Shown: positions 1 to 64,000 of the stretch, piece after piece
Position numbering within the stretch: position 1 is the first letter of the stretch
Layout of the letters: each line of letters starts with the position of its first letter
NCBI GenBank assembly: GCA_902569285.1
Contig: CACFTS010000001.1
Span: forward strand, 57,705-121,704
Length of the DNA stretch: 64,000 nucleotides
Reading direction: 5' to 3'
Source: an uncultured Pelagibacteraceae bacterium
GTDB taxonomy: Bacteria; Pseudomonadota; Alphaproteobacteria; Pelagibacterales; Pelagibacteraceae
Made by a program: the position numbers and the translations under genes
The notes under the pieces: generated by a model
Told to the model about the DNA's origin: nothing
Database searches by the model: none
The model's input: the letters and a program-made list of their open reading frames with translations, nothing else

Positions 1-2
1 TT

Positions 3-554
3 ATTGCGGGAGTTGATGAAGTTGGCAGAGGAAGTTTAATTGGACCAGTTTACGCTGCTGCGGTCATATTAAAAAAATCAATTAACAGAAAGTTATTAAA
101 AGACTCAAAAAGTTTATCAAAAACTCAAAGAAAAATTTTAGCTAAATATATTAAAAAAAATTCTATCTGGGCATTAGGTAAGGCGTCTGTTAAAGAAATT
201 GAAAAAATTAATATTTTAAACGCAAGTTTGTTAGCTATGAAAAGAGCAATAAAAAAACTTAAAAAAAAACCATCACTTGTTTTAATTGATGGAAATAAAT
301 TACCTGAAATAAAAAATTATAAACTTAAATCAATAATAAAAGGGGATCAAAAAATGCCCTCAATTTCTGCGGCTTCAATTATTGCTAAAGTTACTCGTGA
401 TAAAATAATAACCAACTTAGGAAAAAATTTTAAAGGTTATTATTGGAACCAAAATTATGGGTACGGGACTAAACAACATTTAAAAGCAATAAGAAATTTA
501 GGTATTACTACTCATCACAGAAAAACTTTTTCACCAATAAATAAAAAAAAATAG
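3..554 (+). CDS. rnhB: Ribonuclease HII, 5'-truncated by window edge
   Basis: Open frame from base 3 (IAGVDEVGRGSLIGPVYAAAVIL...) in frame with ORF 228..554; RNase HII DEVGRG motif. Confidence 0.93.
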   Translation: MAGVDEVGRGSLIGPVYAAAVILKKSINRKLLKDSKSLSKTQRKILAKYIKKNSIWALGKASVKEIEKINILNASLLAMKRAIKKLKKKPSLVLIDGNKLPEIKNYKLKSIIKGDQKMPSISAASIIAKVTRDKIITNLGKNFKGYYWNQNYGYGTKQHLKAIRNLGITTHHRKTFSPINKKK

Positions 555-599
555 GTTTCACGTAGAAACACAAGATCTGGTTGTTTTTAAAAATATCAA

Positions 600-672
600 C
601 ACAAATCGAATCCAATTATTTCAATCCTAGGTTGACCGAAGAATCTTTTTGGAGTCTAATTATTATTTATAA
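600..672 (+). promoter_or_regulatory. ccrM upstream region with three GANTC sites (608-612, 641-645, 652-656)
   Basis: GAATC, GAATC, GAGTC read directly from the sequence just upstream of the ccrM ATG at 673. Confidence 0.6.
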
Positions 673-1743
673 ATGACTTTTGATTTTAAAAATAAATTAA
701 TTAATGGAGATAGCTTAGAGGAATTAAAAAAAATTCCTAATGAATCTTTTGATTTAATTTTTGCGGATCCACCTTACAACCTACAATTAAAAAGTGAATT
801 AACACGACCTGATAGATCTAAGGTTAGTGCTGTAAATGACAAGTGGGATCAATTTGAAAATTTTAAAAAGTACGATAATTTTACTTATTCTTGGTTAAGT
901 GAATGTAAAAGAATTTTAAAAAAAAATGGAGCTATTTGGGTAATTGGCAGTTATCATAATATTTTTCGAGTTGGAACTGCAATTCAAAATTTAGGTTTTT
1001 GGATTTTAAATGATGTTATTTGGAATAAAAAAAATCCTATGCCAAATTTTAGAGGAACCCGTTTTACAAATGCTCATGAAACATTGATTTGGGCATCAAA
1101 ATCAGAAAAATCAAAATATACTTTTAACTATCAATCTTTAAAATGTTTAAATGATGATCTTCAAATGAGATCTAATTGGGATCTACCTATTTGCAATGGA
1201 TCTGAACGACTTAAGAAAAATGGAAAAAAAGTACATTCTACACAAAAACCAGAGGCTTTGCTTCATAGAATTCTATTATCAACTTCTAATAAAAATGATT
1301 TAGTTTTAGATCCTTTTTTAGGTTCTGGAACAACAGCAACAGTTGCCAAAAAATTAGGTAGAAATTATTACGGAATAGAAAGAGAGAAAACTTATTTTAA
1401 AGCTGCTAAACAGAGACTTAAAAATACAAAACCTATTGAAGATGATTATTTAGATACATTAAAAAATAACAGATCTAAACCAAGAATCCCTTTTGGTTCC
1501 TTAGTTGAATTAGGAATAATTAAACCTGGAACAACCATATTTGATAATAAAAAGAAAATTAGCGCAAAAATTATGGCTGATGGCAGTATTAAACATGAAA
1601 AAACTGAAGGCTCAATTCACAAAGTAGCAGCAACAATTTTAGGTGCTGAAAGCTGTAATGGATGGACTTATTGGCATTATAATTTAAATGGTAGTATATT
1701 ACCAATTGATCATTTAAGGCAAAGACTAATTTCTAATAATTAA
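673..1743 (+). CDS. ccrM: Adenine-specific DNA methyltransferase, CcrM type (GANTC)
   Basis: ADPPYNLQL motif, DPFLGSGTT SAM motif, and C-terminal extension typical of CcrM. Confidence 0.92.
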   Translation: MTFDFKNKLINGDSLEELKKIPNESFDLIFADPPYNLQLKSELTRPDRSKVSAVNDKWDQFENFKKYDNFTYSWLSECKRILKKNGAIWVIGSYHNIFRVGTAIQNLGFWILNDVIWNKKNPMPNFRGTRFTNAHETLIWASKSEKSKYTFNYQSLKCLNDDLQMRSNWDLPICNGSERLKKNGKKVHSTQKPEALLHRILLSTSNKNDLVLDPFLGSGTTATVAKKLGRNYYGIEREKTYFKAAKQRLKNTKPIEDDYLDTLKNNRSKPRIPFGSLVELGIIKPGTTIFDNKKKISAKIMADGSIKHEKTEGSIHKVAATILGAESCNGWTYWHYNLNGSILPIDHLRQRLISNN

Positions 1744-2885
1744 TTTCTATAAATCTTACCAAGATAATTTTCTAAAAATTTATTATTTTTTACCAATCTT
1801 TTCAAAAAAATATTTCTTAAAAATATAGTAAAAGGGTTGGATAAATGGAAAACAAATTGATTAAATTTTGATCTGTTTTTAACCATTTTTGTTTTTTTAA
1901 GTCTGTTGGTAAAAAATTTATTTTCTGTATTATTTTCTATACTCTGAAATAATTCATAAGCTCCTTCTATTGACTGAGATGCACCTTGGGCAAATGATGG
2001 TTGATATGCAAAAAAAGCATCGCCAATAAAATGAATATTGTTATTTTGTAAATGGTAGAAATCATTACTTACAAATACTGGAAAAATTTTTAATTCTTTA
2101 AGGTTATTTAAAATTTCTTTATTACTTAAAGGAATTTTGTCCAAAACCTTTTTAATAAAAGAATTTTCACTAAATAATGAATAATTTTTTTGTTCATCAG
2201 TGGACAATTTATACTTGATTATAGCTATAAAATTAAACTCTCCAATTGGACTTACTGGGTAAATTACATGATGATAATTTGAGCCTAAAAATAAAGAGAT
2301 ATTTTTATTATCAATATTCTCTGGAGTTTTAATTATAGTTCCTCTAATTGCTAATGTGTTATTAAATTTTGGTTTAATTTGATTATTTGAAATAAGACTT
2401 TTACTTTTTGAAAAAACTCCGTCAGAAATAATTAAATAATCACATACGTTGGTTTCATTATTTTCAAAATAAAGTTTAATTTGTTTATTTTGTTGATCTA
2501 TCTTCGAAATAGTATGGCTGGTTTTTATTGATTCATCCAAATTCTCTTTTAGAAAATTAATTAATATAGATCTTTTTAAAATAGTATACTTACAATCTTT
2601 AGAGTTAAAATCTGAGATATTAAGTTCACATATTTTTTTTGAATTATCACTTGAATAAAAATCAATTTTTTCTGGAGTAAATTTGTTTTTATTTTCTATT
2701 CTATCAAATCCAATTTCATTTAAAAGTTTAACACTATTCACTGATAATTGAATTCCATAACCTTCTTCTAGACTAATTGAATTATTTTTTTCATAGATTG
2801 TTATTTGGTAATTAAGATTTTTTTTAAATAGATTTGCAATAAATAATCCTGATATTCCTGCTCCAATTATTGCTATCTTTTTCAT
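1740..2885 (-). CDS. FAD-dependent monooxygenase (UbiH/salicylate hydroxylase-like)
   Basis: N-terminal GAGISGLFIANLF Rossmann motif; FIGDAFFAYQPSFAQGASQSIEGA motif. Confidence 0.8.
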   Translation of the reverse strand: MKKIAIIGAGISGLFIANLFKKNLNYQITIYEKNNSISLEEGYGIQLSVNSVKLLNEIGFDRIENKNKFTPEKIDFYSSDNSKKICELNISDFNSKDCKYTILKRSILINFLKENLDESIKTSHTISKIDQQNKQIKLYFENNETNVCDYLIISDGVFSKSKSLISNNQIKPKFNNTLAIRGTIIKTPENIDNKNISLFLGSNYHHVIYPVSPIGEFNFIAIIKYKLSTDEQKNYSLFSENSFIKKVLDKIPLSNKEILNNLKELKIFPVFVSNDFYHLQNNNIHFIGDAFFAYQPSFAQGASQSIEGAYELFQSIENNTENKFFTNRLKKTKMVKNRSKFNQFVFHLSNPFTIFLRNIFLKRLVKNNKFLENYLGKIYRN

Positions 2886-3865
2886 TAATTTTTTTCGAGA
2901 TATTTAACGACCTTTTTTGTAAATGTTGGCAACATATAGTTCTTTAATTCTTTTTGATCAATCCAATAAGCAGAGGATATTCTTTTATTATTTTTTAAAT
3001 ACTGAATCTTGATATTCATTTTCATATTAGACATCTTAAAATTTAAGTTTTCATTAAATTTTTTTGGTTTAGACAACTCTTCCATTGGGAAAATTTTTAA
3101 ATTTTTTAAAAAATTAAATTTAGTATTTTTAACTAATAAATATCTTTGATCTTTTTTATAAACTTTTAAGATGAAGTACTTTTCGATATTTTTCTTTGTA
3201 TTTTTAATTAAATTAAAATCTTTTTTCTTAAAAGATTTACAATTTTTTGAGATAGGACATTTATTGCATAAAGGATTGTTTGGCTTACAAATTAATGCAC
3301 CTAACTCCATTAGAGCTTGAGCATAATCACTCGATCGTTGAGATAATCCAAATACAGATTTTTTTTTTATAAGATTTTCTTTATTTATTTCATTTTCCCT
3401 TTTCAAATAAAGATATCTTTTTAAAACTCTTTCTATATTTCCATCCAATGGAATGTATGGTTTATTAAAAGCAATAGATAAAATTGCGCGTGCGGTGTAA
3501 TCACCAATTCCAGGTAATGATTTTAAATCCTCAAAATTATCAGGTATTTTTCCTTTGAAATTCTTAATAATAACTTGAGAAGTTTTTTTTAAATTTCTTG
3601 CTCTAGAATAATATCCAAGACCTTCCCAAAGTTTCATTAATTTTTTATTTTGAACTCTAGCAAGTGTTTTGAGATTTGGAATATCTTTTATAAATCGATT
3701 AAAATAAGGAATTACTGTTACAACCTGTGTTTGCTGCAACATAAATTCACTTATTAAAATGTAATATTGTCTTTTTTGCAAAGAAACATTTTTTCGCCAC
3801 GGTAATGATCTTTTATTTAAATCGTACCATTTAAGAATTTTTTTTGTTATTAATTGTTCTTTCAT
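2885..3865 (-). CDS. mutY: A/G-specific adenine glycosylase
   Basis: LPWRK, EFMLQQTQV, LPGIGDYTARAI, and Fe-S cysteines CKPNNPLCNKCPISKNC; start trimmed to MKEQLITKK. Confidence 0.93.
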   Translation of the reverse strand: MKEQLITKKILKWYDLNKRSLPWRKNVSLQKRQYYILISEFMLQQTQVVTVIPYFNRFIKDIPNLKTLARVQNKKLMKLWEGLGYYSRARNLKKTSQVIIKNFKGKIPDNFEDLKSLPGIGDYTARAILSIAFNKPYIPLDGNIERVLKRYLYLKRENEINKENLIKKKSVFGLSQRSSDYAQALMELGALICKPNNPLCNKCPISKNCKSFKKKDFNLIKNTKKNIEKYFILKVYKKDQRYLLVKNTKFNFLKNLKIFPMEELSKPKKFNENLNFKMSNMKMNIKIQYLKNNKRISSAYWIDQKELKNYMLPTFTKKVVKYLEKN

Positions 3866-4354
3866 ATGCAATATAAAAAATATACTAAGCAGAGAAACCG
3901 ATCCATTCAAGGTTTAAGATCCTTTAAAGACACTTTGCCAAAAAATATTAAAAAGGTCATTAATAAAAGAGGTCATATTTATTCTGAAACACTGAATAAT
4001 TGGAAATATATTGTTGGTGAAAATTTATTTAAAGTTTGTTATCCAAAATCATTTAAAAATTCAAATAGATTTGGGGTGAGCACTTTACTGATAATGGTAA
4101 AGAGAGGTCATGAGGTTGATTTGGAATATTCAAAAAAAGACATAATGGATAAAATGAATAATTTTTTTGGATATTCTGTTGTTGAAAAACTTAAATTCAC
4201 TAGTTTTGATTATGAAAAGAAAATACCTCCAAAAGAAACTATTAAAGAGAAAAATATGACAAATAATAGATATAAAAAAAAGATTAATGATGTTAAAAAT
4301 GAAAAAATTAAAAAATCACTACTTGAATTAACTAAAGTATTTAAGGAAAAATGA
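3866..4354 (+). CDS. DUF721 (DciA-like) family protein
   Basis: Small basic protein divergent from mutY; N-terminal DUF721-like region (IQGLRSFKDTLPKNIKKVINKRG). Confidence 0.65.
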   Translation: MQYKKYTKQRNRSIQGLRSFKDTLPKNIKKVINKRGHIYSETLNNWKYIVGENLFKVCYPKSFKNSNRFGVSTLLIMVKRGHEVDLEYSKKDIMDKMNNFFGYSVVEKLKFTSFDYEKKIPPKETIKEKNMTNNRYKKKINDVKNEKIKKSLLELTKVFKEK

Positions 4355-4926
4355 AAAAAATTTTATTATTATTAATTTTATTTTTTGGATCGATCTCTAA
4401 CTTAAGTGCTGAAACAAATCGAATAGTTTCGGGAAATAATAATGCTAAGATTACTATTATTACCTATGCTTCCTTAACATGTAGTTATTGTGCCAATTTT
4501 CATAAAGAGGTCTATCCTAAACTTAAAAAGGACTATATTGATACAGGATTAGCTAAAATAGAATTTAGACACTTTCCTTTAGATGTTGCTGCGTTCAACG
4601 CATCAAAAATTGTTCAATGCAAACAAGATCAAAGTTTAGAAATTCTAGAAAGTTTGTATTCCAATCAACAAGCTTGGGTAAAGGGAGGTACAATTGAAGA
4701 AGTAAATGATAATCTTAAAAAATTTCTTAAAAAAGAAGGTTTTGATATAGATTTTGAAAAATGTATTAACAACAAAGAAATAGAAGATTTTGTTTTAAAT
4801 GATCGAATCGAAGGTACTAAAAACTTCAAGGTAAATTCCACTCCTACGATAATAATTAATAATAAAAAGTTTGAAAAATCTCTTAATTACAAAAATTTAA
4901 AAAAATCATTAGAAAAACTGATATAA
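4351..4926 (+). CDS. DsbA-family thioredoxin-fold oxidoreductase, exported
   Basis: Signal peptide; CSYC active site; thioredoxin-like NSTPTIIINNKKF. Confidence 0.85.
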   Translation: MKKILLLLILFFGSISNLSAETNRIVSGNNNAKITIITYASLTCSYCANFHKEVYPKLKKDYIDTGLAKIEFRHFPLDVAAFNASKIVQCKQDQSLEILESLYSNQQAWVKGGTIEEVNDNLKKFLKKEGFDIDFEKCINNKEIEDFVLNDRIEGTKNFKVNSTPTIIINNKKFEKSLNYKNLKKSLEKLI

Positions 4927-4934
4927 GTTAACTC

Positions 4935-7332
4935 ATGGAGTTTAAAAAAATCCAACTCAATGGGTTTAAATCATTTGCTGATAAAACCAACTTTTTAATT
5001 GAAGATGGTTTAACAGGAATTGTTGGTCCAAACGGATGTGGAAAATCTAACATTGTAGAATCTCTCAGGTGGGCAATGGGAGAAACATCGGCAAAAAGTA
5101 TGCGAGGATCTGGAATGGAAGATGTGATATTTTCTGGAACTTCAAACAAAGCTTCAAAAAATATAGCAGAAGTTTCTGTTACAGTTGCAAATGAAAATAA
5201 TGAAGGTCCAATTCAGTTTAGGGAACTTAATGAAGTAAATATCAGAAGAAAAATAGAAAAAGATAAAGGGTCTAAATTTTATATAAATGACAAAGAAGTA
5301 AGAGCCAGAGATGCACAAATGTTTTTTGCTGATTTATCAACTGGTGCTCATTCACCTTCTATGATTAGCCAAGGTCGTATAGGTGCACTAGTTACAGCAA
5401 GACCAACTGATAGAAGGGCAATTTTAGAGGAGGCTGCAGGAATTTCTGGTTTACATGTTAGAAGACATGAGGCTGAACTAAGGTTAAATGCTGCAGAAAA
5501 TAATTTAAAAAGAGCAGATGAATTAAGAAGACAACAAGAAAAACAATTGGCTAACCTTCAAAAGCAAGCAGAGGAAGCAACCAAATACAAAAATATATCT
5601 GATGAAATTAAAAAAATTGAAGCAGGTTTATATTATTTAAAATTATTAGAAATTGACAAAGAAATAAAAGTTGAAAATGAAATTAACACTGAAGCTGAAG
5701 GAGAAGTAAGCGGTTTTAACAATAAAATTTCTGAATTAGAGAATTTAATTAAATCCGAAACTGACAAAATAACACCTTTAAGAGAAAAAAATATTGAAAA
5801 TCTCTCAAAAATTCAAAGACTAAACTTAGAGCTTCAAAGTCTTGATGAAGAAAATACCAGAATTCAAGATGAGATGGTGAATATTAAAAAATCTCTTCAA
5901 ACATTCGATGATGATATCAATAGAGAAAAAGGAATAGTTATTGATGCAAACTCTAACGAGAAAAGACTTAAAGAAGAAAAAAATGAACTTATTGAAATTG
6001 ACTCAAAATATTATGAAACCGAAAAACAATCTAATGAAGATTTAGATTATACTAAAAGTAAATTAAAATTAGAAATAAATAAAGTTAAAGAATTAATCAA
6101 TTTAAAAAAAAATGAAGAAGCAATAACAGTTCTTGATAATTGTAAAATAATTATAGAAGAATATGCAGATAGCTACAGTAAAAACCAAAATATAAAAAAA
6201 GAGTCTGTAAAAAGAAACGAAAGAATAAACATTATAGATAAAGAGATAAAAAGTTGGAAAAATTTATTATCTAATTCTGAAAAAATGGTAACTGAGCTAA
6301 CTGAAAGAAAGAATAAATTAAACTTACAATTAGAAAAATTAGACAATCAACCAAAAATACAAGCTGAAAAAAAAGGTCAAATTTCTGAAAGTCTAAGGGT
6401 GTCTGAACAAGAAAAAACTGAAAATGAGTCTATTGTTAATGTAACAGATGAAAAAATAGAAACTCTTAGAACTCAATTAAATGAAATTCAAGAACAATCA
6501 ATTCAAATTAGAGAACGAAAAGCAAGTTCGGGAGCCACAGTTGAGGGACTAAAAAAAAGAAAAAATGATTTGGTTGATAGGGTAAATTCAGAACTTAATT
6601 TAACAGAGGAAAATATTTTAGAAAATTCAAATCTATTTGGAAAAGAAGAACTTCCAGATGCTGTTAATCAAGAAGATTTATTAGATAAAAAAAAACAAGA
6701 AAGAGAAAAATTAGGATCTGTAAATTTAAAGGCTGATGAAGAAACAAATAAATATGAATCTGAAATTAAAAAAATGGAACAAGATCGAGCAGATTTAGTT
6801 ACTGCAATAATTAAATTAAAAGATAGTATTAATGAACTAAACCAAAAAGGAAGAGAAAGATTAATAGAAGCTTTTGATAAAGTTAATAGAAAGTTTAATG
6901 AAGTTTATACAAAATTATTCAATGGTGGAAATGCCAAACTAGAATTAGTAGACTCTGATGATCCTCTTGAAGCTGGACTAGAAATGTTAGTTAGTCCTCC
7001 TGGCAAACGTCTCCAGTCTATTACTTTATTATCAGGAGGAGAACAAGCCTTAACTGCCCTATCCTTAATTTTTGCAGTTTTTTTTGACTAACCCATCTCC
7101 GATTTGTGTACTTGATGAAGTAGATGCTCCATTAGATGACGCAAATGTAACTAGATTCTGTAGTTTACTTGAAGAGCTTACAAAAATTACAAATACTAAA
7201 TTTATTATTGTTACCCATCATGCTTTAACCATGTCTAAGATGAATAGACTTTATGGTGTCACTATGCCTGAAAAAGGCATAAGCCAATTAGTTGCTGTTG
7301 ATTTACAAAAAGCAGAGAGTATGGTTGCCTAA
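4935..7332 (+). CDS. smc: Chromosome segregation SMC ATPase, frame interrupted at the T8 tract 7078-7085
   Basis: Walker [10 protein letters not shown] in ORF 4935..7091; [19 protein letters not shown] continues in another frame as [21 protein letters not shown] (Walker B/D-loop). Confidence 0.9.
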
Positions 7333-7347
7333 CTAAACTTAATTAAA

Positions 7348-7623
7348 ATGTCCAAAGATCCATTTAAAACTCGCTTAGAGATTGCAAAAAAGAAGATTTC
7401 AAAGAGAAATTTCGATGACAAAAAACACAATCCATCCCCAATTGGTACAGCTTTTAAGCTAAGTACAGAATTAGTCTCTGCTGTTGCTGTAGGGACAATT
7501 ATTGGGTTTATTTTAGACAAGACCTTTGGTACTAAACCTTGGTTAATTTTAATATTTTTTTTTGTAGGGGTAGTTGCTGGAATAACTAACGTAATTAAAT
7601 CTGCAAAAAATATGCAAAAATAG
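7348..7623 (+). CDS. atpI: ATP synthase protein I-like (AtpI) membrane protein
   Basis: Two TM segments; position directly upstream of atpB. Confidence 0.75.
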   Translation: MSKDPFKTRLEIAKKKISKRNFDDKKHNPSPIGTAFKLSTELVSAVAVGTIIGFILDKTFGTKPWLILIFFFVGVVAGITNVIKSAKNMQK

Positions 7624-7633
7624 ATAAAGATTT

Positions 7634-8368
7634 ATGGCAGCAAACCCGATGACACAATTCGAAGTTTATAGAATTGGTCCAGAAATTAAAATAGGTGCTT
7701 TTGATATTTCATTTACAAATGCAAGTTTGTTTATGGTTGTTAGCTCACTAACAATTTTAATTATTTTTAATTTAGGTTCTAAAAAAAATTCAATGTTACC
7801 AAATAAAATCCAACTTTTAGCTGAATTGAGTTATACGTTTGTATCAAAAATGATTAGTGATACTGCAGGTTCTAAAGCAAAACCTTTTTTTGCTTTCATA
7901 TTTTCATTATTTATGTTTGTACTTTTTTGCAATATGTTTGGGATGATTCCATACACTTTTACAGTAACTAGTCATATTATTGTAACTTTTATGCTTGCAA
8001 CATTTATCTTTATTGGCGTGACAATCATTGGATTTGTCAAACATGGTTTTGGTTATTTAAAACTATTTGTACCAAGTGGAGTGCCTATAGTGCTACTTCC
8101 TTTAATTGTAGTTATTGAAATTATCTCATATTTAAGTCGACCTATTAGTTTATCTGTTAGACTTTTTGCTAATATGATGGCAGGTCATACTATGATGAAA
8201 GTTTTCGGAGGCTTTGTAATAAGCCTTGGAATAATCGGTGGATGGCTTCCACTGAGTTTTTCGGTTGCTTTAACAGGTTTGGAGATCTTAGTTGCTTTTC
8301 TTCAAGCATATGTTTTTGCAATCTTAACCTGCATCTATTTAAACGATGCATTAAATTTACACCATTAA
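7634..8368 (+). CDS. atpB: F0F1 ATP synthase subunit a
   Basis: SRPISLSVRLFANMMAGH motif; gene order. Confidence 0.95.
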   Translation: MAANPMTQFEVYRIGPEIKIGAFDISFTNASLFMVVSSLTILIIFNLGSKKNSMLPNKIQLLAELSYTFVSKMISDTAGSKAKPFFAFIFSLFMFVLFCNMFGMIPYTFTVTSHIIVTFMLATFIFIGVTIIGFVKHGFGYLKLFVPSGVPIVLLPLIVVIEIISYLSRPISLSVRLFANMMAGHTMMKVFGGFVISLGIIGGWLPLSFSVALTGLEILVAFLQAYVFAILTCIYLNDALNLHH

Positions 8369-8386
8369 TTAACATAGGAGGATATA

Positions 8387-8614
8387 ATGGAATTAGAAGC
8401 AGCAAAAATGATCGGAGCAGGTTTAGCAGCAATTGCTTTAGCTGGTGCCGGTGTTGGTATCGGAATAATTTTTGGAAACTATCTGTCAGGAGCGATGAGA
8501 AATCCATCTGCTGCACAAAAACAGTTTCCTAATTTGCTTTTAGGGTTTGCCCTTGCAGAAGCAACTGGATTATTTGGATTGGTAGTAGCGTTAATCATTC
8601 TTTTTGCATTTTAA
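8387..8614 (+). CDS. atpE: F0F1 ATP synthase subunit c
   Basis: 75-aa two-helix proteolipid with GAGVGIG and FALAEATGLF. Confidence 0.96.
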   Translation: MELEAAKMIGAGLAAIALAGAGVGIGIIFGNYLSGAMRNPSAAQKQFPNLLLGFALAEATGLFGLVVALIILFAF

Positions 8615-8619
8615 ATTTA

Positions 8620-9210
8620 ATGATTAAAAAAATATTTTTTCAGTCAATATTTTTTAATTTCTTTTTTGTAAAAGAAGTTTTTACAGCTGAAAGTGGTGGT
8701 ATGCCTCAATTAAATCCTGAGTTTTGGATTTCACAAATATTCTGGCTTACACTGACTTTTGGTATTTTGTATATAGTTTTATCAAAACTAATACTACCAA
8801 AAATAAGTGCAAATTTAGAATTACGAAAATCTCAAATACAAGAAAATATTGAGGCGGCAGAAAAACAAAGAAAAAATAGTGAGTCTAAACTTAAAGAATA
8901 TGATGATATTATTTTTAAAAGTAAATTAGAGGCAAAAAATATTTTTAAAGATGCAAGAGAAAAAGTACTTAAAAATATTAACTCTAAAAGAGAAACTTTA
9001 GAAAAACAAATCGATGAAGAAATAAAAAAAGCAGAACATGAAATCAATGTGCTTAAAAAAAGTGCTCCTGAAAAAATCAATAAAATTGCAATTGAAACAT
9101 CCTCAGAGCTAGTAAAAAAATTAATTGGGGCTGAAGTAAATAATAGCAGTATTTCAGCTATTGTTAATGATTTAACAAAAAGGAATAGAAATAAATATTA
9201 TGGCAATTGA
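8620..9210 (+). CDS. F0F1 ATP synthase subunit b' (b-like)
   Basis: N-terminal TM plus long coiled coil; between c and b. Confidence 0.85.
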   Translation: MIKKIFFQSIFFNFFFVKEVFTAESGGMPQLNPEFWISQIFWLTLTFGILYIVLSKLILPKISANLELRKSQIQENIEAAEKQRKNSESKLKEYDDIIFKSKLEAKNIFKDAREKVLKNINSKRETLEKQIDEEIKKAEHEINVLKKSAPEKINKIAIETSSELVKKLIGAEVNNSSISAIVNDLTKRNRNKYYGN

Positions 9211-9697
9211 TGCAACATTCTGGGTAGCAGTCTCTTTTATTATATTTTTTGGTGGGCTAATATATTTAAAGATTCCTCAAAAAGTTAATGATATCCTTAA
9301 TAAATTAATTTCAGATATCAAAAATGAAATAGACGAAAGTGAAAAACTAAGAACTGAAGCTAAAGCATTATTAGATAATGCTCAAAATAAATTAGATACT
9401 GCTCAATCAGTAAATAATGAAATACTAGAACAGGCTAAAAAAGATAGTGACAAACTTGTAATCGAGCTTAATGATAAATTTCATAAATCATCTGAAATAA
9501 AAAAAAATCTAACTGAGAATAAAATAAGTCAAATGAAAGAGGCAGCAATAAAAGAAATTAAAGATACTTCAATTAAAATTGCTGTAGATTCTGTAAAAAA
9601 AATTATTACTACATCTGTTGATAAATCTAAACTTGATACGCTGTTTAAAAAAAATTTAGATGAAACTAAAGAAGAGTTAAAAAAAATTAATTCATAA
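9200..9697 (+). CDS. atpF: F0F1 ATP synthase subunit b
   Basis: N-terminal TM plus coiled coil; overlaps the preceding gene. Confidence 0.85.
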   Translation: MAIDATFWVAVSFIIFFGGLIYLKIPQKVNDILNKLISDIKNEIDESEKLRTEAKALLDNAQNKLDTAQSVNNEILEQAKKDSDKLVIELNDKFHKSSEIKKNLTENKISQMKEAAIKEIKDTSIKIAVDSVKKIITTSVDKSKLDTLFKKNLDETKEELKKINS

Positions 9698-9737
9698 TAC
9701 TCTTACAATTTTTTCTAAAAAACTATAAATTATCTAA

Positions 9738-11198
9738 ATGAATTCAATAGTTATAGGTTCTGGTTTTGGCGGAATCGCTGCTGCACTTCGTCTTAAAGCT
9801 AAAGGTCATAAAGTTACTCTAATTGAAAAACATCCTGATCTTGGTGGTAGAGCAAGAGTATTTAGGAAAAATGGTTTTACTTATGATGGCGGTCCAACAG
9901 TAATTACTGCACCCTATTTGATTAATGAGTTATTTGAATTATTCAAAAAAGATCCAAAAGATTATATTGAACTATCTCCACTTAAAATTTGGTATCAATT
10001 TATTTTTGAAGACAAATCTAGATTCAATTACTCAGGCAATGAAATTGAGATGAGAAAACAAATAGAGGATATAAGTAAAGAAGATGTCAAAGGTTATGAA
10101 AAATTAGTAAACTTTACAAAAAAAATTTTTGACAAAGGTTTTACAGAACTTGCGGATGTTCCATTTGATAAACCTTTCGTGATGATTCGGCAATTACCAG
10201 CTCTATTAAAACTTAAAAGTTACAAATCAGTTTATTCTTTAGTTTCATCTTATATAAAAAATGAAAAATTAAGAAAAATGTTGAGCATGCATCCTCTTTT
10301 AGTTGGAGGAAATCCTTTTACGACAACTTCTATTTATGGATTAATTTTATATTTAGAAAAAAAATGGGGAATTCATTACTCAATGGGTGGAACAGGAAAT
10401 ATTATAAAAGGCTTTGAAAAATTAATGAATGAAGTGGGTATAGAAATAATTAAGGGCCATGAGGTAACCAAGATTATTTCTAAAGAAAATAAAATAACTG
10501 GTATCCAATTAGATAATCAAACTAACATTGAAACACACAATGTTATTTGTAATGCAGATCCACCTGCCGTTTATGAAAAAATGTTAAATGGAAATATAAA
10601 TAAATCATTATTGTTTAAATGGAAAAAAAATAGAATGGAATATTCAATGGGACTATTTGTTTATTATTTTGGAACCAAAAAAACTTATGATGAAGTGGAA
10701 CATCATACAATAAAATTTGGTAATAAATATAAAGAACATCTTGATGATATATTTGATAATAAAAAATTAAATAATGACATTAGCTATTATCTTCATAGAC
10801 CCTCTGCTACAGACAAATCTATGGCTCCAGAAGGAAAAGATTGTTTTTATGTTTTAGTACCAGTGCCTAATAACCAATCAAAAATTGATTGGTCTATCGA
10901 GGGAGAGAAAATGAAGAATTTGGTAATTAATAAAATGGAGAAAGATTTAATGTCAAATCTTCGAGAAAACATCATTGAAGATTTTTATTTAACGCCAGAT
11001 TACTTTGAAAAAGATCTCAATACTAAATATGGTTCTGGCTTTTCAATCCAACCAAAATTTTCACAATCTGCTTATTTTAGATTCCATAACAAATCTGAGA
11101 TATATGATAATCTTTATTTTGTAGGTGCTGGTACCCATCCGGGAGCTGGTGTTCCTGGCGTATTATCTTCAGCTAAAGTATTAGATAAAATATTATGA
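9738..11198 (+). CDS. crtI: Phytoene desaturase
   Basis: FAD motif GSGFGGIAAALRLKAKGHKVTLIEKHPDLGGRARVF; C-terminal FVGAGTHPGAGVPGVLSSAKV. Confidence 0.95.
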   Translation: MNSIVIGSGFGGIAAALRLKAKGHKVTLIEKHPDLGGRARVFRKNGFTYDGGPTVITAPYLINELFELFKKDPKDYIELSPLKIWYQFIFEDKSRFNYSGNEIEMRKQIEDISKEDVKGYEKLVNFTKKIFDKGFTELADVPFDKPFVMIRQLPALLKLKSYKSVYSLVSSYIKNEKLRKMLSMHPLLVGGNPFTTTSIYGLILYLEKKWGIHYSMGGTGNIIKGFEKLMNEVGIEIIKGHEVTKIISKENKITGIQLDNQTNIETHNVICNADPPAVYEKMLNGNINKSLLFKWKKNRMEYSMGLFVYYFGTKKTYDEVEHHTIKFGNKYKEHLDDIFDNKKLNNDISYYLHRPSATDKSMAPEGKDCFYVLVPVPNNQSKIDWSIEGEKMKNLVINKMEKDLMSNLRENIIEDFYLTPDYFEKDLNTKYGSGFSIQPKFSQSAYFRFHNKSEIYDNLYFVGAGTHPGAGVPGVLSSAKVLDKIL

Positions 11199-12046
11199 TG
11201 TCAAAAAATTACTTATCTATTTATGCAAAATCATTTAATTGGGCGGGTTTTTTTTTACCAAAAGAAGTTTATGAAAAATGTTCAACACTTTATGATTTTT
11301 GTAGAACTTTAGATAATATTGCTGACGAAGACTTTGATTTAGAAATAAAAAAAGAAAAATTTAAAAAATTTAAAGATGATTTTAAAAGTAAAAATTTTGA
11401 TAATAAAATAATTAGAAATATCTACTTGTTAATTGAAGAAAAAAATATTTCAATAAATATAATTTATGATTTATTTGATGGAATAGAATCTGATTTAAGA
11501 TATGAATTAAAAATAAATTCTTTTCAAGAGTTACTTGTTTATTCATATAGAGTAGCGGGAAGCGTCGGTTTAATGATGGCTAAAATATTAAATGTTAAAA
11601 CATATAATTCTCTTAAAGGAGCAATAGATTTGGGTATTGCTATGCAACTAACTAACATTGCAAGAGATGTAATTGAAGATAGTAAAAAAAATAGGCAATA
11701 CATTGGTTCAGATTTTAATACTATAAAAAATACAATTAAAATAGCCGATCTATTTTATGATAGTTCATTTAAATCTATTAAAGAAATTCCATTAAGTTGT
11801 AGACTATCAATATTAGTTGCTAGAAGGGTATATCGAGAAATTGGTAATAAAATTTTAAAAAAAAAGAATATTAAAAACTACAAAGATTCAGGAAAAATTT
11901 ATGTTTCAAATATAGAAAAAATATCTCAAACAATTTTAGCTTCTTTTGATTTAGTAACTCTTATATTTGTTAGATCTAACAAACACATGAGAAAAAATGA
12001 ACATGATATAATAAGTCAAGAAATAAACCTTAATGAAAGAATTTGA
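11195..12046 (+). CDS. crtB: Phytoene synthase
   Basis: RTLDNIADE and QLTNIARDVIED Asp-rich motifs; overlaps crtI. Confidence 0.93.
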   Translation: MMSKNYLSIYAKSFNWAGFFLPKEVYEKCSTLYDFCRTLDNIADEDFDLEIKKEKFKKFKDDFKSKNFDNKIIRNIYLLIEEKNISINIIYDLFDGIESDLRYELKINSFQELLVYSYRVAGSVGLMMAKILNVKTYNSLKGAIDLGIAMQLTNIARDVIEDSKKNRQYIGSDFNTIKNTIKIADLFYDSSFKSIKEIPLSCRLSILVARRVYREIGNKILKKKNIKNYKDSGKIYVSNIEKISQTILASFDLVTLIFVRSNKHMRKNEHDIISQEINLNERI

Positions 12047-13100
12047 TTATATAATTATTGGAGGTGGTTGTGCAGGTTTATCTCTTGCCTATGAATTAGA
12101 AACTCATAAAAAATTAAAAGATAAGACTTTAGCAATTATTGAGCCCAGACAAGAATATAAAAAAGATAAAACTTGGTCTTTTTGGAAAATGGAACCCCAC
12201 AATTTTGACGATTGTGTTAAAAAGAGTTGGGAAAACTTTTCGATTAATATTCCAGGGAATACTAATCATTTAGAATGTAAAAATTATCCTTACCAAAGTA
12301 TTGATAGCGGTTTATTTTATGAAAAAATAAATAATGTATTAAAAGAAAATAAAAATATTTCTTTTTTAAAAGACTTAAAGGAAATTAATTCGAAAAATTC
12401 ATTTATTTTTAATAGTGTTCCTACCATCAAAAAAAATCATCTTAATCTTTGGCAACATTTTTGTGGAGTGGAAATTGAAACTAAAAGCGATTTCTTCGAT
12501 GAAGGTATTTTTAATCTTATGGACTTTGACTGTGAACAAAGAGAAAGTGTTCATTTCTTTTACACACTTCCTTACTCAAAAAATAAAGCTTTAGTGGAAA
12601 CTACCTGGTTATCTAAAATGAATGATAATTCTCAAAAAGATTACGATAAACAAATTAAAGATTATATTGAAAAACATTTAAATTTAAAAAATTACAAAAT
12701 TACTTACAAAGAAGAAGGTGCAATCCCTCTATTCTATCCATTATACGAAAAGGAAGGAAATAAAATAAATATTGGAACTGCTGGGGGAATGACAAGATTG
12801 AGTACTGGCTATACCTTTTTAAATATTCAAGAACACAGCAGATATATAAGAGAAAATATTGAAAATATTTATAATACAAAAAAATATGAAATAAGTAAAA
12901 AATATCAATTCTTAGATGAGATATTTCTGCGAGTTCTAAATAAGCATCCTGAAAAAATGTCTAATATATTCTTTAAAATGTTTAAGGCACCCCCAAAGAC
13001 TGTTATAAAATTTTTATCTAACAAAAGTAATTTTTTTGAAGATTTAACTATAATTTTCAAAATGCCAAAATGGACTTTTATTAGAGCTTTATTTTACTAG
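12033..13100 (+). CDS. crtY: Lycopene beta-cyclase
   Basis: Dinucleotide motif IIGGGCAGLSLAYEL; GTAGGMTRLSTGYTF; operon context. Confidence 0.92.
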   Translation: MKEFDYIIIGGGCAGLSLAYELETHKKLKDKTLAIIEPRQEYKKDKTWSFWKMEPHNFDDCVKKSWENFSINIPGNTNHLECKNYPYQSIDSGLFYEKINNVLKENKNISFLKDLKEINSKNSFIFNSVPTIKKNHLNLWQHFCGVEIETKSDFFDEGIFNLMDFDCEQRESVHFFYTLPYSKNKALVETTWLSKMNDNSQKDYDKQIKDYIEKHLNLKNYKITYKEEGAIPLFYPLYEKEGNKINIGTAGGMTRLSTGYTFLNIQEHSRYIRENIENIYNTKKYEISKKYQFLDEIFLRVLNKHPEKMSNIFFKMFKAPPKTVIKFLSNKSNFFEDLTIIFKMPKWTFIRALFY

Positions 13101-13111
13101 ATTAATTAAAA

Positions 13112-14047
13112 ATGAATAATCAAATAAAAAAAATAAATTTTAATCATTCTTTTATTTTTTTTTTATTTTGCAACATTTTTTCTTTAATAATTTTTAAAAT
13201 AAATAATTTTACAATTTCTCCATTAGTTTGTTTATTTTTAATTTTAAGTATCGGTATTTCTCATGGTTCATTAGACCATTTAAAAGGGAGGAGACTTCTT
13301 AAAATTCTTGAGATAAATAATATTTTTATTTTTTATTTAGCATATATCTTAATAGCAATAGCAATCATAATTCTATGGATAATTATACCTTTAATTTCTT
13401 TAATAGTTTTTTTATTAGTAGCTTCATTTCATTTTGGTAAAGAGGATACTCAATTTTTAATAGTTAAAAATTCATATTTTAATCAATTATTATTTTTCTT
13501 TAAAGGAACCTTGATAATTTTAGCACCTATGTATTTTCATTTTGATGAAACAGTATCTATATTTAAATTATTATTTATTGAGAATGAATCTTTTTATACA
13601 GGTTTAAACTTTATTGAAACTAATAAACTTTTATATATTGGTATAATTTTAAGCACTTTATCTAGTATTTTTTTATTTATTAAAAATTTTGAAATAAAAA
13701 AATTTATTATTTTTTTAGATTATTTTTCAATTTTAATTTTAAACTATTATTTTTCTCCTTTAGTATCATTTACAATTTATTTTTGCTTTTTGCACTCAAT
13801 AAGACACAGTATTACATTATCTTTCGAACTAGATGAAAATGACATTTATAATGGATTTAAAATTTTTATAAAAAAAGCATTACCTTTGACAATCCTAACT
13901 GCTACTTTTTGTTTGATGGGTCTTTATTTTTTAAATAATAATTATGATTTTAACAATTCAATTTTAAAAATAATATTTATAGGTTTGGCGTCTTTAACTT
14001 TTCCTCATATATTGCTCGAATATTTAATTGAAAAAAATGAAAAATAA
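13112..14047 (+). CDS. blh: Brp/Blh family beta-carotene 15,15'-dioxygenase (retinal-forming)
   Basis: Polytopic membrane protein with GISHGSLDHLKG, SFHFGKEDTQF, PHILLEYL; downstream of crtY. Confidence 0.88.
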   Translation: MNNQIKKINFNHSFIFFLFCNIFSLIIFKINNFTISPLVCLFLILSIGISHGSLDHLKGRRLLKILEINNIFIFYLAYILIAIAIIILWIIIPLISLIVFLLVASFHFGKEDTQFLIVKNSYFNQLLFFFKGTLIILAPMYFHFDETVSIFKLLFIENESFYTGLNFIETNKLLYIGIILSTLSSIFLFIKNFEIKKFIIFLDYFSILILNYYFSPLVSFTIYFCFLHSIRHSITLSFELDENDIYNGFKIFIKKALPLTILTATFCLMGLYFLNNNYDFNNSILKIIFIGLASLTFPHILLEYLIEKNEK

Positions 14048-14981
14048 AGAATTAAAAATATTATTGTCTTCTCCTCGAGGCTTTTGTGCCGGTGTTGAAA
14101 GAGCTATCGAAATTGTTGAAAAATCCATTAAAAAATATGGTGTACCAGTCTATGTTCGACACGAAATAGTTCACAATAAATTCGTAGTTGATGATTTAAA
14201 AAATAAAGGAGCTATATTTGTTGAAGAACTCGAGGAAATAAAAGATAAATCTAGACCAGTAATTTTTTCTGCTCACGGTGTTCCTAAAAAAATACCCGAG
14301 GATGCAAAAAAATATAATATGACTTATGTTGATGCCACATGCCCACTGGTCTCAAAAGTACATCGTGAATCTGAAAATCTTTATAAAGCTGGTTACCATT
14401 TAATATTAATTGGTCATAAAAATCATCCAGAAGTTATAGGTACAATGGGTCAATTACCTAATGGATCTATTGACTTAATTCAAAATGAGCATGAGGCAAA
14501 AAAATATGATCTAAAAAATGATAAGAAGATTGCTTTTGTTACACAGACAACTTTATCAATAGATGATACCAAAGACATAATTAAAATTTTAAAAAATAGA
14601 TTTCCAAATATTAGAGAACCACTTAAAGAGGACATTTGTTATGCAACGACAAATAGACAAATGACTGTTAAAAATATTGCAAAGAAATGTGATGTATTTT
14701 TTGTAATTGGTAGTAGAAATTCATCAAATTCAATGAGGCTTGTTGAGGTAGCTAAAAAATCTGGATGTCCTAGTGCTCATCTAATCCATTCTCAAAGTGA
14801 AATACCATATGACTTAATTGAAAATTCAAATACAATTGGTATTTCTTCTGGAGCATCAGCGCCTGAAATACTAGTTAAGAATTTTATAAATAATTTGAAA
14901 AATAGATTTACAGTTATTATAGATGAAATAGAAATAATTAAAGAAGATGTTGTTTTTAAAATCCCAAAAAAATTAAATTAA
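14037..14981 (+). CDS. ispH: 4-hydroxy-3-methylbut-2-enyl diphosphate reductase
   Basis: PRGFCAGVERAI, DATCPLVSKVH, ICYATTNRQ motifs. Confidence 0.95.
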   Translation: MKNKELKILLSSPRGFCAGVERAIEIVEKSIKKYGVPVYVRHEIVHNKFVVDDLKNKGAIFVEELEEIKDKSRPVIFSAHGVPKKIPEDAKKYNMTYVDATCPLVSKVHRESENLYKAGYHLILIGHKNHPEVIGTMGQLPNGSIDLIQNEHEAKKYDLKNDKKIAFVTQTTLSIDDTKDIIKILKNRFPNIREPLKEDICYATTNRQMTVKNIAKKCDVFFVIGSRNSSNSMRLVEVAKKSGCPSAHLIHSQSEIPYDLIENSNTIGISSGASAPEILVKNFINNLKNRFTVIIDEIEIIKEDVVFKIPKKLN

Positions 14982-15947
14982 ATGGCCGTTTATACAAAAA
15001 TAAATAAAAAAGATATTTCTTATATTAATAGAAAATTTGAAATTGAAAAATTTATCAATTTTAAAGGTATTAAACAGGGAATTGAAAATACCAATTATTT
15101 ATTAAGATCAAAAAATAAAAAATTTATATTAACAATTTTTGAAAAAAGAGTTTTTAAAAAAGAAATTCCTTTTTTTATGAAATTAATGGATAAATTAAAC
15201 CAATCAAAAATTAATTGTCCAAAGCCCCTAAAAACTTACAATGGAAATTATCTTATAGGGTTAAGAAATAAAATGGCATGTGTTGTTTCCTTTATGGAAG
15301 GAAAAGATAAAAAAAAACTAAGTTTAAAAAATTGTTATGATGTTGGAAGAATTGTTGGAGAAATGCATTTAACTACAAAAAATATAAATCTTTTTAGAAA
15401 AAATTCTATGAACATTAAAAATTTAAATCCATTATTAAAAAGCATAAAATTTAAATCAAAAAAATTTAATAATTTAGATAAATTTTTAAAAAATAATTTT
15501 AAAGACATAAAAAAAAATTGGCCAAAAAAATTACCTAATGGAATAATCCATGGAGATTTATTTATTGATAATATTTTTTTCAAAAAAAATAAATTATCTG
15601 GAATTATTGATTTTTACTTTGCTGCGAACGATTTTTTTATGTACGAAATAGCTATTTGCATCAATGCTTTATGCTTTGATAAAAAAAATTCAAAATTTAA
15701 GATTAATAAACAAAAAATAAAAAATTTAATCAGAGGATATGAAAAAGTTAAAAAAATCTCACTTAAAGAAAAAAGATCTTTGAATATTTTATGTCGAGGT
15801 GCTGCGATGAGATATTTTCTTACTAGACTTTATGATTATTCAAATACTCCTAAAACAGCTTTAATAAAGATTAAAGATCCAGGAGAATATTATCAAAAAC
15901 TTATAATACACAATAATTTAAGCACATATAAAGATTATTTAATTTAA
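14982..15947 (+). CDS. thrB: Homoserine kinase (APH-fold, ThrB type)
   Basis: KGIKQGIENTNYLL, NGIIHGDLFIDNIFF motifs; between ispH and rnhA. Confidence 0.9.
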   Translation: MAVYTKINKKDISYINRKFEIEKFINFKGIKQGIENTNYLLRSKNKKFILTIFEKRVFKKEIPFFMKLMDKLNQSKINCPKPLKTYNGNYLIGLRNKMACVVSFMEGKDKKKLSLKNCYDVGRIVGEMHLTTKNINLFRKNSMNIKNLNPLLKSIKFKSKKFNNLDKFLKNNFKDIKKNWPKKLPNGIIHGDLFIDNIFFKKNKLSGIIDFYFAANDFFMYEIAICINALCFDKKNSKFKINKQKIKNLIRGYEKVKKISLKEKRSLNILCRGAAMRYFLTRLYDYSNTPKTALIKIKDPGEYYQKLIIHNNLSTYKDYLI

Positions 15948-16366
15948 TGATTAAAATTTATACTGATGGATCATGCATAGGAAATCCAGGTAATGGTGGA
16001 TGGGCTGCAATAATTATTAAAGATGGAAAAAAAACTCAGATAAAAGGAAATAAAAAAAATGCTACCAACAATCAGATGGAATTACTTGCTCCAATAAAAG
16101 CATTAAAAAAAATCCCTAAAGGTAGCAAAATACAAATTTTTACAGACTCTAAATATGTAAAGTCAGGAATAACAGAATGGATCCATAATTGGAAAAAAAA
16201 TGGATGGAAAACTGCAAACAAACAACCAGTTAAAAATAAAGAACTTTGGACAGAGTTAGATCTTTTAACCAATGAATTTGAAATAAGCTGGAATTGGGTA
16301 AAAGCACACTCTACAGATAAATTAAATAACGAAGTAGATTTAATCGCTAGAGAAGCTGCTAATTAA
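15947..16366 (+). CDS. rnhA: Ribonuclease HI
   Basis: IYTDGSCIGNPGNGGWAA, NNQMELLA, TDSKYV, WVKAHS. Confidence 0.97.
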   Translation: MIKIYTDGSCIGNPGNGGWAAIIIKDGKKTQIKGNKKNATNNQMELLAPIKALKKIPKGSKIQIFTDSKYVKSGITEWIHNWKKNGWKTANKQPVKNKELWTELDLLTNEFEISWNWVKAHSTDKLNNEVDLIAREAAN

Positions 16367-17730
16367 ACTTTGCTTTTAACAAAGTTTTTTACCTCTTCGG
16401 TGTTGTTATTTAAAACTTTAAAATTCTCATCTTTATTAAGCACATACTGAAGTTCTTCAGGTAATTTTTCATGTTTATTTATTGAATTATTTATAGCGTC
16501 TGGAAATTTACATGGATGGGCAGTTGATAAAACTATACAATCATTAAAAGATAATTTATTTGCAGCCCCTACTCCAACTGCAGTATGTGGATCTAATATA
16601 ATATCATTTTCTTCATAATTTTTTTTAATAATATCTAAAGTTTCTTTTTCATTGCAACTTTCAGATAAAAAATCTTTTTGAATAATTTCTAAACTTGGTT
16701 TATCAATTTTATAAGAATTTTGCTTAACTTTTTTCATAATTTCTGCAGTTATTTTAGAGTCAGAATTATTTACATAGTAAATTAATCTTTCAAAGTTGCT
16801 TGCTAATTGAATATCCATGCTAGGTGACAATGTTTCTTTAACTTCTTTTGAAACGTAATCTCCTTTTGAGATAGCTCTATGTAAAATATCATTTTCATTT
16901 GTTGCAACAATTAATTTGTCTATTGGTAATCCCATTTTCTTAGCAAGATAACCTGCGAAGACATCACCAAAGTTACCTGTTGGGACTGAAAATGAAATTG
17001 TTTCTTTGCCTAATTTAAAATATGAGTAAAAATAATATACTGTTTGAGCAATAATTCTTGCCCAATTTATTGAGTTCACACCTGACATATTTATAGATTT
17101 AGAAAACTCCAAATCAGAAAACATTTGTTTTACAATATTTTGGCAATCATCAAAATTTCCATCTATTGCTATATTGAAAACATTCTTCTCTTCAACTGTA
17201 GTCATTAATTTTCTTTGAACAGAAGAAATTTTATTATTCGGATGTAAAACAAAAATATTTAAATTAGATTTTCCTTTAATAGCATCTATGGCTGCAGCAC
17301 CTGTGTCTCCGGATGTTGCTACAACTATGTTTATTTTTTTATCACTTTTGTTTAAATAATATTCATACAAATTACCAATGAATTGCATTGCAACATCTTT
17401 AAAAGCTAATGTGGGGCCATGAAATAATTCTAATAATTTTATCTCTCCAACACTTGAGATTTTAACAACCTCTTTTTCTCTAAATGTTGAGTACGATTTA
17501 TTAATTAAAGATGAAAGTTCTTCTTTTGAGATAAAATCTGCTGAAAATAAATTAATTATTTCAGTAGACAATTCATTATAATTTAAATTTTTAAGCTCTA
17601 ATAATTCATCTGTATTATATTTTTTTAATGATTTTGGTACATAAAGACCTCCATCATCAGCCAAACCTTTTATAAAAACTTGCTCAAAGTTGTACACTTT
17701 AGAGTTATCTCTTGTGCTTATATATTTCAT
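16363..17730 (-). CDS. thrC: Threonine synthase
   Basis: MKYISTRDNSKVYNFEQVFIKGLADDGGLYVP; PLP motif LAFKDVAMQF. Confidence 0.95.
   Translation of the reverse strand: MKYISTRDNSKVYNFEQVFIKGLADDGGLYVPKSLKKYNTDELLELKNLNYNELSTEIINLFSADFISKEELSSLINKSYSTFREKEVVKISSVGEIKLLELFHGPTLAFKDVAMQFIGNLYEYYLNKSDKKINIVVATSGDTGAAAIDAIKGKSNLNIFVLHPNNKISSVQRKLMTTVEEKNVFNIAIDGNFDDCQNIVKQMFSDLEFSKSINMSGVNSINWARIIAQTVYYFYSYFKLGKETISFSVPTGNFGDVFAGYLAKKMGLPIDKLIVATNENDILHRAISKGDYVSKEVKETLSPSMDIQLASNFERLIYYVNNSDSKITAEIMKKVKQNSYKIDKPSLEIIQKDFLSESCNEKETLDIIKKNYEENDIILDPHTAVGVGAANKLSFNDCIVLSTAHPCKFPDAINNSINKHEKLPEELQYVLNKDENFKVLNNNTEEVKNFVKSKV
16365..16390 (+). terminator. Rho-independent terminator-like hairpin for rnhA inside the 3' end of thrC
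   Basis: AAACTTTG(16365-16372)-CTTTTAA-CAAAGTTT(16380-16387) followed by T residues. Confidence 0.7.
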
Positions 17731-17777
17731 CTATGAATTTATATTTACTCTAATGTAATTTTTTTTAGTCGCAATAT

Positions 17778-18695
17778 CTAAATTAAATTATCCACTAAAA
17801 ATAATACAAAGATCAATAATAAATAAAGAATTGAGTAAGCAAATACTTTTTTTGCCTTTTTTAATTCAAATTTATTTTTTTTAAATTTATATAAATCGTA
17901 ACAAATATAATTGTAATAAATGGTAAGGGATAAAGAGACAAATAAGTATAGCATACCACTAAAACCTATTACATATGGAATTATAATTACTGGAAGCATA
18001 AATAAAGAATAAACAAAAATTTTTTTCTTTGTTTCTTCTATTCCTTTTGTATTTGGCAACATTGGAATTTTTGCTTTTGCATAATCTTTAGCTTTATAAA
18101 GACTTAATGCCCAAAAATGAGAGGGTGTCCAATAAAATATAATTAAAAAAAATGTAATTGGTTCAAGACTTAAAGAATTTGTTGCAATTGTCCAACCTAT
18201 AACTGGAGGTAGCGCACCTGCTGCTCCACCAATAACAATATTTTGGGGTGTCTTTCTTTTTAACCAAATAGTATAAACAAAAACATAAAATGTTATTGTT
18301 ATAAATAATAATGTAGCAGATAAAATATTTGAAAAGTAATAAAGTCCAATAATTGAAATTATTGATAAGACTATTCCATATATTAAGGCATGATCTTTAT
18401 GAATTTTTCCAGTTGGAATTGGTCTAAGACATGTCCTTGTCATTAAACTATCAAGGTCTGCTTCGTACCACATATTTAAAGTTCCTGCTGCACCAGCTCC
18501 TATAGTTACAAAGAAAATACAAATCAAAGAATCAAATAAAGGAATTTGATTAGGTGAAGTTAATAATCCTACAGCACAAGTAAATATAACAAGAGACATA
18601 ACTCTTGGTTTCATCAATAAATACAAAGATTTAATAAAAGTTCCTAAATCTAGTAGTAAAATAGAAACAGTGCTTTTTCTAATTGTATTGGACAA
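17778..18695 (-). CDS. ctaB: Protoheme IX farnesyltransferase
   Basis: UbiA-fold; AGTLNMWYEADLDSLMTRTCLRPIP motif; cox cluster. Confidence 0.95.
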   Translation of the reverse strand: MSNTIRKSTVSILLLDLGTFIKSLYLLMKPRVMSLVIFTCAVGLLTSPNQIPLFDSLICIFFVTIGAGAAGTLNMWYEADLDSLMTRTCLRPIPTGKIHKDHALIYGIVLSIISIIGLYYFSNILSATLLFITITFYVFVYTIWLKRKTPQNIVIGGAAGALPPVIGWTIATNSLSLEPITFFLIIFYWTPSHFWALSLYKAKDYAKAKIPMLPNTKGIEETKKKIFVYSLFMLPVIIIPYVIGFSGMLYLFVSLSLTIYYNYICYDLYKFKKNKFELKKAKKVFAYSILYLLLIFVLFLVDNLI

Positions 18696-18697
18696 AA

Positions 18698-18964
18698 TTA
18701 ACTTACGTTTGTTACAACAAATATAATAAACAATATCATTCCAATAATAAGAATATGATTGCCTAAATCAAAAAATCCTATTTGTTCATTCTTTTTATCA
18801 ATAAATTTTCTGCTAAGAGGTAAATTATCATATGGGTTTATTTTGATTTTTGATTCTTCCCTATTTTTATCATTTTCAACTTTTATTGAAACACCAAACC
18901 AAGTTATATAAATAAAAAATAAAAAAAATAATAAAAATCCAGCTAATATATTATATCCATCCAT
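18698..18964 (-). CDS. Small two-TM membrane protein in the cox cluster, unknown
   Basis: 88 aa with N- and C-terminal TM segments, between ctaB and cox subunit IV. Confidence 0.65.
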   Translation of the reverse strand: MDGYNILAGFLLFFLFFIYITWFGVSIKVENDKNREESKIKINPYDNLPLSRKFIDKKNEQIGFFDLGNHILIIGMILFIIFVVTNVS

Positions 18965-18970
18965 AAATTT

Positions 18971-19306
18971 TTATCCTCCTACAACAAAATAAAAAAGTCT
19001 AGTAAAAACAGTATATTCAAACTCTGCAACCATAAGAAATATAAAACATCCTATTGCGGTCATTGGCCACAAAAGAACGTTAACTAATGCATAACGTTCC
19101 CAAAATAAATGCATAAAAAAAGCCATAATAAGACCTGCTTTTAAAAACATAAACAGTAAAATCAAAGACCATCTAAGCAAACCTTGAAATTGGTACCAAT
19201 CCACCATGTAAGAAAAAAAACTTAGTACAAATAACAATCCCCATATCCAAAGATATATTCCTATCTTATGTGTTGTTGTTTGTTCTTGTTTTTTTGTTTC
19301 GCTCAT
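18971..19306 (-). CDS. Cytochrome c oxidase subunit IV (bacterial COX4/CyoD-like)
   Basis: Three TM segments; FMFLKAGLIMAFFMHLFWE motif; start trimmed to MSETKK. Confidence 0.82.
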   Translation of the reverse strand: MSETKKQEQTTTHKIGIYLWIWGLLFVLSFFSYMVDWYQFQGLLRWSLILLFMFLKAGLIMAFFMHLFWERYALVNVLLWPMTAIGCFIFLMVAEFEYTVFTRLFYFVVGG

Positions 19307-19313
19307 ATTTAAT

Positions 19314-20024
19314 TTACCATAAATAAAAAAATGCAAAAATAAATACCCATACTAAATCTACAAAGTGCCAGTACAATCCTAAAATTTCAATTTCAACATA
19401 GTCACCTTTTATTGTGGTAAACCAGCCTCTTTTTCCTTCATCATAATGACCTTTAAAAGTTTTATACGCATAGATAAATAAAAAAATTACTCCTATAGAA
19501 ACATGAGTACCGTGAAATCCAGTGATCATGAAAAAAAATGATCCAAATTGTTTTGCGCCAAAAGGATTTTCCCAAGGCCTTACTCCTTCATGGATTAATT
19601 TTGACCATTCAAAAGCTTGCATTCCAACAAAAATAAGTCCACCTATTGCTGTAGCCAATATTAGCCATCCACACATTTTTCTGTTTTTTTCATAACCATA
19701 TTTAACTGCAAGAGCCATTGTTCCACTGCTTGTAATCAATACAAAAGTCATAATAGCTATAAGTAATAAAGGAACTTCAACGCCAAAAACATGTAAGCCA
19801 AAAACTTGACTTGCATTTGGCCAATCAACCAAAGTTGATCCTCTACCCTTCATGTATGAAATCAAAAAACAACTAAATATAAATGTATCGCTTAATAAAA
19901 AGATCCACATCATTGCTTTACCCCAATGTACACCTTTAAACATGGTTTGATCAGAACCTGTATCCTGTGCCATTCCTTTAAAACCAGGTTTAAATTCGTA
20001 GCCTTCTATTTTTGGATCAGACAT
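19314..20024 (-). CDS. ctaE: Cytochrome c oxidase subunit III
   Basis: GMQAFEWSKL, TGFHGTHVSIGVIFL, WHFVDLVWVFIFAFFYLW. Confidence 0.93.
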   Translation of the reverse strand: MSDPKIEGYEFKPGFKGMAQDTGSDQTMFKGVHWGKAMMWIFLLSDTFIFSCFLISYMKGRGSTLVDWPNASQVFGLHVFGVEVPLLLIAIMTFVLITSSGTMALAVKYGYEKNRKMCGWLILATAIGGLIFVGMQAFEWSKLIHEGVRPWENPFGAKQFGSFFFMITGFHGTHVSIGVIFLFIYAYKTFKGHYDEGKRGWFTTIKGDYVEIEILGLYWHFVDLVWVFIFAFFYLW

Positions 20025-20036
20025 AGATCATCTTTT

Positions 20037-21881
20037 TTATGTTTTTTCCACCTCAGTTTCAGCAACTTCACTTGGTGGTGTAGTTTGAGTAATAAAATCT
20101 TCTTTTGCTCCAGGGACACTAAAGTCATAAGGCCATCTATGAACTACTGGAAGTTTTTCACCCCAATTACCATGTTCGGGAGGAACGGTTGGAGTAAGCC
20201 ATTCAAGTGAATTTGCTTGCCAAGGATTATGTCCAGCAGGTTTTCCTATTTTTAAAGTTTTAATAATATTAAAAATCAATATAAATTGTGCAGCACCAAC
20301 TATAAAAGCTGCCATACTTATAAATTCATTCATTCCTACAGCAGAAGTTACATATGGACTATCATACATTTCAAAATATCTTCTAGGAACTCCAATAAAT
20401 CCTAGATAATGCATTGGGAAATAGATTGAATAAGCACCTAAAAAAGTTAACCAGAAGTGCCATTTACCCAATGTTTCATCTAAAAATCTTCCAGCTACTA
20501 AAGGAAACCAGTGATAAACAGCTCCCATAATTACCATAAGTGGTGCAATACCCATTACCATATGAAAATGGGCAATAACAAAGTAAGTATCTGACAATGG
20601 AACATCTACACTAACGTTTCCTAAGAAAATTCCCGTAATTCCTCCATTTACAAAAGTAATAATAAAACCCAAACACCATAACATAACTACGTTAAGTCTA
20701 ATGTTTCCTCTCCAAAGAGTTAAGACCCAGTTATAAACTTTCATCGCAGTTGGAATTGCAATTATAAGTGTTGTAGTTGCAAAAAAGAAACCAAACCATG
20801 GGTTCATTCCGCTAACATACATGTGGTGTGCCCATACAAAAAAGCTTAGAGCTCCTATACCAACAATAGCCCAAACCATCATTCTATATCCAAATATATT
20901 TTTTCTAGAATGAACAGATATTAAATCTGAAATTATTCCAAAAGCAGGTAACGCAACTATATAAACTTCTGGATGTCCAAAAAACCAAAATAAATGTTGA
21001 AAAAGAATAGGACTTCCTCCACCATATTCTAAAACTTCACCTGCTTGTAAAATTGTAGGCATGAAAAAACTTGTTCCAAGTACCTTATCTAAAGTCATCA
21101 TTAGCGCACCTACTAATAATGCTGGAAAAGCTAACATTGCTAGAACTGTTGCTGTAAAAATACCCCAAACTGTTAGAGGCATTCTCATTAATGTCATACC
21201 TCTAGTACGAGCTTGTAAAACAGTAATTAAATAATTAAGTCCTCCCATTGTAAATCCCGCAACAAACAAAATTAAAGATATACACATCAAAAGGATCCCC
21301 ATACCTGAGCCTGGAGTTCCTTCTAAAATTGTTTGAGGTGGATAAAGTGTCCAACCAGCTCCTGTTGGTCCACCTGGAACAAAAAAGCTTGCTAATAAAA
21401 CAACAACTGCAATAAAAAACATCCAAAAACTTACCATATTAAGATAAGGGAAAACCATATCTCTAGCTCCAACCATTAAAGGAATTAAGTAATTTCCAAA
21501 ACCTCCGAGAAAAAGTGCCGTTAAAAAATAAACGACCATAATCATTCCATGCATGGTAACAAACTGATAATAGTGTTCAGCAGTCATAAAGCCAGCTGCT
21601 TCAGGAAAACCTAATTGTAAACGCATTAACCAAGAAAGAATCAGGCCTATAATACCTGTAAAAGTTGCTAGAAGAAAATATTGAACTCCAATAACTTTTG
21701 CATCCTGACAAAAAACCCATTTAGTAATAAAACTATGTCCATGATATAAATCTTGTTCTGGTATTTCTGCAGGTCTTACATAGTCCGCATCAGACACTGT
21801 TCCTGATCCTCCTCCACCAGAAGAAATACTTTCTGAAGATTGAGCTTGATAACCTTTTTTATTTTCGTATTCGTCTGACAT
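20037..21881 (-). CDS. ctaD: Cytochrome c oxidase subunit I
   Basis: WFFGHPEVYI, WAHHMY, FVIAHFHMVMG heme/copper ligand motifs. Confidence 0.97.
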   Translation of the reverse strand: MSDEYENKKGYQAQSSESISSGGGGSGTVSDADYVRPAEIPEQDLYHGHSFITKWVFCQDAKVIGVQYFLLATFTGIIGLILSWLMRLQLGFPEAAGFMTAEHYYQFVTMHGMIMVVYFLTALFLGGFGNYLIPLMVGARDMVFPYLNMVSFWMFFIAVVVLLASFFVPGGPTGAGWTLYPPQTILEGTPGSGMGILLMCISLILFVAGFTMGGLNYLITVLQARTRGMTLMRMPLTVWGIFTATVLAMLAFPALLVGALMMTLDKVLGTSFFMPTILQAGEVLEYGGGSPILFQHLFWFFGHPEVYIVALPAFGIISDLISVHSRKNIFGYRMMVWAIVGIGALSFFVWAHHMYVSGMNPWFGFFFATTTLIIAIPTAMKVYNWVLTLWRGNIRLNVVMLWCLGFIITFVNGGITGIFLGNVSVDVPLSDTYFVIAHFHMVMGIAPLMVIMGAVYHWFPLVAGRFLDETLGKWHFWLTFLGAYSIYFPMHYLGFIGVPRRYFEMYDSPYVTSAVGMNEFISMAAFIVGAAQFILIFNIIKTLKIGKPAGHNPWQANSLEWLTPTVPPEHGNWGEKLPVVHRWPYDFSVPGAKEDFITQTTPPSEVAETEVEKT

Positions 21882-21884
21882 AAA

Positions 21885-22760
21885 TTATTCTTCTTTATAT
21901 GTTTCTTTATTTAAAAGAAAATTATTATTTTTAACTATTTTTTTGTTTTCAAATTCTATATTTTTTTTTTTAGCAATCAAATCATTAAAAGTTTCTTGTT
22001 CAGAAATCCAATTGTTATAATTTTCTGTGCTTTGCACTTCAACACTACCTCTCATTGCATAGTGTCCAACTCCACAATATTCTGCACATAAAACTTCGTA
22101 TTTTCCAATTTTATTTGGTTCAAACCAATAATAGGTTACAACTCCTGGAACCGCATCCATTTTTGCTCTAAATTGAGGAACGTACCAATTATGAAGTACA
22201 TCAACTGATCTTAGTAAAATTTTAACTGGTTGATTGTTTTCTAAATTTATAACGTCACTTTGTATCAATACATCATCTTTTCCATAAGGATCATCTAAAT
22301 TAATACCAAAAGGATTATTGTCATTTATATTAATTACTTGAGTAGTTCCTAATTTTCCATCTTCACCTGGTAATCTATACTGCCATCCCCATTGCCAAGC
22401 CATCACATCAACTTCAAGCGCATTTTTTGGAACACTTACATATTGATTCCAAATAATAAGTCCTGGTGCTAAAAGAGCAGCAACACCTAAGGTTGTTGCC
22501 CATGTTAAAATTTTTTCTAATTTTTTATCGTCTGGTTTATATTCTGCTCTACGATCTTTTTTGTAAGAAAACTTAAAAACGCAATAAACCATAAAAAGAC
22601 ATACTGCTACAAAAACACCACCTCCTACCCAAAAGGTAAGTGTAATAGTGTCATCCATTCCTCCCCAATTTGAAGCAATGTCAGTCCAGTACCATGGTGT
22701 AAAGATATGAAAAAGTACCGATCCTAAGATCACTAGAAAAAATATTATACCCGGATGCAT
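21885..22760 (-). CDS. ctaC: Cytochrome c oxidase subunit II
   Basis: CuA motif CAEYCGVGHYAM; MAWQWGWQYRLP. Confidence 0.96.
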   Translation of the reverse strand: MHPGIIFFLVILGSVLFHIFTPWYWTDIASNWGGMDDTITLTFWVGGGVFVAVCLFMVYCVFKFSYKKDRRAEYKPDDKKLEKILTWATTLGVAALLAPGLIIWNQYVSVPKNALEVDVMAWQWGWQYRLPGEDGKLGTTQVININDNNPFGINLDDPYGKDDVLIQSDVINLENNQPVKILLRSVDVLHNWYVPQFRAKMDAVPGVVTYYWFEPNKIGKYEVLCAEYCGVGHYAMRGSVEVQSTENYNNWISEQETFNDLIAKKKNIEFENKKIVKNNNFLLNKETYKEE

Positions 22761-22848
22761 TGCTATTTATATAGTTTATTAATAGCATAAATACCTATGA
22801 CAAAATGTCATAAACTTAAAGCAAATAAGCTAATATAATTAAGATTTT

Positions 22849-23040
22849 ATGCTTAGTAAATTAGGAATTTTAATATCAATACTCGTTCTAGTATTCATTT
22901 TTTTTATAGTCATATCTTTTGGGGCTGGAGCATTTTCAAAGAAAGAAATTACAACCGAAACAAAAAAATATTTAAAATCTGTAAATATTCTTTTAACAAT
23001 TATTGCGGTAGTAGGAATTGTTTTAGTTCTATTTTTATAA
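22849..23040 (+). CDS. Small two-TM membrane protein, unknown
   Basis: 63-aa ORF with two hydrophobic segments filling the gap between cox genes. Confidence 0.6.
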   Translation: MLSKLGILISILVLVFIFFIVISFGAGAFSKKEITTETKKYLKSVNILLTIIAVVGIVLVLFL

Positions 23041-23041
23041 A

Positions 23042-23722
23042 CTAAGAAATTAGCGATTTACACCATGCAACAAAAGCATCATTAAAAATATAAATCATTA
23101 AAAAAAACATTAACCAAACAATTAATAAATATGTCCAGTATAAAGATAAAGCTGATATATTTTTTTCTTCTTCTAAAATTTTATTTTGTTCTAACTTTAA
23201 AACTCTTGAAGAAACTTTTCCCCAAAAAAATAGTCCTCCTAAAAGATGCAATCCATGAAGCGCTGTAAAAACATAAAAATTTGCAAAATAAGAATTTGTC
23301 GAAACATAATTTCCACTTTTTAATAATTGAAACCAAAAAATTATCTGTCCAAATAGAAATAGATAAGTTAATCCGCCAATAATTAAAAGATTTCTTTTAA
23401 CCTTTAAGGTATCCTTTTTTTTTAAATCATTTGTAACCTTGTTAAAAAAATAGGTAACAAAGAAAAGAGTTAAAGTATTGATCCAAAGTAAGTTTGGTCT
23501 TAAAAGATACTGTGTATCTTGACCAGGTGGTAAAGTATAAAGATAACTTGTAAATATTAAACTAAATAAAACTGTTGCAATTCCAAAAATAATTATCACA
23601 GCAGACTTTTGAACAGAAATATCAAAAGTTTTTCCTTCGTGAGCATTATCTATTGCTGCACGCTCAGTCTCCCAAGGTTTTTGGAGTAGTGTGCCAAAAA
23701 GTTTCTTTAATAAATTGCTCAT
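23042..23722 (-). CDS. Heme-copper oxidase subunit III-like protein (second copy)
   Basis: Multi-TM; FTALHGLHLLGGLFFWG motif of the subunit III family. Confidence 0.75.
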   Translation of the reverse strand: MSNLLKKLFGTLLQKPWETERAAIDNAHEGKTFDISVQKSAVIIIFGIATVLFSLIFTSYLYTLPPGQDTQYLLRPNLLWINTLTLFFVTYFFNKVTNDLKKKDTLKVKRNLLIIGGLTYLFLFGQIIFWFQLLKSGNYVSTNSYFANFYVFTALHGLHLLGGLFFWGKVSSRVLKLEQNKILEEEKNISALSLYWTYLLIVWLMFFLMIYIFNDAFVAWCKSLIS

Positions 23723-23758
23723 TATTCTTATATAGTTGCTTAATTAATTTTATCAATA

Positions 23759-24349
23759 ATGAAATTAAAAACATCAATAATAATTATATCTGGTTGCTTG
23801 TTTATTTTTTTATTTATTATGCTGCCAATTTTTTTATCGATCGAAAATAAAAAAGATGAATATGTCGCATCCTTTAAGGGTTCATCATTCTCACTTAAAG
23901 ACGTAAACAATAATATAATTACAGAAAAATCATTTGAAGGTCCTTTAACTGCAATTTTTTTTGGATTTACTAATTGTCCAGATGTTTGTCCAATGACATT
24001 GAATAATTTAAATTTGGTAGTAAATAATTTAGATAAAAAAAAGAAAGAAAAATTTAAAGTTTTCTTTGTAAGTATTGATCCTGAAAGAGATACTCCTAAA
24101 ATTATTAAAGATTATTTAAGTTCATTTGAAAATAAAATTTATGGAATTACTGGCAATCCTAAAAAAATATTTGTTTTATCTAAATCATGGGGAGTAATCT
24201 CAGAAAAAATTTTTACAGAAGATGGGAACTATCTAATAAATCATAGTTCATCAGTAATATTATTAAAAAATGGCAAATATTTAGATCGAATTAGCCATCA
24301 TGCAAATTACAAAGACATGTTTAAAGCTATAAACAAATATTTAAGATAA
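23759..24349 (+). CDS. SCO1/SenC family copper chaperone
   Basis: FFGFTNCPDVCPMTL CxxxC motif; VSIDPERDTP. Confidence 0.93.
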   Translation: MKLKTSIIIISGCLFIFLFIMLPIFLSIENKKDEYVASFKGSSFSLKDVNNNIITEKSFEGPLTAIFFGFTNCPDVCPMTLNNLNLVVNNLDKKKKEKFKVFFVSIDPERDTPKIIKDYLSSFENKIYGITGNPKKIFVLSKSWGVISEKIFTEDGNYLINHSSSVILLKNGKYLDRISHHANYKDMFKAINKYLR

Positions 24350-25042
24350 AAAATTAAAAGCTATTATTGATATCATTGAAATTGCAGCAGTTTCAGCTCT
24401 TAAAATATTTTCATTAATTTTTAATGGAATTATATTTTTAAGTTTTAAAATTTTCTCTCTCTCATTTGTAGTAAAATCACCTTCAGGTCCAATTAATATA
24501 CATAAAGGTTCAGTATTCTTAATAATTAATTTGTTATTATTTGTATTAAGATCTCCAAAAATAATATTCGTTTTTTGATTAAATTTTAAAAAATTATCTA
24601 ATTTTACAATTTCTTCTAATTTTGGAACTTTTAATCTATTACTTTGTTCCGATGCTTCTACAATAATTTTATTTACTCTTTTTTCATTTATTTTTCTGAC
24701 AATTGTTCTTTCTGTTAAAATCGGTATAAATTTGGTAACTCCAAGTTCGGTAGCTTTTTGTATCATCAAATTTAAATAATTTAATTTAATTGGTGTAAAA
24801 GCTAGCCAAATTTCTTTTTCATTATCATTTGATCTAATTTTTTTTGTAATTGAAAATTCTACAATTCCTTTTGTAATTTTAATTATTCTCGCTTCCCATT
24901 CTCCATTTTGATTAAATAATGAAAAGTTTTTACCTATATTAATTCTCATGACTTTGGTCAAATAATGTGATTGAAATTTATCTAATTTTCCAGTCATACT
25001 AACTGATAATATTTCTGAAAAAAATAATCTAATATTACTCAT
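24341..25042 (-). CDS. rsmE: 16S rRNA (uracil-1498-N3)-methyltransferase
   Basis: KATELGVTKFIPILTERT, EASEQSNRLKVP, IGPEGDFT, LRAETAAI. Confidence 0.93.
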   Translation of the reverse strand: MSNIRLFFSEILSVSMTGKLDKFQSHYLTKVMRINIGKNFSLFNQNGEWEARIIKITKGIVEFSITKKIRSNDNEKEIWLAFTPIKLNYLNLMIQKATELGVTKFIPILTERTIVRKINEKRVNKIIVEASEQSNRLKVPKLEEIVKLDNFLKFNQKTNIIFGDLNTNNNKLIIKNTEPLCILIGPEGDFTTNEREKILKLKNIIPLKINENILRAETAAISMISIIAFNFLS

Positions 25043-25059
25043 TTATGTTAAGTTAATTT

Positions 25060-25722
25060 ATGAAAAATATTAAAGCAATAATTTTTGATGCTTATGGAAC
25101 ATTGTTTGACGTAAATTCAGCGACAGAAAAATGCAAAGATAAAATTGGTGATAAATGGGAAGGTTTTTCAAACTACTGGCGAAGTACACAGTTAGAATAT
25201 ACCTGGCTTAGAAGTTTAATGAACAGACATAAAGATTTTTGGCAAGTTACCGAAGATAGTTTAGATAAATCAATGAAAGCATTTAATATAAATCCTTCAA
25301 TGAGAAATGAATTATTAAATCTTTATAAAATTCTCTCTCCTTTTAAAGAAGTGCCAGAAGTTTTAAAAGCTCTTAAAGAAAAAAATTATAAATTGGCAAT
25401 TCTTTCTAATGGAACACCTACTCTTCTAAATGAATTAGTTAAAAGTAATAATTTAGAAAAAATATTTGATGATCTTTTTTCAATTGAACAAGTTGGAATT
25501 TATAAACCAAACTCAAAAGTTTATGATATGCCTATAAAAAAATATCAAATACAAAAAAATGACGTTGTATTTTTAAGCGCAAATACATGGGATGTTTCTG
25601 GAGCAGGAAACTATGGATACAATTCCATTTGGGTAAATAGAAATAAAAATATTTTTGATAAATTAGATTATCTTCCAAAAAATATAATAAAAGACCTCAA
25701 TCAATTACTTGAAATTGTTTAG
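25060..25722 (+). CDS. Haloacid dehalogenase type II-like HAD hydrolase
   Basis: FDAYGTLFDV, LSNGTP, SIEQVGIYKPNSKVY. Confidence 0.85.
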   Translation: MKNIKAIIFDAYGTLFDVNSATEKCKDKIGDKWEGFSNYWRSTQLEYTWLRSLMNRHKDFWQVTEDSLDKSMKAFNINPSMRNELLNLYKILSPFKEVPEVLKALKEKNYKLAILSNGTPTLLNELVKSNNLEKIFDDLFSIEQVGIYKPNSKVYDMPIKKYQIQKNDVVFLSANTWDVSGAGNYGYNSIWVNRNKNIFDKLDYLPKNIIKDLNQLLEIV

Positions 25723-25758
25723 ATTACCAATTAAATAAAGTTTAAAAAAATTATTATA

Positions 25759-26730
25759 ATGAAAGCAGTTAAAATTAAAAAAAATGGTGGTCCTGAAGTA
25801 TTAGAAATAGAAGAAATAACTTTAAGAAAACCAATAAAAACTGAAGTCTTAATTGAACATACTGCTATAGGTTTAAATTATATAGATACATATCATAGGT
25901 CTGGCCTTTATCCTTTGATGATGCCTAGTGGACTTGGAATGGAAGCTTCTGGTATTATTAAAGAAATTGGATCTGATGTTTCAAATTTTTCTATAGGAGA
26001 TAGAGTGGCATACGCAGCTGTACCTTTGGGATCATATTCATCACATAGAATTTATAGAACATCAAACCTAGTTAAAGTGCCCAAAGAAATAGATTTAAAT
26101 ATTGCTGCAGCAATAATGACCAAAGGATTAACAACTTATTATTTATTACATAAAACTTATCCTGTTTTAGGAAATGAAACTATTTTGTTTCATGCTGCTG
26201 CTGGAGGAGTAGGACAAATATTTTGTCAATGGGCTAAGAATTTAGGATGTAAAGTTATTGGAACAGTTGGTAGTGAAGAAAAAATAAAAATAGCAAAAAA
26301 AAATGGGTGTGATGAAACAATTAATTATAATACGGAAGACTTTACAAAAAAAGTTATGGAAATAACTGATGGCAAAGGTGTATCTGTGGTCTATGATGGA
26401 GTCGGAAAATCAACATTTGAAAAATCTCTAGAATGTTTAAAAACTAGAGGAATGATGGTTTCTTTTGGTAATGCCTCAGGGGCTCTAGATCCAATCAATG
26501 TTCCTAAAGTGTTACAGCCCAAGGGATTATTTTTTGTTAGACCTACAATGGGACAATATTTAGGAACTAGTAAAGAATTAAACGAAGCTGCAAAAATACT
26601 ATTTGAAAAAATAAGTTCAGGAAAAGTTAAGATAGAAATATTTAAAAAGTATAAATTAAACGATATTAAACAAGCTCATATTGATTTAGAAAATAGAAAA
26701 ATTTTAGGACCTGCAGTAATTGTTCCTTAA
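25759..26730 (+). CDS. NADPH:quinone oxidoreductase, zeta-crystallin-like
   Basis: MDR fold; LFHAAAGGVGQIFCQWAKNLG. Confidence 0.9.
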   Translation: MKAVKIKKNGGPEVLEIEEITLRKPIKTEVLIEHTAIGLNYIDTYHRSGLYPLMMPSGLGMEASGIIKEIGSDVSNFSIGDRVAYAAVPLGSYSSHRIYRTSNLVKVPKEIDLNIAAAIMTKGLTTYYLLHKTYPVLGNETILFHAAAGGVGQIFCQWAKNLGCKVIGTVGSEEKIKIAKKNGCDETINYNTEDFTKKVMEITDGKGVSVVYDGVGKSTFEKSLECLKTRGMMVSFGNASGALDPINVPKVLQPKGLFFVRPTMGQYLGTSKELNEAAKILFEKISSGKVKIEIFKKYKLNDIKQAHIDLENRKILGPAVIVP

Positions 26731-27131
26731 TCTATATTTACATCCATATCAGACATATGAAGTTTTAAAGCATTAGTCGAAATATGAATTTCTCTTATAA
26801 AAATAAGTACTGAAATAATCATCGATAAACAGCATGATCCAAAAATTAATCGTGCTATAAAAATTTCATTAAGATAAAGACCAAGTACAGTTAACATATT
26901 GAACAAAAAACCAAATGAAGCAAACATTATAGTCCAACGAAGAAGAGTAATTCTTCCGCTTAAATTTATAAACTGTTTTTTCCATTCATGTGGAATATGA
27001 TTTTCATAAACATGTTCATCATGAAGCTCTCTAATCAACATGCTAAGTGAATGAAATCTATTGCTATAAACGCTCATTAAAAGAGGAATAGCAGGAAACA
27101 TTAAAGCTGTTACTGTATAATCTATATTCAT
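26727..27131 (-). CDS. DUF2721-like membrane protein
   Basis: Three TM helices; FPAIPLLMSVYSNRFHSLSMLIREL. Confidence 0.7.
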   Translation of the reverse strand: MNIDYTVTALMFPAIPLLMSVYSNRFHSLSMLIRELHDEHVYENHIPHEWKKQFINLSGRITLLRWTIMFASFGFLFNMLTVLGLYLNEIFIARLIFGSCCLSMIISVLIFIREIHISTNALKLHMSDMDVNID

Positions 27132-27181
27132 ACGAATCAGTTTGATTATCAATCTTGCCTTTGTTATTTACAAGTAAATTT

Positions 27182-28048
27182 ATGAACCAATTTAACTTAT
27201 TTATTGAACTCACAAGACTTAAAAAACCAATTGGTTTTATGTTGCTTTTTTGGCCATGTGCTTGGGGTTTAACTTTAGCTTATAATTTTTCAGTTAATTT
27301 AGATAAATATTTTTTATATTTATCTCTTTTTTTTATTGGTTCTGTTTTGATGAGATCTGCTGGTTGTATTGCTAATGATATTTTAGACAAAAAATTTGAT
27401 AAAAAAGTTTCCAGAACAAAAAATAGACCGATTGCTTCACAAAAAATTTCTGTACCAATTGGATTGTTTTATACAAGTGCTTTATGCTTATTGGCTTTTT
27501 TAGTTCTTATTAATTTTAATTATTTTACTGTTTTGATTGCATTGGCTTCAATACCATTAGCTTTTACCTATCCATTAATGAAAAGATTTACTTATTGGCC
27601 ACAACTTTTTTTAGGTATTACATTTAACTATGGTTTAATACTCGGGTGGACTTCAATTACAAAACAAATAGATATAATTCCAATTATTTTTTATTTAGGG
27701 GCCATATTTTGGACACTAGGATACGACACAATTTATGGATACCAAGATATAAAAGATGACGAAATTATAGGTTTAAAATCAACTTCAATCAAATTTAAAG
27801 GAACTGCAAAATTATTTTTAATTACATGCTATTTAATTTTAACATTTTCACTTATTATTGGAGGGTATCTAATGAATTTTGATTTGTTATATTTTCTGTT
27901 TTTGATTATTCCAACAGCACATTTATTTTTATATCAAATAAAAACATTTAATTTAAATGATCCAAATACATGTTTAAAAATTTTTAAGAATAACAATTAT
28001 TTTGGATTGATAATTTTTATTAACATTTTTATTGGCAAAATTTTATAA
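27182..28048 (+). CDS. ubiA: 4-hydroxybenzoate polyprenyltransferase
   Basis: RSAGCIANDILDKKFDKKVSRTKNRPIAS, GYDTIYGYQDIKDDEIIGLKST. Confidence 0.95.
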   Translation: MNQFNLFIELTRLKKPIGFMLLFWPCAWGLTLAYNFSVNLDKYFLYLSLFFIGSVLMRSAGCIANDILDKKFDKKVSRTKNRPIASQKISVPIGLFYTSALCLLAFLVLINFNYFTVLIALASIPLAFTYPLMKRFTYWPQLFLGITFNYGLILGWTSITKQIDIIPIIFYLGAIFWTLGYDTIYGYQDIKDDEIIGLKSTSIKFKGTAKLFLITCYLILTFSLIIGGYLMNFDLLYFLFLIIPTAHLFLYQIKTFNLNDPNTCLKIFKNNNYFGLIIFINIFIGKIL

Positions 28049-29784
28049 TGAATAAAACAATAACTCTTAAAAGACTTTATAAAGAATACACTAAAAAATA
28101 TATTAGACAAATTTTTATAGCTGTATTTTTTTCTCTATTAGTTGCAGCAAGCACTTCCTCTATTGCGTGGCTCTTAGATCCAGCGATTGAAAAAATATTT
28201 ATCCAAAAAGATCAATCTTTACTAATGATAATACCAATATTAATAATTATTGCTTTTACAACTAAAGGGGTTTCTCTTTATCTTGCAAAAATAACTATGA
28301 TTAATGTTGGTGAAGAAATTAAAAAGCAACTCCAATTTAATATGTTAAATACTTTAATTAGTGCGGATACTCAATCAATTGATGAAAAACATTCTGGAAA
28401 ATTTATTTCTAATTTAACCTATGATGTAATGCACATTACAAATCTTTTAAGTCATGGAATACTTAATCTTTTCAAAGATAGTCTAACTCTAATTGGTTTA
28501 CTTACAGTGATGTTTTTACAAAACTGGAAACTTTCTTTAATTGCAATAGTATTAATACCAATAGCTAGTACTGCAGCAAGGTCTTTGGGTAAAAGAATGG
28601 GTAAAGTTACAACTGAAGCTCAAGAGAAATCAAGTTTTTTAACAAAATATCTAGTTGAATTATTTAAGAATCACAGATTAACGAAAATTTTTCAAAAGGA
28701 AAAATATGAAACGAATAGAGCAGAAGATTATTTAAACCAACTCAAACAAAAAAATAAAAAAATTGGGCATGTAATAGTAAGAATATCTCCTATTATGGAA
28801 GTATTAACTGGAATAATGATTGCTGTTTTGATTTTTTACTCTGGAAAACTTATTGCAAAAGATGAACTAAGCGTTAATAATTTTTTTTCATTTCTTGCGG
28901 CAATGATGTTAGCCTACCAACCAGTTAGATCATTATCAACTTTAAACGTCATTCTTAACCAAGGTCTCTCTGCTGCTGCAAGAATTTTATCGGTTGTTGA
29001 CACTGAAAGCCTAATAAAAAATGAAAAAAATGCGAAAGATATTGATATTAAAAACGCGAATATAAAATTTAAAGATGTAATATTTGGTTACAAAAAATCT
29101 GATGGGGAAGTTTTAAAAAGTATAAATTTAAGCTTTGAGGGAGGAAAAATGACTTCATTAGTGGGCCATAGTGGATCGGGTAAATCTACTATTTTAAATT
29201 TAATCCCAAGGTTTTATGATCGTATAACAGGAGATATTTCAATAGATAATCAATCAATTTATAATTGTACAATTGAATCTCTTAGAAAGAATATCTCTTT
29301 AGTAAGCCAGGAAACAACTTTATTCGATGACACAATCAAAAATAACATAAAATATGCAAACTTAGATGCAACTGATCAAGAAATTTATGAAGCTGCAAAA
29401 TTATCTCATTCTGATGAATTTATTAACAAACTCCCAAATAAATATGAAACTTTAATTGGTGAAAATGGAGTAAGATTGTCAGGAGGAGAAAAACAAAGAA
29501 TTTCTATCGCCAGAGCAATGCTAAAAAAAAGTACCATTATCCTCTTAGATGAAGCTACCTCATCTTTAGATTCTGAGACCGAAACCAAAATTCAAGATGC
29601 AATTAAAATTTTAACTAATAATAAAACCACAATTGTAATTGCACATAGACTTTCAACTATTCTAAACTCAAGTAATATCTATGTAATAGACTCTGGAAAA
29701 ATAATTGACAATGGTAAACATGAAGAATTATTAGCTAAATCTAAGATATATAAAAATTTTCATGATAAACAAATTCAGAAGTAA
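28048..29784 (+). CDS. msbA: MsbA-type lipid ABC transporter (TM-ATPase fusion)
   Basis: Six-TM domain plus GHSGSGKST, LSGGEKQRISIARAML; followed by LPS genes. Confidence 0.88.
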   Translation: MNKTITLKRLYKEYTKKYIRQIFIAVFFSLLVAASTSSIAWLLDPAIEKIFIQKDQSLLMIIPILIIIAFTTKGVSLYLAKITMINVGEEIKKQLQFNMLNTLISADTQSIDEKHSGKFISNLTYDVMHITNLLSHGILNLFKDSLTLIGLLTVMFLQNWKLSLIAIVLIPIASTAARSLGKRMGKVTTEAQEKSSFLTKYLVELFKNHRLTKIFQKEKYETNRAEDYLNQLKQKNKKIGHVIVRISPIMEVLTGIMIAVLIFYSGKLIAKDELSVNNFFSFLAAMMLAYQPVRSLSTLNVILNQGLSAAARILSVVDTESLIKNEKNAKDIDIKNANIKFKDVIFGYKKSDGEVLKSINLSFEGGKMTSLVGHSGSGKSTILNLIPRFYDRITGDISIDNQSIYNCTIESLRKNISLVSQETTLFDDTIKNNIKYANLDATDQEIYEAAKLSHSDEFINKLPNKYETLIGENGVRLSGGEKQRISIARAMLKKSTIILLDEATSSLDSETETKIQDAIKILTNNKTTIVIAHRLSTILNSSNIYVIDSGKIIDNGKHEELLAKSKIYKNFHDKQIQK

Positions 29785-31028
29785 TGATTTTTTTTATTTA
29801 TCAATTTTTTATTTCAATAATATTATTATTTTCACCTGTAATCATAATTTATAGAATTCTTAAAAATAAAGAAGATAAATTCAGGGTGAAAGAGAAATTT
29901 TGTTTTCCATCAGAAAAAAGAAGTAGAGGAAAACTTGTTTGGTTTCACGGTTCAAGTGTCGGTGAGATAATGAGTATAATTCCGATAATTAAAAAATATG
30001 ATAAAGATAGAACTATTAATAAAATCTTGATTACATCAAGCACTTTAAGTTCTTCTAAAATATTAAAAAAAATAAAATTTAAAAAAACAACACACCAGTT
30101 TTACCCAATAGATCACTTTTTTTTTTCCAATAAATTTTTAGATCATTGGAAACCTAATATTGCAATTTTTTTAGAATCTGAAATTTGGCCAAGCATGTTT
30201 AAATCAATAAATAAAAAAAAAATTCCTTTAATTTTATTAAATGCCAGAATTACTAAAAAAACTTATAATCGTTGGTTTAAAATAAAAAAATTTTCAAACT
30301 CAATCTTTAGTTTAATCAATAAAGCTTATTCACAAAATTCAGAAACGAATTATTATTTAAAAAAACTAAATGTAAAAAGTATTAAATCTATAGGAAATTT
30401 AAAATTTATTGAAAATGATAACTTTGAAACTAATCAAGCTGATAAAAAACTATTTTCACAATTTAAAAGATATAAAACTTTTATTGCTGCAAGCACACAT
30501 GACACAGAGGAATTATTTGCTGCAAAAACACATATTTTTTTAAAGAAAAAAAATAAAAATATAATTACAATAATTATACCAAGACATGTTAGCAGAGTTA
30601 ACCAAATTATATCTCAAATTAACGAACTTGGACTAAATGTTATTTCTCGTAGCTCTAACAAAAAAAAATTAAAAAATATTGATATATTTGTTGTTGATAC
30701 TTTTGGAGAGTCTAAAAAATTTTACAAATTCGCAACAACAGTTTTTTTAGGTGGTTCAATTATAAAAAGAGGAGGCCAAAATCCGTTGGAACCTGCTCGA
30801 TTTGGTACAAAAATATTACACGGACCAAATATAGACAACTTTAAGGATGTTTATAAATATCTTAACCGATTAAAAATATCATCAAAAGTAAATTCTCCTC
30901 AGGAATGTGCAAATTCAATAATTTTTAGAAAAAACATGAAAAAAGCAAAAAAAATGAAATATCTTGGTACAACAATACTAAAAAAAACCTTAAATGAGTT
31001 AGATAAATCAATTCATAATGAAATTTAA
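29784..31028 (+). CDS. waaA: 3-deoxy-D-manno-octulosonic acid transferase
   Basis: WFHGSSVGEIMS, FLESEIWPSMF, GGSIIKRGGQNPLEPA. Confidence 0.93.
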   Translation: MIFFIYQFFISIILLFSPVIIIYRILKNKEDKFRVKEKFCFPSEKRSRGKLVWFHGSSVGEIMSIIPIIKKYDKDRTINKILITSSTLSSSKILKKIKFKKTTHQFYPIDHFFFSNKFLDHWKPNIAIFLESEIWPSMFKSINKKKIPLILLNARITKKTYNRWFKIKKFSNSIFSLINKAYSQNSETNYYLKKLNVKSIKSIGNLKFIENDNFETNQADKKLFSQFKRYKTFIAASTHDTEELFAAKTHIFLKKKNKNIITIIIPRHVSRVNQIISQINELGLNVISRSSNKKKLKNIDIFVVDTFGESKKFYKFATTVFLGGSIIKRGGQNPLEPARFGTKILHGPNIDNFKDVYKYLNRLKISSKVNSPQECANSIIFRKNMKKAKKMKYLGTTILKKTLNELDKSIHNEI

Positions 31029-31953
31029 AAAACCCAAATTTTGGGATTATAAAAAACCTAATATCATTTCTTATTTACTTTTGCCTATTTCTGTATTGCT
31101 CCAGATAGCTAAATTTATAAAAAATGTAACAATTAAAAAAAAGAAATTTCAATCAATCAAAACTATCTGTATAGGAAACATTTATCTGGGAGGAACAGGT
31201 AAAACATCTTTGAGTTTAAAAATTAATAAAATTTTGAAAGACAAAATAAAGTCATGTTTTGTAAAAAAATATTATTCAAATCAAATTGATGAGCAAAAAA
31301 TATTAGAAAAAAATGGAAAACTTTTTAAATCTAAAAATAGATCTGAGTCTATCAAGCAAGCTATCAATGAAGATTTTAAAGTTGCAATTTTTGACGATGG
31401 ATTACAAGATCCTTCAATTAATTATGATTATAATATTGTTTGTTTTAATACAAATAATTGGATCGGTAATGGTCAAACTATTCCATCTGGACCACTAAGA
31501 GAAAATATTAAAAATTTGAAAAAATATAAAAATGTTTTTTTAAATGGAAATAAAGAAAATATTGAAAATATTAAAAAATATATTCATGAAATTGATCCTA
31601 ACATTAATATTTATCAAGGTGAATATATTCCATTGAATATTAATGAATTTGATAAAAAAAATAAATATTTAGTTTTTTCAGGAATAGGTAATCACAAGAC
31701 TTTTATATCCATGTTGAAAATTAATGATATAAATGTAGTCAAAGATATAGAATTTCCTGACCATTATAAGTATTCTACAAAAGAAATTGACAATATAATT
31801 TCAATTTCCAAAAAATTGGATTGTAAAATAATTACTACTGAGAAAGATTACATGAGATTAAATAATAACAATGAAATTAATTATATTAAATCTGAATTAG
31901 AAATAATTAATGAAGAAACTTTCTTAAACAATATTTCAAAAATTTATGATTAA
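31018..31953 (+). CDS. lpxK: Tetraacyldisaccharide 4'-kinase
   Basis: IGNIYLGGTGKTSLS, FDDGLQD, TTEKDYMRL. Confidence 0.93.
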   Translation: MKFKKPKFWDYKKPNIISYLLLPISVLLQIAKFIKNVTIKKKKFQSIKTICIGNIYLGGTGKTSLSLKINKILKDKIKSCFVKKYYSNQIDEQKILEKNGKLFKSKNRSESIKQAINEDFKVAIFDDGLQDPSINYDYNIVCFNTNNWIGNGQTIPSGPLRENIKNLKKYKNVFLNGNKENIENIKKYIHEIDPNINIYQGEYIPLNINEFDKKNKYLVFSGIGNHKTFISMLKINDINVVKDIEFPDHYKYSTKEIDNIISISKKLDCKIITTEKDYMRLNNNNEINYIKSELEIINEETFLNNISKIYD

Positions 31954-32806
31954 TATAAAATATTTTCTTCAATTTATTATTATTGTTTTTTTATTTTTAA
32001 TTTTCAAAATTTTAGGCGTAAGATTTTCTTCTTTTCTTGGTGGTAAATTGCTCCAAATAATCGGTCCAGCTTTTAGATCAAAAGAAATTATAAATAATAA
32101 TATTAAAAGAGCATTTCCAGATTTAAATTCTAAAGAAATAAAAAAAATTAAATCTTCCATGTGGAATAATTATGGAAGAGTTTTTGCAGAATATATTTAT
32201 ATGAAAAATTTTAGACACGGTAATCTAAGTAAAAATATTAGTATTGAAGGTGAGGATATACTTACAAATATAAAAAAACAAAATCAAAAAGTTATCTTTA
32301 TCTCAGGTCATTTTAGTAACTTTGAATTAATGGCAATGCAAATTGACAAATTAGATCTAAAAATTGGAGCAATATACAGACCATTAAATAACATTTTCTT
32401 AAATAAAATAATGGAAAGAATAAGAAAAAAATATATTTGTAAAAATCAAATTAAAAAAGGCATCGGAGGTTTAAAAGAATTAATAAAACTGAATAATGAA
32501 GGATACTCAACAGCTTTAATGATAGATCAAAGAGTTTCACAAGGTATTAAATCAAATTTTTTTAATGAAGAAGCGTTTACCACTACAGTACCAGCACAAT
32601 TGGTAAAAAAGTTTAATATACCCGTTGTTCCTATTTTTATTGAACGATACGAAGGTATAAAATTTAAAATGAAAGTTTTTAAGCCAGTTCATTTTTCAGT
32701 TGAAGACACGATTGAAAACATTACTGCTGACTTAAATAAAATTCTCGAAAAAATGATACTTGATAACCCTAATAATTGGATTTGGTCTCACAATCGTTGG
32801 AAATAA
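31946..32806 (+). CDS. lpxL: Lipid A biosynthesis lauroyl acyltransferase (LpxL/HtrB family)
   Basis: SGHFSNFELMA, GAIYRPLNN, IDQRVSQG, WIWSHNRWK. Confidence 0.9.
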   Translation: MINIKYFLQFIIIVFLFLIFKILGVRFSSFLGGKLLQIIGPAFRSKEIINNNIKRAFPDLNSKEIKKIKSSMWNNYGRVFAEYIYMKNFRHGNLSKNISIEGEDILTNIKKQNQKVIFISGHFSNFELMAMQIDKLDLKIGAIYRPLNNIFLNKIMERIRKKYICKNQIKKGIGGLKELIKLNNEGYSTALMIDQRVSQGIKSNFFNEEAFTTTVPAQLVKKFNIPVVPIFIERYEGIKFKMKVFKPVHFSVEDTIENITADLNKILEKMILDNPNNWIWSHNRWK

Positions 32807-32808
32807 AG

Positions 32809-33006
32809 CTATTTTTCATCTAATTCCTCTTTTTTTTTAAAAGCTTCAACATAGGAATAATAAGGTTCTTGAAGTTCTACATTCCAATAAGTTAAATTTT
32901 CAAGACTGATTGGCTTGCCAGAAACAGCACAAATTACATGATCGCCTGGTTCAATAACCTGAAAATTATTTGGTAAATATTTTATTTTTGCTAATTTTTT
33001 ATTCAT
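32809..33006 (-). CDS. DUF2093-like small protein
   Basis: 65 aa; GDHVICAVSGKPISLENLTYWNVELQEPY. Confidence 0.75.
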   Translation of the reverse strand: MNKKLAKIKYLPNNFQVIEPGDHVICAVSGKPISLENLTYWNVELQEPYYSYVEAFKKKEELDEK

Positions 33007-33027
33007 TTTTAGTTTATATGTTTATAC

Positions 33028-34293
33028 ATGATTGTTGGGGTTATAGGAAGTGGTGGAAGAGAACATGCAATTTGTCATGCTTTAAATAAGTCAAAAAAAA
33101 TTGATAAAATTTATTGTTTTCCTGGAAACGCTGGCACTGCTGAATTAGCTGAAAATATCAATTTAGATTTAAATAATTTTGAAAATATTAAAGATTTTAT
33201 TTTAAATAAAAAAATTGAACTCGTTGTTATTGGTCCAGAAAAACCTTTAGTTGATGGTTTGACAGATTATTTAGAAAATTATGATATCAAAGTGTTTGGA
33301 CCAAGTAAGGTAGCTGCTCAATTAGAGGGTTCAAAAATTTTTACAAAAAATATATGTAAAAAATACAACATACCTACTGCAAATTTTGGTGTATTTAATG
33401 ATATAATTGAAGCCAAAAAATTTTTAGACAATTCAAATTTTCCAATAGTTATAAAAGCAGATAACCTAGCAGCTGGTAAAGGAGTTTATATTTGTGAAAA
33501 TAAACAAGAGTCTATTCAGGCTGTAAAAGAAATATTTGAGGGGAAATTTGGTGAAGCAAAAAATGTTTTAATTGAAGAATTTTTAAAAGGTGAAGAAATG
33601 AGTTTCTTTATTATAAGTGATGGTATTACTTTTAAAAATTTTGGTACCGCTCAAGATCATAAAAGAGTTTTAGAGGGCGATAAAGGAAAAAACACTGGTG
33701 GAATGGGTGCATATTCTCCGTCAAGATTAATCAATAATGAATTAGAAAAAAAGATTCTAGATAAAATTATAAACCCCACTTTAAAAGCTATAAAAGATTT
33801 AAAAAAAACTTATAAAGGATTTTTATATGCAGGACTAATGATAACTAATAATGAACCCTTTTTAATTGAATATAACGTAAGAATGGGTGATCCTGAATGT
33901 CAAACTATTCTTCCAAAACTAAATACGGATTTTTGTGAAGTTATAAGTTCATGTTGTGAAGGAAAATTAAAAGAAGTAAAAATTGATTGGAATGACAAAA
34001 AAAGCCTGTGTGTTGTATTATGTTCAAATGGTTATCCACAAGCCTATAAAAAAAATGTTGAGATTAAAAATATTAATAAAATTAAATTAAAAAAAGATGA
34101 TCATTTATTTCATGCAGGTACTACTAAGAAGGATGATAATATTATAGCTATAGGTGGACGTGTTTTAAATTTTGTTTCTTTATCAGATAATTTTGAGGAA
34201 GCTAGAGAAGGCATTCACCAACATATTAACAATCTGAATTGGTCAAATGGTTTTTGCAGAAAAGATATTGGTTATAAAGTTATTGTAAAATGA
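33028..34293 (+). CDS. purD: Phosphoribosylamine-glycine ligase
   Basis: VIGSGGREHAI, VIGPEKPLVDGL, GGMGAYSPS, EYNVRMGDPECQ. Confidence 0.97.
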   Translation: MIVGVIGSGGREHAICHALNKSKKIDKIYCFPGNAGTAELAENINLDLNNFENIKDFILNKKIELVVIGPEKPLVDGLTDYLENYDIKVFGPSKVAAQLEGSKIFTKNICKKYNIPTANFGVFNDIIEAKKFLDNSNFPIVIKADNLAAGKGVYICENKQESIQAVKEIFEGKFGEAKNVLIEEFLKGEEMSFFIISDGITFKNFGTAQDHKRVLEGDKGKNTGGMGAYSPSRLINNELEKKILDKIINPTLKAIKDLKKTYKGFLYAGLMITNNEPFLIEYNVRMGDPECQTILPKLNTDFCEVISSCCEGKLKEVKIDWNDKKSLCVVLCSNGYPQAYKKNVEIKNINKIKLKKDDHLFHAGTTKKDDNIIAIGGRVLNFVSLSDNFEEAREGIHQHINNLNWSNGFCRKDIGYKVIVK

Positions 34294-34853
34294 GAATTAT
34301 TGGCGGGAAATTTAAGGGTAAAAAAATTTTACAACCAAAAAATAAGCAAACAAGACCTTTAAAAGATTTAACTAAAGAGTCTATTTTTAATATCCTTAAC
34401 CACTCGAATAAATTTAAAATTAGTATTGAAAATTCAATAGTTTTAGATTTATTTTCAGGTGTTGGCTCATTTGGTTTAGAATGTCTATCAAGGGGAGCTA
34501 GACATGTTACTTTCGTTGAAAATTATAGTGGTGTTTTACCAATATTAAAAAATAATTTAAATAATTTAAATATCAGTGAAAAATTTGAGATAGTTGAAAA
34601 AAATTTAATGTCAAATTTTCCTATTAAAAAAATTCATCAAAAATTTAACATTATTTTTTTAGATCCACCATATAAAGAAAAAAGATTACCAAATATTATT
34701 GACGATATTTTTCAAAAAAAAATTCTAAATAAAAATGGAGTTATTGTTATTCATAGACATAAAAAAGAAAACGATGAATTCTCTAAAAATTTTAAAATTC
34801 TAGATGAAAAAAAATATGGAATATCCAAAATTTTATTTGGTACTCTAAAATAA
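34290..34853 (+). CDS. rsmD: 16S rRNA (guanine-966-N2)-methyltransferase
   Basis: RIIGGKFKGKKI, TRPLKDLTKESIFNIL, LDLFSGVGSFGLECLSRGA, LDPPY. Confidence 0.93.
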   Translation: MRIIGGKFKGKKILQPKNKQTRPLKDLTKESIFNILNHSNKFKISIENSIVLDLFSGVGSFGLECLSRGARHVTFVENYSGVLPILKNNLNNLNISEKFEIVEKNLMSNFPIKKIHQKFNIIFLDPPYKEKRLPNIIDDIFQKKILNKNGVIVIHRHKKENDEFSKNFKILDEKKYGISKILFGTLK

Positions 34854-35999
34854 AATTTTCTTTGTTTCTTTTTTAATTAATTCAACAGCTGGTTGATTAT
34901 AAGGGTCTATTTTCAAAGCTTTTCCAATTAAAATTGTTTCTAAAATAAAAAAACAAAATAATTCACCTAAAGTTTTTTCGTCTCTTTTTTTAATCTCGAA
35001 ACTTCTAAAAGGTATATTTCTTTTTCTAAAAACATTTTCGGTGGCTTTTTTTTGTGCGAAAGTAATGTCTTTTACATTCTTATTTTTGAGAAAATTTTGT
35101 GGAGGCAAAATAACACTATTTTTAATTTTTGTGGAATTATTTTCATGAACATAAAAAAAAGTATAAAAGTTATTTTTAAAACCATCTAAATAAAGCTGCA
35201 TAACGCTGTGATTATCTCTAGGCATATTTGAGATGATTGGCAATAAACCTTTTTTATTTTTACCTAAACTTTCTGCTATTAATTGTTGATACCAAGAAAA
35301 TAGATTTTTAGATTTTTCGTCATAATTAATAATAATTGAATTAAATTTCTTTTTTCCAACTAAATAAATAGTGGAACTCACATTAGATACTAAAGCATTT
35401 AAATAATTTTTATTTTTAATTAAATTATTTAGCTGTCTAAAATTTTTTGAATTGAGTCCCATTAATTCTGCGGGCAACATTCCTGTTTCTGATAAAACTG
35501 AATATCTGCCTCCAATAAAGTTATTATGACAAACGATTTCTGCTTTTAACTTTTGAGCTAATAAATTTAAGTAATTTTTTTTATTTTCCGTGATAAAAAT
35601 ATTTTTATCTCGTTTATTAATAAAGATATTTGAATTAACTATTGTCTCTAAAGTATTCCCTGATTTAGAGACTATCAAATTTAAATATCTTTTACTCTCA
35701 GTTTTTTTATTCTCTAATGTTAGGTTGTCTAAGAATAATAAATTTTTCTTAATCTTGTGTCTTAAAAAACTATAAATAGCTTTGGTCCCTAATGATGACC
35801 CACCAATTCCAATTATTCGTACATCTTTAAATTTTCTGTATAATTTTAAATTTCTAATTTTAAACTGATCTTTATAATTTTTATGTAAAGATTGTAATAT
35901 ATTATTGTGTTCTCCAATTAAATCTTTAAGATTTTTTATTATCTTTGAATTTTTTTTCTTAACTTTAAAATTTTTAAAAAAAATTCCAGATGTAATCAT
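34845..35999 (-). CDS. pgi: Glucose-6-phosphate isomerase (short form)
   Basis: GIGGSSLGTKAIYSFL, VSKSGNTLET, GGRYSVLSETGMLPA, DPYNQPAVELIK. Confidence 0.88.
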   Translation of the reverse strand: MITSGIFFKNFKVKKKNSKIIKNLKDLIGEHNNILQSLHKNYKDQFKIRNLKLYRKFKDVRIIGIGGSSLGTKAIYSFLRHKIKKNLLFLDNLTLENKKTESKRYLNLIVSKSGNTLETIVNSNIFINKRDKNIFITENKKNYLNLLAQKLKAEIVCHNNFIGGRYSVLSETGMLPAELMGLNSKNFRQLNNLIKNKNYLNALVSNVSSTIYLVGKKKFNSIIINYDEKSKNLFSWYQQLIAESLGKNKKGLLPIISNMPRDNHSVMQLYLDGFKNNFYTFFYVHENNSTKIKNSVILPPQNFLKNKNVKDITFAQKKATENVFRKRNIPFRSFEIKKRDEKTLGELFCFFILETILIGKALKIDPYNQPAVELIKKETKKILF

Positions 36000-36319
36000 T
36001 AATTATTTTTAATTTTTTCTAAAATTGAATTTTCAAAATTTGTGTTTTGATTTGAAATATTTTCAGTTGAAGAATTTTCATTATTAGTAATTAATTTTTT
36101 AATATCAGTTTCTTCATTATTTTCTGACTTTTGATTATTATCTGGTATAGGCAATTCATTAAATTCAGGTGGCATAATTAATGGTGATTTTTTTTCAACC
36201 AAAAATTCGTCAGTACTTTTTTTTTTTTTATTTGTAAAACCTTCTTTAAATGTTGTACAAGAATTAAAAATTAAAATAGAGATTAAAAGAATTAATAATA
36301 TATTAATTTTTTTCATCAA
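35999..36319 (-). CDS. Putative small lipoprotein
   Basis: Lipobox-like IFNSC after a hydrophobic N-terminus; Asn/Glu-rich tail. Confidence 0.6.
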   Translation of the reverse strand: MMKKINILLILLISILIFNSCTTFKEGFTNKKKKSTDEFLVEKKSPLIMPPEFNELPIPDNNQKSENNEETDIKKLITNNENSSTENISNQNTNFENSILEKIKNN

Positions 36320-36806
36320 TTTTACCCTTTTGATTGTTAATTAATTCTAAAGTAATCAAAAATAATACTCCTAATGAAATGAATATATCTGATACATTAA
36401 AAATAAACCAATGAAAATTTCCAATATGAAAATCTATAAAATCCGGAACAGCTTTAAAAAAAATTCGATCATATAAATTCCCTAAAGCACCTCCAAATAT
36501 CATCAAAAAGGAATATTTTTTTAAACCCTTGCTTCTCAAAAGCATAAAAAAAATTACTATAATTATAATTATAATTATAATTGTCAAAAAATTGTAAAAA
36601 TGACTTTCACCAAACGAAAACAAACCAAAAGCTATACCTTCATTCCATATCAAACTTATATTCAAAAATTTAGATGTAAACAAATCTGCTGAAATATTTT
36701 TTTCATTTTGAGAAATGACATAAAATTTAGAAACTCTATCAAGAAAAAAAATAAATATAATTAAAAAAAAATTGGTAAAAAAATTTTTATTAAAATAATT
36801 TACCAT
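36303..36806 (-). CDS. lspA: Lipoprotein signal peptidase (signal peptidase II)
   Basis: GGALGNLYDRIFFKAVPDFIDFHIGNFHWFIFNVSDIFISLG catalytic motifs. Confidence 0.95.
   Translation of the reverse strand: MVNYFNKNFFTNFFLIIFIFFLDRVSKFYVISQNEKNISADLFTSKFLNISLIWNEGIAFGLFSFGESHFYNFLTIIIIIIIIVIFFMLLRSKGLKKYSFLMIFGGALGNLYDRIFFKAVPDFIDFHIGNFHWFIFNVSDIFISLGVLFLITLELINNQKGKIDEKN
36559..36582. repeat. Hexanucleotide microsatellite (ATAATT)x4 inside lspA
   Basis: Four exact consecutive ATAATT copies; encodes a poly-Ile TM segment on the minus strand. Confidence 0.9.
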
Positions 36807-39523
36807 TATTTTGAATGTCTTTTACAAGGTTCAACACTTATTTTCCAACATACTGGACATTTGTCTCCTAGTGCTTTTTTGGTCTCAACACTAATATCTG
36901 ATTGATCATCAAAGCTTATGTCGGTTTTAGAAGTAATACATAGTTCTGATAAATCTATATTTGTTATAATTTCTTTGTACTTACTATTAAGTTTTATTTT
37001 TAGTTCTGCTTCTAAACTTGAACCTATTTCTTTGCTCGCTCTTTTTTCTTCAATACTAATATTACAAACATCTCTGATTTTGATTAGTTCAGACCATTTT
37101 TTAGCAAGTTCATCATTTTCAAAATTTTGAGGAAAAGTTAAAAACTTTTCTAAATGAATACTTTTATTTTTTTTTGATATTAATTGATAAATTTCTTCAG
37201 TAGTAAATGAGAGTATTGGTGCAAACCATTTAAGTAATGAATTTAATAATATATTTAAAAAAACTATACAGGAATTTCTTTTATCTGAATTTATGGGGTC
37301 ACAATATAAAGCATCTTTTCGTATATCAAAATAAAATGCTGATAAATCTACTGTGCAAAAATTTAGTAATTCTTTATAAAGATTATGAAAATCATAATTT
37401 TGAAAATATCTCATGAACCTACTATTCAAAGAATAAATTCTATTCAACATAAATATTTCAAGTTCAGGCAAATCTTTTAATTCTAATTTTTCTAGGTCAA
37501 TATCTTCATATTTATCATTAAGGTTTCCTAATAAATATCTAAATGTATTTCTTATTTTACGATAAGATTCAGAGTGTTGGTCTAAAATAGAATAATCTAT
37601 TCTTAAATCTTCTGCATAATTAGATGAGGCTACCCAAATTCTTAAAATATCTGCTCCATATTTTTTTAAAATATCTTCTGGTGCAATTACATTTCCTGAA
37701 GATTTTGACATTTTAAGACCTTTGCCATCCACAACAAAACCGTGAGATAAAATAGACTCGAATGGAGCTTTGCCTCTTGTTCCACAGGACTCTAATAAAG
37801 ATGAATGAAACCATCCTCTATGCTGATCTGAACCTTCAAGATACATTGAAGCGGGCCATTTAAGATCTTTTCTTGATTCTAAAACAAAAGAGTGTGTAGA
37901 TCCACTATCAAACCATACTTCAACAATATCACTAAGTTTTTCAAAATCTTGGACTCTATATTTGCTACCAAGAAACTTTTGAGGATCATCAGAAAACCAA
38001 CAGTCTGAACCTTCTTTTTCATAAATCTTAGCTATATTTTCAAATACCTCATCGTCTACTAAAACTTTATTAGTTTTTTTATTTATAAAAATAGGTAATG
38101 GAACTCCCCAGACTCTTTGTCTTGATACACACCAATCGGGCCTTGTTTCTATCATTGACCTTAATCTTTCTTTACCTTTGCTAGGATAAAATCTTGTCTC
38201 ATCTATAGCCTTTAAAGCTTTACTTCTAAGTTTCTGACTCTCCATTGAGATAAACCATTGTGGAGTTGCTCTATGGACTAATGGAGCTTTTGATCTCCAA
38301 GAATGAGGGTAAGAATGTACCAATTCTCCATTTGACAAAAGTTTTTTTTGTTCTTTTAATTTTTCAATTACAATAGAATTAGATTTAAAGATATGCAGTC
38401 CTTCAAATAAAATTACATTATTTGTATATTTTCCATCTCCATCTACTGTCTCAATTGCTTTAATTCCATTATTTAAACAAAGATTAAAATCATCTGGACC
38501 ATGACTTGGGGCACAATGGACAATACCAGTTCCTTGTTCAGTGGTAACAAAACGCGCTTCTAACATTGGAATATCATAATCATACCCCAAACTAAAAAAA
38601 GGATGATTACAAATAGTCCCTTTAAAATCTTTACCCTTAAATTTTTTTAAATTTTTAAAGTCTTTAATTCCACAGTCTTTAATTATAGATTTTAATAAAG
38701 CTTCTGCTAAAACAATTTTTTTATTTTGGAAATCACCTTTATCATTTATTTGAATTATTAAATAATCTAAACTTTCATTATAAGCCAAAGCTCTATTAGC
38801 GGGAATTGTCCATGGAGTTGTAGTCCAAATAATAATGTCACTATCATTAAGTTCTTTAATTTTTGAAGATTTAACTGAAAAGGATGCATAGATAGTATCT
38901 GATTTATGATCTCGGTATTCTACCTCTGCATCAGCTAAAGCTGTTTTTTCTACAGTTGACCATAATACAGGTTTAAATCCTCTATAAAGACTTCCTTCTT
39001 TTAAAAATTTTCCAAGTTCTCTTACAATTTGCGCCTCAGCATCATAACTCATTGTTGAATAATAATTTTCCCAGTCTCCTACAACTCCTAGCCTTTTAAA
39101 TTGATCTTTATGAACTTTGATCCACTTTTCAGCAAAAGCTCGACATTCTTTTCTAAATTCAACAATAGGAACTTCATTTTTATTTTTTTTATTTTTTTTA
39201 TATTGTTCTTCTATTTTCCATTCAATTGGTAAGCCATGACAATCCCAACCTGGAACATAGACGGAGTCTTTACCATCCATTTGATGAAATTTAACAATAA
39301 TATCTTTTAGAATTTTATTTAAAGCAGTTCCCATATGAATATTTCCATTCGCGTATGGAGGGCCATCATGGAGTACAAATTTTTCTTTTCCTTTTCTTGA
39401 GTTTCTTAATTCCTTATATAGATTTATTTTTTTCCAAAACTCTAATATTTTTAGTTCTCTTATGGGCAGGTTTGCCTTCATTGAAAAAGTTGTTTTTGGA
39501 AGATTAATTTGGATTTTATTCAT
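36806..39523 (-). CDS. ileS: Isoleucyl-tRNA synthetase
   Basis: DGPPYANGNIHMGTALNK, KMSKSSGN, C-terminal CPVCW...C zinc site. Confidence 0.97.
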   Translation of the reverse strand: MNKIQINLPKTTFSMKANLPIRELKILEFWKKINLYKELRNSRKGKEKFVLHDGPPYANGNIHMGTALNKILKDIIVKFHQMDGKDSVYVPGWDCHGLPIEWKIEEQYKKNKKNKNEVPIVEFRKECRAFAEKWIKVHKDQFKRLGVVGDWENYYSTMSYDAEAQIVRELGKFLKEGSLYRGFKPVLWSTVEKTALADAEVEYRDHKSDTIYASFSVKSSKIKELNDSDIIIWTTTPWTIPANRALAYNESLDYLIIQINDKGDFQNKKIVLAEALLKSIIKDCGIKDFKNLKKFKGKDFKGTICNHPFFSLGYDYDIPMLEARFVTTEQGTGIVHCAPSHGPDDFNLCLNNGIKAIETVDGDGKYTNNVILFEGLHIFKSNSIVIEKLKEQKKLLSNGELVHSYPHSWRSKAPLVHRATPQWFISMESQKLRSKALKAIDETRFYPSKGKERLRSMIETRPDWCVSRQRVWGVPLPIFINKKTNKVLVDDEVFENIAKIYEKEGSDCWFSDDPQKFLGSKYRVQDFEKLSDIVEVWFDSGSTHSFVLESRKDLKWPASMYLEGSDQHRGWFHSSLLESCGTRGKAPFESILSHGFVVDGKGLKMSKSSGNVIAPEDILKKYGADILRIWVASSNYAEDLRIDYSILDQHSESYRKIRNTFRYLLGNLNDKYEDIDLEKLELKDLPELEIFMLNRIYSLNSRFMRYFQNYDFHNLYKELLNFCTVDLSAFYFDIRKDALYCDPINSDKRNSCIVFLNILLNSLLKWFAPILSFTTEEIYQLISKKNKSIHLEKFLTFPQNFENDELAKKWSELIKIRDVCNISIEEKRASKEIGSSLEAELKIKLNSKYKEIITNIDLSELCITSKTDISFDDQSDISVETKKALGDKCPVCWKISVEPCKRHSK

Positions 39524-40452
39524 TTTGTTTTTTTTGCAATTAACAAGTCAGTTTTAATTTGTTTTTTTAATTGATCTACATTTTTGAATTTTTTTTCTTT
39601 TCTAATAAATTTCAAAAATTCTACTGTTAAATACTTATTATATAGATTTCCAGAAAAATTAAATAAATGAACCTCTAATAATATTTTTTTTCCATTAAAT
39701 GTTGGTCGATATCCTAAATTTGCAATTCCTTTTATATAATTCAACCCTTTTTGTCTTTTAATCCTAATAGCATACACTCCTGGTTTTGCTAAAATATAAT
39801 CTTTAATATCAATATTTGCAGTTGGAAAACCAATTTTTTTTCCTAATTGTCTTCCTTTTTGTACTTTGCCAATAATAGACCATTTTCTATTTAAAAGATT
39901 ATTTGCTTTATCTAATTTACCACTTTGTAAATAATTTCTAATTAAAGAAGATGAGATTATTTTTTTTTTAATCAATAATGGTTTTGGTTTAATTATTTTG
40001 TAATTACATACACTTTCATATTTAATTAATTGTTTAACGTCTCCTTCTCTTTTATTACCAAATCTAAAATTATTGCTAACAAATATAAATTTTGCATTTA
40101 GTTTTTTTTCCAATATTTCTTTAATAAAATCAATTGATTTAATTTTAGAAAATTCTTTATTAAATTTTTTTATAATTATAAAATCAACATTAAATTTATT
40201 TAAAATACTTATTTTTTGCTGTTGATTAGAAATTCTGAAATTTTTAATATTATTATTAAAATACATTTTTGGCATTGGTTCAAAAGTAAGAACTCCAACT
40301 TTTAAAGAGTATTTTTTTTTGTAACTTTTGGCTAAAGTAAATAATTTTTGATGTCCCAAATGAAACCCATCAAAATTGCCAATTAAAATTATAGAGCCCT
40401 TGTGCTGAATTTTTATATTAAAATTTTTATATAAATTAATTGATTTTACCAT
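39520..40452 (-). CDS. ribF: Bifunctional riboflavin kinase/FAD synthetase
   Basis: GNFDGFHLGHQKLF, FRFGNKREGD, GFPTANI, KPGVYAIRI. Confidence 0.93.
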   Translation of the reverse strand: MVKSINLYKNFNIKIQHKGSIILIGNFDGFHLGHQKLFTLAKSYKKKYSLKVGVLTFEPMPKMYFNNNIKNFRISNQQQKISILNKFNVDFIIIKKFNKEFSKIKSIDFIKEILEKKLNAKFIFVSNNFRFGNKREGDVKQLIKYESVCNYKIIKPKPLLIKKKIISSSLIRNYLQSGKLDKANNLLNRKWSIIGKVQKGRQLGKKIGFPTANIDIKDYILAKPGVYAIRIKRQKGLNYIKGIANLGYRPTFNGKKILLEVHLFNFSGNLYNKYLTVEFLKFIRKEKKFKNVDQLKKQIKTDLLIAKKTK

Positions 40453-41267
40453 TTTAGTTCTGATTGAATATAATTACAGATAGCCTCATAAGATTTTGAC
40501 GTTGCTTCAATACCCTTTTCTTTAATTTCACTTTGATGAATTCCATTCGAAATTATTAAAGAGTCATAATTTAAAAGATTAGCACCTTTAATATCAGTAT
40601 TTAAATTATCACCAATTGAAAGAATTTTTTTATTTTTGTTATCAATAGATTGGTTGTAAACTTCGGGATAGGGCTTTCCAAAATATATAACTTCTCCTCC
40701 CATTTTTTCAAATACCATTGCAACTGAACCGGCACAAAGTTCTCTTACGTTCCCTTTATCAACGATTAGATCAGGATTTGTACAAATCATTTTTTTTGAT
40801 ACTGAACCTTCTAAGATATCTTTATAAAAATTTAAATCTATTTTTTGATCATCAAATAAACCTGTACATAATAAATATGATGCATCTTCAATATTGTTTG
40901 TTTTATTTTTTTTAAAGTCTGAAAATAAATCAAAATCCCTAGGTGGACCAACATGAAAAAATTTCGCTGAAAATAAATTTTTTCTTAGATAGCTTAGAGC
41001 TGCCTCGCCAGATGTAAAAACATAGTTTAAAAGTGCTTTGTCCATTCCAAGTTTTTCACAAAAATTTCTTACATTTTTGTTGGGTCTAGGTGCATTAGTT
41101 AAAAGAACAAAATCTTTTTTCAATTTTAACATTTCTTTAAGTGCTATAATTGCATTTTCGTAAATGTTTATGCCATTATGAACTACTCCCCAAATATCCA
41201 CGTAAAATAACTCATACTTATGAGCAATCGATCTTAAACCTTCTTTGTCTAAATTTTTGGTCATCAA
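40446..41267 (-). CDS. HAD-superfamily hydrolase, TIGR01459-like
   Basis: DIWGVVHNG, LLTNAPRPN, KPYPEVYNQSI, IGDNLNTDIKGANLL. Confidence 0.85.
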   Translation of the reverse strand: MMTKNLDKEGLRSIAHKYELFYVDIWGVVHNGINIYENAIIALKEMLKLKKDFVLLTNAPRPNKNVRNFCEKLGMDKALLNYVFTSGEAALSYLRKNLFSAKFFHVGPPRDFDLFSDFKKNKTNNIEDASYLLCTGLFDDQKIDLNFYKDILEGSVSKKMICTNPDLIVDKGNVRELCAGSVAMVFEKMGGEVIYFGKPYPEVYNQSIDNKNKKILSIGDNLNTDIKGANLLNYDSLIISNGIHQSEIKEKGIEATSKSYEAICNYIQSELKW

Positions 41268-41333
41268 AATAATCTATAACCCAAAAAATGGTCAAATTCC
41301 TATATTTTTTAAAGAACTTATTTTGAAGTATAT

Positions 41334-41361
41334 CTTGAAATAGTAAGGTCAATCTCTATAT
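41334..41361 (+). promoter_or_regulatory. Candidate RpoH (sigma32) promoter of groESL
   Basis: CTTGAAA (41334-41340), 13-nt spacer, CTCTATAT (41354-41361); compared with CTTGAAA-N13-15-CCCCATNT. Confidence 0.55.
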
Positions 41362-41388
41362 GAACTCCATATTTATAAAGGAGAATTT

Positions 41389-41679
41389 ATGAAATTTAGA
41401 CCATTACATGATAGAGTTTTAATAGAAGTTTTGGACAGCAGCGAAAAAACTGCTGGTGGAATAATTATACCAGATACAGCACAAGAAAAACCTCAAGAAG
41501 GTAAAGTTGTTGCTATTGGAGGTGGTGCAAAAACTGAAGATGGAAAAAAAATTCCAATGGATGTTAAGGTTGGAGACAAAGTTTTATTTGGCAAATGGTC
41601 AGGAACTGAAGTCAAAATTGATGGGAAAGAATACAGTATAATGAAAGAGTCAGACATTATGGGTATTTCAAGTAAATAA
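41389..41679 (+). CDS. groES: Co-chaperonin GroES
   Basis: [29 protein letters not shown]. Confidence 0.98.
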
Positions 41680-41688
41680 CTTAATTAA

Positions 41689-43365
<1,677 letters not shown>

Positions 43366-43414
43366 TACGTTTCCATTTAGAGAACACTCTAAATACATAC
43401 ACTAAACAAAATTC

Positions 43415-43445
43415 AAAAAGGGCAGTTTTTACTGCCCTTTTTTTT
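43415..43445 (+). terminator. Rho-independent terminator of groESL
   Basis: AAAAAGGGCAG-TTTTTA-CTGCCCTTTTTTT hairpin with U-run. Confidence 0.92.
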
Positions 43446-43498
43446 ATAGTTATAAAAATTTTGAATTAGAAAAAATTAATGTATAAGAGCCACAAATT

Positions 43499-45325
43499 AT
43501 GAGCAAAGATATAAGAAACATCACTATAATTGCACACGTTGATCACGGTAAAACAACTCTAATTGATAACCTAATGAAACAAAGTGGTTCATTTAGAGAA
43601 AATGAGATTGTAGATGAAAGGTTAATGGACTCAGGAGAGCTTGAAAAAGAAAGAGGAATTACAATTTTAGCTAAACCAGCATCAATTAATTGGAAAGATT
43701 CTAGAATTAATATTATTGATACTCCAGGTCACAGAGATTTTGCTGCAGAAGTGGAAAGAGTTTTAAGTATGGCTGATGGTGCTTTATTATTAATTGACTC
43801 AGCCGAAGGTGTTATGCCTCAAACTAAGTTTGTCTTATCAAAAACTTTAAAACAAGGTTTAAAACCAATTGTTGTAATAAACAAATTAGACAAAACAGAT
43901 CAAAGAGCCAATGAAGTTTTAGATGAAACTTTTGATTTATTCGTAAGCTTGGATGCAAATGAGAAACAATTAGATTTTCCAGTTTTATACGCAAGTGGAA
44001 GGTCTGGATGGGCTGATAAAGAGGTAGATGGTTCTAGAAAAAACTTAAACCCTCTTTTAGATCAAATTATTGATCATGTTAAACCAGCAGAATTAGATAA
44101 ATTAAAACCTTTTGCAATGCTTTCTACTCTTCTTTATGCAGATAGTTTTTTGGGTAGAAGTTTGGTTGGAAAAATAGCCCAGGGAACTGCCAAAGCTAAT
44201 CAGACTATTAAAGCAATAAATTTAAAAGGTGAAAAAGTAGATGAAGGAAAACTTACAAAAATTTTTAGATATGAAGGTACAAAAAAAGTTCCAATTGAAG
44301 TTGGTGAAGCTGGAGATATCGTTGTAGTTGCTGGATTAGAAAAAGCCAATGTAGCAGATACCATATGCGATCTAGAGGTCAATGATCCAATCGCTGCTAC
44401 TCCCATTGATCCTCCAACTATGTCTATTACAATTACAGTAAACACATCTCCTCTAGCAGGCACAGAAGGTAAAAAACTTACCAGTACACAAATAAGAGAT
44501 AGATTGCTTCAAGAAGCACAAAATAATGTTGGAATTACTTTTTTAGAAAATAAAGGAAATGATTCCTTTGTGGTAAGTGGTAGAGGTGAATTAATGTTAG
44601 AAATTTTACTTACTCAAATGAGAAGAGAAGGATTTGAGTTGACCGTAAGTCCTCCAAAAGTTTTATACAAAAAAGATGAAAATGGAAACAAACTTGAACC
44701 AATAGAAGAAATTACCATGGACCTTGATGAAGAATATTCATCAAAAATAATTGACTCAATGAATAGAAGAAAAGGGAAATTAATAGAATTAAAAGACACT
44801 GGTAAAAATAAGAAAAGATTAATATTTCATGCTCCTACAAGAGGTTTAATGGGATACACAAGTAGATTTCTAACACTTACAAAAGGAAATGGAGTTATTA
44901 ATAGAATTTTTCAAGCTTATGGACCTTTTGAAGGTGAGATGGAAGGTAGAAGAAATGGTGCTTTAATTTCGATGGAACAAGGTAAAGCTGTTGCATTTGC
45001 AATATTTAATTTACAGGCAAGAGGTGAAATGTTTGTTACACATAATGATCCTGTTTATCCTGGAATGATTGTTGGATTATCACCTAAACCAGGTGACATG
45101 ATTATAAATGTAATGAAAGGGAAAAAATTAACTAATATGAGAACACAGGGAACAGACGAAAATGTTGTGTTAACTCCTGTAAGAAAAATGTCAATTGCAG
45201 AACAATTAAGTATGTTAAATACTGATGAAGCTTTAGAAATCACACCTGTGTCATGTAGATTAAGAAAAGCTATTCTAGATCCACACGAAAGAAAAAGAAG
45301 CGAAAAGTCTGGCGCTGCTGCCTAA
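43499..45325 (+). CDS. typA: Translational GTPase TypA/BipA
   Basis: IAHVDHGKTTLIDNLMKQSG, DERLMDSGELEKERGITI, DTPGHRDFAAEVER. Confidence 0.97.
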   Translation: MSKDIRNITIIAHVDHGKTTLIDNLMKQSGSFRENEIVDERLMDSGELEKERGITILAKPASINWKDSRINIIDTPGHRDFAAEVERVLSMADGALLLIDSAEGVMPQTKFVLSKTLKQGLKPIVVINKLDKTDQRANEVLDETFDLFVSLDANEKQLDFPVLYASGRSGWADKEVDGSRKNLNPLLDQIIDHVKPAELDKLKPFAMLSTLLYADSFLGRSLVGKIAQGTAKANQTIKAINLKGEKVDEGKLTKIFRYEGTKKVPIEVGEAGDIVVVAGLEKANVADTICDLEVNDPIAATPIDPPTMSITITVNTSPLAGTEGKKLTSTQIRDRLLQEAQNNVGITFLENKGNDSFVVSGRGELMLEILLTQMRREGFELTVSPPKVLYKKDENGNKLEPIEEITMDLDEEYSSKIIDSMNRRKGKLIELKDTGKNKKRLIFHAPTRGLMGYTSRFLTLTKGNGVINRIFQAYGPFEGEMEGRRNGALISMEQGKAVAFAIFNLQARGEMFVTHNDPVYPGMIVGLSPKPGDMIINVMKGKKLTNMRTQGTDENVVLTPVRKMSIAEQLSMLNTDEALEITPVSCRLRKAILDPHERKRSEKSGAAA

Positions 45326-45969
45326 TCAAACAGTTTATCAACTAAATATAAACCTAAGGCAACACATGGGCCTATTCCAAAAGCAAATAATAAAGTTCCA
45401 ATTCCAACTGTCCCTCCTAAATACCAACCAATACTAACAACCGTAATTTCAAGAGTTGCTCTAACCAAAGCTATAGGTAAATTTGTTTTTTTTTGTAAAC
45501 CTACCATTAAACCATCTCTTGGGCCTGCTCCTAAATTAGAGACTAAATAGATGCCACCCCCAATTCCAACTGTAATTACTGAAACTATTGCTAAGATTAA
45601 TTGGTTATAATAATTAGAAGGAGTCGGAACAAATTTTATACAAAGATCAATCATTAGTGCAATTATTAAAGCGTTTAAAATGGTCGCGATACCCGGTTTT
45701 TGACCAAGTGGTATCCATAAAATTAAAACGAAGATACTTATTAAAAATGTAATCATTCCAATACTTAGGTTTACATTAAGAGAAATACCTTGGGCTAAAA
45801 CACTCCAAGGAGAAGCTCCTGTAAAAGAAACAATTAATAATCCTTCACCCAAACCAAACAACATTAAACCAAAACAACAAAAAAATAATGTCGAAAATCT
45901 TGGTTTAAAATTATATGTTTTTTCAGAGCTCCAGTTTACTTTTGGTATTTTCTTTATTTTTAAAAACAT
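45322..45969 (-). CDS. YczE/YitT-like integral membrane protein
   Basis: Multi-TM; GASPWSVLAQGIS and LGAGPRDGLMVGLQ. Confidence 0.7.
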   Translation of the reverse strand: MFLKIKKIPKVNWSSEKTYNFKPRFSTLFFCCFGLMLFGLGEGLLIVSFTGASPWSVLAQGISLNVNLSIGMITFLISIFVLILWIPLGQKPGIATILNALIIALMIDLCIKFVPTPSNYYNQLILAIVSVITVGIGGGIYLVSNLGAGPRDGLMVGLQKKTNLPIALVRATLEITVVSIGWYLGGTVGIGTLLFAFGIGPCVALGLYLVDKLFD

Positions 45970-46021
45970 TTTTTGATAAACTACTTCTATTATAAGAAAA
46001 GTCTATTAATGTAATCATTAA

Positions 46022-46699
46022 ATGAAAAAAATTTTGATCTTAGTTTTTCTATTATTCTCCTCAAATGTTCTTGCTCATATGGATCATTACAAAAAGTACA
46101 ATAAAATTGAAATGGAGATTTTTAGAAATGGTGAATTAATTGGATATAATTATTATTTTTTTACTAGAAAAGGTAATGAAACAATTATCACAAATCAAAT
46201 CAAGTTTTCTGTAAAACTTTTAGGTACAACTATTTTTCAGGTTGAGGGACATGGTGAGGAAAAATATTTTAAAGATCAATTAATTTCATATAATTCTAAA
46301 ACTTTACAAAATAACAAAGAAAAATTTGTAAATCTAATTTTTGATAAAGATAATAATAAATTTAATATAAAAGGCTCTTCTTATAGTGGAGAAGCTTCAA
46401 TTAAAAATATAGTTGGAAATTGGTGGAATCATAAAATTTTACAAACCGATAGTCAAATTAGTCCAATTTCAGGTAGCATTAAAAAACAAGTTGTTACATT
46501 TATAGGCAAAGAAAAAATTGATCAGTATGGAAAAACTTATGAAGTAGATCATTTAAAATTAAGCTCAAAAGATATGTCTCTACCAAAAGATAAAAGACTA
46601 GATTTTGATATTTGGTATGATCGGAAAAATGCTAGAATTTTAAGAGTTTCATATTCTAGGATGGGTAATTGGGAATATCGTCTAAAAATTATTGAATAA
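46022..46699 (+). CDS. DUF6134-like exported protein
   Basis: Signal peptide; IEMEIFRNGELIGYNYYFF, GNWWNH. Confidence 0.6.
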   Translation: MKKILILVFLLFSSNVLAHMDHYKKYNKIEMEIFRNGELIGYNYYFFTRKGNETIITNQIKFSVKLLGTTIFQVEGHGEEKYFKDQLISYNSKTLQNNKEKFVNLIFDKDNNKFNIKGSSYSGEASIKNIVGNWWNHKILQTDSQISPISGSIKKQVVTFIGKEKIDQYGKTYEVDHLKLSSKDMSLPKDKRLDFDIWYDRKNARILRVSYSRMGNWEYRLKIIE

Positions 46700-46982
46700 A
46701 AAATAACAAAAATTTACTTAATAATGACATTGAAGCTACAAACATAATAAGAACAATTGAATACATTAAGGTTATAATTCTATTTTTTTTTCTTCTAAGT
46801 CTTACAAACACTTTATCATCTAAATCGGAAATATCTCTTTCTCCTATAACTGGATAATCATAACTCAACCGCCAAGTGGAATTTCCAAGTCTAGAATCCA
46901 GATTGTTAAAATAAGTTATCCAGGCAAGAACATATTTTAAAATTAAATAAAGTATTATAAGAAAAATAGTTCCTAAAATCAT
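46689..46982 (-). CDS. Two-TM membrane protein, unknown
   Basis: 97-aa ORF, hydrophobic at both ends; fills the gap between genes. Confidence 0.6.
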   Translation of the reverse strand: MILGTIFLIILYLILKYVLAWITYFNNLDSRLGNSTWRLSYDYPVIGERDISDLDDKVFVRLRRKKNRIITLMYSIVLIMFVASMSLLSKFLLFFIQ

Positions 46983-47012
46983 AGTTAATATGATCTAATT
47001 AATTCAAAAAAA

Positions 47013-48209
47013 TTAATCACTTTTTTTTCCCCTTTGTCTTGCAATTAATTGTGTTAAAGAGTCCACCATTGTGTCTGAGGCTTTAAATATATCTACACTC
47101 CTAAATTCATGTGAAATATTTTTTTCTGGATTTGTTTTATCTTCAATTACGATACCTTCATCAGGTGAATTATTTTTTATGTAGATTAGCAATAACCACT
47201 CTTTATCTTCAGACTCATCCCACTTAATAAAAATCTCACCTGTTTCAAATCTTCTATCAATACAACGAAAGATAGACATGTTTCTAGTAATGTGTCTTTT
47301 ATTTAACTGAAATACTAAACTACCTGCACTTCTATAAAAACTTTCTAATGCAAATTCAATTTTTTGTCTCGCTAAAGAATATTCTTTCTCTTTTAATAGT
47401 AAAGTTTCTCTATCTTCATCTCCCTGAAGTTTTACTCCAAGAGCTTCAACTCTTTCTTTAATTTTTTGATCTCTAATAATTCGATATTTTTCTTTAAGTT
47501 TATCAATTCTTTCTTGTAATCCTCCATAGTCTTCTCTTTTCTCTCTTAAAGAAATCTTTTCAAGTCTCTCTAATTCCTTAACCTCTCGAATTCTAAATTT
47601 TTCTATTTGCCTATCTAATCTTAATTGTTTTAAAAATTGTTTTTGTTTCTCTGCCTGTTCAATTCTTAAAAGCGCCTGTTCTTTTCTTAAAAAAAGTTTT
47701 ATGTCTTTTGTTCTTTGTTTTTCTAATCTTTTTTCATCTCTTAAAGCTTGTTCCTTTATTTTAGTTTTCAATACTTCTTCTTGTTTTTTTTGTTCTTCAA
47801 TTTCAATTTTTTTAGCTCTTTCTCTCTCAATTTTTTCAATTTTTATTCTTTTCTTTTCATCAGCCTTTAATATTTTATAGCTTGAAATTGTTTCAGAAAT
47901 TTTATCAAAAAAACCTTGAATATATTTTTCTAAACTAAAATTTAACTTTAAATTAAACTTTGATTTTAATGATAGTTGAATTTTTACTAATTTATAAACA
48001 AAACCTTTATTTTGAACTTTATTAACTTTTATAGGTTGTTTGTTTTTTTTAAAGTTTCTTAATTTTCTTTTTTTAAATCTTTTGCTTCTAAATTTACTTA
48101 CTTTATTTGCCTTTTTTAGGGTTTTTTTATATTTTTTAGTAGACTTAATTTTAGTTCTTTTTTTTTTAAACTGTTTTTTTTTTTTTGATTTTTTTTGTTT
48201 TTTTTTCAT
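47013..48209 (-). CDS. Unknown Lys-rich, charged coiled-coil protein
   Basis: Long ORF: polybasic N-terminus (MKKKQKKSKKKKQFKKKRTK...), E/K/R-rich helix, globular C-terminal ~120 aa. Confidence 0.7.
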   Translation of the reverse strand: MKKKQKKSKKKKQFKKKRTKIKSTKKYKKTLKKANKVSKFRSKRFKKRKLRNFKKNKQPIKVNKVQNKGFVYKLVKIQLSLKSKFNLKLNFSLEKYIQGFFDKISETISSYKILKADEKKRIKIEKIERERAKKIEIEEQKKQEEVLKTKIKEQALRDEKRLEKQRTKDIKLFLRKEQALLRIEQAEKQKQFLKQLRLDRQIEKFRIREVKELERLEKISLREKREDYGGLQERIDKLKEKYRIIRDQKIKERVEALGVKLQGDEDRETLLLKEKEYSLARQKIEFALESFYRSAGSLVFQLNKRHITRNMSIFRCIDRRFETGEIFIKWDESEDKEWLLLIYIKNNSPDEGIVIEDKTNPEKNISHEFRSVDIFKASDTMVDSLTQLIARQRGKKSD

Positions 48210-48238
48210 TTTCAAAGAAATCAAATTATATCAATAAT

Positions 48239-49426
48239 TTATTTATAAATATAGTCTCTTATCATTGGAGTTGATTTATAATTTTTTGTAAGTTGAAATT
48301 GATATACAACTTGATCACCCCATTTAAATGCCATTTCACATCCTGTAAGATAAAACTCCCACATTCTAAAAAATTTTTCATCAAACATTTGAATAATTTT
48401 TTTTTTATTCCTCATGCAATTTTCTTTCCAATGTCTCAAAGTATGTGAATAATGTAGTCTCAAAACTTCAATATCAGTCACTATTAATCCTGCTTTTTCA
48501 AGAGGTGTAGTCACCTCACTTAAACTTGGTGTATAACCACCAGGAAAAATATATTTTGTAATCCATGGATGAGGATCTCTTGGGGGATTAACTGATCCAA
48601 TGGTATGAATCAAGGCAACACCATCATTATTTAATAAATTTTTAATCTGACTAAAAAATTTTTTATAAAATTTTCTTCCCACGTGTTCAAACATTCCAAC
48701 ACTAACTATCCTATCAAATTTTTCCTTTAACTCTCTATAGTCCATTAATTTAAATTTTACTTGGTTATCTAAATTCATTTCTTTTACTTTTTGATTTGAA
48801 TATTTTAATTGATTTTCAGATAATGTTATTCCTGTAACTTCACAATTCATATGTTTTGCCATATCAATCGCAAGAGAACCCCAGCCAGACCCTATATCTA
48901 AAACTTTTTGGTTAGGTTTAATATTTAATTTTTTAATTATATGTTGAATCTTATTATTTTGTGCTGTTTCTAAACTATCATTTTCATTTTTAAAATATGC
49001 GCAGGAATATTGTTTTTTTGGATCTAAAAATAAATCATATAAATCATCAGAAATATCATAATGATGTGATACGTTCATTTTAGATTTTTTAATAAAATTA
49101 AAATTTGTCAAATATCTATATGACCCCATAAATCTGTTAATTAAATAACTGAAAAAATTTAATTGTTTTCTTCCAATATTCATTAAAAACAAATCTAAAA
49201 AATCTGTAAGAGTCCCATTTTCTATAATTACATCACCATCAGTATAAGCTTCACCAAAGTACAAATCTGGACGAAATAATAATTTATAATGAAGTTTTTT
49301 ATTTAAAATTTTTATTTTAATAGGGTTATTTCCTGGTTCACCTATTATGTAATCTTTTGAATTGGCATCAGTTAAGATAAAACCACCTTTTTTAAAAATC
49401 TTATTTAAAAAACTAGCTAATTGCAT
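48239..49426 (-). CDS. cfa: Cyclopropane-fatty-acyl-phospholipid synthase family
   Basis: HHYDISDDLYDLFLD, CAYF, LDIGSGWGSLAI, GMFEHVG, FPGGYTPSL. Confidence 0.93.
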   Translation of the reverse strand: MQLASFLNKIFKKGGFILTDANSKDYIIGEPGNNPIKIKILNKKLHYKLLFRPDLYFGEAYTDGDVIIENGTLTDFLDLFLMNIGRKQLNFFSYLINRFMGSYRYLTNFNFIKKSKMNVSHHYDISDDLYDLFLDPKKQYSCAYFKNENDSLETAQNNKIQHIIKKLNIKPNQKVLDIGSGWGSLAIDMAKHMNCEVTGITLSENQLKYSNQKVKEMNLDNQVKFKLMDYRELKEKFDRIVSVGMFEHVGRKFYKKFFSQIKNLLNNDGVALIHTIGSVNPPRDPHPWITKYIFPGGYTPSLSEVTTPLEKAGLIVTDIEVLRLHYSHTLRHWKENCMRNKKKIIQMFDEKFFRMWEFYLTGCEMAFKWGDQVVYQFQLTKNYKSTPMIRDYIYK

Positions 49427-49427
49427 C

Positions 49428-50312
49428 TTAAGCTGCCATTCGTGATTTTAATGTAAAATTTAAATTTTTTAAATTATTTAACAAATCTTTTTCTTCAGTT
49501 GCATTTAAAAGTCTTAAAGGAGGTAAAATATTTTTATAAATTTCATTTTCCTGAGAACAGAAAGTATGTAATCCAGATATTAAATTATATTTATCAAAAT
49601 TAGCTCTTACATCACATAATTTTTGATTATATAGTTGTTCTTTTCCTGAAAAAAAATCATCATAAACTTTTCTAGATAATTCTACTGTAACGTTGCAAGT
49701 GGCAGTTATTATTCCAGAACACCCTAATTGTAAACCTTTCAATAACTTTAATTCTGATCCAGGAAAAATTGAAAAATTTTCTAATTTTAGATTTTCAAAT
49801 AAATTATATGAACTGTCTTTTACTCCAACTATTTGATTGGGAAATCTTTTTACAAGTTCTTTAACACATTCTATACTAAATTTATATCCACACAGTTTCT
49901 CAAAATTATAAAGAATAATCTTACATTCGGGAATTGATTTTACTATTCTAGAATAAAATTCAATAACCTCAGAATCTCCATATTTATAATAAGCTGGAGG
50001 CATAATTAAAAATTTTTTAAAATTTAAAGAAGTGGCTATTTTCAAAAAGTTAATTGTTTCACTCAATGAATTTAAACCTGTACCAATCAAATGCTTATCT
50101 TTATATTTGCTATCTGAAAGATTATCTAACAACTTAATTTTTTCTGAAATAGGTATTAATTGTGCTTGTCCTGTACTTCCAAATATTGCTGTTCCATGAC
50201 ATCCTTGATCTATTAACTTTTCAGCATGATCTATTGTTTTTTCAATATTTAAGCTTAAATCGGTATTAAGAACCGACATTGTAGCCGCAAATATCCCACT
50301 TATTTTTGTCAT
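49428..50312 (-). CDS. Dihydrodipicolinate synthase/N-acetylneuraminate lyase family aldolase
   Basis: GCHGTAIFGSTGQ (GTTGE-like), ILYNFEKLCGY, VGVKDSS. Confidence 0.85.
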   Translation of the reverse strand: MTKISGIFAATMSVLNTDLSLNIEKTIDHAEKLIDQGCHGTAIFGSTGQAQLIPISEKIKLLDNLSDSKYKDKHLIGTGLNSLSETINFLKIATSLNFKKFLIMPPAYYKYGDSEVIEFYSRIVKSIPECKIILYNFEKLCGYKFSIECVKELVKRFPNQIVGVKDSSYNLFENLKLENFSIFPGSELKLLKGLQLGCSGIITATCNVTVELSRKVYDDFFSGKEQLYNQKLCDVRANFDKYNLISGLHTFCSQENEIYKNILPPLRLLNATEEKDLLNNLKNLNFTLKSRMAA

Positions 50313-50361
50313 AATAAAAATTTATATAAAAAATATAACTAGTAAAGTTTATAAATACCAT

Positions 50362-51324
50362 ATGAAAATATTAGCAGTCCAAAATAGAATGGGAATTGGA
50401 GATACTGTAATTTTTTTACCATTTATAAAGGCTTTATCAAAAAAATATAATTCACCTATTAGTATATTAGTCAAAGAAAATACAAAAGCTGAACAATTTT
50501 TAGATCAAACTAATTATATTGATAAAATTCTACTTCTAGAAAGAGATCGAAATAATAATAACAAACATGGTGGTTTTTTTGGAACATTTAAATTAATAAA
50601 TTATATAAAAAAATATAATTTTGATAAAATTTTTATTTTTAATTCATCTCTCAGATTTCACTTGATAGCAAAATTATGTGGAATTCCCGAAATTTACCAA
50701 TATCCTTTGTTAAATAAAACTGACCAACATATTATTGATACACCAAAAAAATTTTTAAAAGATAAATTAAATATTGATGTTAACGAAAATCCTGAAATAC
50801 AAATTAATAATTCAATAATTTCTAACACAATTGATAAATATAAGATCAATAAGAATGATATTAATATTCTTTTAGGCATCGGTGGTTCAGGCCCTACAAA
50901 ACGAGTGCCGTCAAAAATATTTTTGACTTTTATTGATAAAATAACAAAAGTTAAAAAATGTAAGTTTTTTCTTGCGACTGGTAAAAATAGTGAGGAACAG
51001 GTTATTTTAAACGAAATACTAGAGTCAAAATATAAAAATAATTGTGTCCCTCTAGATAATTTATCAATAAAAGAAATTTTACCGATAATTAAAAATTGTA
51101 ATTTGTCAATTTGTAATGACTCTAGTTTTAGTCATTTATCTGCAGCGTTGGAAATTAAAACAATAACCTTGATGGTAGACACACCAATAATTTATGGGAA
51201 TTATAACTCCAAGATGTTTCCGATTATTCCCGATGGTGAAAAAATAGTTAGCCATCATACTTCTGGTAAAGATAAAATCAATCCGCAAAAAATTTTTAAT
51301 AAAGTTATTGAAATTATTAATTAA
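50362..51324 (+). CDS. Glycosyltransferase family 9 (heptosyltransferase-like)
   Basis: QNRMGIGDTVIFLPFIKAL; CNDSSFSHLSAALEIKTI. Confidence 0.85.
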   Translation: MKILAVQNRMGIGDTVIFLPFIKALSKKYNSPISILVKENTKAEQFLDQTNYIDKILLLERDRNNNNKHGGFFGTFKLINYIKKYNFDKIFIFNSSLRFHLIAKLCGIPEIYQYPLLNKTDQHIIDTPKKFLKDKLNIDVNENPEIQINNSIISNTIDKYKINKNDINILLGIGGSGPTKRVPSKIFLTFIDKITKVKKCKFFLATGKNSEEQVILNEILESKYKNNCVPLDNLSIKEILPIIKNCNLSICNDSSFSHLSAALEIKTITLMVDTPIIYGNYNSKMFPIIPDGEKIVSHHTSGKDKINPQKIFNKVIEIIN

Positions 51325-51824
51325 GAGATATCATTTAAAACTATATCCTTTGCTTCATTTACGATTGAAGATAATCGAGAAGTTTCAGGTGAAACATCGG
51401 GATGAATTTTTTTTTGAATCTTTATATAAGCTTTGTTAACATCTTCTTTCGTAATTTTTTTATTCATATCTAAATTCAAAATTTTATAAGCCTCTGAAAC
51501 AGATATAGAAGATAAGTTATTAGAATTAGACTTATTGAAAGAAAATCTTCCCGATCTTCTCAAAGTTTGAATAAGTCTAAAAAGTGATATCAATTGGAAA
51601 ATAGACAATCCTTTTAATTTTAGTAATGCTAAACTTGCCAAAGTGAGAGGTAAGGTTAATAAAAACCTCCCACCCATAGCAAATAAAATTGCTAAAATTA
51701 TTAATCCTAAAATTATTATAAATCTAAGACCTTTGGATATCTTTTTTGATGAAATATTGCTTATAAATTTAAGTAGAATATAAAAAATAGTCAATATAAC
51801 TACTGTATAAATTATTATATTCAT
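51321..51824 (-). CDS. Membrane-anchored J-domain protein
   Basis: N-terminal TM segments; C-terminal EAYKILNL...AYIKIQKKIHPDVSPET (HPD). Confidence 0.8.
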   Translation of the reverse strand: MNIIIYTVVILTIFYILLKFISNISSKKISKGLRFIIILGLIILAILFAMGGRFLLTLPLTLASLALLKLKGLSIFQLISLFRLIQTLRRSGRFSFNKSNSNNLSSISVSEAYKILNLDMNKKITKEDVNKAYIKIQKKIHPDVSPETSRLSSIVNEAKDIVLNDIS

Positions 51825-51840
51825 ATATTTCTTCTCCTTT

Positions 51841-53920
51841 ATGAAAATACCACAACTTAGAAAAAAAACAGAAATTAAATCTTGTCACAATATAACTTGG
51901 GAAGACAATTATAGCTGGATACATCAAAAAAACATCTTAGAAGTTTTAAAAGATAAAAATAAGTTAGATCCAGAGGTAAAAGAATATCTAATTCAAGAAA
52001 ATAACAACACCGATTATCATTTAAAAGATACTAAAACTTTACAAAAAAAATTATTTAATGAAATAAAAGGAAGAATTAAATTAGATGATGAATCTCTACC
52101 TTATAAAGATACCCATTATGAGTATTGGACAAAAACAACAACGAAGGGAAACTACTCTATTAAATTAAGAAAAAAAATTGGAACAAATGAAACTGAAGAA
52201 ATATGGAATGGAGATAAAGAAAAAGAAAAATTAAATACAGAATATTTTGGTGTTGGAGATTTAGAGGTTAGTTTAAATGATAAATATTTAGGTTATTCTC
52301 TAGATTTAAAAGGTTCAGAATACTATACGATTTATATAAGGGATATTTCTTCAAACAAATTAATAACTGAAAAAATAGAAGAAACTAGTGGAGGAATAAC
52401 TTTTAGTTTAGATGATAAATATATTTTTTATTCAAAACTAGATAAATTTCATAGACCAAGAACAATTTATAGACATAAATTAGGAACTCCTGTCAAAGAT
52501 GATGAATTAATATTTGAAGAAAAAAGTGAAGCATTCACTGTAGGTATTGGTTTAAGTGCAGATGATAAATATTTTTTTATTTCTACATCAGATCATAACA
52601 CATCTGAGCAATATTATTTTGGAGTGAATGAAGAAAATCCAAAGCCTAAATTAATTAAAGAGAGAAAAAGAGGAATTATTTACTCAGTAAATTCTTGGGA
52701 TGGTCATTTTTACAATCACACTAATGAAAATGCTGAAGACTTTAAGATTGATAAATGCAAAGATTTATCAAATCAAAATTGGGAAGAGTATATTCCTGCA
52801 AAAAATGAAGTTTTAATTGGTGGACTATCATTTTTGAATAATTGGATGATTAGAGCTGAAACTTCTAATGCGCTAAGTAAATTATTTGTAAAAGATCTAA
52901 AAAAAGATAGAGAAGAAGAATTAATTTTTACTGATGAAAAAGTTATAGTTCCGGGAATATCTTCTACTCAAAAAAAACAAGAATACTGATTTAGTTTATT
53001 TATTTTATTCATCTCCCAAAACACCAGGAAGGGCTTACCTATATAATTTGAAAACTAAAGATAAAAAGTTAGTAAAAGAGCAAGAAATTCCCTCAGGTCA
53101 CAACCCTGATGATTATATTGTTGAAAGACTAGAATGTCCTTCTCATGATGGAAGAATGGTTCCAATAACGATAACACGACATAAAAAAACTAAAATCGAT
53201 GGGTCTGCAAACTTATTATTATATGGATATGGATCTTATGGTAATTCGATGTCCCCAACATTTTCATCAACAAGATTAAGTTTAATTGATAGAGATATTA
53301 TTTGGGTCACTGCTCATATTAGGGGTGGAATGGAAAGAGGAATGAAATGGTGGAAAGAAGGAAAGCTTCTAAATAAAAAAAATACCTTTGAAGACTATAT
53401 TGCTGTTGGTAAATATTTAATTGAAAAAAAATACACTTCTAAAGGAAAAATAATTGGAATGGGAGGTTCTGCTGGTGGATTATTAATGGGAGCAGTTGTT
53501 AATCAATCTCCTGAATTATTTTTAGGAATAATTATGACTGTGCCATTTGTCGATTCACTTACTACCAATCTTGATCACTCTTTACCATTAACTGTTGGAG
53601 AATTTGATGAATTTGGAAATGCAAAAGAAAATAAAGATCATTTTGATTATATTTATTCGTATGCACCTTATAACAATATAAAAAAAATGGATTATCCCCA
53701 CATATTAATCACAACCAGTTTGAGCGATAATAGAGTTTTATTTGATGAACCCACAAAATTTACTGCAAAATTAAGAGACTATAAAACTGATAATAATTTA
53801 TTATTATTAAAAACTGAAATGAATGCTGGTCACGGTGGAAAATCTGGAAGAGATAGTGCTATAGAAGAGATTGCACTTGATTATGCATTTGCATTAAAAA
53901 TTTCAAATCAAATTTCTTGA
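51841..53920 (+). CDS. ptrB: Oligopeptidase B (S9A prolyl oligopeptidase family), frame interrupted at the A8 tract 52970-52977
   Basis: Propeller half in ORF 51841..52989; catalytic half ORF 53048..53920 with GMGGSAGGLLMGAV and GHGGKSGR. Confidence 0.88.
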
Positions 53921-53944
53921 AAATATAAAATTAATACCCATATA
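53916..53944 (+). promoter_or_regulatory. Candidate RpoH promoter of hsp20, overlapping the ptrB stop codon
   Basis: CTTGAAA (53916-53922), ~13-14 nt spacer, ACCCATATAA (from 53936). Confidence 0.65.
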
Positions 53945-53950
53945 AGATTG

Positions 53951-54000
53951 GTAAGTCGCCTAATGGGGCTTACATAAAATAACCTTGCTAACAAAGGAGG
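53951..54000 (+). promoter_or_regulatory. ROSE-like RNA thermometer in the hsp20 5'UTR
   Basis: Hairpin 1 at 53951-53973 (9 bp, bulged G); hairpin 2 at 53983-54000 pairs CCUU(G)CU with AGGAGG, leaving a bulged G in a UUGCU motif opposite the SD. Confidence 0.65.
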
Positions 54001-54005
54001 ATATA

Positions 54006-54452
54006 ATGACAAGTAAGGATCTATCTATATTCAGCTCATTAAGACCTTTTTCGGTTGGTTTTGACGATATGTTTGACCAATTCGAAAGTATGTTGGGAAA
54101 TGGAAGTTTGAGTATGCAATCAAACTATCCGCCATATAACATAAGAAAAACTGGAAAAGACAACTACTCAATAGAGGTTGCTCTTGCTGGTTTTAACAAA
54201 AAGGATGTTGAAGTTGAGTTTGAAGACAATTTATTAACTATAAGAACAAAACAAGTTAATAAGTCTGAAGACAAAAATGAAGATGGTAAAATTCTTCATA
54301 AAGGCATTTCTCAAAGACAATTTGCTAAATCATTTACAATTGCAGATGATGTAAAAGTAGGTGGTGCAGAGCTAAAAGATGGTCTTTTGACAATAGCTTG
54401 TGAAAAAATTGTGCCAGAGTACAAAAAGAAAAAACTTATTGAAATTAAATAA
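54006..54452 (+). CDS. Small heat shock protein, Hsp20/IbpA family
   Basis: Alpha-crystallin domain: YPPYNIRKTGKDNYSIEVALAGF, LLTIRTKQ, GISQRQFAKSFTIADDVKV. Confidence 0.95.
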   Translation: MTSKDLSIFSSLRPFSVGFDDMFDQFESMLGNGSLSMQSNYPPYNIRKTGKDNYSIEVALAGFNKKDVEVEFEDNLLTIRTKQVNKSEDKNEDGKILHKGISQRQFAKSFTIADDVKVGGAELKDGLLTIACEKIVPEYKKKKLIEIK

Positions 54453-54465
54453 GTGATAAACCTTG

Positions 54466-54493
54466 CTTGTGGGGATTTCTCCCCACAAGTTTT
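54466..54493 (+). terminator. Rho-independent terminator of hsp20
   Basis: Perfect 10-bp stem CTTGTGGGGA-TTTC-TCCCCACAAG then TTTT. Confidence 0.9.
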
Positions 54494-54501
54494 AAAATAA
54501 T

Positions 54502-55818
54502 TTATTTTTTTGGTAATGTTGCATTTAGAATAAATGCTAATAGTCCTGCAGGTATTAAACCCGTCGTTAGCAATAATCCTAATTTTATTCCTAAGTCCGG
54601 CACATGTGCAACAAACTCAGGAAATGCATATAGTCCTATTCCAAAAGATAAAGATAAAGCTAAAATTAAAACGTTTCTTTGGCTCATTTCTGATTTTGAA
54701 ATTAATTTAATTCCTGCACCAGCAATTAATCCAAACATAATGATAGCCGCTCCACCTATTACTGAATCTGGCATTGCAGCAATAATTCCACCAAGTTTTG
54801 GAAACAAACCTAATAAAATTAAAATAACACCAGCAACTGTACCAACGTGTCTACTAATTACTCCTGTGAATGCAACTAAACCAGCATTTTGTGAATAAGA
54901 AGTATTAGGCATAGCATTAAAAATTGATGCAAAAGCTGTTCCAACTCCATCGGCCATTATACCACCCGAAAGTTCTTTGTTGGTAGCTTCTCTATTTGCT
55001 CCACCCATTGTTGTCGCACTAATGTCTCCTATAGTTTCAATTGTTGTTACTATAGACATAAATAACATTAATATTACAGCGCCCCACACAAAGTCTATTC
55101 CGTATTGCAAAGGCATTGGTAAAGCAAACCAGTCAGCAGCTGCAATTTTTTCCCACCTAACTTCTCCAAGCATAGCTGCAACTATGAATCCAGCTACTAT
55201 TCCAATTAGAATAGAGGCCGCAGACGCCATTCCTTTTCCTTTAAGATTTGCTAAAAGTGCAACTATTAAAACTGTACCAGCTATTGTTAAATGATGCCAA
55301 TTAGCAAAAATTTCTGGTTTATTATTCATCAACCATACTCCACCACCAGCATACTTAAATCCAACTTTAAGAAGACTAATTCCAATCATTAATACAACTA
55401 TTCCAGTTACTAACGGAGGAAACATATGTCGAATTGGTTTTAACATTTTTCCAATCCATATTTGAAAAATTCCTCCTATAAATGCAGCTGTAAATATTGC
55501 TCCTAAACCAAAAGCTTTGAACGGTAACATTATTGGAATAAAAGCAAAACTTGTACCTTGTATTATTGGTAGTCTTGAACCTATATCTTTATAACCGACT
55601 GTTTGTATTATTGTTGCCACACCAGCAGCAAACAATGCCATTTGAATTAAAAAAATCTTTTCTCCAGTCGTTACTCCAAAAACTCCAGCAACAATTAGTG
55701 GAACTGTTATGTTCCCAGCAAACATTGCAAATACGTGCTGAATACCTAAAGGTATTGACTGATTGAGTGGCAATTTTTTATTAGCAGCTCCTGAAGTAGA
55801 AACTTTTTTCTTTGCCAT
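54502..55818 (-). CDS. NCS2 family uracil/xanthine permease
   Basis: 12-TM; QHVFAMFAGNITVPLIV, NAMPNTSYSQNAGLVAFTGV. Confidence 0.92.
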   Translation of the reverse strand: MAKKKVSTSGAANKKLPLNQSIPLGIQHVFAMFAGNITVPLIVAGVFGVTTGEKIFLIQMALFAAGVATIIQTVGYKDIGSRLPIIQGTSFAFIPIMLPFKAFGLGAIFTAAFIGGIFQIWIGKMLKPIRHMFPPLVTGIVVLMIGISLLKVGFKYAGGGVWLMNNKPEIFANWHHLTIAGTVLIVALLANLKGKGMASAASILIGIVAGFIVAAMLGEVRWEKIAAADWFALPMPLQYGIDFVWGAVILMLFMSIVTTIETIGDISATTMGGANREATNKELSGGIMADGVGTAFASIFNAMPNTSYSQNAGLVAFTGVISRHVGTVAGVILILLGLFPKLGGIIAAMPDSVIGGAAIIMFGLIAGAGIKLISKSEMSQRNVLILALSLSFGIGLYAFPEFVAHVPDLGIKLGLLLTTGLIPAGLLAFILNATLPKK

Positions 55819-55934
55819 GTATCCTCCATTAGTTTTTTTTAAAGCTTAAAACAAATCTATTTAAATGTAAAATTATCTAAGTTTTATTTAACATGGGTTT
55901 TTGTGGATTTATTGTTCAAATTGGGTTAATTATT

Positions 55935-56237
55935 TTAGATACATCCACTTGATGTGAAACTTTCAATAATATTATTTTTATTTATTTCAAATTTTCTCTC
56001 ACATGGTATTCCGTATTTTTTAGTTTTATATATAAAAACTTCATTACCTACTTCATTAACATAATCTTCAGTAGGATTTCCTAATTCAATTTTCAAATCA
56101 TTAGCGTTTTTTCCTACAAATTGTCCGTATTTTTTATTTTCTTTTTCAGCAACTGCATCAGATTTTTCTTTTATTGTTTGACAACCTGAAAAAATTAAAA
56201 AAATTGATGTAATGATTAAAAAATTTTTAAATTTCAT
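55935..56237 (-). CDS. Putative lipoprotein, unknown
   Basis: Lipobox LIFSGCQ; GQFVGKNANDLKIELGNPTED resembles small OmlA-like lipoproteins. Confidence 0.6.
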   Translation of the reverse strand: MKFKNFLIITSIFLIFSGCQTIKEKSDAVAEKENKKYGQFVGKNANDLKIELGNPTEDYVNEVGNEVFIYKTKKYGIPCERKFEINKNNIIESFTSSGCI

Positions 56238-56383
56238 TAATACACTGTATCACGAAATTACAATGAATAATTAACCTCATAGTTGTAAATTTAATTAAAA
56301 TAGTAACAATTGTTAGTAAATAAACACACTCTGCTAAGATTTTTTCATTCGAATCAACTAGTGTACAGAAAAATGGAGGTCTA

Positions 56384-57673
56384 ATGTTAGATAACTACTT
56401 TAACTATAAAAAACATAAGACAGATTTTAAAACAGAAGTCGTTGCAGGAGTGTCGACCTTTTTGACAATGGCTTACATCATGTTTTTAAATCCTGTCATA
56501 CTTGCCGACGGTGGGTTTGATTTTGGTGGTGTTTTTACAGCAACTGCTCTTGCAACTGCATTAGCATGTTTTATTGCTGCATTTTACGCTAAAACTTGGC
56601 CTATTGGACTTGCACCAGGAATGGGGATAAATGCATTTATCGCTTATGGTGTTTGTTTAGGTATGAAATATACGCCAGCAGAAGCACTAGGTGCTGTTTT
56701 GGTTGCGGGTGTGGTCTTCTTAATAATTTCATTAACTCCAATAAGAGCATGGTTAATAAATTCAATTCCAAAAAGTTTAAAACTTGGAATTGGAGCAGGT
56801 ATTGGTCTTTTCCTTGCAATTATTGGTTTTGAACTTATGGGATTAACTACAGATAACCCAGTAACTCTTGTTCAGCTTGGAGATGTTTCTAATCCACTTT
56901 TACTTTTGGGTGCTGGTGCATTTGTTTCAATGATTGTAATGGAAAAAATGAAAATCAAAGGAAATATAATTATTGGAATAATTGTATTTAGTGCGATTGC
57001 ATGGATAACTGGTTTAGGAAAATTCAATGGAATTGTTTCTTCTCCACCACCAATGACACATCTAATGACATTTGATTTAGGTGCTGCGCTAAGTGCATCG
57101 ATGGTAACTGTAATTTTTACATTATTTTTTATCGATTTCTTCGATACGGCTGGGACATTAACTAGTGTTGCAAACGTATCTGGAAAAGTTGGTCCTGATG
57201 GAAAAATTAAAGACATCGAAAAAGCTATGCTATCAGACAGTGTATCTACTGTAGCAGGTGCCATGATGGGTACTTCAACAGTAACAACATATGTAGAAAG
57301 CGCAGCTGGAGTGAAGGCGGGCGGAAAAACTGGAATGACTTCACTTACTATTGGAGTTCTTTTCTTGTTATGTTTGTTCTTCAGTCCACTTGCAACATCT
57401 CTTCCTAAGGAAGTTGATGCTGCTGCTTTAATCTATATTGCAACTCTGTTTGTAAGAAATATCACAGATATTAGTTGGGATGACGCTGCTGAAGCAGGCC
57501 CTGCTGTTCTTGCAATGATAGCAATGCCATTTACTTATTCTATTTCTAATGGAATAGCTTTGGCATTTGTTTCATATGCTGCAATTAAGATTTGTACTGG
57601 TAAATTTAATGAAACTAGTCCAGCAATATGGGTTATTGCTGCTCTAAGTATAGTTAGTTTCTTAGTAGCTTAA
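56384..57673 (+). CDS. NCS2 family purine permease, AzgA/PbuG type
   Basis: FLTMAYIMFLNPVIL; GLAPGMGINAFIAY; FFIDFFDTAGTLTSVA; TYVESAAGVKAGGKTG. Confidence 0.93.
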   Translation: MLDNYFNYKKHKTDFKTEVVAGVSTFLTMAYIMFLNPVILADGGFDFGGVFTATALATALACFIAAFYAKTWPIGLAPGMGINAFIAYGVCLGMKYTPAEALGAVLVAGVVFLIISLTPIRAWLINSIPKSLKLGIGAGIGLFLAIIGFELMGLTTDNPVTLVQLGDVSNPLLLLGAGAFVSMIVMEKMKIKGNIIIGIIVFSAIAWITGLGKFNGIVSSPPPMTHLMTFDLGAALSASMVTVIFTLFFIDFFDTAGTLTSVANVSGKVGPDGKIKDIEKAMLSDSVSTVAGAMMGTSTVTTYVESAAGVKAGGKTGMTSLTIGVLFLLCLFFSPLATSLPKEVDAAALIYIATLFVRNITDISWDDAAEAGPAVLAMIAMPFTYSISNGIALAFVSYAAIKICTGKFNETSPAIWVIAALSIVSFLVA

Positions 57674-57690
57674 AAAAATAAAAAGTTTTT

Positions 57691-57720
57691 AAAAGGGGCG
57701 GCTTTAGGGTCGCCCTTTTT
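57691..57720 (+). terminator. Rho-independent terminator after the purine permease, convergent with the PRTase gene
   Basis: AAAAGGGGCGGC...GTCGCCCTTTTT hairpin with U-run. Confidence 0.88.
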
Positions 57721-58244
57721 TATTTTTGATGTTTTTTTTTTATTTCTTCTATTCGAATTTCTTCGTAAATTTCAAATGGTTGAACTATCCAAGGATTGTC
57801 TTTTAATTTTACTGCACAAAAATCAGGCTCAAACGATGATTTCTGTTTTTTCCAAAGTGTAGCTGTTTTGATGTCTTCAATTTTACCTTTTATTGGATCA
57901 TAAGCTTTTAGCCAATCTATACTTTTATTAAAAGTAATGCCCGTATCAGATAAATCATCACAAAGTAAAATTCTACCTCCCATATTTGGTGCTATAGAAC
58001 TCATTTCTCTAGAAAATACAATATCACCCTGTTCATCCTCAACCCCTTTTCCACTATAAGACTCTACCGCTAAGTAAGCACATTTCAATTTAAATACTCT
58101 ACTCAAAACATCTATCATTGGCGCTGCTCCTCGCATTATACCAATTAATATTGTTGGTTTGTATCCACTTTCCTCTATTTGAATTGCAAGCTTTTCTACA
58201 GTTTCATTATATTGATTCCAGCTTACAATTAATTTTTCTGACAT
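57720..58244 (-). CDS. Purine (xanthine/hypoxanthine-like) phosphoribosyltransferase
   Basis: PRPP motif ILLCDDLSDTGITF; IGIMRGAAPMIDVLSR; purine gene context. Confidence 0.85.
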   Translation of the reverse strand: MSEKLIVSWNQYNETVEKLAIQIEESGYKPTILIGIMRGAAPMIDVLSRVFKLKCAYLAVESYSGKGVEDEQGDIVFSREMSSIAPNMGGRILLCDDLSDTGITFNKSIDWLKAYDPIKGKIEDIKTATLWKKQKSSFEPDFCAVKLKDNPWIVQPFEIYEEIRIEEIKKKHQK

Positions 58245-58260
58245 ATCTCTCTATATAATA

Positions 58261-59172
58261 TTAATTTTTAAAAATTAATATTAAAACTGCAAGTAAAATT
58301 AAAAGTACAATTGATGTTATTAAAATATACAACCTATGAATGTTTCTGCCTCTTAAATTGAAATAATGTCTAGCTAAGACTGAGATTACCGCTATAGCAC
58401 CTAAAATTAACCAATTATATTTATGATAAACTATAAAACTATAATGGCCTGATAACATTATAAACAAAACCAAAAAAGTTGAATAATTATTGTGTATAGA
58501 TCTTTGTTTTGCTGCTAAAGATAAAGTTTGATCAAATTTTTTATTTCTTTTACTGCTATTAATAATATTTGTTTGATTTGGAATAATTACTGTAAATACA
58601 TTTCCAAACATATTTGTACCTATTACTAAACCAACGCTTAAAAATGCAAATTTTGCTCCATATACTTGGTTAAATCCATATGATAATAAAATAAGTAAAA
58701 TAAAAATAGTTAAAACAAATAAAACATTATTTTTTATAAGGTTTGATTTACACAAAAAATCATAAACCAACCAAGATATAATTAGTGAAAATATAGAAAA
58801 TATTATTGCTGTAGAAGGTAAAATTTCTAAAACTTTTTTATCTACCATCAATATACCTGAATTATAGTAATAAATTACACCAAGTAATAAAATTCCAGTT
58901 ATAAATGTTAAGTAACTTTGCCATTTAAAAATTGTAAGGCTTCTTAAATAATTTTTTGGTGGTGATATTTTTAATCTAGAAAGTTTATAATAATAACCTG
59001 AATGCATAAGATAACCCTCGCCATCAACATCTTTGCTTGATATTTTTTTATTTAATTTATTGTCTAAATAATTAAATAAAAAACTGTTTCCTACCCATAA
59101 TATTGCAAATAGTACATGGCCCCATCTTAAAGTGAGTTCTAACCATTTCATTGAGTAAGATAAAACTTCCAT
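58261..59172 (-). CDS. PuuD-like membrane urate oxidase domain, no cytochrome c domain
   Basis: LTLRWGHVLFAILWVGNSFLFNYLD and multi-TM (urate hydroxylase PuuD N-domain type); no CxxCH. Confidence 0.78.
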   Translation of the reverse strand: MEVLSYSMKWLELTLRWGHVLFAILWVGNSFLFNYLDNKLNKKISSKDVDGEGYLMHSGYYYKLSRLKISPPKNYLRSLTIFKWQSYLTFITGILLLGVIYYYNSGILMVDKKVLEILPSTAIIFSIFSLIISWLVYDFLCKSNLIKNNVLFVLTIFILLILLSYGFNQVYGAKFAFLSVGLVIGTNMFGNVFTVIIPNQTNIINSSKRNKKFDQTLSLAAKQRSIHNNYSTFLVLFIMLSGHYSFIVYHKYNWLILGAIAVISVLARHYFNLRGRNIHRLYILITSIVLLILLAVLILIFKN

Positions 59173-59642
59173 TAATATTTAATTTTGTCTTTTTTATTTT
59201 CCCAAATTTTAAATGCTTCTAAAGCCTCTTCCCTATGCATTTGGAACATTTTAATTTTTCTATTTTCTAAATCTTTATTGATTTCAGAATAAATAAATGA
59301 ATCATCAAAATCTATACTCTTGGCGTCTATTCTGGTGTTTGCATAAAAAATATTTTCGATTCGTGACCAGTATATTGCTGATAAACACATTGGACATGGT
59401 TCACAACTTGAATATAGGTCACATCCAGAAAGATTAAATGTATTCAATTTTTTACATGCATCTCTAATTGCAACTATTTCTCCATGCGCTGTTGGATCAT
59501 TATTCATTGTAACTTTATTAGAACCTTCTGCAATAATCTTCTTATTTTTTACAATAACAGAACCAAATGGGCCTCCCGTGGATTTTGCACTTTCAATAGA
59601 AAGTTCAATTGCTCTCATCATAAAAATATTTTTTTGGCTCAT
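59172..59642 (-). CDS. guaD: Guanine deaminase (CMP/dCMP deaminase fold)
   Basis: GGPFGSVIVKN, PTAHGEIVAIR, SCEPCPMCLSAIYWSRI. Confidence 0.85.
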   Translation of the reverse strand: MSQKNIFMMRAIELSIESAKSTGGPFGSVIVKNKKIIAEGSNKVTMNNDPTAHGEIVAIRDACKKLNTFNLSGCDLYSSCEPCPMCLSAIYWSRIENIFYANTRIDAKSIDFDDSFIYSEINKDLENRKIKMFQMHREEALEAFKIWENKKDKIKY

Positions 59643-59644
59643 AA

Positions 59645-61942
59645 TTAATTTTTTTTTAATTTGTTTATACTTAATAAAATTTTTTCAGGTGTTGCTGGGG
59701 CATCCAAATTAGGTATTTTTCTGTAATTTGAAGTTGAAGCTATTGCATCTTTTATAGCAAAAAAAACACTCATAGCTAACATTAAAGGTGGCTCTCCAGT
59801 AGTTTTGGATTTATTAACTACTTCCTCTTTATTTTTTCCCTCTTTATAAATTTTTACATTAAACTTTTTAGGCATATCGCTAACAGCAGGAATCTTATAT
59901 GTTGAAGGAGAAAAAGTAGTTATTTGTCCATTGGGTTTCCAATTAACCTCTTCCATAGTAAGCCAGCCCTGACCCTGAACAAAACCTCCTTCGATCTGAC
60001 CAAGTTCTAAAGCTGGATTAATAGCATTACCTGCGTCATGCAATATATCAACTTTATCTATTATATTTTCACCAGTTAAGGTGTCGAGTGTCACTTCAGT
60101 TACAGCTGCACCATAACAAAAATATAAAAATGGTCTTCCATAAAATTTTTGTTTGTTAAAATTAATTTTTGGAGTGGAGTAAAATCCATTTGAAGAAAGA
60201 GATATACGATTTAAATAAGCCTCTTGAACAATATCATTAAATTTAAAAATATATTTCCCTATGAAGATTTTTTCATTTTTATAAACCACATTTTTTTTAG
60301 CTGATATTTTATATTTATTTTTTATAAATTTTTCTAAATTTAATTTGATTTTTTTAACAGCATCTAAAGCAGCCGCTCCATTAAGATCAGTTGTAGATGA
60401 AGCTGCACTCGCAGAAGTATTTGGCACCTTAGATGTATTTGTTGATGAAATTTGAACTTTTTCATAAGGAATGCCAAACGATTTTGAAACTAATTGAGCT
60501 ATTTTTGTGTGAGTCCCTTGACCCATTTCAATTCCTCCATGATTTAAATGTACACTACCATCAGTATAAATATGAACCAAAGCTCCAGCTTGGTTTAAAT
60601 GGATTGTAGTAAAAGATATGCCAAATTTTACAGGTGTAATAGCAATCCCTTTTTTTTTATATTTGTTTTTTAAATTAAATTTTTTTATTTTAGAATATCT
60701 TTTCTTGTAATTTGATTTCTTTATCAATTTATTAAATATTTCATTAATCACATTATCTTCAATTTTCATTCCATAATGTGTGATATTTCTTCTATTTTTT
60801 TTGTAAAAATTTTTTTTTCTTATTTCTAAAGGATCTTTACCTAGATATCTTGAAATATTATCAATGATATTTTCAATAGACATCATTCCTTGATTTCCTC
60901 CAAACCCTCGAAATGCCGTTGAAGTAGAAGTATTCGTTTTACAAAGATAATTTTGTACTTCTAAATTTGGAATAAAATAAGCATTGTCAATGTGTAAAAG
61001 AGCTCTTTCATTTATTGCTAAGGACAAATCGGGTGACATTCCACATTTTGATGAAAGTTTTAATTTTAATGATTTTATTTCTCCTTTATCGTTAAAACCA
61101 ACTTCATAGTCTGAAAAAAATTCATGTCTTTTTCCAGTTATGACAATATCGTCGTCTCTATCTAGTCTAAGTTTAACTGGACATTTAGTTTTGTGGGCAA
61201 GAAGTGAACAAATACTTGCTGTCATAAAGTTAGTTTCCTTTCCTCCAAAACCACCTCCTATTCTTCTTACCAAAACTGTTATTGAATTACTTTTTTGATT
61301 TAACATCTTAGCAACTATTTGTTGAGTTTCAGAAGGATGTTGTGTTGAACTATAAATAACCATATTATTATCTTCATTAGGAATAGCAAAAGCAGCTTGT
61401 CCTTCTAAATAAAAATGTTCTTGGCTACCGGTAGTAAAATTTCCTTTAAGCCTATGTTTAGAGTTTGATAGAGCTTTGTTTGGATGCCCTCTTTTAATTT
61501 TTCTTACTTTAAAAAGTAATTTTTTTTTTGCCAAAGAATCTTTTATTGTAACTATAGGTTTCAATTCTTTATAATAAACTTTTGCCTTTAAAACTGCTTT
61601 TCTAGCAAACTCTGTGGATAAAGCAGCTACTGCAAAAAGAGGTTGTCCATAAAACTCAACTTTTTTATTTACAAATATAGGATCACCATCAAAAACTGGT
61701 CCTACATCATTACGACCAGAAATATCTTCAGAAGTAACAACAGAAATAACTCCCTCACTTGATATTACATTTCTTAAATCTATCTTTTTTATTATTGCAT
61801 GAGCTTTTTTACTCCATCCTATTGCTCCATAAAGTGTACTGTCAGGTTCTTTGATATCGTCAGTATATTCCGCAAATCCACTAACATGTTTGTAAGCACT
61901 GTCATGAAGTCTCTTTTCACTGAAATATTCTTGTTTTTTCAT
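59645..61942 (-). CDS. xdhB: Xanthine dehydrogenase, molybdopterin-binding subunit
   Basis: RRIGGGFGGKETNF, TAFRGFGGNQGM, GGIEMGQGTHTKIAQL. Confidence 0.94.
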   Translation of the reverse strand: MKKQEYFSEKRLHDSAYKHVSGFAEYTDDIKEPDSTLYGAIGWSKKAHAIIKKIDLRNVISSEGVISVVTSEDISGRNDVGPVFDGDPIFVNKKVEFYGQPLFAVAALSTEFARKAVLKAKVYYKELKPIVTIKDSLAKKKLLFKVRKIKRGHPNKALSNSKHRLKGNFTTGSQEHFYLEGQAAFAIPNEDNNMVIYSSTQHPSETQQIVAKMLNQKSNSITVLVRRIGGGFGGKETNFMTASICSLLAHKTKCPVKLRLDRDDDIVITGKRHEFFSDYEVGFNDKGEIKSLKLKLSSKCGMSPDLSLAINERALLHIDNAYFIPNLEVQNYLCKTNTSTSTAFRGFGGNQGMMSIENIIDNISRYLGKDPLEIRKKNFYKKNRRNITHYGMKIEDNVINEIFNKLIKKSNYKKRYSKIKKFNLKNKYKKKGIAITPVKFGISFTTIHLNQAGALVHIYTDGSVHLNHGGIEMGQGTHTKIAQLVSKSFGIPYEKVQISSTNTSKVPNTSASAASSTTDLNGAAALDAVKKIKLNLEKFIKNKYKISAKKNVVYKNEKIFIGKYIFKFNDIVQEAYLNRISLSSNGFYSTPKINFNKQKFYGRPFLYFCYGAAVTEVTLDTLTGENIIDKVDILHDAGNAINPALELGQIEGGFVQGQGWLTMEEVNWKPNGQITTFSPSTYKIPAVSDMPKKFNVKIYKEGKNKEEVVNKSKTTGEPPLMLAMSVFFAIKDAIASTSNYRKIPNLDAPATPEKILLSINKLKKN

Positions 61943-61944
61943 AA

Positions 61945-63381
61945 TTAACTTAGTCTTATTAATTTATTTGATTTAGTTTCTAAAAAGAACTTTAGTAATA
62001 AATTTTGTGCAACTTCTAATCTATATTGTTTTGATGCTCTCATATCATCAATAGGATTAAAATCTTTTTTTAATAAATTTTTAGCTTTTTCAAAAATATC
62101 CTCCGAAAATTTAGAATTTAATAGAAATTTTTCACATTTAACTGCTCTTTTAGGAATTTCTGACATTCCACCAAATGCAATAAAAACATCTTCAATCCTT
62201 TGATTTTTTACTCTGAAATTAAAAGAAGCACAAACTGATGAAATATCATCATCGAATCTTTTTGATATTTTGTATGCTTTAAATTTGTTATTTTTATAAA
62301 TAGGAATTTTTATAGATTTTATAAATTCTCCTGTTTTAAGTCTTGTCTTTCTATACCCAATAAAGAAATCTTTAAGAAAAATTTCTTTATTTCTTTTTTT
62401 TGCCTGTATTAATATCCGAGTATTTAAAGAAAGAAGTAAAGGCAAGGTATCTCCTATGGGTGAAGCTGTAGCAATATTTCCGCCTATTGTTCCCACATTT
62501 CTTATTTGAACAGATCCATATCTTCTTAATATATTATTAAAGTCAGGATAATATTTTAAAATAAATTGTTCAACTTGTATAAGTGGAGTTGTTGCTCCAA
62601 TATTAATTTCATTATTTATAATTTTTATAAAATTTAGTTCTTTAATATTATTTAAATAAATTATGTTTTTTATTTCTTGTCTATTTTTTGTAACTATTAA
62701 AGATAAATCTGTTCCACCACTTAAAAAATTTGGATTGGGATTTTGTTGGATTATTTTTTTTAATTCATTAACTGTTTTTGGAGCAAAATATTTTTTATTT
62801 TTATGTTTAATAATAATATTTTTATTATTAATTTTTTTTAATAATTTAATAATTTTTGAATTATTGCGATCAAAATCATCATAACTATTTTTTTTTTTTA
62901 AACTTCTAGCAGCATCAATTATAGGTCTATAACCAGTACATCTGCATAAATTTCCTGATATAGCATCTTTAATATTTTCTTCATTTTTATTATTTTTGTT
63001 TTTGTACATAGCAAAAATGGACATAACAAAACCAGGTGTACAAAATCCACATTGAGATGCATGATATTTTGCCATTGCCTCTTGAACAGGATGATAAGAA
63101 CCATTTTTTGAAACTAAATTTTCAACAACTATTAGTTGTTTTCCATGCAAAGTGGGTGTGAAGGATATACATGAATTAATTGCTTTGTATTTAATTTTTT
63201 TATTTTCTAATTCTCCTAGCACTATTGTACAAGCACCACATCCACCTTCCGCACAACCTTCTTTGGTGCCTGTTTTTTTTAATTCTTCTCTTATAAAATT
63301 AAGTATAGTTTGATTTGGGTCAGGATTTTCCAATTCAATTAATTTATTTTCATAAATAAATTGAACTTTGTTTGCGCTCAC
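61945..63381 (-). CDS. xdhA: Xanthine dehydrogenase, FeS/FAD subunit
   Basis: GCAEGGCGACTIV, CGFCTPGFVMS, GNLCRCTGYRPI; FAD domain FLSGGTDLSLIV, TIGGNIATASPIGD. Confidence 0.95.
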   Translation of the reverse strand: MSANKVQFIYENKLIELENPDPNQTILNFIREELKKTGTKEGCAEGGCGACTIVLGELENKKIKYKAINSCISFTPTLHGKQLIVVENLVSKNGSYHPVQEAMAKYHASQCGFCTPGFVMSIFAMYKNKNNKNEENIKDAISGNLCRCTGYRPIIDAARSLKKKNSYDDFDRNNSKIIKLLKKINNKNIIIKHKNKKYFAPKTVNELKKIIQQNPNPNFLSGGTDLSLIVTKNRQEIKNIIYLNNIKELNFIKIINNEINIGATTPLIQVEQFILKYYPDFNNILRRYGSVQIRNVGTIGGNIATASPIGDTLPLLLSLNTRILIQAKKRNKEIFLKDFFIGYRKTRLKTGEFIKSIKIPIYKNNKFKAYKISKRFDDDISSVCASFNFRVKNQRIEDVFIAFGGMSEIPKRAVKCEKFLLNSKFSEDIFEKAKNLLKKDFNPIDDMRASKQYRLEVAQNLLLKFFLETKSNKLIRLS

Positions 63382-63732
63382 TTAAGAACCTCTATAAGTA
63401 GAATAACTCCATGGAGAAACAAGTAATGGAACATGATAATGTTCTTTTGAATTTGAAATACCAAACCTAATAACCACATCATCTAAAAAAGGTAATTCAT
63501 CTGATTTTGATATATTTTTAAAATATTCTCCTATAAAAAAAATTAACTCATATTTACCATTCAAAAACTTTTCACCTTCGAGCAATGGTTTATCAGATCT
63601 TCCATCTTGGTTTAGAATTATTGTATTTTTTTTTTCTTTTTGATTATTCTTAAGATAATATAATTCTACCTTTATACCTGATCCTGGCTTACCAGAATAA
63701 ACATCTAAAACATGAGTTGTTAATTTTGTCAT
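63382..63732 (-). CDS. uraH: 5-hydroxyisourate hydrolase (transthyretin-like)
   Basis: LTTHVLDVYSGKPGSGI; HYHVPLLVSPWSYSTYRGS C-terminal signature. Confidence 0.95.
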   Translation of the reverse strand: MTKLTTHVLDVYSGKPGSGIKVELYYLKNNQKEKKNTIILNQDGRSDKPLLEGEKFLNGKYELIFFIGEYFKNISKSDELPFLDDVVIRFGISNSKEHYHVPLLVSPWSYSTYRGS

Positions 63733-63799
63733 ACTATTAGTTATATACTATACAAATATTCTATAAATAATATATTAAAACATACATTAAGAGACATAA

Positions 63800-64000
63800 A
63801 TGAAAATTACAAAAGATCTCAACACACTTACAAAAAATGAGTTCATCACAATTTTTGGAAGTATATTTGAAAAATCTGAATGGATTGCTAACGATACTTT
63901 TAAACTAAAACCTTTTAAAAACTCCAAAGATTTAGTCGATAAAATGATAAATATTTATGACTCTTGTTCAGTAGATAAAATATTAAAAATATTAAATTTA
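63800..64000 (+). CDS. uraD: OHCU decarboxylase, N-terminal part, truncated by window end
   Basis: MKITKDLNTLTKNEFITIFGSIFEKSEWIAND...; divergent from the uraH homolog. Confidence 0.75.
   Translation, partial: MKITKDLNTLTKNEFITIFGSIFEKSEWIANDTFKLKPFKNSKDLVDKMINIYDSCSVDKILKILNL

Follow-up and report, generated by a model that had tools for sequence, protein, structure and literature searches.

ROSE-type RNA thermometers lie 5' of small heat shock genes and fold into two to four hairpins, of which the 5' ones are stable and the 3'-proximal one pairs a U(U/C)GCU motif imperfectly with the Shine-Dalgarno (SD) sequence, leaving a G unpaired. Short forms are known from Pseudomonas, in which the 61-62-nt ibpA leaders, preceded by a sigma32 promoter, were shown in 2013 to be two-hairpin ROSE thermometers (PMC3669281). 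Melting in these leaders is confined to hairpin II, and if a single-base deletion makes the SD pairing stronger, induction is impaired and the element is locked shut (PMC3669281). A different kind of control has been described for icaR of S. aureus, where the 3'-UTR motif UCCCCUG meets the SD of the same mRNA (PMC3868564). Here we describe the leader of hsp20 in a SAR11 (Pelagibacteraceae) genome that is 59% complete, located in a 64,000-nt stretch of DNA, called the window below. It lies 5' of a small heat shock gene and comprises two hairpins, the 5' one stable, and its 3'-proximal hairpin holds a U(U/C)GCU motif paired imperfectly to the SD with one unpaired G. A first-pass annotation had read it as a ROSE-like thermometer behind an RpoH promoter, a reading that conservation, the form of the anti-SD and the linkage to hsp20 all support. 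We consider it highly likely that this is a short two-hairpin ROSE-type RNA thermometer which, together with an RpoH-type promoter, provides control at two levels.

The positions of the features are listed in Table 1. The product of hsp20 has 148 residues and begins at the ATG at 54006; an alternative TTG start at 53985 was discarded because this ATG and the SD are conserved. The gene is present in 118 of the 151 genomes of the genus (Pelagibacter). As the first-pass annotation had pointed out, the promoter overlaps the stop codon of the upstream peptidase gene ptrB (TGA, 53918-53920), and the leader remains with hsp20 even where the upstream neighbor is a gene other than ptrB. The ptrB gene (prolyl oligopeptidase) is itself split in the window, with an N-terminal domain ORF at 51841-52989 and the catalytic domain in another frame at 53048-53920, the result of either a frameshift or an assembly error.

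Table 1. Positions of the promoter, leader, coding and 3' UTR features of the hsp20 locus in the window.
Feature	Position	Strand	Evidence or remark
Sigma32-type -35 box, CTTGAAA	53916..53922	+	TTGAA in 114/114 genus leaders (those with the hairpin I core; TTGAA was the motif the script looked for)
Sigma32-type -10 box, ACCCATATAA	53936..53945	+	13-nt spacer after -35 box
Hairpin I, stable, 5'-terminal, invariant bulged G53958	53951..53973	+	Compensatory changes; -12.6 kcal/mol at 25 C
Hairpin II, anti-SD CCUUGCU against SD AGGAGG, bulged G53987; proposed thermosensor	53983..54000	+	U(U/C)GCU and GGAG conserved in leaders
Shine-Dalgarno, AGGAGG	53995..54000	+	GGAG conserved
hsp20, small heat shock protein (alpha-crystallin domain)	54006..54452	+	Pfam PF00011, 62 bits, cut-off 20.8
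Codons 2-5 segment, CAAGTAAGG, synonymously hyperconserved	54010..54018	+	Codon conservation
3' UTR element, CCTTGCTTG, reverse complement (one G-U) of 54010-54018	54461..54469	+	Conservation, coupled change
Terminator-like hairpin, CTTGTGGGGA-TTTC-TCCCCACAAG	54466..54489	+	First four bases shared with the 3' UTR element; conserved in relatives

A covariance model built from Pelagibacter leaders alone scored 79.2 bits at the hsp20 leader, with the next best match in the source genome at 17.1 bits. Matches to this model were found in 218 of 297 genomes of the order, distributed among seven genera. Within the same family but in other genera, every one of the 27 matches examined (E < 1e-4) directly precedes hsp20. 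The same is true of all five matches with E < 1e-5 outside the family, among 289 genomes of the class, and three of the weaker matches outside the family were also located before hsp20. The model does not recognize the longer ROSE leaders. Promoter and both hairpins are kept with hsp20 across seven SAR11 genera, and they are recognizable in other families of alphaproteobacteria. Two second copies of hsp20 were observed. One, which has diverged (L116, in genome G056; 53% identity), has a hairpin I with a literal UUGCU...AGGA, so that both of its hairpins look ROSE-like, and the other, in a Pelagibacter-like genome (L117, in G128; 46% identity), is without a ROSE-like leader.

The first-pass annotation had drawn hairpin II as CCTT[G53987]CT-AACAA-AGGAGG, and we find the same structure, with the SD fully paired and G53987 bulged. 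This is not a fourU element, as the anti-SD CCUUGCU does not present four consecutive U opposite the SD. The pattern TTGCT-N3-11-AGGAGG occurs once in the window against 0.19 expected; for this pattern as for the promoter, the odds from a single sequence are weak and conservation decides. The anti-SD UUGCU is invariant among the genus leaders. Two more distant SAR11 members and two leaders from other families have UCGCU instead, and this U(U/C)GCU variation (L219, L222, L168 and L175) matches exactly the variation known in ROSE elements. Because U(U/C)GCU facing AGGAG is nearly invariant, hairpin II is conserved rather than covarying.

The limited variation within hairpin II still respects pairing, in the form of a swap at the end of the helix. 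In all 25 leaders with a CC base (CCUUGCUA) the first loop nucleotide is A and the partner position is still GG, while 80 of the 87 leaders with an AC or UC base add an inner U-A pair (CUUGCUU...AAAGGAG). AGGAGT or AGGAGA is tolerated only in AC-type leaders. In another family (L163-L165), UC stands before UUGCU and GA is found at the partner positions.

Formal membership in the Rfam ROSE family, a check that bears directly on the ROSE-like label given in the first-pass annotation, was not obtained, since the leader scored 14.5 bits with ROSE (RF00435) against a threshold of 45, and ROSE_3 (RF02523), which aligns over its full length to 53950-54011, gave 17 bits against a threshold of 43. Among the cis-regulatory Rfam models ROSE_3, so aligned, gives the best match, though far below threshold, and scanning the whole window with Rfam at the gathering threshold produced no match at the hsp20 leader. 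A search of the class with ROSE and ROSE_3 gave few matches, none above threshold and none in the source genome; at six other loci RF00435 matched over its full length immediately before hsp20, again below threshold. The loci that RF00435 picked out in other alphaproteobacteria are situated before hsp20, contain middle hairpins and have a first hairpin of the form GCC-loop-GGG with a bulged G. The SAR11 leader resembles these classical ROSE and ROSE_3 elements in its position before hsp20, in its GCC-loop-GGG first hairpin with a bulged G and in its last hairpin with the anti-SD U(U/C)GCU, and differs from the longer ROSE elements by the lack of middle hairpins and by scores far below the gathering thresholds. 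With the common first hairpin and no middle ones, it looks like a ROSE element reduced to its first and last hairpins.

There is a close likeness to the Pseudomonas ibpA elements (PMC3669281), which share the two hairpins, a leader of about 60 nt, the sigma32 promoter and the small heat shock gene, as well as the U(U/C)GCU:SD pairing in the 3' hairpin and the combination of a stable hairpin I with a weak hairpin II. The first-pass annotation was right about a two-hairpin leader of about 55 nt, while its view of this as smaller than typical ROSE elements does not define a new size class, given the 61-62 nt of Pseudomonas ibpA (PMC3669281). Unlike the Pseudomonas elements, SAR11 leaders are A+T-rich, have a conserved UYGCC-loop-GGGR with a bulged G in hairpin I too and, in the Pelagibacter group, are accompanied by an extra 3' UTR element. 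The leader thus appears to work like a short ROSE thermometer, having the sequence and structure features of ROSE but not the Rfam score.

Hairpin I, proposed in the first-pass annotation as GTAAGTC[G]CC-TAAT-GGGGCTTAC, indeed has nine pairs, including one G-U, and one bulged G (G53958). Changes on both sides were seen at six of the nine pairs in a MAFFT alignment of 101 leaders and at eight of nine in a model-guided alignment, in which 96% of cells are paired. The latter comprises 76 matches, drawn from SAR11 genera and from other families and including two chance matches of low score, and being fitted to the model it leans towards it; covariation over the whole structure in this alignment was 0.395 compared to 0.179 +/- 0.009 after shuffling. 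Covariation thus bears out hairpin I (eight of nine pairs compensatory) and is scarce in hairpin II. With the MAFFT alignment (A1) as input, RNAalifold missed the structure, a failure probably due to slippage of the AGGAGT-type leaders in that alignment.

Both loop and stem of hairpin I are conserved more strongly than masking of the SD requires, which could point to a switch that responds to protein or aggregates. In E. coli, IbpA reportedly attaches to the leader of its own mRNA and keeps translation repressed until aggregates draw it away. By this account Hsp20/IbpA would repress its own leader in SAR11 until titrated by aggregates, with the ROSE fold serving as a binding platform and temperature acting indirectly. 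Published values for Ca. P. ubique IbpA (SAR11_0181, a putative ortholog) can be read in this way: in sulfur-limited stationary phase the protein increased 3.74-fold with no significant change in mRNA (PMC5069961 Table 1). In control stationary phase the values were 7.63-fold for protein and 3.69-fold for mRNA (PMC5069961 Table 1). These data are in line with translational control of the gene, and the rise under sulfur limitation counts for the thermometer reading as well, although it fits post-transcriptional control in general and not specifically control by temperature. However, the exact ROSE anti-SD with its bulged G is conserved and explains SD masking without any protein, and we regard a protein-responsive switch as rather unlikely.

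The bases of both promoter boxes are as the first-pass annotation gave them, CTTGAAA at 53916 and ACCCATATAA at 53936. The 13-nt spacer is found in 113 of 114 leaders, and in 98 of 114 a gap of 5 nt separates the end of the -10 box from hairpin I. Since both distances are kept, hairpin I would stand at the predicted 5' end of the transcript, and this placement agrees with the transcription start that had been predicted about where hairpin I begins. Without mismatches the promoter pattern occurs once in the window; allowing up to three mismatches gives three matches against 2.3 expected, one of them being the groES promoter. This promoter (window 41334-41363) reads CTTGAAA...CTCTATATGA, on the same plan as that of hsp20, and groES of seven sister genomes likewise shows CTTGAAA ahead of a TCTATATGA-type box. 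Upstream of dnaK stands the related CTTGTAG-N13-CCCTATATGA or CACTTATATGA. The groES and dnaK upstream regions were read directly, an exact CTTGAA-CCCATNTA scan of the sister genomes being too strict. An arrangement of CTTGAAA, 13-14 nt and a CCCATATA-like box, as expected for RpoH, is shared with heat shock genes, and the likeness to groES and dnaK supports a heat shock sigma factor promoter at hsp20. RpoH was detected above cut-off in all four near-complete sister genomes and was not found in the source genome, which is 59% complete. From this we infer that hsp20 is probably transcribed with RpoH from a start at hairpin I.

By nearest-neighbor calculation, hairpin II has a folding energy of -5.5 kcal/mol at 15 C, -4.1 at 25 C and -2.4 at 37 C, and the AC-type hairpin II one of -3.4 kcal/mol at 15 C and -0.6 at 37 C. 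Removal of the bulged G would add about 4 kcal/mol to hairpin II. The minimum free energy of the leader differs from chance with z = -2.97 for 53948-54020 and z = -0.94 if the segment is extended to 54045. Partition functions give a shallow opening of hairpin II with temperature that depends strongly on the length of coding sequence included; added coding sequence brings in other pairings that compete. Because of the shallow opening and this dependence, folding predictions neither prove nor disprove temperature sensing.

We propose the following mechanism. Transcription from the RpoH-type promoter would begin right at hairpin I, which may act as a stable 5' clamp or folding aid. In the weak hairpin II, the anti-SD U(U/C)GCU would pair with AGGAGG around the single bulged G, so that the SD is hidden at growth temperature; upon warming, hairpin II would open and ribosomes could load. 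The two-hairpin leader thus probably hides the ribosome-binding site until warming, and melting within the living temperature range, temperature-dependent SD exposure and translational control would follow from this arrangement. Hairpins at the 5' end can stabilize mRNAs. As hairpin I starts at the predicted 5' end and hairpin II is weak, the leader could alternatively be an mRNA-stabilizing one in which the SD is normally accessible, its conservation reflecting mRNA stability and initiation. This would leave unexplained why U(U/C)GCU opposite the SD is invariant, why there is a bulged G and why the leader is linked to small heat shock genes across families, and we find it very improbable.

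A second conserved element was found at the other end of the gene. CCUU(G/A)CUUG occurs just 3' of the stop codon in 209 of 213 unique genus-like loci, at variable distance from the stop and with variable flanks on both sides. Its reverse complement is exactly codons 2-5 (CAAGUAAGG), in which a U lies opposite the G/A position. These codons are unusually constant: codon 3 is AGU in 134 of 134 sequences, with no change on the tree and the lowest value of 53 two-fold sites, and codon 4 is AAG in 130 of 133, though AAG makes up 26% of Lys codons. In the adjoining terminator the right arm varies (CAAG, CAGG, CGAG) while the left CUUG is constant. More distant genera are without both the codon segment and the 3' UTR element.

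Changes in the two segments are coupled. Codon changes that can still be paired by G-U (two AGG, one CGA) go with an unchanged 3' UTR, whereas the 3' UTR is changed in four of the five loci with codons that break the pairing (three AAA, one AGA, one CUA). It is changed nowhere else, all four deviants of the 213 loci being among those five (hypergeometric p = 6e-8, with tree kinship ignored). On the tree, the three lines with AAA do not group together. The change in L105 (CUUUGCUUG) restores the pairing exactly, giving -10.0 kcal/mol compared to -6.4 uncompensated, and the change in L080 restores it in part. Those in L085 and L114 do not restore it and look like joint decay. Complementarity between gene start and 3' UTR is not unusual by length, as five of 63 genes in the window have longer, A/T-rich matches; the hsp20 match has the most hydrogen bonds among the matches listed. 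In full-length folds the codon:3' UTR pairing probability is 0.12-0.16, low because the terminator stem competes.

Codons 3-5 (AGUAAGG) are also complementary to the anti-SD CCUUGCU, and the hyperconservation of codons 3-4 might instead reflect a two-state switch, as opposed to a hairpin that simply melts, in which the anti-SD pairs either with the SD (off) or with codons 3-5, never with both, the latter pairing leaving the SD free in a loop. Taken by itself, the anti-SD:codon hairpin exceeds the SD hairpin in stability by about 4 kcal/mol, and it is the dominant form in folds that end at +18. It fades as more coding sequence is folded, and this pairing is absent from another genus (g3) and from other families. 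Moreover, a change of codon 4 to AAA leaves the 5' anti-SD unchanged, whereas the 3' UTR element changes. Since it is the UTR and not the anti-SD that changes with the codons, we judge the two-state switch less likely than codon:3' UTR pairing, and improbable overall.

The coupled change suggests a long-range contact between start and tail of the hsp20 mRNA. One possibility, which we rate as slightly short of even, is that the hsp20 mRNA of Pelagibacter and the nearest genera is locked twice: the ROSE hairpin would hide the SD, and the 9-nt 3' tag CCUURCUUG would pair over about 440 nt with codons 2-5, so that the mRNA would form a loop, the site where ribosomes land would be covered and the terminator stem would have a competitor. 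We give a genuine RNA contact between start and tail that also has a regulatory role somewhat less than an even chance, because the coupled change is strong, yet one case alone restores pairing. By analogy, repression of initiation as in S. aureus icaR would be the nearest known idea, as there too a short 3' UTR motif is complementary to sequence around the translation start of its own mRNA (PMC3868564). The likeness is one of working and does not imply kinship, and in contrast to the icaR motif, which meets the SD, SAR11 CCUURCUUG would face codons 2-5 and shares bases with the terminator stem.

For SAR11 HIMB5, the survey of Stav et al. (2019) reports a "possible RNA thermometer", for which the main text gives neither gene nor structure (PMC6429828). 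HIMB5 is from the same clade and this may perhaps be the hsp20 leader element, so that priority is uncertain. Neither heat shock genes nor thermometers come up in the main text of a 2009 Ca. P. ubique survey. We found no detailed description of a SAR11 RNA thermometer in the literature searched. Judged by its sequence, the hsp20 leader is a widespread SAR11 variant of the known ROSE type. SAR11 cells have very few protein regulators, and riboswitches are well known in them. An order-wide hsp20 thermometer, if true, would tie heat tolerance of a highly abundant ocean bacterium to a 55-nt RNA, and natural variants of the leader would allow asking whether melting points track ocean temperature. 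Compared to the thermometer, the start-to-tail coupling is the less expected part; if true, pairing of the 3' tag with the start would add a rare example, uncovered through coupled evolution, of bacterial control that links the start of an mRNA to its tail over a long range. Elsewhere in the window, a bablM sRNA (Rfam RF01784) was detected at 608-676 with 75.7 bits, the sole above-threshold Rfam match in the window.
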